From Protonemura montana (taxonomy: Eukaryota > Arthropoda > Insecta > Plecoptera > Nemouridae): 64,000 nucleotides of DNA. Positions 1 through 64,000 of the stretch are shown here, piece by piece. Position numbers and translations under genes: made by a program. The first letter of the stretch is position 1, and each line of letters begins with the position of its first letter. The notes below the pieces were generated by a model. It searched no databases. It saw only the letters and a program-made list of their open reading frames with translations, and had not been told where the DNA came from. The DNA is taken from contig OX387602.1 of NCBI GenBank assembly GCA_947568835.1, positions 26,649,021 through 26,713,020 on the forward strand. The letters are read 5' to 3'.

Positions 1-79
1 GAGTCAATTAAGGTTAAGACCCCCATCAGTAAATGAGTTGTGGAGGAAAATGTTAATCTGGCTCGATGGTTTTTCTCAG

Positions 80-3000
80 CACCTGCACAGACGGTTATCT
101 TAAGATCTACCTGAAGGGACAAGAGACGACAGAGTCTTACGACAAGTTCGACCATGAGTTGTGCGGGGAGGAGAGTAAACCTGACTTGTTCATGTCGGAC
201 GGACCTCGTCTCGTCATGGTCTTCTCCAGCGGAGAGCTGCAGGGGCGAGGATTCAAGGCAAAATACACGTTTGAGACAGGTACCTACACTCCGGCACACC
301 AAATTACTGGTGTTTCTGTAGCTCTGTCATTGACCTCGCCATTTTATATCAAACCCCTATCTGCAGGCATTTGCTTTAACAATGGGCACTGATTGATCAC
401 GACTTCCATGCAATTTTCTGACCTGCAGAGTACCAAATCCCGGGAACTGCAGCTCCCGACGGAACCTGTACATTTTACTACCGGAGCGAGAGCAGGAAGA
501 AGGGCGAGTTCAACTCGCCGAGATATCCTTCTAATTACCCTAGCAGAACTAATTGTACTTACCAGTTCCTGGCCACGCCAAACGAGCAGGTTACGCTTAT
601 CTTCGATCATTTTAAAGTGAGTATCAGAATTCCGGTTGCGGATTTCAGTATGCCATGTCCCAAAGTTGCAAGTTTGAACGCTTATCACCACGGCCGACGC
701 ACATTTGTCAGGTCCGCGCGGATGCAGCGAATGCGACGACGGGCACGTATGGAGTCGTCACCTGTCAAGAGGACTGGCTCGAGATGTACAATATGTACCG
801 CGACGGCACGGAACAGATGATTGGCAGGTACTGCGGGATGACGGCGCCGGGACCCATCGAGTCCAACCGCGGGGCCGTCGGGATCAAGATTCTCCTGCAC
901 TCCGACTCGGAAGGGGTTTACAGTGGGTTCAAGGCGCATTACGCGTTTGAGGAAGCAAAGTCAATTTTCGGAGGTGAGTGTCGACAATTCGCAAGACGGG
1001 CGAGTGCGGTAATGTTTTGAAATTGTTCACAATTAAGGGTTTCGAATCGCTTGTTGCAGACTGTGGTGGCAATCACAGCAACATAGACTCGGGAGTAATA
1101 GAAAGTCCGAACTTCAAAGAGAATTATGACGGCCCTTCGAAGGGGCTGTCGAGTAAGACTTGTAACTGGTATATCAATGCTCGCCCGAAACACAAAATAC
1201 TGCTCAACTTTGAGGTCTTTGCGGTCGAAGGCGATCCAACAGGTACGAAAAAACTTCGATAATTTCGTAGAAATTTCATAAATTAAAATATTAAAATAGA
1301 TAATTTTGACAACCCAAATCATTAAGAATAAAACTTGCTCTTAAATTGATTTGTTCTCCAATAACCATTTCGATGAAACCATAAACCACGTCCTTTTATT
1401 TAAACTTCCTCATTTCTTACCAATTAAGAGGTTGAAGAAAGAGAATCGAGTAAAATAATGTATTAACTAATTCCTACCGAGATGCAAGTGATTTTTAACC
1501 CCCCCGTTAAAAACTGTGTGCGCCTCGGGCGATCTGGCCATGCTAATCGTTGACGCTTGTGCCAGCGCGTGGGTGTCCCGCCGCCGTGCTGCGCCTTTGG
1601 CACAAGACCCTCGGCACCCCGATCGAGCTGTGCGGGGAGAAGCCAGAGGCCGATAAGTGGCAGTACGTGTCGGAGGGCAGCACCATGCGCATTGCCTTCA
1701 TCGCGGCAGACAAGTCTGTGGGCGCCCAGGGCTTCCGCGCGGTCTTCACCGAAATTGCCGATGGGCCCGACTGCGATCAGTTCGTGTGCTCAAAAAGTAA
1801 TTTCTGCATCGCCGATAAACTGAGATGTAATAAAGTGAGGAATTGTGGAGCCGAGGACACGTCGGACGAAACCAACTGTGAGTTTAAACGTTTGCTTAAA
1901 ACAACAAAACCAATATTCATTAAATTAATTTAATAAAAATCATAATAATTGCTCAAGTAAATTGAAAAATACTACATATTTTTATAAAAAAGAAAACCAT
2001 ATGATTAATTAATAATTTTGCCTATATTTTCTTCATACTTGCACTCTCTTTACTCTGCTCTCGACACGCCCCTGTACATTTCTATTCTCTTCATGAATAT
2101 GCTTGGTATGAAGCCTGTACTTTTTCTCTCACTCGGCTTTTCGCTGTACAGGACCAACTCTCATGAAGTTTAACACTCACTAAAACTCTCTAGCTCTAGA
2201 CATTGCGATAGCCAACAAAACGACCTGACTTAAATCACATTCCATCCGAATACTACGCATGAAAATAATTACCAAAATGTTACCAACGTGAAATGCTCCC
2301 TCGTGGCTCTTTGCATATAACTAACTATGCCTAGTGAATTGAATGTCCTATTTGATTTTTTATTTAAGGTAAGCATGCTAGAGTTGTGCCACCTTCACCT
2401 CTTCTTGCGCCACTCCCCTTAGTGATTGTTGCATTTAGGAAACGAAATAGCGTCTGGTGATTTCAGACTAATTAATGTGTGGTTAGTTTGTGCCGTTTAC
2501 AATGTAAAAGCACCTTCGTTCAATGTTCGTGTTGTTGCTGAGCGCGATATCTGGGAATACATTTAACTAGTTAGTCATGCTCAGGTACACCGTTTTGTGT
2601 ATTCACAAGGACAACGCGAAGACACCAGATTTATTGGGAATACAGGGAAGCATGGGGAAGCAAAGCAGGCTGGAAACATTACAAAAGTGTTTCCTTTTCG
2701 GCCCTAAATCCTGTCCCTTGTGACACTCCGAAGACTGGGCGGTTGCAGTAGTACTCTGGGAGAACCGTGGGGAGTGTGCTGGTGTAATTGTGTGCTGTGG
2801 TTGTTTTTGTGCCGTGCAGGTCTAGCGGAGGCTCCTGAAAACATGGTGCCACGGCTACCTTTACTCTTCCTATCTCTGTGCTTGTTGAGTCTCGTCTCGT
2901 CATGATGAGAGAGCATGTAATAGCACACACAAGTGAGTCTCTCAATATGTCCCTCCTAAAAAAAAAAAAACAGACAAGATACTATACTCTACCGGTTGAT

Positions 3001-3837
3001 ATCGGACCTGCTTTGTCCGCGATTTTGGTCTTGCGTGTTCTACCTAATTATTTGACCTCTCTCTATCTTTTCTCTACATTGCATGTATCTGTGTACTGAC
3101 TTATCCATCTTTCTATTTCCCTTGCTAATGTTCATTTCACGCTCATCCTTTCTTCTCTGGAACAAATATGTGTCAACAAAATATGAAATTTTAAATGCAA
3201 TTTTTATCAGTTAAACTAATTAATAGAACGTTAAAAGTTAAAGACCTGTGTCAAATAAAATCTCTGTTTTGCAACTTGTAAATACTTAAAAGGAAATAAT
3301 TTGCTCCAAAAGCCTTGGTATGAGTTGTTGGAGCTAGAAAATTAAATAACACGTGGAATGCACATTGCGTATAAAAATAACCATAAACATTCAGAGGGGT
3401 TTGCTTGTAAATGATAAAATATGAACAAAACAAAAGTAACGTTGTCATCACAATATAAATCTATAAAATTCCGAGCAAGGCAACTCAAAAGGTGATTTTC
3501 CTAAATATCTACTCATGCCAAGTAGGTACTGGTTGCTCAGAACGCGCTCCAACCCAGAGTGCGTACGCTACAGCGAGCTCTCCTGTAATGTGCGTGGGGC
3601 GATCCTGCAGGTGTGGTGGAACCGCCAGTCGGGACGTTCACCGTCCTGGGCGTGATGCTCTCCCTGTCCGCGGCGTTCGTGCTCGTCTTGTGTGTTTGGT
3701 GCCACCGGAAACGCATGCGGAGGCGTCGGCGAATCCGACGGAACCTCGGCAGGCATTCACAGCTGTCCGGCTCATCGAGGCGCCAACACGTCTGCGACGA
3801 GCTCGGCACGCGTTTCGCCAGCGTCGACAGCGTCTGA
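80..3837 (+). CDS. Sol1: SOL-1-like CUB/LDLa transmembrane protein, 3' part (transmembrane isoform)
   Basis: The 3' part of a spliced gene whose start lies left of the window. Exons by GT-AG sites and phase: 80-279, 429-616, 712-973, 1060-1242, 1566-1877 and 3611-3837, joining into 456 visible residues. The order is the end of one CUB domain (CTDGYLKIYL to YTFET), a complete CUB (CTFYYRSE to HYAFE), another CUB (DCGGN to FTEI), an LDL-receptor class A module with six Cys and the calcium-site DTSDE, one membrane helix (FTVLGVMLSLSAAFVLVLCV) and a short Arg-rich tail starting HRKRMRRRRR. The extracellular part therefore precedes a single-pass anchor. SOL-1 proteins are auxiliary subunits of AMPA/kainate-type glutamate receptors at synapses. 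NETO proteins are the main alternative, but they have two CUBs and at least three are seen here. The ATG at 66 lies in the intron before the acceptor at 78-79 and is not a start. Gene structure is confident; the family name is from remembered similarity. Confidence 0.8.
1878..3610 (+). other. Introns around the alternative last exon of the SOL-1-like gene
   Basis: AT-rich intronic DNA apart from the alternative exon at 2820-2905. If the intron after 1877 is retained, the frame still encodes the sixth LDLa Cys, then EFKRLLKTTKPIFIKLI and a stop at 1931-1933. An A12 run lies near 2948-2960. I see no other supported feature. Confidence 0.6.
2820..2905 (+). CDS. Alternative last exon of the SOL-1-like gene with hydrophobic, possibly GPI-type, C-terminus
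   Basis: A good acceptor (T-rich tract, then gtgcag) ends at 2819. The exon begins with GT, which completes the codon left open at 1877 (T plus GT gives Cys), exactly as the transmembrane exon at 3611 does. It encodes CLAEAPENMVPRLP followed by LLFLSLCLLSLVSS and a TGA stop at 2903-2905. A polar spacer followed by a terminal hydrophobic stretch with no basic tail resembles a GPI-attachment signal; a weakly hydrophobic secreted end is the alternative. AATAAA at 3254-3259 could polyadenylate this transcript. No transcript evidence is available, so the exon is predicted from splice signal, phase and composition only. Confidence 0.5.
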
Positions 3838-3847
3838 GCGAAATCGG

Positions 3848-3872
3848 CGTCGACGTCGACGTCGACGTCGAC
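3848..3872. repeat. GTCGAC hexamer microsatellite
   Basis: About four units of GTCGAC begin 10 bases after the stop codon of the transmembrane isoform, inside its 3' UTR. Confidence 0.8.
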
Positions 3873-4201
3873 CACGATCAGCTAATCAGCCAGCGCGTCA
3901 CCAAAGAGCTTGTAAAGATGGCGAGAGACACGCCACTCGGGGAAGCATTCTCTTGGTAGATTCGAATAGCGTATTCTTTATTCTGACGCACGGAATAGAA
4001 TTTTGTCATGTGAAATGTCTTGTTTGGATGCACTATAGGGATTTTCACGGACACAACTGCTCAATCATTTCGGGGTCCGAATTTAAAATGCAGACACTCG
4101 GGGCGTCCTCTTAGAAGTCGATCAAAGTACAAGCTCTTTGCGTTCACTAACAAATGAAAGCTTCTGGTAGTGAAAACCGTGGACAACTGGACAACATACA
4201 A

Positions 4202-4207
4202 AATAAA
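4202..4207 (+). terminator. Candidate poly(A) signal of the SOL-1-like gene
   Basis: AATAAA 365 bases after the stop at 3837. It is the first canonical signal downstream of the transmembrane exon; others follow near 4410. Confidence 0.4.
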
Positions 4208-6635
4208 ATGGCGCGGACATCATCCGACGTGACTTTTGCAACTTTTACCCGATCAAAGATTTACATGGAAACTGTTACCTATTAATTTGTTACTAGACTA
4301 GATGAAAGAAAACATATAGATATATAACGCATCCTACATGGGAGAGACTACAGTGTTTTGTGACGTAAAAAGGTAGTAAAACTATACCATTTCATACAAA
4401 CTATTTATAAAAATAAACATTTAAGCTCACGACGTGAAGAAATATAGAACTCCAAGTTTCTATGATTTTTGTGCAAGCGCCCAGTGAAGTAAAAACAATT
4501 TAAAAAGTTAAAGCTAAAAAAGCTCTTGATAAAGCAGACACTTCTTTTACATGCGAATCTTGCAGAAGCTGCATTTACTGCCAAGTTGTCGCTTTCGGTA
4601 AGCGTTTGGAAAGAAGTGTGCTTGGCGGACGTGGTATGGCCGGGTAAAGAACTGTTTGGTGACAGCATTATGCTCGAAGAACATGGGCAAAGAACGGTTT
4701 GGAAGGTGGCACGATCTTGAAGAAAATGGGTAAAGAACGGTTTGGAAACCAGCAAGTGCTCGAAGAAAGCCTCTGATCTCTTGATGACCGAGGCAAAGTT
4801 ATGGTGTCAGGAAGCGAGATCTGTGTAGCCAGTCCTCGGCCGGGCAGAAGGAGGAATTAGCGAATTAATAAAAAAATATAATATTATTGTGCGATTGGAA
4901 AATCAAATTGTTAACTTTCAGTATAGAATAATGTTTTCTAGTTGTTTAGTTGCTACTTTCTTGAATAGGAAATAATGAACAAAAAATATTTTGAGGGGGT
5001 CTTAAGCCATCGCAAGAAGATATGGTTAGAACGGTTGTGATTATTCTCTGCGAAAGCCGATTATTTGATGGGAAGTTATGTGTCACATGTGAATCCGATG
5101 AATATGTAAGCGGGAACTAACACGACTTCTGTTTAAATATTCGTCGATGTTCATTTGGAGGAAGCTCGAGGTCGACACCAGTTTATTCAAAGATTGTTAA
5201 TAATTGTTATAATAATTCAGACTTATGAAATTTGCAAAAGAGAAAAAAAAACGTTATGTCAAAGAGTACAGTGTTGATTGTTCTTTTAGGTGTTTGACCT
5301 CCAAGCTACAGTCTCGACTTTAACCCCACTTTGTGAAAGATTAAAAAAAAATAATAGCAAATAAACCAAGATGCAGTAGGTAGCAATCAATGCAGCAAAG
5401 ATGTGTTGTCAACTTGTATCCCATGTGTATGTCTGTAGACCACAAGCAGTAACCTCTGTCGTTTGTTTTTTAGTTTTGAGTGTTAAACACGAAAATCCCC
5501 CCTGGCTAAACTTTGGCTCTGTCTATAGACACCCCCAGCGGTGTGAGACAGTATGGTGACCAAGCCGGGCAAGGTCAGTGGTAGTTTGCAGTAGTGGTAG
5601 TTTATAATGCTCACCGACTCGACATTGCTCACAAGAGACGCCATTCCAAAGCTTCGTTTTATTTTCTTTTTGGTTTCTTACTTCACGACCCCTTGTCTCG
5701 TCTTGCGTAGCATGTTGGGACGGATCGGTGCATAGTAACTATACCTATCAAATCACTCTAACTGTAATTGTAAGTAACTGTCAGCCGCACCATGGACGTA
5801 ACTATCCCTGTTTAGCGATTCCACACGAGCAGTGTCACCTGCATCAGTTTTGTGAGTTTCCTTTCAGTTTCTTAGATGAGTAATGCCCAGTTTTTAGATC
5901 AACAAGATCCCCTCGTATTCATTGTTTGTTAAATAAATAAAAATCTGTATTAATAAACTAAAAATAATTGTATAATAAGAGGGTCAAGACGGGTCGCGCA
6001 AAACCAAACACTGTAATATAATAATATTATAATATATAATAATAATTATATCAAATGCTCACTGCGACTATTACCGACTAAAATGCTTTCTCATTTATTT
6101 ATAAAAATGTAAATTGCTACTCTTCCATCCCTGGCAAATCCCAGCGGACTTGACCATGTCCCTGACCAAATTTTCAGTGTGACGTAAAAGCAGTACCAAA
6201 TTTATTAAGCAAGCCTTTTTAAAGAACTGCACCCTCTCGTATCATTAAAACCGACATAAATCTAATAATAAAATTATTCGCAATGCTTTAATGTTTTGAT
6301 GATGAAATTAACAAGTCTTGCAATTCGAAGTGTTTGGTATGCAAGTTATTCACCGTCCTTTAATAATAGCTAAACAGCATACGCAAATCCCTTTAGCAAG
6401 ATACGTTTAATAATTTTGGTACTAGCTCTTTTAAATTGTGCCATCATAATGAACTTGAACCAAAGAGACGCCACTTTCACTGTGCTTCAACTTTGCTCCA
6501 CTTTAAATTTTAAATCTTTCTAACAAGCCCAATGCTTTCACCGACTCGACGACGACGTTGGTGTGTGGTTGTAGTGCTTCCTCTGGCCAGTGTGGTCTCG
6601 CGATAAGAAAGTAACTGTAGCCCGACGAGGCAGAG
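4208..6635. other. Intergenic DNA between the SOL-1-like gene and the GST cluster
   Basis: AT-rich, with short A runs and TAATAAT-type low-complexity sequence (about 6010-6050). Apart from the 43-bp minisatellite I see no gene or RNA here. Confidence 0.6.
4642..4770. repeat. 43-bp minisatellite, three units
   Basis: Units at 4642-4684, 4685-4727 and 4728-4770 each begin GGG[TC]AAAGAAC[TG]GTTTGG and end with a [CT]T[CT]GAAGAA block. A more degraded unit seems to precede them from about 4595 (GGTAAGCGTTTGGAAAG). Being 43 bases, the unit is not a multiple of three, so this is not a coding repeat. Confidence 0.8.
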
Positions 6636-6670
6636 GAGCCAATGGTAGAGCCAAGGTAGAGGCCAATGTA
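6636..6670 (+). promoter_or_regulatory. Three tandem CCAAT-like units upstream of GST1
   Basis: Units at 6636-6647, 6648-6658 and 6659-6670 read GAGCCAATGGTA, GAGCCAAGGTA and GAGGCCAATGTA. The first and third contain CCAAT. They lie 69-103 bases upstream of the GST1 start codon, a position suited to the promoter or 5' UTR. No TATA box is obvious nearby. Confidence 0.4.
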
Positions 6671-6738
6671 CCGAGCGACGCTAGCAAGTGTTGGCTGAAC
6701 GCCCCAGACAGTTACCGAAGTATCGACTTGGAGGCAAG

Positions 6739-8278
6739 ATGTCCGGAATGAAGCTCTACTCTGTGTCGGATAGTCCCCCAACGCTGGGGGTCCGCATGTT
6801 GCTCAAGATTCTAGACGTCGAACATCAGATCGTACCTGTCGACTTCGGCACCGGAGAACATCTCAAGGAAAGCTATGCTAAGGTAAGGTTAGATCACGAC
6901 CTGGTTCGAGGCTAGCTAAGATTTATTATCAAGATGTTTGACCATGAGAAATTTGATAGGTGCTGATATATAACGTTAAGAAGATTTAAAGTCGAAAGAT
7001 ACCGTAGAGTTCAGGACTCAGGACGTGTGCTTGGTATGGCTTGGCTTGAAATTAGGATAGTCTAGTTTGTTGTCACTGTCACTATTGGTGAGGAAAAAAA
7101 CTATTCACAACAGGGTTTTTGAATGGTTATTTTTTTAAATTAGTACTCAGGTTAGATAGAGTAGAAATGAGTCTAAAAACCATACTGTTGGTGATCGTTG
7201 TAAACTGACTCGACTTCACTGATTACGCTAACAACACTGACTCGACCAATAAGATGATAATACACATGCACCAATCGATCCATACACATCGAGAATAATT
7301 AACAATACACGATTTAAATTTCAGATAAATCCTCAGAAGGAGATTCCTTGCCTTGATGACAACGGTTTCATACTGAGTGAAAGGTGCGTATCTCCCACGA
7401 CGTATGTGAGAGTACAGAAACGTGTTTACGGTACATGCAATTAACTTGTTGTGCTTTCAGTGTGGCGATTCTTCAGTACATCGCCGATAAGTACGCTAAA
7501 AACGACGCCCTGTACCCCAGGGACGCAGTCAAGAGGGCTGTGGTCAACCATAGACTTCTTTTCAACCTCACCACGTACTACAGATACATCTCAGAATATG
7601 TGGTAAGCTACTGACTTCTGTAGACACGTGTAAACCTCACGTGCGAGATGCTACCTTTGATGGAACTGACCTCTGCCGATCTAGACAGATTACAGAGGTA
7701 TAACAGGGGCGATCCATTCGCCCACTGGCTTCAAAACCAGTCCTCAGACTGCAATTTTGATAATATTTTGTATGATGAATGAGTAGAGAGAAAAACAAGA
7801 CGTTAAGTCATTACAAAACCTATTTTTATATTCTAACGACCTTCCAAGCGTGGGTCCACGGCAGGTCATGAGATCTTGCTAAAAAACAATGTATTTCTGT
7901 CTGTGCCCCACACAGATGGCACCCATCTTCTACTCTCACGCCTACAAGCGAACACCCGAGGGACTCAAGAAGCTGAACCTCGGTCTATCAAACTTCAGCA
8001 CCTTCCTCGAGCGAGGAGGGACAAAGTTCGTCGCGGGTGAGAAGGTGACGATCGCCGATTTCGCAATGGTCGCTGCAACAATGTGCCTCGAAGCAATCGA
8101 CTTCCCTATGGCGCGCTACCCCCTCGTGGTCAAGTGGTATGCCGATTTCAAAAACGACTTCCCTGATCTTTGGGTGATCGCAGAGGGGGGGATGTTGGAA
8201 ATCAGTGCGTTTAATAAGAATCCTCCTGATCTTTCTGGACTTAATCACCCTCTGCATCCTCCCATGAAGCATCACTAG
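6739..8278 (+). CDS. Glutathione S-transferase, delta/epsilon-like (GST1 of a tandem pair)
   Basis: Exons 6739-6882, 7325-7383, 7461-7602 and 7916-8278 join in frame to 235 residues, close to the 210-230 usual for insect cytosolic GSTs. Such enzymes conjugate glutathione to electrophiles, including insecticides and lipid peroxidation products. Visible signs are the N-terminal thioredoxin-like domain (KLYSVSDSPPTLGVRM) with the likely catalytic Ser12 before PP, cis-Pro56 in KEIPC, the glutathione-binding Glu67-Ser68, and the helical C-terminal domain with the N-capping motif TIAD (160-163). The class call rests on Ser12 aligning with the delta-class catalytic Ser and on the ADF...YP.V.KWY pattern; a related unclassified insect class is possible. 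The start is the first ATG of the conserved MSG-KLY end, shared with the neighbouring copy. AATAAA signals follow at 8426-8437. Confidence 0.9.
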
Positions 8279-8425
8279 AAGCGTCTTGAAGTAAAAGAAG
8301 ACTGACGTTACTATCTGCGGAGATTTTTTTCAATACATGGTCAATTGCAAAGGGGCCTGCATGTTTCTATAAACACTTTTAAAACTGCTATTTTGTTTAC
8401 TTGGATAATGATATTCCCTTCACGT

Positions 8426-8437
8426 AATAAAAATAAA
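8426..8437 (+). terminator. Poly(A) signals of GST1
   Basis: Two adjacent AATAAA hexamers (8426-8431 and 8432-8437) lie about 150 bases after the GST1 stop codon. Confidence 0.6.
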
Positions 8438-8849
8438 TTCGATTATAAGAAATCAGCTCGCAAATTAAATATTGCCTCTCTCGCAGATGTTTGCTGATTT
8501 CGTTCCCCTTTCCTGTCATTTCCTTCCGAGTATGAGCCAGTTAGACAATTGTTTTCAATGCCAATGTCACTGTCAGTGACCGTCGCTTTCAAATGACCTT
8601 CATAATTAAAAATAGTGCTTACTTACGTGGTCCACAATTTTGACGTCCACTTGTCAACTGAAAATTAATTTGACACTTCTTATGCAACAACTTCTTGCGA
8701 TGACTCGCTAATCTTGAGCATCCTTTCCCGAGGCCTTTACCATGGTGGTGGCATCAGTGATACGATTCATTTTACATTCAGTCGAGAAGCATCCGTTGGC
8801 CTGCTCGGTACTGTCTGTGTTTGCATACTCGAGATAACCTCCCTGCAAA

Positions 8850-10372
8850 ATGTCTGGCGTGAAACTATACTTCGCAGTAGACAGTCCACCTTCCCTCAGC
8901 ATTCGGCTGCTGCTAGAGAAGTTGGGTGTCGACCATCAGATTGTCACCATCGACTTCAATGCAGGCGAACACCTCAAGGAAAACTTTGCTAAGGTAAGTC
9001 TCTGACGCAATCAAACCGACAGGATAGTAGATTTACACCAGACCGATTCGACAGCTTCTTAAAATGGCATTGAAGTATGGACCTTCATCATCAGCACACA
9101 AAGGACGCTGGCCATTTGTGTACTTTTTTTAGTTAAATATTTGATTTGATTTGAATTCTAGTATCATACATGGAATTTATACTTACACATTATATAATAT
9201 CATTATCAATGAACTAGGGCAATGAACTAGTTTGTGTAGCGATAAGAAATTGGGCGGCAATATAAAATGTATCTGATGTTTTCAGATGAATCTACAGAAA
9301 GAGATTCCGTTCCTCGACGATAATGGGTTCTACTTAAACGAGAGGTAATTGACACTGAATAATTGACGAACACCATACAGGGCGCTTAATTAATTAAACT
9401 GAAATAAAATGTTCCCCTATTTTGAACGGGTTTGTCTACCGATCGATACAGACCAGTTTGCTTCTGGCGTCCCAGAGATTCCCCACAACCAATCCAGACA
9501 AAATGGATTACATTTCCTAAACTCAGTCGGGTAGGATGACACTGTTCATTTCTGAGACGTGGTTCTTTTCAGCGTTGCAATACTTCAGTACATCGCCGAC
9601 AAATACGCGAAGAATGACGCCCTCTACCCCCGGGACGCCGTCAAGAGGGCGGTGGTGAACCAGAGGCTGATGTTCAATATTTCCACCTACTACAGCTGCG
9701 TCGGTCAATATGTGGTAATGCTGCGAATAAGACACGTGTTTGCCATCAAAATTTTCAGATGGAACTACAATAATCCAAATTATGCAATAATCCAATACAA
9801 TAATCCACATAATGTAATAATCCACATGCTAGCGTGTGTGTCATCACTTCTTAGCGTTCACAATGCATTTTTGTCTGAATCACATTTTGATGCCATTTTT
9901 TTGTGAACCAAACTCTGACAATTTGATTTGAATCTGACAATTTTAGTCCATATTGATTTCCGAAGTTAAAATTTGAAGCGTGTTTGATGATACTGAATTC
10001 TAGACCTCTTCCTTGTTCCAGCTGGCTCCGATTTACTACTCACACGCGTTCCAGCGCACTCCAGAAGGGCTCGCTAAGCTAAACAACGGTCTCTCCATCT
10101 TTAACACTTACCTGTCGAGAGGAGGCACCAAGTTTGTGGCCGGAGACTCTGTCACGATCGCTGATTTCGCGATGATAGCCGCCACTTCCTGTCTGGAAGC
10201 TATCGACTTCCGGCTGGATCAGTTCCCACTGGTGGCGAAGTGGTATGCGGATTTTAAGAAGGACTTCCCCGAGCTGTGGGTGTTTGTTAACGAAGGGGTG
10301 GTGAGAATGCACGAGTTCTATCTGAGTCCTCCCGATCTCACCGGACTCGACAAGCTTCGTACGACAGCCTAG
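8850..10372 (+). CDS. Glutathione S-transferase, delta/epsilon-like (GST2 of a tandem pair)
   Basis: Exons 8850-8993, 9286-9344, 9573-9714 and 10022-10372 give 231 residues. The first three exons have the same lengths and phases as in GST1 (144, 59 and 142 bases), so the pair is a tandem duplication on the same strand 571 bases apart. The conserved points repeat: Ser12 before PP, cis-Pro56 in KEIPF, Glu67-Ser68, and TIAD at 160-163. Residues 69-97 are identical to GST1, whereas the first and last exons differ much more, including the substrate-side segment after residue 98 (FNISTYYSCVGQYV against FNLTTYYRYISEYV). This suggests a shared glutathione site with altered substrate range (inference). 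The starting ATG is placed as in GST1; a longer open frame over 8714-8992 is in another frame. Confidence 0.9.
9767..9827. repeat. AATAATCC tandem repeat in GST2 intron 3
   Basis: Four copies of [AT]AATAATCCA separated by short AT-rich spacers (units near 9768, 9785, 9798 and 9815). The repeat lies in the intron between 9714 and 10022 and has no counterpart in GST1. Confidence 0.65.
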
Positions 10373-10871
10373 GCTGCCGTGGACGCAGTAATGCAACAAA
10401 GGTTGCCTATCGTGAACCTTGCAGGGATGCGCTAAGTCCACATGGACAGAGCTGGTACGTGCAGCATCTCTTTTTTTTAAAGGTCGCATTTCATTCCAAT
10501 AGACCTATGCAAGAAGTTAAAAGGTCATTTAGAAAACAACATTTCAGTAGCACAATATTTAACTTATACATTTATAGCTTTTTATTACAATTTGACAAAT
10601 TAACTTTTTTTTTTTTGGTCACAGACTATTGGGTTTTGTGTGATTTTCTGTTCGCATTCAACGGCTGCTCCCATTTAAGTAAATTTTATGGAAAACCTTT
10701 GATTTTTATTTATCTTGCACCCTCCGAGCAGTGCTAAAATACTGGCCAAAAGTTTCACAGATCACAAAGTCAATACAATTAACACTTTTCTGCAATTTTT
10801 CACATTGCACAATCCAAACCTCTGCAACCTCTAAGATACGACCTTTAAAACGACCATGTAAAGCATTCTGA

Positions 10872-10877
10872 AATAAA
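10872..10877 (+). terminator. Candidate poly(A) signal of GST2
   Basis: AATAAA 500 bases after the GST2 stop; no canonical hexamer was noticed nearer. Confidence 0.35.
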
Positions 10878-13800
10878 GCATTTAGCAAAGTTTTTGATAA
10901 TTTCTGTATGTTTCTCAGAGTTTTGTTCGGCTGTGATTTTCATCTACCTATCACAACAACCAAATTTCTTGCCCCACAGCGCGACTACAAAAGCAATGCC
11001 TGATAAACCTAATAATGAAGTACATACATATTCCACTCCAGTTCTTTTTAAAAATGTTTGACGACCATGTCATGCCAAACCAAGCCAAGCCATGTGTCTA
11101 CATGCTCGACTTCTGTGTGCACCTACTTATATCACCCTGTGTTTTGTCGCAGTAAGCCGTCTCAGGACTTCTTTATGCTAATATTGCTCCACGCAAGGAT
11201 TAACCCAAGGATTTATGATTTGGTAAACCGATATTTTCAAAAAGTGAATTTAATCGTTTAAATACACTTGGATGCAGAGAAGACTTAGCTCTCGACTTGT
11301 TGCATTTTGTATTTTTAAGTCAGAGGTCATTTTATGGTTCTACATAATAGTCTGGATGCATGCATATCGCGCTGTCTGACCGATGCTTAAAGAGAAACCC
11401 AAAAATATCGTGCTAATAGACCGTATCAGCCACGCACGCACCGGCACGCCGAAAGTCGGACCATTCATTTAATGAATTAGGCGTTTTAATTAAACTCACA
11501 CGCATACCACTCGCAGTTTGCGGCCATTGTCATTTGTACGAAATCAGACAAAAGACTCTTTTATAATCCTCTCACACGGGGGTAATTAATGCTCAAAGCT
11601 GAATTGAGTTTCTTTCAATTCTAAAAACTATGCTACTTATTGGTTATTACCTCGCTAATTGTTTCGTAACAATCTCAGCAGTCTTCTGAAGTGAGGGCCA
11701 AATTTCATGGCCGGATAGTTTTTTGATAGAAAATGAAATTTAACGCGTCTGTTGATTCGAAGTCACATACTCACAGCGGAATCAAGGAAAGTTTTGGTGT
11801 CCATGACCGTATTTTATTTAAAAACGTATGCCATTTGAAAATATTCTTAAATATTCTTGATACCTTATACAAATTTTGACCATTTGCAAAAATATTAACT
11901 ATATTATTATGTTGACAAGTGACTTAGATTGACATGAGATATGAAGGAAAGACAATACAACGCACATACCAAATTACAATTATAAGTATATTTTGATTTC
12001 TGAAATACCTGCAAACATACAAAACATTCCCTAACACGCACTATGCCATCTCATGGGGAAAAAACTAATTTAAGACCATGCCTGGGGGCTCATGCCACGA
12101 AAGCTTTATAAACTCGACTCTCCTGATGACCTAGTTCCTGGGCCTACCTGTTCTTATATGCACCCGATAACTGTCACTCGTGCATCCAATTCAAGGGGTG
12201 ACCCACGAACTGGAGGACTTTAATGTGGTTATAATGCAACGAGCAAGTGGGTGGGGTGGAAAGGGTAGAATTCAATTACCAATTACTTTGGAGAACATTA
12301 ATGACTTATTATAATTACAACCCCTTCGTGATCTCTTTAGCATTATTGTTCTGTTGAGTTCGGGGGCCGTTCATTTTATCAGGGTTCGGACTGCATTTTA
12401 CAGCCTGTATTATTCTGGACATAATTGGAGTTTTTATTTTATTTTGAGGACGTTGATTCACCATTTGATTACGTTTTGAAGACTCGATTTGCGTGAAATT
12501 ATGTAAAGCCAAATTTCCAGTGTGGCTTAATTCTCTTCAATGGTGATGTCAACGCAGCATAATGATGGTAATTAATAAAAATTACTTGGAAAGGTTCGGG
12601 GTTAAGCTCAAATAAGATATTGGCATCAACAACAATGCTTTGGGCCATCAAAAAATACACCCCCTTACATGGTCTGATAGACTTACTCAATAATTACAAT
12701 GAGGCCGCACACACCCAACTCAGAGTATCATCTTTCAATTGCTGACATTTTTTGACGACGAAAAAACGATTGCTGCATGCATTGAATGGCTCTGAACGAT
12801 TTTTTGAATACTTTAATTAAAATTTTTATATCACAACAGTGTTAATTGTTGGTCGTATCTCTAGAAATACATCTCATTCGTTGTGTTGTGTGCAGTAATT
12901 GACACGTCATATTTTGTAATTAATTACTGGCTGCTGTTGGACCTCACAGAATTCACTTGTAGCATGCGAGGCAGCATTTGTCATTCCCGACTCAAGGTGT
13001 TGATGGAATCGTTTGTAGAGGGTTTTTCAATCAGGCTTATCGATGGACGCACAAAAAGAGTGAGTGCTTATTGAAAACAACAATAGGAGCGAGAAAATAT
13101 TAGTCAATGAGCAACCAACAGCATGAAACACTTTTAGGAAATCATTTTTAATGCGTCAAAACTTAGAAAAATAGAATAAGGCAAGTGAGTTTGCTTAAAC
13201 CAGCTTTAGGATTCAAAGACGAATAAGCTCTTAATATTTGAAACAGTCTGCAACGTGCCTTTTTCTTGCCAATGCACCCATCATCTCTGGGCAATCAAAT
13301 CATGCATGTGCAGATTATTGCAGATTCACAGAAGCCATTTCTTGCACGCCTCGCTGCCCTAGATTTTCATAAATGCATTTGCAGACGACCAAGGTGATTC
13401 TCTGAGATAATTGACGGGTACACAGACTTTAAATGCCGAGCTTTAAGCGTTGGAAATAATTCGGATGCTGCTGATATACTTACGACATTGACCATGAGAA
13501 TAACGGCGAGACATTATCAAACTTTTTCTGCATTTTTAAGCTGAATGCAAACCCTTAATGAGAGATTAATAAATACGTACAATCAGATGCATTCGCAGCA
13601 CACGTGTTGCAAAGTCTGAATCAGTGCTAGCATCGATTACTTGCGGTTGCAGCGAGGTAGTTGTTCGGTGGGTGCCCTCTTCGGCGCGTTTGTCGGCACT
13701 CGCTGGGACTCGTTTAGGGGTGAGGGGTTGCGGTCACGTCAAACGGCGGGTGGCGAGGGCCTTCACCTCGCCACCACCGTCTCGGCTCAGATTCGCATCG

Positions 13801-16800
13801 AGCAAGACTTTGAACTCGTTTGACTCCAACGTTAACAAAAGACCAGGCACGATCAATGGGCTGCCGGGACCATACCAATTACGGGTTCTGTATATCTAGA
13901 AATTTGAGTACACCACAAACGGAGATTAACTTGTCGTTGTACTTGTTTTTAAGAAATGGTTTGGACGGGAGGCTTAAATTTGGACCCTTCCATGTTATTC
14001 TCACCAGTATCAGTTAGTTTAAATACATGCAATGAAGTGGACATCAGAGTTGAGTAAAGTACTGGGCGAGACCACCCCGATTAGATGAATTTCAACGATG
14101 TGTCCTCGCTGCCGGGATTCCACTGCTAGTCCATGTCTAGCATTGGTGCACCGCTCGACACTAAGTATATCGTCTGCAGTCGTATTAGACTGTAAATGTC
14201 GGGTTATTTGCGATTTAATGGACTGGTCGCTTGCAGCTAGCCATTACTAGATTAGTGCAGCTCGTTGCAAAAAACTGCATCAGACATTTTCTCGTACAGT
14301 GTAAATTACTTGTTGCACCGTGCTGGTACGTGCGACTGCATCGCGTTTTTTTCGGTAGCATGAAACTCACGAAATGGTCCTCAACACATGGAGATGTCTC
14401 CTCGACATGCCCTCCAAATTTATATGGCTGATCTCGAAGCAAGCTTTTTGTACAAGGGTAATTTAAAGACATAATGACTTACAAATTAATAGCGTGTATG
14501 CTTCTTGAGCATTACCCACGTGCACAGCGCGAGCAACCAGTTTCTTTCGTATTGAAAGGCGTCTTCGCGAACGCATTATGGTATGTCGTTTCAGATGCAT
14601 TCGGAAATGCATTGTTGAGCCGTCGAAAATTAGGGCCATAATTTGACTGCTCGTGGTTCGGCTTGCAGAAAAATGCAAGGGAAGCTGGCAATTTGACGAC
14701 CCAGACGGCATTCGGTGTTCGGCGATGCAGATTAGATTTTCTGTCCTACTCGTGCGTTGACATCTTCTTACTTTGCGCGGTTCTGTAGGAACAAGCAATG
14801 ACAGCAAGCCATGACTCCAGGAAAAACTTGACTGAGTCACGATTAGTGATTTGTGTATCAGAAATATTACCTTAAAAACTGGTGTACTCAAATAAACGTG
14901 TGTATAAAACTACTCGGTGCCTATATGAGCCTAATAATCTATATAAGTAACTAGGTATATCAAGAAAAACAGGGCAACCTGGTTAGGTTTTTTCATGATT
15001 TTCTTTAACGGGCGTAACTGCACGCTTGGAAAAAATTGCTTGGCCAAGATATGAAAGTTGAGTTCTAGGTAGCTGGAAACGGTTCGAGATGATCTACCCT
15101 GAAATTCGACGACGAGGCGTCACTGAAAGTCGACAGACGCTGGATTGTGGGCGGAACCAATGCTCATCCACACAATGCTTATTGCTTACACATCGATAGC
15201 CCAGAGTCATCCAATCATTAGGATGTGTGAACGCACGTCTTAGGCTCGACTGTACCAAGCATCGTCTTGTGGTTTCGCGGCCCAACAAACAAAAACAACA
15301 TTTACTTTCGACTCGTGAGCACTTTTGTCTTCGTCTTCGTCGACACCAAACGATTCGACTCCCCTTTTTAATGAAACTCTGCGTTTACAAAATCTTCCAT
15401 TATTAGTCAATTTTTCTATTGTTAGCCAATTGGCAATTTCGAGCCGACTTTTTGAAAGCGACTCCTAGCTGAAAATAATTCCCATAGGCACGGCAGTCGC
15501 CAACGGTGCGTGTCCAGTCGCTTTGTCCGCCATGCACTCTCCTTCCCCGGACCCGTAGTGCAAAATGCATTTCTGTGCAGCGCGTCGTAAAGTGCATCTT
15601 GACGAATATATTGCGGCGATAATGCAGATTCGGGCGACACAAATGAGACAAGTCATTAGCATTAATCATGCTCCAATATTAACAGCTAAACTTAACAGCC
15701 GTGTGTTGCGATTTAGTCAAGAATGCCGGTCAGGATGAGGCGGTATCGTTAACTTGCGTAATGATATGGTCTCCTTTTATTTTAGCTTTCTGAAATAAAT
15801 CATGTATTGAGCGCTTGAGTGTAGTTGAAATGACAATTAAAAAATACTTTCTCACAAAATGATCGGCATTTGAGCGATAATTTGAGACCGCAACGCGCAT
15901 TTTCTAATTTCCCAACACTGTTTCTTGTTCTACCCTAGCAAAGAACAAAACAAAGGTGAGAGTCGTTTACTTTTGACGAGTACATATTGACTTTAGAATG
16001 GAACTGTCAATTCTGTCATTATTCACGCCACTTGTTTTTCCCGTCGGCCTCCTCGAGGGCGTTGTCGGAGGCGCCATTTTCGCGCGCCAAGCTGATACCC
16101 TGAAATGTCCAGACTCCGGCCGGCTCTGGCCGGGGATGGCCCGAGCGGGCACGACGGCTGCGTTGGCCTAATTGCCCTGCACCTAGCCAGCGACATGGGT
16201 GTAAGCACGAGGTTTGGTGCCACTGCCTGCTGCTGGAGAGGCCCTCTCTCCGGGAGCCTGTCCGCCTGCCCTCACGGAGGCGTGTGCCAGATGGCATCGC
16301 GGCAGGGCTAGGTCGGCAAGAAACGGCCCGGCCCTGCCAGAGCAGGACGACGCGGATCAAAGGGCTGGCGGGCTCCTGGACAAGGACGCGACTGACAGAC
16401 AGACCTGCGCAGTCTGCCTCGTGTCCGACATGACCAGTACAACTGATGATGGATGGGGGCGGCATCCATCATCTTCATAACGCGCTCGAGATGTACGAAA
16501 ACATCTTGTTTCTCTGAAAAATATCTTTGCTAACGAGGATCTGGGTCTGCAAGATGGGATTTCGTGGTGCTTGGTCAGTGGTCCAATTTACTGTCATTGC
16601 GTGAAACGGTCAACGATGATGAGCGGCAGATTTTTTACATCATCGGTCATTACATTTTGTACAGGTTTTGGGTTTTCTTCGAAAAAGTTGTTTACTAACT
16701 AAAAAAAAAAACTACTTTTGTTCGGCTTGACCTTAGCTCGAGTTAATTGTTTCGGCTTTCGGCAAATCTTTTGATCGACCGAATCCCTTCTTTTCAATTT

Positions 16801-17100
16801 TATATAGCCTGCAATTATATCTCATTTACGTCAGCCGCGTTATTATTCTTGGATAAAAAAATCCATCGAAATATTATTTAGATGTTATCGAACGCCCAAA
16901 ATGCATTATTCTCCAAATCAATGAGGTTTTTTTAGGCGGACTTTACCATACCCGTCTTCTTATTTGTGTAAATCGATTCAGACTTTATACGTCAATTATT
17001 ATTGTTGCAATTTTTTGCTTAATCATCTGACACGAAGCGCCGTAACAAGCAACCCTTTGTTGGAGCACCTATCCACGAAGAGCTCATCCAAATGACCCTG
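10878..17100. other. Intergenic DNA between GST2 and atonal
   Basis: No gene that I can support. It is mostly AT-rich. Two GC-rich islands stand out: about 13640-13830, containing a perfect 10-bp hairpin, and about 16020-16480, which is open in several frames at once, as GC-rich non-coding DNA often is. Either could be regulatory for atonal, but no specific site was identified. Confidence 0.5.
13749..13775. repeat. Perfect 10-bp inverted repeat
   Basis: GGTGGCGAGG at 13749-13758 and CCTCGCCACC at 13766-13775 are exact reverse complements around a 7-base loop, in a GC-rich island. The stem is too short for a microRNA precursor. Confidence 0.7.
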
Positions 17101-17114
17101 CGAAGCCTCGCTCG

Positions 17115-17127
17115 CCAATCACGTGAC
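17115..17127. promoter_or_regulatory. CCAAT box fused to a CACGTGAC E-box, upstream of atonal
   Basis: CCAAT (17115-17119) runs directly into CACGTGAC (17120-17127), about 290 bases before the TATA box. CACGTG is the E-box class bound by USF/MITF/Myc-type bHLH factors, and CCAAT is bound by NF-Y. Occupancy is unknown. Confidence 0.4.
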
Positions 17128-17271
17128 CGGGCCATCGCGGCCGCGGAAAGGGTTCGTGCGAGTCTCGCGAGGGGTGCTCCGGTCGCCTCAGGGGTGCATC
17201 ACAGCCAGTAATCCATACAGCAGAAGCAATGCGATAATCCGACCCCTTCACTCCTTCCGGCCCCGAAAGCA

Positions 17272-17342
17272 CCAATCAGCCACAGCATTCGACGAGCACG
17301 TGACCGCAACGGACAGCCGCTATTGGTTGGAAGGCACGCGCG
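17272..17342 (+). promoter_or_regulatory. Proximal atonal promoter elements: CCAAT, E-box, ATTGG, Hairy/E(spl)-like site
   Basis: In order: CCAAT (17272-17276), CACGTGAC (17297-17304), GACAG (17312-17316), ATTGG, an inverted CCAAT (17322-17326), and GGCACGCGCG (17333-17342). The last matches nine of ten bases of the Hairy/E(spl) C-site consensus GGCACGCGMC. Repression of proneural genes through such sites is well known in flies. The spacing to the TATA box is about 70-140 bases. Confidence 0.45.
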
Positions 17343-17412
17343 CCTCGAGAGCCCCCGAGGAGATGGTAAAAAGTTCGCCCATCTGGGTTAGTAGAGGGAA
17401 GATCCAAGGTGA

Positions 17413-17443
17413 TATAAAACCAAGTGCCAGCCGGCCGGCCGGC
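17413..17443 (+). promoter_or_regulatory. ato: atonal core promoter: TATA box and GC-rich start region
   Basis: TATAAAA at 17413-17419 is followed 11 bases later by GCCGGCCGGCCGGC (17430-17443). Transcription would then start near 17443-17450, giving a 5' UTR of about 250 bases. A 12-bp palindrome, AGCAGCGCTGCT, lies at 17446-17457. Confidence 0.5.
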
Positions 17444-17611
17444 AGAGCAGCGCTGCTAAGCAACAAGAGAGCACGTCGAGAGGAGCGCAGACAGTCATCG
17501 AGGAGAGCACGTGGACGATCGCGATCCAAGAAGCTTCATTTGGCTGAGAACATTTGCTGTGCGAACTGTGTTGCGGACATTCCAGAAATATTCTGTACTT
17601 AGTGCGTTGAA

Positions 17612-17629
17612 ATGAATTGTTTTTACTAG
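17612..17629 (+). other. Short upstream ORF in the atonal 5' UTR
   Basis: ATG followed by four codons and TAG, ending 70 bases before the main start. It could lower translation of atonal. GTGAGT overlaps its end, so a 5' splice site is also conceivable, though no intron is needed. Confidence 0.35.
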
Positions 17630-17699
17630 TGAGTTTTTAGCGAAACAGTAAGGAAATTTTGGCTTACGTTTAAAACTTCCGCGTGCGAAATCCTCAAGA

Positions 17700-18536
17700 A
17701 TGGCCGCAGCAACGGACATGTTTCGTTACATTTACCTGTGCGGCAACAAGGACGGCGATATTCCATCGACTGACGCCGGAATTTTGCCGCCTTCACCGCC
17801 ACATTCGTACGTGCATCCGTCGGACTCGTACGCGACGTCGCCATACATGGACACCTCACCGCTGTCGTACAACATGTACCCGTCACCGCACTCGCCTCCC
17901 GGCAAGGTGCACAACGCCTACCTCCCTAAACCCCAGTACCATCACAGAAATTTCGACAACCTCTCAGACGGGTGCCACACGCCAAGTCCAGACAGCCTTC
18001 GTTCTGCCAGTCCTACCTCCGACATCATGGACCCCATTCGACAACGGCTCGAGTCCATCAAGCAGTACACCCCCTTGTTGACACCGCAGCAAGTCGATGG
18101 CTCCTTCGAGTTCGTCAGCCGGCAGGGCGACGCCGTCGACGCCAAGTCCCCGAGGAAGAGCGTCGTTGTGGCGAACAGCAGGACAGTTAAGAAAGTCAAA
18201 GTGGAGGAGTCGCGTTACGACGACGAGTTCGATGACGACAGTTTGGACAGTTTAGAGTACGACGACGATGACGAGTGTTTGGACATGGAAGTGGATGGTA
18301 CCGGCAAAAAGGGTAAGAGGCGTTCGAACTCTAAATTGGTGAGTCCGGTGGTGATGAAGAAGCGCCGGCTAGCGGCAAACGCTCGCGAACGACGGCGAAT
18401 GCAGAACCTGAACAAGGCTTTCGATCACCTTCGAAAACACCTCCCGTCGCTAGGCAATGACAGGCAGTTGTCAAAATATGAGACGTTACAGATGGCGCAA
18501 ACATATATGACCGCACTGTACGACTTGTTACAGTGA
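17700..18536 (+). CDS. ato: Atonal proneural bHLH transcription factor
   Basis: An intronless gene of 278 residues. Atonal dimerises with Daughterless/E proteins in the nucleus, binds E-boxes and specifies chordotonal organs and founder photoreceptors in flies. The bHLH domain fills the C-terminus: basic region about 219-233 ([14 protein letters not shown]), helix 1 about 234-249 ([13 protein letters not shown]), loop SLGNDRQ, helix 2 about 257-277 ([21 protein letters not shown]). The protein stops right after helix 2, as in Drosophila Ato. The basic region and [13 protein letters not shown] separate it from neurogenin/Tap and achaete-scute proteins; Amos and Cato are closer relatives and less similar in the loop. 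The N-terminal MFRYIY resembles other insect Atonal proteins. Residues 30-108 hold many SP/TP sites, and 171-199 are strongly acidic, a possible activation region. The first ATG of the frame is the likely start; a second Met is residue 7. Confidence 0.95.
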
Positions 18537-19337
18537 TTCTCTGTTGAAATGCTTTAATGTTAATCAAAACTCCAGATAATAGTTCAGTTATTGTATTAAC
18601 TTTCCAGCATTATGCTCATCTTATTAATTTGCTCAAAAAGATAGATTTTTATACAATTATGAAGTCATGGGAAACTATTTTGTGCGTTTTGACCATATCG
18701 TAGCGTTTGTTACGAGCGGTTTTTATGGACTACCTGTCAGGCGATTGTTTTCTTTGCTGCAGGTAGAGACGCCGGTAGAAAAAAAAACTCTGGTGGTTTC
18801 TTCCCGAGCAAAAACAGATTAGGCTAAAGATGCTGGGCCTATTCGAGGCCAGTGATTTATCTCAGTTCGTTTACAGCTGATCTCAGTGCAAATGGCAAAT
18901 GTAGAATTGTTGTTCGTTAATTATATTAGTGTAGGCTACACGATGATAAGTACCTATTTATGATATCTTGTGAGACGATTATTACGCTTTTGTAGATTTT
19001 AATGTCAGATTGAGAGTCGTTTGTAAGTAGAAGAAAACCTCCGATTAAGCTTACCTATTTTTGTATAATTTTATGATTGACCGTTTAATAATAATAAAAA
19101 AAGTATTACTATAAATAATTTAGCCACTTCTTACTTCGACTTTTATTACTTGTAGTGGATTTGTAAATGATTCTTGTACTTTTTTTGTAAAATGTAAAAT
19201 ACACTTATTGATTTAATTAAGCCTATTAAATTCGTCATAACATTATCAACCCGTTAAATATAATAGTTTTCTTAACGATGTACTCAATTATGGCCATAAA
19301 ATTTGCCATTAAATCATCTGTCTTCTGGTACAATAAA
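18537..19337 (+). other. ato: Probable atonal 3' UTR with poly(A) signals
   Basis: AT-rich sequence after the stop codon. AATAAA occurs at 19092-19097 and again at 19332-19337, so short and long 3' ends are possible. I did not find clear Brd, K or GY boxes. Confidence 0.5.
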
Positions 19338-19570
19338 ACATATTATTATTTCTATTTGAACCTTTGAACGTTGAAAACCATTACAACCAGTCTTGTTCCC
19401 TATTCCTAAAATTCGAATGCAGATCACCAAGATTCATTGGAGAGGTCCTTCAGGACTCGGTCAACTGCGGCAAGACGCTATGAGCAAGACGTCCATACTT
19501 CCAGTGGAGGTGCCGAGTTTTCACAAGCCCACTCTTGCTTTCTAAAATCGGAATAATAACTCTTAGTGCC

Positions 19571-19697
19571 GGTTTTCCAGTGGTCCGTTAAGTAGTTAAC
19601 AGACCTTTCAAATAAAAAAAACATCTTCTGATTGGTTTTTGCTAATCAAATAACAAATTAACGGTCCGTTAGGTTCTTAACGGACCACTGAAAAACC
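19571..19697. mobile_element. MITE-like element with 35-bp terminal inverted repeats
   Basis: The left arm (19571-19605) and the reverse complement of the right arm (19663-19697) match at 30 of 35 positions, including a perfect 15-base core CAGTGGTCCGTTAAG. The 57-base centre is AT-rich and non-coding. No convincing target-site duplication is visible, so the ends may be slightly off. Size and structure fit a non-autonomous DNA transposon, or a free-standing hairpin. Confidence 0.65.
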
Positions 19698-20541
19698 TAT
19701 CCTTGGATTAATTCTTGCTTAAATTATAAATTCTTGCAATGGGAAAAATGTTTTGTTATTGATAAACCAATTGAACAAAGGTTTTTGCGAGGTGCTATAA
19801 AAATTAAATTCCAATTATTTTTCTCATCTAGTTAGCGCTATAAGAGAGATGTCTACGCGCTGTTCCTCAAAACCCCGTCGTCTATCCAATGATTTGGTCA
19901 CCTGATATCGGGCCGAGCGGTTCTCCTTGCCTCTCAACGGACTCCTTGGCGGGGACTATCCTCGACCACGAAAGTGTTTTGAGACATCTTATATCACTCC
20001 TTATCTTCGGGAACGTTCTTGAATTTCACGTGCTTACACATTAACTTTCGATTTCTGATCATTTTGAGATCAAAACATCCTCATTGCTTTTTACTCTTCA
20101 ACGTCTTGTGAGGGTTGTTTGTAGGGTTTTATTAAGCGAATTATATCTTTAACACAATCTTTGAGTCTTGCTACAAGAGCATTCTCATTCTAGCAAATCA
20201 ATTGGCTCCAAACGCCCTCGGTTTGAGCCGTGGAATGTGATTGTGTCTCGCGTTATGTATCATTCACGGAGGCGGAGGCGGAGTCGGATGGCGGGTCTTG
20301 TGGTAAAATAGTTTTAAAAGTCGTCTGGATACGGCTCAATGTGATCGGGAATAACACATAAAACATAAAAATAATACCATGTGTGCAACTATTAGCGTTG
20401 GTCGAGCGCAATCAAGTTTGGTGATGAGCGTGTTTCTTTCACCGTTATGCGATGATGGTCATGTTCAGTTGCCATATTTTACCAGCGAAAACGTGCCTCG
20501 TGGGTGATTAGGGTTAACTCGAAATTTAAATTCAAGGGTGT

Positions 20542-20660
20542 GCAAAGTTATTTTGAAAAAATGAACAAATACCTTAAAATGTGTAATCGCCAATCGGTGT
20601 AATTCTAAAATTCTGGATGTTCAAAGATTTTTAAACAATTTATCTATTGAATAACTTTGC
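20542..20660. repeat. 11-bp inverted repeat, possible eroded element
   Basis: GCAAAGTTATT at 20542-20552 recurs inverted at 20650-20660 with 97 bases between. A second hairpin, CACCCCT with AGGGGTG (20747-20767), lies close by. The pattern suggests a degenerate transposon fragment; no coding part remains. Confidence 0.35.
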
Positions 20661-23600
20661 CAATTATAGTTCAACTGTCGCTATTGAAAAAAATGCTACT
20701 CTAAGATTTCTGCTTAAAGCATTTTTAGTTAAAAAATTGTTTTTTCCACCCCTGGCGGAAAGGGGTGCATCTTGTGTATACAATTTATTCAAAAAATGAA
20801 TTTATAGTTTTCACCCGCTCCTAAATTCTGCCAACAATAACAATTTTAGGACCTCTTAACTATCCAAAAGGTGAAATTTATACGTTTCGGGGCTGGCAAA
20901 AAGGATTGCGTGTAAAATTACGAGCACCATGCTTTATCTAATACCTGCCCTTATGCCGCTTGGTGGTCGACGATCGCCCACCCTGCTGCCGCCGTCGAGG
21001 CTACGCAAATTGAAGAACTACCCCCAAACTCATCTGCACGTCGTAAAGTAGAAGAAATATTTCAATTTGTAGTAAATTGAATTTATCGTCTCACCAGATC
21101 CCCTCGCTCGATGCCATACGATGGTAACCAAAGGCTTGTATCAGCGACATGTGACATGATAATCAATTTTTTTGTGGATTTTTTTAATGTAGACAAAAGT
21201 GATTAATGTTTGTTAAAATATTGCTGATATAACTATATACCGTTACACCAGCAAGTAGGTTTTAATTGAACGCATAACACTATTGAAAAGGTATTACTTC
21301 TCGTTTCGCTGGTATTCTATCGCTAGCCTTCTGTCTTATGCTTTGCCAATGCGCTGTGTCTTTTGGGGAACTATTTTCACAAACCCGAGAAAAAATTCAC
21401 CGATAATCTCCCGCTCATTGTTATTGATTGTGTAGATAAATTGCCACAATGTCAAAAGATTGCATGCAGTGGTTGCAGTTCATCAAAATAATTATCCTTC
21501 CAATTATGTATTATTTCCAGACGCAAAGAAAGGACGTCACCGCGTGGAAACCACTTTTCCGAGAGGTGCGTGCAGTTTTTAATCGACGAGAAACATTAAC
21601 GGGACTCTGCCGAAATTCGCCACTTCAAATCAATCACGTTGTTCACCCCGATATCGCGTGTCGAAATTTTGACAAAACAGTGCAGCCCTCGTGCCTGCAC
21701 GACCGTAAAGCCACGGCGGCAGCAAATTACAGGTTTGACACTGAAAAATCAAGGGTCGTTGAACGTGGGCATCCGCTATTTTGCGAAAAATATTAGGTGC
21801 AACAACCTGGTGTTATTTTAACACTGTTTTTTGAGAAAACGGTCAATTGTTAGGAGACATTCATCCACTGCAAGAATAATAGGGTGGCGTTGTAACAAAA
21901 GTGAGCTTAAACAAGAGAAAAATGATGACGTGCTTGCTGCGTACAATGAGCGTGATGGATCCCATCCTCCGGTCTTGTAGGATGGTTGGTTTTTCAGAAA
22001 CAAAACCTATTTGGGTTGGCGGTTGGTGTGGGAATCTCAGGGGGTGGACACCACATAATTGGCTGGACGATAAAAGGAACCTTCCGACACAAGACGGAGG
22101 ACAAAATCGTATACGCTCTTCGGTCTCACGTTGCGCCGGTGGAGGTGCCGTGATTAGATCGCCGTCAAATCGCCGCACCATCGTTTGCCATGTTTGCATA
22201 ATTGTTAACGTATCAATTTGATAATTTTAACCAATTTCATCCAAATATTCTGACTGCATAACGAGGACCAAGCCACCGAAGGGCATAAGAAAATTCCACC
22301 TCGTTATGTTTCTCCCGGCTAAACATCATGTTTCCATGTTCCACACACAATTCTCCATTTATAAGTACCTTATTGGAGTAGCTCTAATTGGACCCAAAAC
22401 GAGCTGTAATTTTATTATGGCAAATCATAAACATTTGATGTGTTTTCCCTCCCACCGCGCCAGGCCGCAGGGCAATCGCGTGCTGTTGGATGCAGCAGAT
22501 CGACAGGCATCCGATGCCATTGATCAGCCGACACGTTGGGGCGGTTGCTGCCTTTCGAAGCAAAATTTGGTCCTCGGTGCTCTCCCAACAATTCGCAACA
22601 AGCCTCTGACAATTACATGAATAACCAGCTCATGCACACACCTACAAGCGAGTACTTCCTTGCACTCGTTGCAATTTGTGCGCGGCGTCCCGTGCTTATT
22701 GGGCGGCAGAGGGTCGATTGCTTTGGGGCACGTGCCTAATCACACGATTCGGGTTAGATCGGCGAGTGAGCGCTTGAAACAAAACGTGCGTGCTTGGAAG
22801 CAACAGTAGGAGCCGTGCGACGGATTACCGAGGCCTGTCGACTCGATGGCCGACGGCCGAACGGTTCGTGGCGATGGCAGATCAGATGATTGCCTCCGAT
22901 CGGCTAAATACAAGGAATTACATCGTTTTCGATAACGCCTCAACAGATCACGAGAAATTATGTAGATTTCTAAACGCGGTGCCCCTGACAAGATAGACTT
23001 CTGTCCAGGTCGAATTACGCATCGAATTCTTGAGCACATCTATCTTGCTAGAAATACCGCTGTGTACGTTAGTGCGTCTTGTTTTCTACCTTTATAGCTC
23101 CATGTTTACGACATCGATTTTAATTAATTTAATACTCGTTGCAAGGAAATAAATAGAAGCTTGATAGCAATTATTACCGTCTTACCGTTAACTCGTTACG
23201 CTACGTGGAACAATCAATCGTATATCTTTTAACACCTTTGTCCTGCAAGACGATCCACCCCAAGAAACGGCTGTGACAAGTCGTTGTGGGTGTCTCTAGT
23301 TGGTCTTGGGGAGGAAGGCAGGAAGCTTTGGGAAGAAAAGCGTGGCCTATTAGTCTGTGTTTGGCGTTCACCTGCCCGCGATGACTGGCGGCCGGGGCAC
23401 GCGACAGCTTGGACTCCAGTTGGTGAGCGGGCGGCCGACTCGATGACTCGGATCACGGGTTAATACTTCGAGGAGAGCCGCCATCTACGCGGAGTGGGTG
23501 ACTCCACGCATGGATTCCATGGCTGGCTGGCTGGAGATACCCACCACAGAGGCGGAGTTGAATTCGCCATTAAAATAGACTCAGCCGGCTCTCAAAAATG

Positions 23601-24021
23601 TTGTTTCAATGATATGTTCCTCGCTGTACATTACACCTACATAAATAGACAATTTCATGAGCCGTCCTTTACCTAAAACCAAAGTTAGAACTACTATTTT
23701 TCAAACAAAAAGGTATCCCTGGAAGTTGCCGATATATTGCTTGATCAGAGATTGAGCAAGGCTAACTAACGGAATGAGCCACGAATATTGAAGTATTGCT
23801 TGAAAAGTCACGGAGGAGCATTGCTTTGGTTTCATCAGCTTAATATTATAACTTGGACGAGAAATTACATTATATAAAGCATCTCTCGCTCTTGGCTACT
23901 CTGTACCCCTAAAGAGGCTCTCTTTAACGCCGCCGCTACGCTGCGCAGCTAATCGCCGGTGCGCTGTGAACTGCGCGCCACCGTCTGTTGTGCGAAGAAA
24001 CCATGCCCCGGTGTTCACCAT

Positions 24022-24033
24022 CCCCCCCCCCCC
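24022..24033. repeat. C12 homopolymer
   Basis: An uninterrupted run of twelve C in an otherwise mixed GC-rich block. Confidence 0.85.
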
Positions 24034-24537
24034 TACCCTCCTCTTCCGCCCATCACAGCACCCTGCCGGCAAAGAGATTATTAGGCTCCCGGAATGCCCA
24101 GAACTCTTCATGACCTCAGGTGCAACTCAGAATTGGGCGAGACTCATTACGAAGTACTCGCAAATAGGTACAGTCCCAGACAGTTATGTCAAGCACGAGC
24201 CTGTAGGCACATAATCTCTGACTCATATCTGCCTAAAGGTGCTCATTGAGTTTATCGAATTTCCACGCATTGCTTTAAATTCGTACCACACATTTATTCA
24301 CCTTGTATGAAGGGTTGAACTCGCCGACGTCCCCTAATTTCCTCTCACACAAGAATATCACCACCCTGCAGTCTCATGAATACACGCCTCACTCGTTCCC
24401 CGGGATAGGGCGACCCCAAACAATCTGCTATAAATAAATAAGAGATTCAATTGTTGAAAGCAGACAATGATCGCGCCGAATCTCGAGTGGCAATGCCAGC
24501 AAGTGTTTTACTGCGGGTGTGGAGGAGGGAGCCGGTT

Positions 24538-24575
24538 GGTCACGTGACCGCTTCAGACAGACTGATTGGATGAAG
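24538..24575 (+). promoter_or_regulatory. Second copy of the atonal-promoter composite motif
   Basis: The 12-bp palindrome GGTCACGTGACC (24538-24549) begins a stretch that repeats the atonal promoter order: CACGTGACCGC, four bases, GACAG, four bases (five at atonal), ATTGG. A strong 5' splice-site-like GTGAGT follows about 80 bases after, near 24661. No TATA box or clear coding exon is visible. It could be a promoter of a non-coding RNA, an enhancer, or chance. Confidence 0.35.
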
Positions 24576-27500
24576 AGCGTCGATGCACGGCGCTATCGAG
24601 AAACGCGCTCGATCCTTTTTGTAAACGGCATGCAGAAAACAGCGGAGACACTCGAACAAGTGAGTAATAAAGTTGACGAACGCACGCCACGTGGATTCCC
24701 AGAAGAGTTGTCAGTCATGGTCCCATGGTCCTGAAAACAAACAAATCCGTACAGACGCTAAATAGAGCCACGTGACTGGACATCCTAATGACCGTGGGCC
24801 TTCCATGCGCGCTACTCTTTTTTTGTGTTGACTAAACCAGCTAGGTTCCAAATAGTTTTTCATTGCCATGCAAAAGTGTAGAATACATTTCTTTTCAAAT
24901 CCCATGACGTATTTACACAAGAAAAATCTTAAAAACCTCTCGATATACCATTAAAAAAGTCTAAAATTGACCAAACACTCGTTGCAAAGGTATCATCAGT
25001 GAGTAATGCCCTGCAAATAAGCCATAATGACCTGTGCATAGACCCGACCACCCGCAGTCTCAGGGACAGTATAGAGACATGCCGCCACCCCTAATTTGCC
25101 AATCTCAGCGTCAAACTTTTGTCAAAGACTGACCACAGATTATCCGCCTTTCATTACCCTGACAGTTAACGAGCCCGTCCCGCTCTGTGGGCTCTGTTAA
25201 CAAGACGCGACCACAACCTATGCGGCGCGTCTTCGTCGGTGATTCCTTCGCAGTGTAAACACCGGTTTGCCGCGTGTTTTACTAGCCATTCGACACGCTG
25301 CCGCTACCCGATCGAAGTCGAGTTTCACGCCGTCGCCGACGGTATCACCGCTATCACAAGGTAGGTACGCAAGAAACATTTCGGAGCTGATAAAGACGAG
25401 TTTCTTCAAAATGTACCATTGATGCTGAAACGAGCATTGAAATTGAAATTGAACGATGTTGAAAAGAAGGAACGCACGTGTGACGACTGTTATACAAATT
25501 ATGGCATTTTTTGATTATGATTGTGATTTTGTATATTGATTTTTACTTAATTTTAGTTTTATGCATTATGACAATTTTCAACGCTTGTAAAAAACTACTG
25601 TTTTTTTTTACGAAAGGGCATGGACCGGTATAAGGGACAATGAAAAATGAAAATAAAAAATAAAATAAATAAAACAATCCTTGGCAGGGCCCAGTGATTT
25701 CCGCCATTGCTTAGTCATTGACTGCCTTTTCTCGATAAAGCTCTCATCAATGACATGCCTTACTAAGTTGTAACTTACCGCCTTGCTGGAAACTGCCACG
25801 AAACCTGATCGAAACGTGATTGCGGGATAAGCTCGCAGAGTTTTTCTTAATTATCACGTTTCGCCAACGTAAAGCGGCGCAATGACAGAGCAATTGTGAG
25901 TCCACCCACAGGTGGTCTGAATAGCGCTGCAGTCGCGGCGATTGTTGCAAGTTAACTCTTCATTACAATAGCGCGCGTCTTCATTGAAAACTAAATTAGC
26001 GTAAAATTTGATTTGAACCCCAGCTTTTTTTCTTCTGAATGATATCATTCGGAATAGGTTATAAGCTTTAAGTCTGTCTGTGAGCTGATCCGATTGTTCG
26101 GCCAGCCTCCCTCGGGGTGGAGCCGATCGTCTCAACGGGAGCAGGTCGCTGCAGCTTTGTGTCTGTCTGTGGTAAAACTAGCTGCAATAATAACGACAAA
26201 GGGCCTCCGGTCCGGATCCGGGGATTATCGGACCACACGCCGATATCGCGGTCGCCGCTCATCCCTTGAAATCTCTTGTCATTTTTACCAAAACACGGAA
26301 CAACGCTTTTCGAAACATCACGAGCGCCATTGTAGTCTCAATCCAAATGAATGTTTTTTTTGTTGTTTTTCTTCGAAAATATTGAGAAAATATTTTGTGT
26401 GTTTCTGTTTCTGGAAAAAATCTGGAAAGAATGCATTTTTTGATAATGAGTTTCCCGCTAGAGGTGCAGGGAGCCTGGACTGCAAAAAGGGACTCCTTAG
26501 TTCGATTCCAGGACCTCCGTTGATAGGCAAGGACCTCTGATGCTCCAGACAAGAAACTTTGGTCGCACCTCAAGGTATGCTAAAAGCTAGTCCAATATTT
26601 GAGTAAAAACCATTGACATGTGCATTGCTCGTGTATACACTGCTACACGGTTACATCAAAATCAAGTCCTAAAAACACAACACTTTCAAACCCAAATGAA
26701 AATGTGTAAGGTTAACATTTCTTGCTTAGAAAATGTATATATGTAACCACCGGGATATTTAAGAGACAGTGGAAAAAAAAGGAAAACATATCGCTCTCGT
26801 ATCAACAGTGGTGCCGCGCGGCATTTACTAAAAGCAGTCTCCAATCAGTAGTGTCTTATGTCACCACCAGGGGGCAGATCGTGCACATACTGGCAGCTGT
26901 AGGATTGCATTTTAAATATGGCCGTTAATTATGTCTAAACGTCAAGAGAACACGATTAAAAACGTGGCAAAGTGACAGTGTTTGTGTTGCAGGAAAGTGA
27001 GGAAGTGTGAAGAGGAATAGAAAGAAAGGTAAGAGTGTTCCCATAGCTGCACGCAATCGAAAATAACTCTGCAATCCCACTCAATGGGCAACAAGTTAGT
27101 TCGCCAGTAATTTGTATATCTATGTGATTTGACTTATCCACCTGTATATATGCACGTGACTTTGGTTTGGCTACATGCTGTCCTTTGCTTTAGAGTTAAT
27201 TTCTATTCGCAATTATTGTGTAACTTTCCGAGATGAGATTTCACTAATTTTATTTGCAATAGCTAGTAGCTGTAAATCGAGGCAGTGAAACAGGAAGCTA
27301 GTAAAATCTCCGAGACATTTTACACACACTCATGCTACCATACACCAAGTGCCTTTGGTGACCTAGGCAAGTCAGGCTGTCCTTGTAGTTACGCTATGGC
27401 TCTTGGCCGACGTCGGTGACTAGAGCCGACGAGCACGAGGGGAGATCCTAGTCCCGGAAAGTCAGGTGACGGATGCGCTGCTCCCGGGGGCAGGTGGATT

Positions 27501-28053
27501 GTTGAGATGTTTATTCACGCACAATGACGTTCTCCATGCATTAGCATAATGATTCGCGTTATCATTGCCCGCGGTCTTCTTATCTCCATTGGTGCATAAC
27601 TCGGGAGAAGTTAGGGTATTAGTTATGGTTTTCAGGTGGGAAACGGCACACGGAGACCGGGCACACTTTTAGGCTGTGTCGAATGGGTTTCAAACACCTC
27701 AAACAAAAACAGAAAAAAAAAACACAAAGCACGGTCAATTTTTACCGTTAATTTAATAGAATTGCGCTTGTAATGTAAGCATAATAAAACACTGCCAATT
27801 GTGAAAAGTGCAGGAGTCATTGACAAATGTAAATACCTTCAGCACCGTGTGTATTTATCGGACGCAAGTGCAAATACTAGCGAGAATACAGTAGTTGGAC
27901 TGCAGACATAAAATGCACTAACGATTCTTTGCGCAAGGAGATTAAAATTGTTTGTCTTAGAGTTGGTAATCATCTTGGCACTCATGCAGGTAATCGCGAG
28001 TCCATTTCCTCGAGGCATAGCTGAAGTCTAAACTTAGACATAACACTGAGACT

Positions 28054-28077
28054 GGACTTGGACTTGGACATGGACAT
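28054..28077. repeat. GGACWT hexamer repeat
   Basis: Four perfect-length units: GGACTT twice, then GGACAT twice. Degenerate ACTGGAC copies flank it. Confidence 0.7.
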
Positions 28078-31000
28078 GACCTGAAATGAGACTGGACATG
28101 AGAGCCGCATGGAAAGCGCAGCGCACGTGGCCTCGGAAATCTAAAAAAAAAAAAAATGCTTGACAATACTCAAGGAAATTTAGGGATGAAAAATGAACTT
28201 TCAATTCATCAACATCTTTCTTTACGTACCTTAAGAAATGTACAAGCTACAGAGATGCTATAATTACCAGTGTAAGACCGTGTAAACTTCCCTATGATAT
28301 ATTCTTAACTACTAATTTTAAATACAATTGCAGCCATCGGGCAGCACTGCTTAGGTGTCAGTTTTACTTTCAATATTGTCAAGGAACTTGACATCTTTCG
28401 AGTGTCGTTCGCAGACAGGTGAACGTCGGAGGGTGAACGGGATGAGTAACGTAACCCCTGACCTCGCCCGCCCGTGCAGCACGTGCGTGAGCCTACCAAC
28501 AGATTTTACCAACCTCGTCGCACCGGCTGACCTGCGAAATTCACCCCTAGACCAAGCAGCCCCTTCTCCTGGCTGCACCCCTGACAAGACACTCCGGAGG
28601 TGTTCGATTCGTTTGCACTGAACTCGTAAATCAAGAAGCATGTGGATCGGGATTCTTTTGAAAACCGTTTGGTCTAACGGTTCGGTAATTAATCTCAGCA
28701 GAGCATCTTGGGAGGTTGCAGTCCGGGGTCTCACATGCATGATTTCTTGGATCGATTTTTGGGAATCATGGGCGATATCGGGAATCTCCAAAACCCAAAC
28801 ATTTTTACATATTTCATATGTATTTATTTGGGGTTTTCAATATTTCTGTATTTCACAGTTTGTATGCGCTCGTGACTATCTTCTTCAATTGATCAGTAAG
28901 TACCTTTGTTCGATGGGGTTTACGTGAAGAGCTTATAGTGACTTAACCCGACTTTAATTGACCTAGTTTACAAGCAAGTCCCCCTCACATGATTGGCTAA
29001 TTTCTAGGATGCGAGCGTAATTTGGGGACGGTGTGGTGAGGACACGAAGGACCCTGTAATAAATCACTACTTGAGCAGCCGACGATAATCGGCTGATAAG
29101 TACAGACAATTTATTAAAAAACAATAAAATTATTTGGACACCAAACGTAAAAAATGAAAGTAATATGCCAACAAATTATGTTTGGATCAAAGTAATAAAA
29201 ACGTATAGTGTAATCTGTTTCTTGCGACATATTCGGTCTACAAGAAATTGGTCTGGGATTGGTACTCCGCGGGGTAATTCGGTAACCCGTCCACGAGCAA
29301 GGACCAAACATTTGAGATGGGTGCAAGGCGGCAAAAGTGTATCTACGGTCAGGATTCGGTGGATGTCATTAGCGGAAAGGTAATTCCTTCGTGACAGGAC
29401 TATGACAAACGACTTTGTTCCAGTTAAAAATGGGCCAAAGCTAATTACGCGTCCTTGCGCGCACAGTGGAGAAGTAAATTGCCGACAAAAGATGGTGTCT
29501 GCAGTGTTGTTAGCGCAATTTATGTTTGATTTGAGAGAATTTACACTGCATCATCTTGGGAGTTGGGATACATTTGAATGGGGCTGGCATGCTAGAAGTT
29601 GCAAAGCTACTGAACATAGTTTCTGAGCACACTCAACAACTCCTCCTCGTGGTAAAGGATACATCGCATCAAAATGTACAACATAGTTTTTCCAGAAACA
29701 AAGCCCTGTCAGAAAATTGTAATTTCCCCGCAACATTTTAAAGATCCTACGGTGAGTGATTATCACTGGGTGTTGTGCTGTCTTTCCCTGATGGATCAAC
29801 GGCAAAACGTAATGAACCAATCTTACTTTATTGTAGAATGCTCACCGAAGTTGATCAATGCACTTACGCTGTTTTCCCTAACGAAGCGATGTTTGTTTTG
29901 GGTGCGAGGCGTTCCGCAAGGTTCATTAATCAAGCCCCGCGCATCGAGGCCTCCGTTCAAACTCAATGTCTTAATTGCTCCAGTCTTACTGCCATGGCTG
30001 CTACAACAAGCCACCTCGATGATATTTATTCATGGCCACTTACTCGTGCCAACAACTCTATTGTTTCTACTCGGGCGTAATTAACAGTGGTGCCTTTAAA
30101 ATTCCTTTTTTGCAACGACACGCAAAGCAATAATCGCCAAAATGAACCGATTTCTATTTGCAACCTATAATTAGCCACTGGTTACAAATCTTCGTCCAAA
30201 TTGAATTACATTTCAGGGTGGGTCTCTTTGGCTGGCATACGAACCACGACCTCCCCGTGCGGCATTTTTCATGCGGCAGAGGGGATTGCTTGGAACTCCC
30301 ACTAACCTACATTTTCGGGCAATAAGTTATAAAATGATATAAAGAACGGCCCCTAATCGCTTGCGAAAAAGGAGAAACAATAACTAAGGGGATGATTGGG
30401 CCCAGATAAATAGTGCGCTTCCACAAATGAGCCGGAAAGATGTATTAGCTCGCGCTTCTCAAACATATGATATCGTAGAGATTTTGGAAATGGGTTTAAC
30501 TTTTTAAACGGTAAGCGAAGGATATTTATGACATAAATCAATCAAACGTCATTTAGCTGGATATTTTCTTGAACACAAGTTGGCTTCTACGGGAGTATCT
30601 TCTGGATCTTGCTAACCTGGAACGACGGTTCTTTCAAAAATGTTATTCCAAGCTAATTTGTGCAATGTATACGCCGATATGTCTTGAAAACCAGTCTTCA
30701 GAGTGTGAATGATTATTGTTGGTTTGGTGACACAATTGTTCTTTGCGTCTCCTGCTTTCTTCTTTTGCGAAGGGTGCGCGCGCATTGTTTATAGGCTCAG
30801 AAGGCACGCATCTGAGCTCGCATCTACGCACGCATGTAGGTGCTCAGGAATGGTATAAACTATTGCGGGGTGCCACGATAATCTGATCATCGGATCGAGA
30901 TGCATTTGCTTCCGTTTCCGCCAGGTGATTGGGCACTGGCAATTCTTCCTCGGCAGACAAACGGATTTCCATATTTCTAAAAAAAAACACACACATCAAC

Positions 31001-32529
31001 AGGTTGACTCTCAAAGTAGAGTGCACTTGCTTGCGCACTTGCCGTTCCATTGTCCGTTACGTTATTCGTCGAGTAAGTGTAATAGAGGTTAGTAGCATCC
31101 TGTCTAATTGCAATTATATAGATCGAAATCCATATCTTTATTAGGCAATTGCACAGCACATTTCTTTACACTTAGATCTAGATTAAGCGATCGTAACAAG
31201 AATGTTACGGTAATTGAATAAGAAATAAATGAGTTTTGCAATTGTGTACAGGTATGACAATTCTCCCGTCAGGTGCTCACACTTATTTGAATACATTTAT
31301 GGGGCGCGTTTATTTGGTGGTATGAAAATCAATTTCGTATTCTCAAACAGTATTTGAAGCCAAACTGCTTTTTGATTTAGTTCCACTAAACCTTCTGGTT
31401 TCAAGTCTTAATTTCATTGATGAAATGTGTACACGTGTTCCCTATTTTTACTTACCATAACACGTTTTTTTTTCTCAATACGCCGTGATTTTTCCAGTAT
31501 TTATTCGACTAATTGGGCTTGGGCACGATGCATTCAAGCAAGAAAAGTACTTTACAGATTTACACGAATATTGACGATTAAGATCCAGATTTTTTTGTTG
31601 CAAATTTCTAGAAGTAGACCAACCGAGCTAATAATCACTCGCTTCATTCTTCTAAGACGTCGCCTTAAGTTTCAATCCATATCATCCTTTCGCTATCACA
31701 GTTCACGTCAACTCCACATCAACTCTTAATTCTAGCCATCGCCAATCAAAGAGATCACCGGTTCGCTTTAAGGGTTAAAAATGTAAGGTGCTTTTTGGCA
31801 TTTCAAAGATTAAAAACTTTCGCTAATTTTAGCCGTGTCCCTGTTAATAACGGGTGTTTGCTCCCTATCGAGACGCGTTTGACTGACAGCCTGGCAGATT
31901 GGGACAAGAATTGAAGCGCTCGACAGAGCTCCGAAAGCGAGTCTTTCGTCTTTACGAGCTAGATCCAAACGAGCGAGGTTTCTCGAAATCAAGCAACGTT
32001 TGTCTTCGATCAATTCACTATATAGTTACGAAGATTCTGTGTAGTGATTGACTAATGTAGATAATTATATTAGCGCGATCTAGCCAGTGCAAGCGGCTTT
32101 TACCTTTTTAAACGCTAGCCAACCGATTGCAGAGTTAACATTAATTAGTTTGGAAGTATCGGTCAGCAATCTTCTCGTCTGCCGAACCTTTTACCGTCGG
32201 CCAGCTCGTGAGTGAATCCATGTTTCTGAGCATTCCTTCCTGAATGCATTCGATTTCTAGACCATTACACGGGTTACACTCTTCTTTTTGCAGTCGCGTC
32301 AAACCTCCCTCGCTCCTTCCTGGTTGCATAGACAGACCATGCTTTTCAAGAACATTTGGAATGCTTACGAAAAATACAGGGTAATTTGAGAAGAAATCAT
32401 TATCTCCCAGCTCTCTTACCCAAATAATCTCTAAAACTAATTTAGGAAAAATGAACGCGTACTCGCATACTAGGACCTTCCCGGTCCTAAAAATGTTTGC
32501 ACAGATTTTTGGCTACACGTGCCCAGTAC

Positions 32530-32624
32530 ACGTTGGTATCTCTGTAGCGTTATTTCGCCTTACGTTAGCGTCTCTGCAGCGTTATTTCCTTTTATGTTGG
32601 TATATCTGCAGGCTTATTGCGTGG
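32530..32624. repeat. 32-bp minisatellite, three units
   Basis: Units at 32530-32561, 32562-32593 and 32594-32624 share A[CT]GTT[GA]G, a [TC]CTG[TC]AG block and CTTATT/GTTATTTC ends. No coding sense is evident. Confidence 0.75.
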
Positions 32625-34051
32625 TGTAAAGTTTAGTTCGGTTCCATCGCATGCGACAAATAAACCCGTCGCGTTTGTCATAAACGTCCCTTGTTCATCA
32701 GGTCACCGCGATGTGTGAGATGCTATGGCCATGGTCTCACGCCACTTACGCCCGTGATATCCCACAAGAAGCTCACCGGCCGATTGGTTCCGTTATAAAA
32801 TAGCAAAAATCAAATGACACATTAAGTGCTTTATTGCCAAGAGGAAGTGTATGCGCTGTAAGCCAATAAATGTGTGTACGTGCTCATCTCGCGCTGTTTG
32901 CCCATGGGAAAACAAATTGGGAAATGTGGAAACGCTGGAAGCTCGAGCCACGCCGCTTCTGAATGACTTCTCAGCGAGGACTGTACTCTTAAATCTGAAG
33001 CCCAGCTTAATACACACGGTTTTTTTTTGTTTGAAAGGGTTGGTTTTGAAATCTCGTGAAACAACCCCAAAAACCACACTTATGCTGTATATTTATACTC
33101 CCACAATACTGTAGACAACGAAACCTAATACTTCACACCACGGGTAAATTAAAAAACAATACCCTTTGATTAAACATTTGATAAGGGATAATTCTCATCC
33201 CTTAAAAGTAAACGGTCGGAGTGTAAAGATGCAGACTCGTTTTGATCCACTTTGATCCAGAAATCTCGTGGGATCAAGGTGAGGAAACCATAAAAATGTA
33301 GGTAATCGTGTAATCTATTATCAAGATATTTTATACCTATATAATTTAAACGGAATCTTATACCAACTATTTTTTTTCCTCGATGTGTATATTATAATTA
33401 TCTCAAAATTCGGTGTGGGATCGCCAGCAGATCGCCTGCAAGTCGTGCCGGGATCCTTACCCGCCGCCGTGTTATTTGGGGCAGGCATTGCAAGCCCATG
33501 TGTGCGTGAGTGCAGTATATTTGTATGCAAATCACGTCTCTCGCTCGCACTCGACGCGGCTTTCATATAGCCATCTCACTCCCGCGCATGCTCGCGGACG
33601 ACAGACAGGTTAATTAGTGACGGCTGCCGTCACAAAAACTACCTCAACCTACGTGCGGAGCACGTGAAAAATACCGGGCACCTCCGACGCAAAGTACGAC
33701 GTGGGTACCGACCGACTGAGCTGCTCAAATTGCAGGCCGTGCGTTTAATGTTGACCCTGTCGACCCTGAGGTCAGGTCTACGTTAATTATTAAAGTCTAC
33801 GTCTAGAAAAAAAGAGATAATCGTGCGGATATTAATAAACGTCGTGTTAGCCAGCCAATCAACCCGCCTGGCATTGCAATTCCATCGAATAGTTCTAATC
33901 ACAAGGTTATAACGTAATGTTAAACATGGCAGTCGCAACTTTGCTATTTGAAGATATACTCTGTGAATACTATCTTTGTCAGCCAAGCTACTATGTGACA
34001 GTATATTTTTGTATCAATGACTTGGAAGTATCGCGACTTATCCTTATCACT

Positions 34052-34105
34052 GGCCAACGCGGCCAACACGACTAACACGGCTGACACGGCTCACAAAGCT
34101 CACAC
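34052..34105. repeat. 9-bp tandem repeat, six units
   Basis: Successive 9-mers GGCCAACGC, GGCCAACAC, GACTAACAC, GGCTGACAC, GGCTCACAA and AGCTCACAC, then a decayed tail to about 34117. The unit length is a multiple of three, but no convincing protein frame runs through it. Confidence 0.75.
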
Positions 34106-37100
34106 AGAGCTCACACTCGTGACCGAGGTGTCAAGAAGGTGTTCCCCGCCGTCCAAGTCTACACGCACGCGCGATCAAGGCTAATTGCGTAATTGTTCCC
34201 CGAACCCAGCGTTGTTTTGGCAGCAAGGAGTTTGATCGGTGATCGGAGCGTTCCATCGTGATGTGTGCAGGAGGTGGCTGGCTGGACCGCAGCGGAGGCG
34301 CGCCTAGGACGCTGTCGTCCCGTCGACGGTCACTCTCTGCGTTGGCACACACTTTTACTTTTGTAGGCAGCTCCACGCACGACGTCGAACTGCGTACGGT
34401 GATTACGAGATGGATTTTATTCAACGCATAACGTTATTTAACAAAAACCTTTGATCTGATCAAAGTATTCGATATGTCTCTAGATAATATTGTCTTGAAA
34501 ACATTTTTTAATTAAAGACTTCTAAGGAATTCGACATGATTGTGTTTTCAAATAGGTATGCCATTTTCATAATTCTTCTACTTATTGGCTGACGGCACAC
34601 TCTAAATTTATCTGGCGTGGTTGTAATTTGCACCTTACCTTATAAATAATTGTTCCCTCGAAGGTGTTATACTTAGTATTTCCCCTGAATGACGATATGT
34701 TTCGTCAACCTTAATGATTGCAATGATTTTGCCGATACCCATTGTTTTTATTTTATACTTGCAAACCTGCCTACCTTTAATACCCACTTATCAGAGTGCC
34801 GATTTCAACCTCTCACGCCAAAATTGCACGCTCGGTTGCATCCCGGTAAATCATCGCTCACTTAACGCCCTCGTTACGAGCGCCCTGCCAACTGTTAGCG
34901 ACCGCCGCCGGGACGCCGATGCCCTGGGCGTCTTGTTAGTATCGGGCACGGCGAAAAGCATATGCAAATGGCGGGTGAAACACGCGGCACCCGCCCCAAA
35001 GGGTGGCGTGGTGGTAGGGTGGTCTGATAATTCACTCTTTGACAGATCGAGGTGTGAGTTGCCGCCGACGGCAATCCGGAAGATATTGTAATTTGATCTC
35101 TTGATGTAAGCGATTGTATTAATTCTGTCCGCCGGTTGTTTTCGGTGGAAATTACAATAAATGACTGTGGAAGGAGATATACGACGGAGGCTGAAGAATT
35201 TCAGGGGAAAAATTCTGAAAAAAAAACGTGTTTTGGGCATTTTGACGCTATCGGAGAATATCGACTTTCAAATGAGCGTGAGAACTGGTTCGAGTTACGC
35301 CACTGTACTTGTTTCGTGTCTTATCTTGCACCGATCGGCGGAATTTGCCAACTGCCAAATACTTAAATGCTTAGTTAAGATTTTCATTGGCCGCTGTGCG
35401 CAGTAAATTGATAAGATATTTAGCAAGTCTCGCCAAGTTTTCCGGTGTAACTAAACACTATATAGAAAGTGAATCGAACCGCGTTACTTTCAGAAATTGA
35501 TTCAAAACTCTGGTTGTGTGTAACAATTCGAAATGCCGGAGTTTACTGGAGTAGATAATTGGAGAAGAGAGAGGGGAGCGAGATTGAAAAGGGGCTTTGT
35601 TTCAAGCACAAATTCACACGCGAAGTCTGCCCCTTGAGATGTAATTATATCAAAAATAGACGAAAAAAGGTGAATCTGTGTGCCATATGTGATCTGTTTG
35701 TATAAATGAATATTGATACAAACACAAAACATTCACATATTAGAGTGTGCGGCATTTTGCCTTTGTTTCACCCAGACTCGGCTACCGATCGAATGTGGTA
35801 GCTCACGGGGTTATTCGTCAGTCACCACGGGAAGCCGTGACTGGCCACGATCAAAATTACTGCGTGAATTCATCTGAGACAAGCACGCTGACAATTGAGA
35901 CAATACCTGTGCGGAGGGGGAATAAAAAGTATTAAACAAATAGATCACATTCACAACAGAATGTGAGCTGATGTTTGGGAGGTCGCTAGAAAAAAAGGCA
36001 CCCCCTGCCTTGTTTTAGGTCAGGAAATCTTAATATTGTGCAGTAGGAATGAATATATGAAAGGATTAATGATTACTCTTGACCATTTCATTGTCTATGA
36101 TACGTCTGCAGCATAATTTTCAACTAAAAGGAATGATCAATCTTGATTATAACCGCCTGACCCTCGAATTTCACGAGGCGATGAAGATGTTATTTTGGCA
36201 GTTATTTACTATAATTTTGCAAGAACATTTCATGCACCAATAGCATCGTGTGCTAAAAATTATCCTCACAAATTTGTTATTTCATTTGCAATTAAATTTA
36301 AATGCACTACTTTTAGAATAATCTAATTAGACGAGTATACTTATTTTGTTTACCATGAGCGCTGCATGCACTATTCTAAGTCCATGTAATTTACCAATGA
36401 AACTGATTGCCCAAATATTTTTTATCGGCCATGAAGATCGGTTTACAGCGGCTACATAACAAGTCTATCGAGGTCTTAATTTCATTTCAGTATAATTATA
36501 ACATTACGAAAGATTTTCGAATTACGTTCGAATGAGCGTCGATGCGTGGGTGTTAGAGCGGCGATGGCTATCATAATACCGCTGTCCGCGCGGCCGTCAA
36601 ACAAAGAGGGCAGCAGCGTCTCTCCATCTTGGTTCGAGCCGCGCTCCTCATGGAAATGATTGGTACCCCATCTGGTGCAGCGCCGTGTAGAAGCGTTGGT
36701 GCGTTGCTGACCAAGTAATAAGCCCGGAAAAAGCCGAGGATCCTTCGTGTTAAGTATCTTTCGAACGAGGGGAGTGGGTGACGATGAAAAACTATAAAAC
36801 CTGCGCTAGAAATTACCGAAACTATTTTACCTGTAATACCGGGTCTAGTCCCACATTATTGAACAAGTTAAATTGTTTTTCTTTTATCGATTTAACTCGT
36901 AAAATTGGCTCAAGATTCCGTTTAGACAGCAACCTAAAGCAGAACGGTGCCGTTGCTGAGGAGATAAAAAGTCTCTTGGGAAAAGCAGACGTCTCTGCGT
37001 ATGGCTGGTACCACTTGATCTGGTGGCTTATGCCTTGTTAGTGCAATTTTCTAGATTTTAGATTTTGCTATTAAAAAAAAAACATGTTTTAATTTTGATG

Positions 37101-38618
37101 ATTTTTCATCGCGAAGACTTCGATGAAAGACTCCTCGAAGACATCAAGAAGCCTACAAGTACCTGAGTAAAATATGGATCTCTAGCTAGATGGCAAATGC
37201 TCGTTTTCCGAAAAAAAAAATTCCACCAAATTTGACTTTAACCCTTTTTACGGGGCTCTATTTGGGTCTCTTTTGGTCCACATTATCAGCTTGAAATGCC
37301 ACCGTCGAAGCAAAATTTCTTAATCGACGACTTCTGTCATGCATTTTCTTTGCCTATGGGTAGCACCCTTACCGAGAAACAGTTCAACGCGAAGAGCAAC
37401 GTTTTGTTTGCGTGGCACTTCGCCCCGAACCCCCACCCCAACCCCGTAGCATCACCTGGGCCACCTAAGACCACCACCCACTAATCAACATGTTATTGCA
37501 TGACCTTTCTATGCAGCAGCCGACCACTGGAAGAACATGCTCTTCATAATTAGGGGTATCCAAGGAACGGGCGAGAGCCCCGCACGTGCAGCGTCTTTCA
37601 GCTGGAAGACCTTTGCAGCGTAAATTTCGTTATTACATTATTGCTGCCGATACTTGCAGTAGCATATCAGAAAAACCTATTTGCAAACCGGACTGCCAAC
37701 GCTATTTGTGAATTGCAAACTCTCTTGCGAAAACTTTGCGAAAACCTAGCGAGCCACGTGCGTAAATTGTCTACGAGATGCGTGCGTAGTTGCGTTGCAC
37801 GTGCAACACCGTCTGCGCGGCACCCGTGTCCGCAAGCAAACGAGCACGAAGATATAGGTACGCATTTCTTGCTGGCCCACCTGTAGATGAAATTAATCAA
37901 TTTGCTGCAAGCGTGCCATTGGTTCCGAGCGAGCGTCACGAGTCGATTCCCACCTCCAATTACAATTCCGAGTGATTACATCGAAGCCAATCGCCGATCG
38001 CCAGCTTGCGATCGACTGGACAGCCCCAACTCTGTTTACCATGCGCTTCGAGCGGAGAAACTTGCAGCGTGCGTACTGCGGACCTGCATCCTAATTGTTT
38101 CAAAAGTGCACTGCAATTACAACGTGAGCGGCTCATGAATGGTAAGATGTGCAATTAGGCGGCACGCATTTGGTAAAAACACTTCCCGAACCCAGAAATG
38201 TTCTTCCCTCTCCGTTTTTCATTAAACCAGTGCAAAAGATAAGTCAAGTTCGGATTTTACAACATCCATGGGAATTACCCAGTGCATTTCCTTAAATCTG
38301 AAGCACAGGTTTGTAATTGACAAAAGTCTTGGAGCAATTATCTCCATACTGATTGATTGCTCTGAACCTGTTGAAGCGTGAGGGATCTCGTCACGCTCGC
38401 TCGGCCGGAGTCTCCTCACGCACGTTCCTACCCCCGCGTTGACATTCCCACGCAAAACTGTTTGACCAACATGCGCGTGCGCCCGCCACGCACGCAGTCC
38501 ACGTCTCGCGTTACACAGGAAGTGCACCTACTCCTCAACTCCGAAGCCACAGAGCTGCATCGCTCGCGGAGTGGCTCGACTTGCCAATTTCCGCTCAAAG
38601 ACTGATAGTCTTACCTCT

Positions 38619-38647
38619 GTCGTCGGCGGCGGCGGCGTCGTCGTCGC
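38619..38647. repeat. GTC/GGC trinucleotide repeat
   Basis: Two GTC, about four GGC and three GTC units in a row. Confidence 0.75.
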
Positions 38648-41600
38648 CACGTCATGCCGTTTAGTGTCATAATTTGGACATCACTTTTATTTGGCTCTGA
38701 AGATGACAACCATACAAGTTCTGTGTAATGTAGAAGGTGTATTAAATATTGTAGTGAAAAACAGGATACGCAGTTGATTGGACAATATGTTTTAGCTTCC
38801 GGTTTGTCATGAGCGGTGATGGGGAGCGGTGATCGTCGTGGAGTTCGATATGAGAAGAACAATCGACCGCGGTTCGTCACTTTTGTCCGTACTGGCGCCA
38901 GGGTCTCCGTGAAGGCGCCATGTCGGTAGCTGCTGCACCTTCGCATAAATTATTCGGGCGAAACTAACCTGGGCCGAAATTCAATCATTGTTCTGACAGG
39001 TTTTTCGAATAATATCAATGTCTCTGCTAATGTTTCACGCGACGTTGTATAGTTATACTTAGACATGGATGAAGTATATTTAAACGTTTCGATATCATCT
39101 GGATACTATTTCGTAATGAAATAATTAATATTTCTTCCACCCAATTAAAATGAAATGAAATTTTACTCTATAATTACCCTCGTCTTTTGACAAAAACTTG
39201 AAACAAGATATACACTTAAAAATCAGTTTACTCTTGGCAAGGAGGATTTTTTTGCATATCACTCGTCGTTGTCTAATAACTAACAAGACATTTAATTGCA
39301 TCCCAGCAACGTTTTTGTCAGAATTGCTCTTCCCTCGGTCGTTTCCCCAAAAGCACACAGCTAGCACATGGCTTTCTAAATAGCGTGTAAGCGTACAAAT
39401 TGTCACTTGTACGAGACCCCGACGAAATTACACGTCTTCGATGTCCTAAGTAGCTCCTTAGAGGTCCTCGGACGCTAATTTTCACGGATTAATTCCCGAG
39501 CGGTGACTTGATTGTGATGTTATTCAAGACATGCAAACTATTGTCAAATCGTCATGCAGAAGCTATAAGGTGAACTAACGACGCTTTAATTTGAAGGGGC
39601 CCACCCATTGTGCATCATCGCTACTTACTTTTGGAGTGGTGAGCAACTTTGTAGCTTGTTGAAGGAGAATTGATATTTTTTCTGCATTGGTATAGACAGG
39701 AGCGGCAAATAGATCCGCCATAGGCTACGTTTTATCAATTCCCGAAATGGATAATTGTATAATAGATAATTTAAGATAATTTTTAAACGATCAATTTGAA
39801 GCCCGTGATTAGAACACCATTAGTTAGTTAGCAATTTATTTGATGCAATTCTGCATGAGGTCAAGCGATGTGAATTTTGTTCGGCGCTGCTTGGCAAACT
39901 ATAATTTCATGCTAAAATATGTGTGTGGCAATATTATACCAAAATGTGACGTTCGGCAACGAATTTGCTGCATATAAGAGGTGCTTTCGCAAAAATTGTT
40001 TACACAAATTAATTACGATGCCATGTTTTTTTTTGCGAGAAACTACGAGGTAGGTCTTGCTAAAATTTATGCCCCACGTTTAACATCGGAGTCTCACTCT
40101 AAAAATTAGAATATAAAAACTGTTCGAGCAAGTTTATTCGATGGTCATCAGATGCTAATTTTCCATTATTCACATTTAAGCCATCATTTGCGAAGTGAAG
40201 AGATAAATTGTTCGCTTTATTTCGGCCATAAGAATTCCGTCTCAGCAAGAATTTGGTCGATTTTCCGCGCACTAGGGTAGGTATTCTACGTGGATTTTAT
40301 TCGCAAATAATGATCAGGACAGTGATTTTCGACCTCAATTAAAAAAATAAAAAAATAAAATAAAAACGGTGTGGGCGAGTTCTCTTAGCGGTACACCGGT
40401 CGGCGACTTCCCTTTTCATTGCATAGCCCCCAAGAGGTCGCTTCTTGAACTTTTTGATAGAGTTTGTCTTATAGCTGCCGTCAGACTTGGTCGAAACTCA
40501 CAGTTTCTTCAAAACATTTCGCAACCCGACCGGAAACTATCCGACCGAAAAAGCCGATGTCCATACACTGCCATTTATCCCAAGATTACAATTGAGACCC
40601 ACCAAGTTGCACTTCCTATCAGTTTGGGCTCCGACTCTGAATGTGTTCACAATTTAATACGAGGGTGACTTTGAGGTGCTATTGCTGCAGCGTAGGTGCG
40701 ATTTGTGGTGGGCATTTAACCCTTAAACCTTGTCATCTTCTCGCGTTGTGTTGAACGGCAAGCACTGAACTCGCCAGGACCTAATAATTATCCCTGATAG
40801 ACAATCATTATTAGACGTACGGCTTTCTTTGAGATGGGAATCACTTTTCAGAAGTCCAAACTCAATTCATTCATCAAAAATTGTGCCACAAGAAAACATC
40901 TTACCTACGTGACTAATTTTTTGTTAAGATCTTCCGCTTCTTTATTTCAATCAATCTACACGAAAGCTTGAATCGGTAACTTATGCAAACGATTGTTTGA
41001 AAATCTTTTATATTCCTCAACAACAAAAAGAAAATCTTTTTGCGAACAAAGTAACAATACAATATTTTCCCGAATATTATTCGACAACTACAAAGAGAGT
41101 TAAACAGCGTTATTTTACTTCTGCTCACGCCAACATTTTATTATAAGCATCATTCATGAAATTTCTTTAGAATCAACATCGCGAAGAGTGCACGCAGATC
41201 TATTCAATACACGAGCTAAACGCTCCCGTATTTATTTGCGGTTATCCTTCTTTCTCAAACACAACATCGCAGATCCAGGAGCACTTAAGATAATATGACA
41301 AAGCGTCGAGCCTGCGGGTATCACAGAAGGTTGAGATTATACCGAGAAAGGGTTCGATCAATGGGCTTGGCACGGGTAACGTAGCCCATGCAGACAGCGT
41401 TGAGGTCGCCCTACCATGTTGGCCATGCGAGATGCTCCCAGGTCGCGGTATCTTCTTCAGTCCGGACAGAGGCACCAGATGGTAACTGTCTTCGAGGTGC
41501 CTTCAATGGTAAGCCCAGAGCACGTGCGCCGCGTTCTGACTCCAGTAAGAAACGCATCGCGGTTGCGGTGGTGCACAGATTACCAAGTTGCACATTTTCA

Positions 41601-41678
41601 TACAAAGTACAAAGCATTTGAGAGGGTCGCTCATTGTTTGATTTGCAAGTATGATTTGACGCTCAAGGGTGAAAGGGT

Positions 41679-41699
41679 GGGGGGGGGGGGGGGGGGGGG
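41679..41699. repeat. G21 homopolymer
   Basis: Twenty-one consecutive G, preceded by AAGGGTGAAAGGGT, so it can form a G-quadruplex. The exact length is prone to sequencing error. Confidence 0.85.
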
Positions 41700-44600
41700 T
41701 ACATTCAAATTTTGTTTGAAATTAAAGATGTTTTCAACGTCACGTGAGATGTGGTTGGGTTTCTGGATGACAATGGGTCGTGGAACATTGGCGAAGTGCT
41801 TTATTCGTTTAAATTACACGGTTAATTTTCGAGCTTTTAAAAACTCGTCTAATGAACAGCTGGTGAAATGTGCTTTATTATTTAGGGAAATTAGTGTTGA
41901 TTGCAGATCGTTGTTTTCTACCCACTTATTATGTTTTGTTAACATTGTTGCAGGCACAAAGCATTGAGTGCTATAAACGATATTACTAGCTACACACATG
42001 AACACTGGGATAAAACGCAATAATAAACATATAGAATCAATTAAATGTGGCAATCTGACGTATGGTAATCCTTAGCCAGAATGTGGGGAAATTTCGTAGG
42101 ATCCTCTCGACGTGCGGTCCACGACAAAGACTGGGGAATAATTGCCAATGCGATGGTAGTTAAACCAAAAGCCGCAAATCTATATAAATGACTCGTGGAT
42201 TTTCCATCCCCGATTCGGAAGATTCTTTTTTTTTTGCTGCGTTTCCTTCGATGAAGGTAGTGGGTACCTATGTACACAATTACGATTCGTTAAAAATGTA
42301 GATTCAGAGCAAAGATAGAGAGGAAGTCCGCCCACCGGAAAAGCTATTTCATTGAGTTAAAGTCTTTTCCAACAAGAGGTATGGGAAGGAGTGTTCTATG
42401 AGAAACTGGAAAGATATTTTGTGGTTGCGCCATGCCGACCTGCGTGGCACCTCCACTCGAAAACACGTACCAATTCACAAACAAAAGTTTCAGCCGAATT
42501 TAGGGGACTCTCATTATTGGTACACTCATTACCCTATACCATAAGTAATTTGATAAACAAACAGAAGCGATTTGAATTGCATGGTTGATATCATTTTATC
42601 CACTCGGCGATTATAATTCAAGTACAATTTTTAATAATCTTTACCAACGAACCTCCCCCTCTCGATGTGTAAACAGAGTGTCATGGATATCTATTGTTGA
42701 TCGCGGCTTTGTTTAATCCGATGCGATCACTTTTCAATTATTCTGTACCCCGGTGCAGCGTGCATTTGCCGCCGAGTGCAAACATAAACCATAGCACGCA
42801 AACAAAGCGCGGCACGCCGGAGGGTTCGACTGGTCCCCACCTCGTGGTCCTTCGCCGTTCTGCGACGCATGGAACTAATTGAGTGCTCCTAATTGCAACG
42901 CATTGCAATCGCCAAGACCACGCGCAGCCAAACGAGTAATTTAAGTATCAATTATAGATCATATTTGTAAATAAAATACTTGGGGCATAAAGAATTGGTA
43001 CATGCTTGCTATTTGTTACTGTTGTTTATTAATAGTTTCTTTTGCTGCAGGATTATAGCAGATAATGATGCATAAGGAGAGTATAAATCATTTGTTCGAA
43101 CATTACTTGGCGTTACCGACTCATAAAAGCTTACACGCTAATAGGTGACCTAAATCCACCTGTCTTCCAGACGATTCCAATGAGATTGAAAGTAATTTCT
43201 TATGAGCGGCCCTCGAGGAGCCGCGAAGACAGTGGTAGTGGGAGGAGATGGCTACCTTCTGTTTCGCCGTCTGTGCTCCATATGTCGTTCTGGCCGCTCG
43301 GCACACCGCACAGGTACCTTTCGAGCACCGCTCATCCCGCAAAGAACAACGGTGCACCCTTGCCGACTCATTTGATATGCTCTCGGTTCACTCCTTCATT
43401 GTTATTACGAAATTAATGCGTTTCGGTGGAAGCCTTGTTTTTTTAAGGCAACAATTTTTCTGATATGAAGGTTGGGCTTTGATAAATGCGTGAGGTTACG
43501 TTGCATTGTCATACGCAGCTTGCGTGGTGCGTGCTTTTGAAGACGATCATTATGCATGTGAGCTTGGAAGGAATACTGAATTTTAAATTATTACAGATGT
43601 GTAGCATTGACAATATCTTTGCAACAGAAGAACCTGAACATAAATGCACACTTTGATAGGAAGAATGCCGTTGAATGTTTCGGGAAAACCTAACAATTTT
43701 CCTAATCTTACGGATGACAATAGGTTATATTTTGAAGAATTTAGCAACAGTTTGGTAAGAGATTATCGAGAAAACATCCATCCAACGACAAAAAAATTGC
43801 CCAATCTAAAGCATCCTACCATTGGGAACCACTGTTACACTTCATCGACAATGATTCTACTTGTGGTCGCCAAATTCCCTTCGGATACCAGCTAGCACAA
43901 TCCACAACGCATTCTCAGATATCTCAGCAGTGCAACGTAGCATTCTATCAAAAACCACAACCGAATGTTTCCGCAGTCTAACATCATCGAAACATAAACG
44001 CTTGTCTGAATTCGGCACACTTGAAATAAATAACTAGCGTCGAGTCCGAGTGTTCCCGGCAAAGGCAATCAACGTTTACGGGATGATTAGAGCACGGTGT
44101 GTACCGACGCTAGTGCATTGGGAGGGTGGGATCGGTGTGTGTGTTTATAAGCCGGTAATGGCCAATAAATAACGCCAGGTAGATGCTGAAAGTGACGCAA
44201 CTCTCACCACGAAGGCGCCTCGGTTCGATGCCAAACGATTGTCGATAATAACTTTATTACACTTGGACGGTGCGAGATCGAACGAACTGCTCAAGTGCGA
44301 GAGAGATCGAGGAATAACCGATAAAACCATTAACCGCCACAACGCCTTGCGTAGACCAAAATCAAACACCAACTATATTTTCACGGATAAATTAGTTCCT
44401 AACCTCAATTTAATAATTTCGAGAGCAAACAATGGTGCCAGAAATTTGATTGGCTTTGATGTGGTATAGTTCGGGAAAAATATAGTAGGGGTTCAATTAT
44501 TCATCATTTTTATCGATGAAAAAATATTTTAGTGCATTGGGCGAGTTGTGTTACGATTGGTAGGTTATCGAGTCTCCGGTGAGAATTGGTTTTATTGGGA

Positions 44601-47600
44601 TCAATTATGTAAATCACATGAATTAATTAATCAAAATAAAGAGTTCCATGAAATAAAATGTGTGTTTCACGTGTTTACTCTCTGTGACTGGGGGTGCTGT
44701 AACCTACCAGTACAAATAACCACGCAGATAAAAAATCCTACCATTAGTATTCCTATGTGAAACAATCGCCAGTACCACATAATGTCTTCATCGCCAAAGC
44801 CCACAATAGGTACTGCCCGGATCGCTTAAAATTGGGTCCACATTTTTTCAACGCGGCCGTACATAAACGCTGTTAAAGCACGGATAGCAAGCTAATTACA
44901 ATAGTGCGTCGAAGGGCAGGCGCAGTTCGGTCGCGACTTCCTGAAGGCGTCACGACTTGCAGGCGTGTAACCATAGAGTGCCGCGTCTCTCGCGAGGGCA
45001 ATTTCGGCGGGCGCCCTAGCCCTGCCCACCGAGCAAACATCCTCTGGCGATCGTAATTGATCCTAAAACCCCTTCACCTGTCGGGACGGGCAGCGTGAAC
45101 ACACATCGATTATCGATCAATGGGATATATACTACACACAGTAGATGCGTCAATGAGATTGTAAAGTAGAGGTAGTATGGCCCTGCGCACTGGAGTACCG
45201 TGGTGTTAGTTTTAACGCGGGGGATATGATCACGGTATAATTAAAAAAGATTTCTTGGCTTTTAATTGCTTCGGCTCTTTCAAACTAGACTAAAAATGAT
45301 TTAGGAAGCTCCCATACTTAGCCGAATTTGTTCACAATATGTAATGTAATTACAGGTGTATCAGCCAAATTTGGAGCAAATTCATGTTTTTAAAAAAATC
45401 TGGAAACAGAAATCCCATTGGATTCCTTTGCCACAAAAGTTGCAATCTCTCTCTGACGTTTCACATATAAATAGGTAAAGATTAGAATACATCTGAGATT
45501 GTGATGATGTCATGTCTTTATAAAACTTCATGAACAAAACTCTTCCAGATTTCAGCTACGACTGGAAAGCTATAAGGTGCCTCTGATGTAAGAAAGAAAG
45601 ATTGGATGTGCTGAAAATAAACTCCCAACCAAAAAGCTAATAGCACCAGTTTTCATATTTCACACGGGCTATATTCTTCTGTGGGTTACAACACTCATTA
45701 TAGCAGCTTCCTCAGCAACGATCGAAGGTAGCCTAAAAAATCGACATCAGTTTAAAAAATGATTTTTACAATATTTGATGAGTTTATTTATCTTGTGTGG
45801 AGATGAAAAAGCAAAGTGATGAAGGAGGTTGCACTAATCATAGGGGACTGCGCCAGTAAGTTGACTGAAAACTACAGTGTGTGCCGCGTAGGGTGTTTGA
45901 TTCAACACAGCTAGTCTTCGATCTAGCTAATCGCTGGGATAGGAAGGATACGAGATAGTCTGGCTGGAGCGGAAATTATTGGCTTTGCCACTAATTCATC
46001 GCTAGCGTACTATTATAGACACACCACACCATCATCGATGCCATCATCGAGTATTAGCAGAATTCTTTACGATCGAAGACTTAGGATTACTGTGCGTAAG
46101 CTATCATCGAAGAGTTGCATAAAGCTATAAATCAATATTTTGGCCGTCGATACCTCAATTATCAGGTGGTGATTTTTTGTTTGCCTAAATGTTTTATTCT
46201 TTTTTTCTTTTTTACAAGTTTGATGTAAAACACCGATCCAATTCCTAGTAGCAATGATCCATAGTTAACTTCTACAAAAAAGATTGTAATTATTATCTCA
46301 GAACTATATACTGTTCCTACCACGATTGATGTCATTTGCTTGAAGAAACTAGATTTATAATATACTTCACTGGAGTCCGGCTCCATAAATCTTAATTATA
46401 TAACAGCTAAAAAAAAACAAAAAAACATTGCCTAATTTCTGCACACCATTTCATGCAAAAGGGTTTCTGAATTTGGCCACTGGAACGTGATCGAGAATCC
46501 AGTTTTCTGCGGACTGACCACTTCACGGTGGACAAGTGCTCGCCGCGGACAAGGTAACACATTTTGACACTTGTCCCGGGGGTCCACGCCGCCCGAACTC
46601 GCTAGAGTCATTCGCGATCACTTCATGTGCGGTCCAGGACACTGAGATGCTGCAAGGATTGCTAGATCCATGTGTCCCATGCACCGACCGACTAGCAGCA
46701 TAGCACCATGTGATATTTTGGGACGGAGAAAATTGGCACCGGGCTAGTTTTTTTTTTCAGTTGCCCTTTGATACGAATTATTGCACCCTTCTGGCGAAAG
46801 CAATTTTCGATTTTTCAAGGTAATGTACGAGTTATTACGCGGAACAGCTTCGAAATTCAATTCACATAGGAACCCCATTCAAGTTTTGCCAACTTAATCT
46901 CGCGTTCAATCGCTAATTGGCAACCCTTGCAGGATTTATTACATTTCATACGCCACGAAAGAGTTTAATGTTGGCAACGCAGACATCATTCTTTGATAAA
47001 AATGAAAATGTCTTCATCGAAAACTGGAAGCGATTCGTTCAAGACAATTTGCCCATGTTGGCTCCAAGTAATGGCGTTAGGGTTTGAGCCAAAAGCATCT
47101 TTGTGTGGTCGGTAAGAAATTACAAGATATTTTCTGCCACCAGACAATCCTTTTCAGTGGAGTATCACAACAACACTCATAACGAAATCAAAAAGACAAA
47201 ACCCATTATAACATTAGAAGTTGTAAGATAATTTAATAAAAATTAAGACATCGCTAGACAAACATCATTTTAGCTCCTCCAGGCATTTATACGCTATGAT
47301 CTCCCCATTACGCTAACAAGGCTATAAGTTAAAACTCAATTCGTAAACGTTTACCGCTCCTCATTTCGGTTTCCAGATATCCCAGAAAAGTTTATGGGAC
47401 GGCTGTCTGTTAGTCAATTGCCTTACTGACCTAGATCTATCTAGGACCTAGGTATGAAGCAAAGAAAACAGGCCTCGCGAAATCTCTGGACTGGTCGTCG
47501 GTCTGGTCGTCTGGCCCGCGATAATGCGACTTTAACGATCGCACGAATTAACAAGGGAGACTTGAGGAAGACGCAAAGGCAACGGCAGGGCCGGAAAGCG

Positions 47601-50600
47601 CATGGTCAACCAGCCTTCAATCGTAGCATCCTATAATTTGAAAAGCTCTATCGTTATGAAGCAAGCACTAAAAAATCAATTTAATTCAATTCAAATTAAA
47701 GAGCACTTCGTGTGCGTTGTTTTCATTACGAACTCTTTAGGTAGTCCAAATTAATGTTGCTGCACGAATAGCGATGTGATTTTTAATAATTGATGTCTAC
47801 ATTAGCGCTAGGTTGACTCACAACATCAAAATACAATGTATTGAGCACCGAAAACATGAATACCGAATTCGATAACGATTCAATCATAATCTCTCTTGCG
47901 TGAAACAATTTTGGCCACAAAAATTTCCGTTTGGTATTATTTTCAATCGATTATGCAAATGCATGGATCGGGCGACGTCATCGGGCGGGCTTCGCAGCGG
48001 TTTTCGCACATTGTCGCCGACGTCTTATCTCGGGAGGTGGTCCAAATTATCCGGTGGGTCCGGTGTGCACCCATCCACTGCGAGTCAAACTGCACGGCTC
48101 GCGATGACGCTAACAGCTTCTGATCGAGACACACTCGCAAACACACGAACCCGATCCCCATACAAGCAGCCAACCAACCTGCTTGCACTGCTAATCCAAG
48201 AGAAACTTTCAAAATTCTGCATAGATTACCATCCTCTATACTGTATTTCATGCAAAGAATAACCAGAGTACAAAATTTGGAGACTTTCGATAGCCAAATT
48301 AGAAAAGAATATCATTCATATCCTATCAAAAGTATGTCGTTATTGTTGTTCCGTATTAAACCGAATGAAAGGAAAAGTTGAAATGTAACGTCCCCAAGCG
48401 CGTGAAGGCTGTCAACTCACTCGTAAGACCTGACCAGCATTTTTCAGAGCACGAAAGTTTGGTGAGACTATATCTTAACGTATCAGGTAAGGTCGATTAA
48501 TCTGGTCTCAGACAAAAACTTGACGAAAATCATCTCGTTTTACCGAAACACACCCCGGATTAGGTTCTGCCGTGCCGTGCGGTGGACCTACTTGCGACTG
48601 CGCCTGCGTTGACGCTCAAGTCACCGTTTAGGCAACGATTAAACCCATTAACAATATTCGACGATCGCCCGGCCGAACGGATCGTGTTTCAACATCATTT
48701 TTACCACGTCGTCGTGCGTCTAGACTGTCAAAACTGTTTTCAATACGATCCATTTGAACAACAGTTTCAAATGCTTTTATATGCTGCCGTGGGACATATA
48801 GCTATACAATTAATTGAAGCAAACCCTCAATCTAAACTCACTAACGATAACACTGTGATCAGAAAATGCCAAAGGTAATTAAATAAATAAGCCCAGCGTT
48901 GTCTTCGCAGCATATTGCGATGTAATGAGTACGAAACGAACACTGCAGTAATGACATTGCATCTTCCCGCTCCTGTGGCTCATATGTGAGCCTAGCGGAA
49001 GCAGTGGGAGATACATTTAACACACCTTGATCGCTCAGAAGACATCTTTCAACACCAATGCATTTACAACTTGCCAAGTTTCGAATCGTTCCCGGGCCTT
49101 CAGAGACGACCGGGTCGATCTATGACCCCTATATTTTGATTTGATGCATTCAGAAAAGTCACGACCACTGTCTGAAAAATATCTTTCCTCCACGCCAATT
49201 ACCTGATGAAAGAACCCACCTGACGAACTTTCCATTTCTGCCAAAGAACGCAGATATAAAGTAGGAATTATTACGGCTCCCACCTCCAGAGGAGCGCGGC
49301 CCCCGGGAGGTGAATGATGCGACGAGGACCACTCGCTGTTCACCTCCTCGACGGTCTCGCTCGCAGTTTCCATATCTGCACTGCGGCGGCGATGACAGGC
49401 GACCGGGCGGTATTGGCCGCAATTTGGCCCGCGCTACCCGTGTTATTAGAGCAAGGACCTCCCAATGCGTGCCGCAGACCGCAATAGAATTGATTCCACC
49501 CGTATACAAGAGCTTTCGTTTTCAAAATAAGAAATTGCGAAGTTTCAAACGCTAGAATGGGGTTGAAATAAAAACAAATTATACCCCCAGGAAGTAAATA
49601 GTGAAAAGCGTGAGTGGAAACACTATCGGGGTGGTATTTTTTTTCAAGGGGTTGATCAATTTTGGGCTTTGAGGTAAACTGGAAGGCCGTAATCATCGTA
49701 TCATCTTGTTTACACAACCGCCCATTGGGTTGTCACGACTGATATTTGCTCGAGACTTGCATGCTTGTAGATTGCAACTTTGTGCAACCCAATACTTTCC
49801 CCAAACGCATGGCGTGCTGACCGTAAACGCCTAACCGCTTGCCGATCTGCTTTGGAGGCATTAATAACGGCTGTGAATGCGCTTTCAGCCAAATTGATTT
49901 CGAAAACTGTCGATCAAATACTCCGTCAAGAACGATCGCTCTTTATAAACCATTGAAACTTGGAAGACAAGCTATTAATTTTGGCGCACTCTTTTATCCC
50001 CAAGGCAAAAAGGAAGCTCAATTTTAACACTACACCACAAGTTTTCGTGATAAGTCCAAATTTAAATCATCTTGTGTGGTAGATTAAGTTTTCGCAAAAC
50101 ACGGAACAAACGAACACATTTTAACAAAGAAATCCTACAATAAACGCCTTTCTAACTTTGGAAATCGCTTCGGCCCAGACAGTCGTGAAACGTAACGTCT
50201 TGTAGTCATTTATTGAAAGTCAATAAGCTCAAGATCGGTCACAGGTCAAGCAGGCTGTCTTCCCTGACACAAGGTGCGTTCCTGCGAGGTATCAGCCAAG
50301 GCGTGGAGAACGTTTAAGAAACGCTTGACCGTGCTCAGGCGGTTGCTTGACTTGAAGACTCTTCAAGAGACTCTTAAAATCACACGAACTCGCCGCCATG
50401 TTTGCACGAGGGCACACACCCATTATCATGTTTTACAAATAGAAAAATCTAGCACTACTCGAACTCACCCCACTTAACCGAGTCGTCGTTGACGGTTCAA
50501 TGATTATCCAGACAAATACAAATATGATTGGATGAGAATGTATTTGTATTGTTATGATATATTCAAAAGTGTATTTATTTTTCGTCTTTAAGATAAATAT

Positions 50601-53600
50601 AATATTTAATCATCTCGTCGTGATATTTGGACAACATCTAGTGCCTGTCACAATTGGTAGCACTCGACGAATCGAACGGTTACTTTTATCCCATAATTCC
50701 TGGACTCTATAGGATCTAAATCCACATCGTTGAGCCAGAACGTGTACGGTAAAATACGAACCTTTTGATACATATCTGGAATTTTTCCTGTGCAGTGCAG
50801 ATAATGATATCACGCGTGAAGCAACAGGACGCCTGGTTCCGCTTCGGATGGGTGTCCAGTGTCTACTCAAAGAATTTCTTCTTTCCGGGCTATCCTGAAC
50901 CCCCAAAGCGTCCTCAAAGCACGATGTACTTTTCGATGTCAACATTGTGATTAGCATTAAGGGAAAGCCGCTGAAAGCGCAGCCAAATAACCTTAAGTCT
51001 CGCAAGGGCTGTCACCCCATTTCCTCTCTGTTGTATTCCGTTGCATCAGAATCTAATACGCCATTTCATAAAGCAGCATCTTCTATGAGGCATTCATCAA
51101 ATTGAATATCATAATATGAGTGATTGCATGAAAAGCATTAACCTACTTTCCTTTGTGACAGTAATTGCTACATATTCACTTACACAGTGAGGGTGCTCGT
51201 TTAAAGCATACCCTGTACCGTTAGACGCAGTCGGCCACCTCGGCGGTGGTGGCCCGCCATGCCAAGAAGGGTTACCTAAAGAAGACCCGAAAGCCATTAC
51301 GACGGACTGAGATCGAGACCCAAGCTGCGTTTGATTAGCAGAAATGCATTTTCTGTCATTGTTTTAATGTTTAGATTGTCGAACTTATCATCTGTCTTCA
51401 GCGGGTGAATTTAAGGAAGGTATCGGTATGTTCGCGTCTTGCCACCCATGTGGCGCTTTTCGATTTCGCTCCCCCTCTGCATTAATCAATTCTTGGAACT
51501 GGACTGTCGGTGGCCGGCATTGTCTTCCTTGATACGCCATCTCGTATCAATTCCAAGCGAGTGCAAATTGTTTTCTTAATTGCTCAAGTCCGCGAAAGTA
51601 CAAATGGAGGAAGCACAGCAAAGAAAACTACGTCGGAGCTGCTACCTCGATCTTTGCCACGTGCTAGCGTCCTTGGAGCGAGCGACCACTCGCGTGAACA
51701 TCAGGACAAATTTTCAATTTCAAACTCAATTTTCTAATTCAATCAGTGTCACCTCGGGTGTCTCGTGACTCTCGAGGTCGTCTTGGGAGGGCTGTCTCCC
51801 GGTTACGTCAGAAAGCTGCGCGACGACCACGTCGAGAGGGTTGAAAACCTGACCTACCTTACGAAATCACGATGTCATGGTAACCCAATATTCTTGTCAC
51901 TACCCGTTAGAAGATTATTCAATTTTCAAATTTTTTGATGGTCTTTTTTTTTTTACTTTTACATGACATTAGGTTTGACAGTTTTTTTCGGGTTTACTTT
52001 TCGAAACGGGACTGTAGCGTATCGGTATTGGTTAGTAATCCAAAAAAGCGGATGCTGCGACGTAGCTTGATGTGTAGTCGACCCAAATTTGGCGACCGGC
52101 CTCGGTATAATGACGGACTACGGGGCGCCGTCGCTCGCCGCTTAAGATCCAACTAACCCAGAAAACATTTCGTCGGGGTTTCGCAAGGACCGTCATTACA
52201 CGCGTCATTATCTTTTGTCAATGATACCCTGCAAATATTTCCGCGTAACCATAGTCATTTCAATTCAATCAGGCGTAATGAAAATCGGTTGCGGTTTCAC
52301 GTTTAATTGAAACCCAGATCGCCATTAGCGCAAACTCTTGCCAAGTGAGCCCAGTTGAGCTCTCAGAAGTTTGGGTAATTTTCGTGATCCGGCTTCCTCG
52401 TTTTAATGTCCAGCTGTTTGAATGCTAGAACCAAGAACGTCTGGAGACTCTCCGGCCTCGTTTCAAATTTGGGTGTCACACTCTGGACTTCTTCAAAGGA
52501 TTTTAATACTAGTTTCATGTCCACTTAGTTTTTACAGTAATATTTTCCAGTCATTGATTGCCAACTAAAGTGATAGCAACTCTTTTTTTCTCCAACGCGA
52601 GTGAATCAGGATTCAGGGGTACCTTAGCTATAGAGATGAACGATGGGACCTCTCGAGGGATGTTTGGGGTTAAGTTGGATCAGAGGAAAACGCCAATCTT
52701 AATTATCTACCCCGAAGCACCCTTGACCGTGCGAGTAAAAAGCTCTATTGAGCATTAACGTCTCTCATGGCGAAGCAAATAAATGCCAACAACTTTTCGA
52801 TCAAGAGCCTACACCCCCTAAATCCGTGGATAAATTAAAACTATCTCGAGTTTTTGTTGATATTTGCTTGTGGCTATGTGGGTGAATCGGCCATTGATAT
52901 GCGTGTTATTTTACATGATTAGGGCCGAGTGCCTGATTCAACCCTTCTGCCATGTGAAATATTGCTAGGCATATGTAAGGGCTGATTTTATACCCGCCGG
53001 TGGGTAGTTTTGGCAGATTAGAAACGAGAATGATCGGAATCAACCCCTTAGCAGTTCATAATTGAATTTAGGTTATTAATTTGTTTGGTAGATTGCCTGA
53101 AGCTGACCGGTCAAACCCTTTACTAGTAGATCAGCTTAGACAAATAGGTCTCGCTTAGAAGTGATCGATACTCCAATCACTTACGGCAGTGGGTTATTAC
53201 ACTTCCCGTGGCAAGAATAAGTTATGTGAAAAATGGAAACAGCGGATCTTCGTTTTGATTGATTGCTTCGGCCAAAATGCAACTCTCATTTTCATTTGTA
53301 ATTTCATAATTATATCCATGGCTTCACCCATCAAAATGTTCAATTCATTTGAGCGATATTCATGCGCGATTGAAGACAAGATTCTTTACCGATACAATAA
53401 TCACCACGTTAGTATTGGACAGGTAATATTGCAAAGGGTGCATATTATATCATCCGCTAGATTTGGCAGGTGATCGATAACCTATATTTAAAATTTTTAA
53501 ACATTTTTTAATGATGCATTTCTTAAGTCATCTTAATATAGCATTTCGGTTCAAATATCAGCTATTTAGCGTGATCAAAACGTTGTATCAAATATCTATC

Positions 53601-56391
53601 AAATCGCAGGTTGGCCCCCGCTCCCTAATTACCGTGTCATAATCCGTTGCCAATCAATGGAGCTGAGACGTGATGGATTGGTATAATTTACTGCCGTCAC
53701 GAAAGGGGAGCGACTCGAGACTTGCTTTTAAGGGAGCAACAATGACAGATCCCAATGAGCACCGCCGAATGCCCAGAGGTGATTGGTACGGACCTATACT
53801 TGGACCTAAATGCATCCATGGTACATCACGGGTATGGAACTTTCAGGACGCTAGGTTCCTGGGCCCTGTGTTTCATCGCAGGGCGGCTAAGGAACCCATC
53901 ATTTCTGTCTTGGTTCACTGTTATAGAGGAACAAATTGGACAGATTTTCTTGGCAAAATTTTAAATTGATTTGAAATTAATAAAAAATTAAATAAATTAA
54001 TTTGGTGAGAAGGCATGAAACCAACAATGTTTCTGTACCAACTGCTGTACCAACTCAGATACACACTCACAATTAATTACAAACGCATCAAAGAGTGGCA
54101 GACCATTTTGTATACAGATTCCTTGAATTATTTTTGTGAACCTAAGGACGAGTTAGGCTCAGGAGCCTGCTTCCCTCCCTTAGCTTTCTCAGGACGATTG
54201 CCTAATCGAATTCGAATACTGTTCCCATTCGTAATCCATTATTTTCCTCGGATTTCTTTCAATCGAATCCAATCCTCCTGCCGAGTCAAAGTTAGTGCAG
54301 GTGCTTGCGATATTCTTTCTGCTGCCCTGAACCGAATGGACCCGAATCATTACTGTCTCGTATTGTTATCTTCGCCATTCTTTCGAAAAAAAGAAATCTT
54401 TATCCGTCTCTTCGACGTCTAGTCGTGGCTTTATTGTTGTTACGTCCTTTGCTCCTTTCAATAACCCTTCTCCATTTCCTTGCGCCCGATTCTTTCTGAT
54501 TCCTCCCCACCTCCTCCGTGGCATTCTGGTCTATCACTCCCTCTCATTACCTTTGCTACTAGATCATTGTTAGACATAGAACATTAGGGACCTCGACAAA
54601 TTCCGTCCCGTTGTCGAGTCCGTCGATGTCATTGTCTGCCCATCGCACCCTATCAAAATAATGCCCTGCCTTGCAACCGATTTTCCTGCCACCGGTAAAA
54701 TATTATTATCATAACCAACTCGTAGCTGCTGATCAAATCTGAGACATTTTCACTCTGCACTCAAATTTAGACGATTGAAAACGTCCTTTGTTTGCCTGAT
54801 TAAATTTCGTGAGTAAATTAAATTATGTAGAAAAATGCATATCTCTCTTCAAGCTGAAAACCTGAAAATAAAATAACATCTTCAACGAATATCAAATAAT
54901 GCAGTTGATAAAATGGTAGCCCTGCAAAGCCCAGCAGCACGTGAAACATTAAACGATGCTTTTGTTCAATGTTTGAGCGACTCGATTGGAACCACGGACT
55001 GCCACTCATCGCGTGTGCTAAAATCACGACAGACTTGGGTATACTCAATGCGTGGATTGGCACGCAAACAATGGGTCGAATATTCCATCGCCCCTACCGC
55101 CGATCATGTATTCTGTCAATAGATTTATTAAACGCGGTGTACCTACCCACTTTGTTGCAACAAGAGGATGGAAACATGAGTTGAATGGAAGCTCATTACC
55201 CAATGAAAACATTGAAAACTGCGCCGTGTCTGGTGGCGATTGAATATCTGCATTGCGCCCTATACAAAAACCAGCCAGTGTGTTAATAATGTCTATAACG
55301 AGTTGCTAAACAAACGTTGTAAAATTAGGGACACCGCTTTTTATTACCTACCCCTACTTGTGTATTTGATGGGATGGGTGAAGTAAGTTATAATTCTCAC
55401 GAACCCGTTATTGTTAGTTAGTGGCTGTAGTATAAAAATAACAAGACTTGCTGGTATTCTTGTTCAAGTAATCTGGATCAATTAAGGGTGGTGGCTACGT
55501 AAGGGTTGTTTGGGCAATTAGATGTTCGGCCTTTCCGCTATAGTCGCACCTCAGGCGTTCTGCTGACCTCCATTACAAGGGCTAGGGAACTAACTACCTG
55601 AAATCGCGTTTGTTGGTGATTGCGCCATCGGGTCGCGGTCCTTTCTTTGTCCAAGTTTTCGAGCACACGCGGACAAATCGGAACATTGAATAGAAATCAT
55701 GTTAACAATGTGTGGGGAAGAACAGGTTTGAAACATTTCTTCGAAAAATAAACGATCGGTGCACCTTTTATTTGCTTAAGTTTGTTTGGGTTATTGGGCG
55801 AGTTGGCTTCCAAATAGCATATAATTGGCGATTAAGCCCGTGTCAAAATAAGCCTATGAAGCACCCTAGCGTGATTGACACTTGAATGCTTTTTACTGAA
55901 CTCGTCATACATTTGATCAAATTCTTATCGATCCGATACGATTTCTGCCGACCAACTAATTTGACGTTGAAAATTTCTCGAGCATGAGAATTCAAAAATC
56001 GAAACGAATCCAAAAAATGATCGAAGAGACCTATTATTAAGATACACCACCTAATACTTTAATTGCGTAATAGCACAACAGCTCCCCGCTATTGATATAA
56101 TTTTGTTATTTTTTCCCAGTTTGATATCAATTTAATTACGCGCGTATTTTCGTAAAAGTGTTATCTTTTGTTGAGCGGTCGGCGGGGATCAAAGTGTTGG
56201 GTCCACCCCCAGCTGTCAGAGGCGTCGCTATTAGCGTCTACTCGGGGGCGGTGTAATAAGCACCTAGGTGACGGGCGACGTCTCACTCCCCCTCGTACAC
56301 ACTCGCACCATGCGAGAACACACACTCACAGGTCGGGTGAATGACATGTGAACCTCGCCTCTTTGCTTTATCAAGTACACTTTTATTCAAC

Positions 56392-56397
56392 TCGACT
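56392..56397 (-). terminator. Candidate poly(A) signal of the minus-strand gene
   Basis: TTTATT on the plus strand (AATAAA on the minus strand), about 290 bases beyond the stop codon at 56689. Another candidate lies near 56480. Confidence 0.4.
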
Positions 56398-56688
56398 ATA
56401 ATACAGCGTTTTATCTTATTTTTCATAAAAAATATTAGAAATATAAAATATTGCTACATTAATAAATGCTTTCTTGTTTTTGTTTATTCACTGTAAATTG
56501 TGTAGATGTCAATACGTCTAATGTTTTCCTCGCTCGAAGATGTACGTTGCGTACCAACGTGCATCATTTATAACACGTTTTTATCAACTTTAACCTCAAA
56601 GATATTTCATTGTAATTAGCTGATGACAGCACGTTATTCGCACAGCAATTACTCAGTACCATGCAGCCGCGAGAAAATTCTGGTCATG

Positions 56689-59600
56689 TTACTTAGGCCT
56701 GAAGATCTTCCTGGCAGGGTAACTAATCCAGCTGCCAGTGGCCGAATCCTGGCGATTCGTGTTTTCCGACGACGCTGTCCTCTGTAACACGGGCGACGAC
56801 GGGCAGCTCTTGCTCAGCGACGCCGACGCCGACGCTACTTCTCCCCCAGAACCCCCATCTTTCTTGTTGATGTCCACCAGCAAACTTTGTCGGCAAAGCA
56901 GGGACACTGTGTTCATCTTCGGCTTGGTGATGCCTTCCTTGTCCTTGCTCTTACGCATCTTAACCTTGCGAAACTTTGACGTGAGACTGGAGATGCCGAA
57001 CTTGTTGTGATTGTTTGTCTTCTCCTTGTGTGTCCTCGGCAACGAGTCGGTACCGCTTTCTAGAGCGAACGTGTTGTAAGTTTTAGTGTCGACGTGAATC
57101 ATCCCCGCGCTTGCGCTCTTCATCAGCGAACCGTCGTCTTCATCCAGGTCTTCCGGAGTGAACGGGAGACCTTGAGACCCGTAGCTGGACTCGCTCCCGA
57201 CGCTCGCCTGGCTTAGCCTGTTCTTCGTCGTGTCTACAGAGCGAATGGCAGGGTTCTTGATCCAGACAGGCTCCAGGGACACGGACGATGTGGACGGGGT
57301 TGGCGTGTCCTGGTCACTCGTCCAGCTTCTTCCTCCGGGACCGCGGGTCAGGAACTCTTCCTTGGCCTTCTGGATCTTGAGCGCGCGCAGGCGAGTCAGG
57401 GGCGGACTGCCCACGCCCGCGTCCGAACCTCTGGACCTTGAGGTCGACGCCACTGCCGTCACGTCCGATGTTGCGGTAACCTCCGCCGCGACACTCGTCT
57501 TTATGCAGGAGGGTTCGCAGGAGACGGGGTCATGCGGTATCTTGATCTTCAAGTCAGGTTCCAATTTAATTTCCAGCTTGGCGTTGATGACAGTAGGCTT
57601 TGGAAGGGGCACTACCCCGAACGGTTTGATCGAGCCAGCGCTGGAAGATTTCAAAATGCCTCTCCGCTCCACTTTCGCAGGCGATCCTATCTTGTCCCCA
57701 ATGCTCCCTCCAGTAGCCGTCTTGGACAAGTCCGGTGACCGAATCACACCTGCACTGGCGGACTTCTGTACTTCGCCGTGCCCCGGTCGTCCTGTCCGCC
57801 TCCCGCCTTGCTGCAACACCCTCTGCACCTCTTCTTGGTACTTGGTCATCTGCGCGCGCACCCGGCGCTCGGCTACAGGGGACCTCCACGCCACTGGCGA
57901 GCCCGCGCCGCTAGTGGTCACTTCCGGGGACCTGCCTCCGTCCTGCTCCGTCAGCTTTTGGTTGTACTTGGCTATCATCATGCGGATACTGGGCGCCGTA
58001 TCTTTTGCGATCTGCTTGAACAGGTCCCTCCTGCCAGGGCTTGGTGACGGCGGTAATGGGGGGAACCCGAGAGGGGTGGTAGGACGGACTGAGCTCAGAA
58101 GCATCTCCTTCTGAGAGTCAATCTTAATGCTACCATGAGTAACCTCGCCGCCCTCGTCGCGGATGAATCGGGAGAGTTTGCGCTGCTCGTGTTCTTTCAA
58201 GCTCTCCGCCGAAAGCTTCAGTCTCCCGAGTTCAGGACTCGTTCTGAGACCGCGGAACGAGAACCCATTGGCGCCCTCGGCGCCGTCCTCAACAATTTTC
58301 CTGCGCGGCATCGCGGGGGACGCCGACGCCGACCGACTGCGCATTATCATCCACTGAGGCGTCGTCGCGATACCGTTGGGCTTGGACGCGCTCACCTCGG
58401 GCGCTACCGCTGCGACGCCGTCCTCTTCTTTGACCTCGACGTCCTCTTCGACCACATAGCCGATAACCGACGATGTCGTGCCTTTGCTGTCTCGACGAAC
58501 GGGCGCAAAGATTTTGCGAGTCGTGGGGACGAAGATGTTGACAAGGGCAGGAGTCTCTCTGATGCTTTGACTCGATCCGAGGTCAGACACGTCTCTGCTT
58601 GATTCTGTTGCACTATGCTTGATGTTTCGTGAAAGTTGAAAACCATTATCGGAGTCATCAATAAATTTATTATTACTAGAACTTTTTGACGCTGACAGTA
58701 TTTTATCAGTTTTATATCCATTCCCTCCTTCTTTGTACGCTACGTTGGTGTCTGACGCTCGTCTCGTGGAAAACACTTTCTTGCGTATGACAGGACTGGA
58801 ATTCCCATCCTGACTGCACTTGCCATTTCCCGCCAATTTAAGCTGGAGACCAACATTTCCAAGCGACCGCGTGAGCGTAAAACTTCTCAGCACTCCTTTG
58901 TTTTTCTCTACACCTTCATCACTACCACAACGCCGTTTGTCTCCTGCACTCTTCAGTCCACGGCTTGTTACCGTGTGAATCTCGTTTGTCGAGGATGCCG
59001 ACGACGACTGCGCCGAGCAGAAACTCTCCCGAATGTCCTCCCTAGAGGGGCTAGCTAAAAGGTCCCTCTCGACGGTACTGCGCCCCTCGCTCTCCGTCAC
59101 CCTCTTCTGTCGCTGCAGAAATGCAGGGGTGATCGTCACCGAGGTCACTGGTGACGACGGGGCTTCCTTGGCGCCCAACTCATCGGCTTGCTGAGCCGCG
59201 TCTTTCTTAGGAGAAATTTTCACCACGAAGGTAGTCGTTTCGTCGCTGCTAGTTTCTTTTGCTCGTGGCTCTGGGCTGGAGGCGCACAGTAAGCTGAGTC
59301 CCTGCTTTAGTTCCATTACTTTGCTGGTGAGCAGCGAGGGAAGCTGAGACACTTCTGTAGAGGTCTGCCTCGGTAGATACTGTCGCACAGAGTGGAGCAG
59401 GTTGTTGTTTTCCGGCGCCTTAAATAGAAGTAAATATTTCATGGTCTTTGAGACAGTACATTTCTGTGTTTCTGCCTCTTAAGTTTTCTTTTTAAGTTTT
59501 TAATTTTAAGTTTTTGAGTAAACTGAAAATTCCCGATAGATTTTCTATTCGGAATAAATCGGACTCTATAAGTAGTTTCATAGGCATCCTGTGGCCAATT

Positions 59601-62600
59601 TTTTGAAAGCTGCGCGGGCTCACCGTAAACGAGTCAAGCGATGGTGAGGTGGACGACGAGTTGTCTTCGGAGAGGCGTCGTCGCAGATGCCCGGCGCCGC
59701 GACGCCGGTCCTCCAGCTCGAATCGGAGGCTGCGGATCTCGCTGTTTCGCTCCCCCAAAGCTACCTCCAGCCTCTCTGCCTGCAAGTAAAGTTGTGGCAG
59801 GCCAGAGCGATAAAAAACAGACAAAGGAATAGGGCGTTCCATTGTCTTTACTCTTTGATCTGTAGGACTTGACCAATCCAACCATTTGTCATTCTTGTTG
59901 GAAGATATTATTTTCTTGCGAGTTAAAAGGTCTCTTATCATTTTGTTGTCGTTGGTCCATTGGTTACTTTCCAGCAAAAAAATGCAGCTAAAATGCAGCT
60001 AACTCGCAAAAATTAAGTAAACTAAAACCTATCGCTAGCAATGATTTTGATTGTAGAGAAATAACACGGATCTTCAATATACATGGAAATCCCAAATCCT
60101 CTTCTGGTCGAACATATGCGAACTCTGAATGACCTCTTCAAGTAAAACGGTATCGGTTGAAAAAAAAATAGGTAAGCAAATCGCGAGAAAGAGCCATGCA
60201 CTGTAAATAATGGGCTTAAGCTGGGCTTAGAGAGTGAACATAAAAATCACCCCCCACAGTTCCAATCTGTCAATGACTGGTGATTCTAAGGATTTACAAT
60301 CAGAAAATTAGCATTATGTGTGCACTGAGATTTTTACCAATGCCAGCAGTTGTGTGGAGAGTTCCTGAACCATCGTAACAGCGTCTTCTTGTGTCCCGGA
60401 TTGGCAACCCGCAGAACTGCGCGGATCCTGATCCTGGTCCTGATCCACCGATGCCATGTTGGAGTTGACCTGCTGCAGTTGCTTCATCTTCCCCACTAAG
60501 TTCTGAGCCAGAGCGGCTTGCTGCTCAGAATGAACAGCGAAGGAATCCTGCGTAACACCGGACACAAATTCTAACAAAGTGTTTCTTTTTGTCAATTTTA
60601 TTTATAGCTGTACTGGAACCAACAATTACTTGGCAAAAGTTTGGCACCATGACCTGCACAGAGCCGCAAATTTGCAAGGAAACAGAATTACATTTTTGTT
60701 ATAACTTCTACATTTAGCCCTCGATTGAGATCAGTCGGCATCGTAGAAATGCTAATGATCTATCGGCGAATCTATTTCAAGACACATTTGAATCAGTTGT
60801 TTCAGCTTCCTGTGGAACCTAAAAGCTTCACAGCCATTACAAAGTTCTGAACCATTAGGAAAATAGAATATCGAGCCGAGCCAAGATTTGTATTAATCTA
60901 GCGGTTTATGTGAGACTGTAATAAACATTCTATAATTCTACATTGTGAGCGATCAGTCGTGCTTTGCGATTTCGCAAAGATTTTCTTACAACTTTTTGTC
61001 GGCTTTCTCGTTTTTCAAGGGCTACGACCGAGCCGTGAATCTGACCTAGGTCTCACCGCACTGAGACCTTATATCGAGATGGCATAAATCGTAATCCCTC
61101 GACTGCCGTTAATAGATAGCAATTGTATATTACTATTATTAGTATTATTATGAGCTCAATCTTTTAAAGCAATCGTCATTATAAAATGTAAATAGCTTCT
61201 AGTTTGCCGGCTTTCTTTCGTCGCTGCAAGCAGTAATAATTGTAGGACGACACTGGAAGCCAATCGCGTAATTACATTAATCATGAATTGCAGATATCAG
61301 ATTGAATTCTTTACCCCCGAGAACAATTCTATGTTAGAACAATGCTTGGTTGTACACAACAACAAAAAAAGTACCCAATCACAATGGCAATTAGGGAAAC
61401 GAGGCAAACGAACTGCAGGCCACATACGACCGATGATCTTCGAATGACCTGCTTGATTTTTTTCGAAGCGAAAACGACTAACCGTGCATGCGATACTACA
61501 CCCAAACAGTTAAATTAACGAAGCAAAGTAAATCACACTGGCCAATCAGAAAGTTTACGAAGCTAAAATCGACAAATTGCTTAATGGCGTTCTAATGACC
61601 ACCAGTTTGTTTATCATTCACGTTTAGTTTCAATCCATGTCGTACCTTCTGCAAAATTTATTGCCGCTCGTAAAACATTGATCTCCGCGTGATTCAGCGG
61701 CCCTGAGGTACTGTCCGCGCAATTCGAGTACTCACTTTTGAATCCATATGCACCACATGTGCTCACGTTTAGGAACATACGACCAAGATGCACAGACAAA
61801 CCAACACAAACAAACAAATTCGACCCATTTAACGCGTCGCTAGTTTTCCGCAGCCGTAGTGGAGGCACGAAAATAACTGCAGGCGCGGTAATTCTCTCCA
61901 TGTCCTTAAATTTTAATTGTACCCTTCCCCAAGGAATGCCATGCGTCTGGTAATTCTCAGTTCAGCGACGTCGTCGACGTCGTCGACGCCCATTTATTTC
62001 CGTCGCAACGCGCGTCGATGCAGATGAAAGATTTATTGTCACACATTTCCGCGCAACTTCCTTTATTTCTGCGCTAACGGCCAAAGATAAAAACCGCCAA
62101 AGTTTTTCGCAAACATTTCATTCTTGTCTCTCTGTAAGAACTTTTTTTTTTAATCTCATATGCAAAACAATAACAGTCACACTTTTTCCATCACACTTCT
62201 TTAAATTAGTTCTGCAATTTAATTAATATCCTGTCTTAAAGGTAGACACTGTGCTGACAACTTGTCGTGGAAATAAAAACAATGCTATGCGTCCATTAGC
62301 CAGTTGATTTATGACTTCAGATTGCAGCCAGGACTTCGATTTGCGTATCCAATTTGCACGTTTTACAGTGCGCAATATAACCTCCTGACTCTGTCGAACC
62401 CGTTCGTCGTGCCACGGCGCGGTAATTCACCGGCAATCTGCACAGGTTTACGGCGTCTGGCTCGACGATTACCTTAAGCGTCGCTCCTTCTCTGCGGAGC
62501 CGCTCCTGGCGTCGTTCCAGCTCCTGGATCCTGGATCTGAGCGCGTCGACCAGCGCCTCCTGCTCACCCGAGTTGAGTCCCTCAGGAACCACCAGGGACA

Positions 62601-63968
62601 CAGCAGCACGAGCTGCAAGTATTGCCGATTAGTAAAGGTAATGAAAAGAAATGTAATGCTTTCGAGAGAGATATGCAACGAATATTTGTTTAGATCGAAT
62701 GGGTATTTGGACCGCTCAATGTTGCTCTTCATTGGTTCTATCCTATTTTTACGGCTAGGAAATACTTGATGGTGACCCAAAAATTTCGTAGAGCCTGCTG
62801 AATAACTGATTTTCTTGACGCTTACCAGTAGCCAGTTCTTGTATTTCTGTCTCCTCCAATCTCAATCGCTCGATTTCCAGCTCGTGTGTTTCTCGCACAT
62901 GATCAATCTTTTGTTCCAATTCTTCGAGCTCCGTTTCCAGCTTTCTAGGTCAAGAAAGCGCACAGTAACAATGAGAATTGATTTGCAATCAATGTTGACC
63001 GAAAGTCTGCAAGAAATCTCTCACCTGCAAATGTCTCCTTTGATCTGTAGCTTACTTAGAAGGTTTATGTTCTCTTCGATCAACTTGTAGCTAGACTCGG
63101 TCCGCACAGAATCAGTTCTCCTGACCAGTGCAGAGCCATCACGGTCACTCTCACTACAATTTAGCAAGAAAAACCTCTACTAAATTAATTTTGCCAACAC
63201 AAAAAACGCGATCAAACAGTGGTGTGACACATCCCGATCCATAGCCAACCGACCTGCCGCTAGAGTCTATGAGTCGGGTGACCTCCTCAGGAGCGTAGCA
63301 GTAGACAGGGGTGTGCCCCTCGACGGCCGGTGTCGCCTCCAGCAGCGCCGCCGTCTCCACGACGACGTCCTCGACGTCAACAATCACAGCCGCCGGCTCG
63401 TCGTACTCGGCTTCCTCAGTGTCGCGCAGGTGGGGCACCGACGAGGACCGCGTCTCTGGAGGGTGACGCATAAAATAAAATTAGATCCTTTTAAGGAAAC
63501 TCTGGATGGGGCTATGAACCCGATCATTGATCGGTGGCCGATGGCTTATTTTCTGCCAGCACTTAGAATGAAATATCTGTGTTCTACAAAACAGGGTTCA
63601 ATTAGAAATTTAGATTAGGTCTAGGCGATGCAGTCTCCAGTAGCACTTGTGACAATAAATAAAAATCGTATTTATAGAAGACTAGACAAAAGGCATGTCC
63701 TTGTCATTGTGACTTAGCTGTTGAAGAGGGAGCGATGCTGTTGGCTGGTTAAACTTGGTGTTTACCATCTCACATTGAATCGTATGTTGAAACATGCGAG
63801 TCTATTTACCAGCCAACGCCGCCTGCTCCAGACCCTCGACGTCGTTCAGACTGAGGCTAGAAGGCTGGTGAGTGATGGTGGCCCCCAATCCTCCCCCGGC
63901 CAAGTTTGTCACGCTGCTCGCAGACTTGGATCGGGTCAGACATCCGTTTTCGACAGCCTCGGCGCCTC
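56689..63968 (-). CDS. Unidentified large coiled-coil / serine-rich protein, 3' part
   Basis: Eight exons in transcription order: 63810-63968, 63254-63455, 63025-63153, 62826-62944, 62473-62612, 60338-60547, 59624-59779 and the last, 56689-59418. All have GT-AG borders and matching phases, about 1280 residues in sum; the 5' end is beyond the right edge. The first exons encode Ser-rich and acidic sequence (TRSKSASSVTNL; EEAEYDEPAAVIVDVEDVVVE). The next carry coiled coil (KLETELEELEQKIDHVRET; IQELERRQERLRREG; ERNSEIRSLRFELEDRRR). The 909-residue last exon is a basic, Ser/Thr/Pro-rich, largely disordered tail with three KS[AS]SAGxI motifs, three short helical segments and a basic C-terminus (FRKVKMRKSKDK; PARKIFRPK). 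No catalytic or membrane segment is seen. It looks like a cytoskeletal or signalling scaffold (inference); I do not recognise the family. The Met at 59442 is in the intron before the acceptor, not a start. Confidence 0.85.
60548..62472 (-). other. Long intron of the minus-strand gene
   Basis: A 1.9-kb stretch between exons that both border it in phase 0. No additional exon with coding similarity was found. A GACGTCGTC 9-bp repeat lies at 61967-61988. Confidence 0.6.
61967..61988. repeat. GACGTCGTC short tandem repeat
   Basis: Two full units and a partial third, inside an intron of the minus-strand gene. Confidence 0.7.
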
Positions 63969-64000
63969 CTGCAAACCGGGAAAACGTAGATACTCCAAGG

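Follow-up and report, generated by a model that had tools for sequence, protein, structure and literature searches.

A predicted cassette exon that may exchange a transmembrane end for a GPI-signal-like end in a five-CUB gene of Protonemura montana

Gene Layout and Shared Exons

A window of 64,000 nucleotides from the stonefly Protonemura montana (contig OX387602.1, positions 26,649,021–26,713,020) was analyzed together with the 50 kb upstream of it. Exons were built from splice signals and reading frames, and positions are numbered as in the window, zero and negative numbers lying upstream. The window was found to begin inside a multi-exon gene on the plus strand, of which ten consecutive coding exons were identified from -4464 to 1877. 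These encode five CUB domains, every one of which exceeds the Pfam cut-off (21.4 bits) with scores of 40.7, 74.8, 52.4, 74.0, and 45.7 bits, and one LDLa module after CUB5. Taken on its own, the LDLa module scored 24.1 bits, level with the cut-off of 24.1, and within the 456-aa protein it scored 20.1 bits, under the cut-off. No candidate for a signal-peptide exon passed the filter between -28000 and -4500; a transmembrane (TM) helix followed by a basic tail was present.

Within the window, the exon at 80–279 was assigned by its splice sites and frame to the second half of CUB3 (52.4 bits), the first half of which lies upstream. The two halves of CUB4 (74.0 bits) were found in the exons at 429–616 (splice sites, frame, and Pfam) and 712–973, and the first half of CUB5 (45.7 bits) in the exon at 1060–1242. 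The exon at 1566–1877 supplies the remainder of CUB5 and the first five LDLa cysteines; the sixth and last would come from either of two continuations further downstream.

Two Possible Protein Ends

The exon at 1566–1877 ends in aacT|GTGAGT in phase 1 (donor score 9.85) and leaves over a single base, T, as had been claimed in an earlier note on this DNA; this base opens the codon of the sixth LDLa Cys. Also in agreement with that note, good acceptors precede both 2820 and 3611, and both continuations start with GT, which completes a Cys; this Cys was shown to be the sixth of the LDLa module. The AG at 2818–2819 is followed by GTCTAGCGG, giving C LAEAPENMVPRLPLLFLSLCLLSLVSS and a stop (TGA, 2903–2905) after 28 codons, and the AG at 3609–3610 by GTGTGGTGG, giving C VVEPPVGTFTVLGVMLSLSAAFVLVLCVWCHRKRMRRRRR and, at its far end, SVDSV before the stop at 3835–3837.

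The end encoded from 2820 consists of the Cys, a spacer (LAEAPENMVPR), a hydrophobic stretch of 14 residues (LPLLFLSLCLLSLV), and two Ser before the stop. Its best 14 residues have a mean Kyte-Doolittle hydropathy of 2.62, and just the two Ser lie beyond them. The presumed final exon, of which 3611–3837 is coding, closes the LDLa module with the same Cys and continues with a short linker, a TM helix (best 21 residues, mean 2.39 on the same scale), and an arginine-rich, basic cytoplasmic tail ending in SVDSV. The description of one end as a TM helix with a basic tail and of the other as a short, hydrophobic, GPI-like end without a tail was therefore borne out in the sequence. The splice-site quality, the frame, the shared cysteine, the hydrophobicity, and the gene layout were all seen directly.

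Strength of the Splice Sites

Small splice models were made from the gene's own sites (10–11 sites each). With a model built from the 11 remaining acceptors of the gene, among them 3611, the acceptor at 2820 scored 12.9, which was the highest of the 72 AG in the intron and above all 11 of those acceptors; the acceptor at 3611 scored 9.8. A donor, CAA|GTGAGT at 2932|2933, was the best of the 127 GT in 1877–3839 (10.0 compared to 9.85 at 1877); the scores of the gene's ten donors run from 5.65 to 11.05. Together these two sites delimit a predicted exon of 113 nt, 2820–2932, in which the LDLa closure, the GPI-signal-like end, and the stop are followed by 27 nt and the donor. On a paralogue elsewhere in the genome (see below), the acceptor model placed the frame-inferred terminal acceptor first of 46 AG, and the donor model placed the frame-inferred last donor third of 61.

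The scores were compared with a 294-kb set read on both strands, made up of the 50 kb upstream, the window, and 18 ten-kb stretches at round coordinates. The exon's scores were reached by 8 of 32,960 AG (model of 10 acceptors) and by 54 of 33,150 GT, and exactly one acceptor-donor pair 40–350 nt apart had such scores, namely 2820/2932; about 0.23 pairs would be expected over 588 kb of strand, as calculated from the 8 acceptors and 54 donors. A Cys-completing T|GT or T|GC was found after 3,318 of 32,960 AG sites, and a GPI-like end, according to a home-made rule, after 126 of 32,348 phase-1 AG sites, 2820 being included in both counts. The GPI rule and the score thresholds were fixed with the exon in view, and the figures obtained with them are descriptive.

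The alternative that the sites look strong by chance and are never spliced, the gene having the TM end alone, draws on the small size of the models and the post hoc thresholds, and also on looser thresholds, at which the same 294 kb contained 15 pairs (10/9) or 24 pairs (8.8/9), some of them exons of the CUB gene and some having an acceptor that scored higher. In addition, the codon usage of the predicted exon was not coding-like: it scored -6.8 bits over 28 codons, and stop-free intron windows had a mean of -9.9 bits (SD 8.4), 39% of them matching or exceeding the short exon, compared to +43.9 bits over 75 codons for the TM exon. Against chance stands the combination of the top acceptor and the top donor on one 113-nt stretch with the shared Cys and the GPI-like end, and we regard chance as an unlikely explanation.

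A further acceptor/donor pair in the same intron, at 2152–2368 on the plus strand, was of fair strength by its splice scores but weaker, and is probably unused. Spliced onto 1877, it would bring a stop at once (T|GA), and the last LDLa Cys would be missing. To see whether the short exon derives from a repeat or transposon, the genome was searched at the DNA level with 2540–3260, very common words being skipped; the query matched itself alone, and such an origin is not supported.

A Probable Skippable Internal Exon

The earlier note had taken the exon at 2820 for an alternative last exon. This is doubtful, since the top-ranked donor lies 27 nt beyond the stop and 2933–3610 contains no more poly(A) hexamers than chance predicts (2 seen compared to 2.26 expected); for the same reasons, the simplest model is a skippable cassette exon of 113 nt with an in-frame stop, which fits better than a last exon. 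As a terminal exon, the stretch from 2820 would be polyadenylated within the intron, near 3254–3341, and give the GPI-anchored or secreted form, and an AATAAA at 3254 and an ATTAAA at 3341 do lie downstream of the stop. These hexamers are, however, those counted above at chance frequency, and the donor at 2932 points to an internal exon, so that a terminal exon likewise seems unlikely. The exon at 2820 is probably internal, a reading based on the window sequence itself, and we lean, with little more than even confidence, towards a skippable exon 2820–2932 that would swap the TM end for a GPI-signal end.

According to the cassette model, skipping would join 1877 to 3611 and give the TM helix with its arginine-rich cytoplasmic tail. 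Inclusion would join 1877 to 2820 and 2932 to 3611; the same Cys would then close the LDLa module, the GPI-like end would follow, and translation would stop, so that the TM exon 3611–3837 would presumably turn into 3′ UTR.

Possible regulation was explored with a motif scan of 1878–3610 for splice regulators (7 patterns in 3 regions, 21 tests). In these exploratory tests, GCATG was found 5 times compared to 1.4 expected (p 0.007), one copy lying inside exon 2820–2932, and CTCTCT/TTCTCT 8 times compared to 1.8 expected (p 0.003). We take these to be Rbfox and PTB sites, respectively, and their enrichment around the exon hints at regulated splicing, as a lead.

Predicted GPI Anchor and Anchor Switch

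The short form has the anatomy of a GPI C-terminal signal, with an omega region, a spacer, a hydrophobic end, and no tail, as judged by the home-made rule set post hoc. The Ala at the second position past the LDLa Cys is a plausible candidate for the omega site, a further Ala lying at omega+2. Its distance from the folded LDLa module would be two residues, which counts against the GPI reading. So short a distance would fit better with a form in which the exon is included and the ectodomain freely secreted, the hydrophobic end not being used for GPI attachment; activity of the soluble ectodomain is reported for SEZ6, LEV-10, and SOL-1 (PMC9083331, PMC7396870). Secretion would need no such end, whereas an uncharged hydrophobic C-terminus of 14 residues behind a spacer has the look of a GPI signal, and we consider free secretion quite unlikely.

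We infer from these features the use of the exon, GPI attachment, regulation, and a function at receptors. One ectodomain would thus exist in two forms, one with a cytoplasmic tail and one tail-less, lipid-anchored, and possibly releasable. The TM form could contact the cytoplasm, and the choice of end would set mobility, reach, and cytoplasmic coupling. The switch between membrane anchors put forward in the earlier note is accordingly retained as a prediction with partial support: the strong splice sites, the shared LDLa Cys, and the GPI-like tail speak for it, and the "last exons" of its original wording are less likely than a cassette.

Junction-dependent decay generally requires a stop more than 50–55 nt before the last junction, and the stop at a distance of 27 nt should let an mRNA with the cassette escape it. 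A poison exon, the inclusion of which would cut expression of the TM protein with no useful product, agrees with the in-frame stop and the codon usage, but as such decay is not expected here and the Cys and hydrophobic tail would have to be coincidence, we find it very unlikely.

Family Assignment and a Paralogue

The best explanation of the predicted product is a single-pass membrane protein with five CUBs and an LDLa module, of the LEV-10/SOL/Neto class. In the parts of a review available to us (PMC9083331), LEV-10 is described with five CUBs, an LDLa module, and a TM segment, SOL-1 and dSol-1 with four CUBs and a TM segment, no LDLa being named there, and Neto/SOL-2 with two CUBs, an LDLa module, and a TM segment. 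The window gene, with its five CUBs and LDLa module, departs from the layouts of both SOL-1 and Neto/SOL-2 and appears to have that of LEV-10; this assignment is provisional, layout not being orthology.

The best match of the window gene elsewhere in the genome was a paralogue at C1:11.116–11.167 Mb, where at least four CUBs were counted outside C1:11117101–11140000. Three CUB segments, joined by hand and one of them without its middle piece, exceeded the Pfam cut-off; a further CUB is represented by its N-terminal half only, and it was assigned to this gene solely from its order and strand. No LDLa was found from the last CUB up to the terminal exon. Within C1 11165121–11166570 the gene ends in a TM helix with a five-residue tail, KNNKV, encoded by this terminal exon. 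The last intron contained no cassette pair of comparable strength, the best donor scoring 6.98. As far as it was read, the paralogue appears to have the SOL-1 layout, and it would be nearer to SOL-1 in layout than the window gene. The ORFs downstream of its end presumably resemble malic enzyme.

The name "SOL-1-like" given to the window gene in the earlier note thus holds only loosely, five CUBs with LDLa being the LEV-10 layout and the paralogue standing nearer to that of SOL-1. With such a layout and such a paralogue, a receptor partner other than the glutamate receptor assumed in the note is conceivable. This is also a warning against naming every multi-CUB insect gene SOL-1.

Comparison with Known Systems

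LEV-10 of Caenorhabditis elegans shares with the window gene five CUBs, one LDLa, and possibly a type I membrane layout, of which the TM segment was seen here and the signal-peptide exon was not found. Its ectodomain alone is described as sufficient for acetylcholine-receptor clustering, with rescue, and the soluble SOL-1 ectodomain as partly functional, in the available parts of PMC9083331; similarly, the accessible text of PMC7396870 states that soluble LEV-10 and SOL-1 ectodomains work. Both forms of the window protein could bind receptors, because these worm ectodomains are reported active without their membrane parts, SOL-1 partially, and by analogy ectodomain function would plausibly survive an anchor swap. 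SOL-1 and dSol-1 resemble the window gene as multi-CUB receptor auxiliary proteins, but differ in their four CUBs and TM segment, with no LDLa named in the portions seen of PMC9083331. In the accessible literature naming LEV-10, GPI-anchor, and CUB together, the GPI term was used for other proteins.

In the earlier note, SOL-1 was said not to be known for a switch of this kind. A putative GPI-anchored sol-1 orthologue is already in print: a 2026 paper on hygrosensory neurons of fly and mosquito calls fly CG32432 GPI-anchored and gives sol-1 as its worm orthologue (PMC13123972). In the available text of that paper the basis of the GPI call is not stated and no TM isoform is mentioned. CG32432 may have its orthologue in the window gene, in the paralogue, or in neither of them. 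In the first case it would support the GPI exon; in the second, a short tail of the paralogue type might be misread as a GPI signal.

The solved chain of Neto2 (41–368) aligned with the last two CUBs, the LDLa module, and the TM region (query 76–415) with an E-value of 1.8e-19; Neto/SOL-2 proteins differ from the window gene in having two CUBs, not five. Fly Neto isoforms differ at their intracellular ends and are described as type I transmembrane in the parts seen of PMC9083331. Drosophila Loaf (CG6024) is, like the window product, a CUB, LDLa, and TM protein, and is neuronal; its two isoforms have identical coding exons, so that no anchor switch is described in the available text (PMC8205486).

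For the splicing, a precedent among insects is Drosophila Mmp1, in which, according to the accessible parts of PMC5353688, alternative splicing at the 3′ end adds a GPI anchor, as shown with PI-PLC. As predicted for the window gene, one ectodomain has its anchor chosen by alternative 3′ exons; unlike there, the ectodomain is unrelated and the switch is between a secreted and a GPI form. The GPI exon of Mmp1 is 3′ UTR in other transcripts, whereas in the window gene it would be the TM exon. For LEV-10, SOL, or Neto proteins, no splice pair with a GPI and a TM end was found in the literature covered, which lay mostly outside subscription journals.

Anchor switching by splicing thus appears to be of a known kind, and its setting in a gene resembling the multi-CUB receptor helpers to be new, as a prediction. 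Anchor choice by 3′ splicing is also a feature of Fasciclin II and NCAM, the ectodomains of which are unrelated to that of the window gene.

CUB-domain auxiliary proteins determine the place and mode of neurotransmitter receptor action. Tentatively, and with clearly less confidence than in the cassette itself, we propose that an insect clustering protein of the LEV-10 type may obtain two anchors through one cassette exon, perhaps under the control of splicing factors of the nervous system, so that a scaffold with a tail would be made in one cell type and a releasable form on a lipid anchor in another; fly CG32432 may be a relative that retains the GPI end only. If true, such switching between cytoplasmic linkage and a lipid anchor would show how an animal exploits the reported, at least partial, independence of these ectodomains from their membrane ends, and a 113-nt deletion would be a simple genetic handle to separate the function of the tail from that of the ectodomain.

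Neighboring Features

Neither RNA genes at Rfam gathering scores nor tRNAs by ARAGORN were found in the window. On the minus strand, 56692–59478 contained an open frame of 929 codons with no Pfam match at E 0.01 (recorded together with 62320–62628), and a TSC22/bunched-like segment near it scored 25.5 bits, below the cut-off of 30. A helix-loop-helix DNA-binding domain (64 bits) is encoded in an exon at 17652–18533. Downstream of the CUB gene, two similar ORFs for the C-terminal part of a glutathione S-transferase were found in tandem at 7883–8275 and 10004–10369, the first of them as checked with Pfam.
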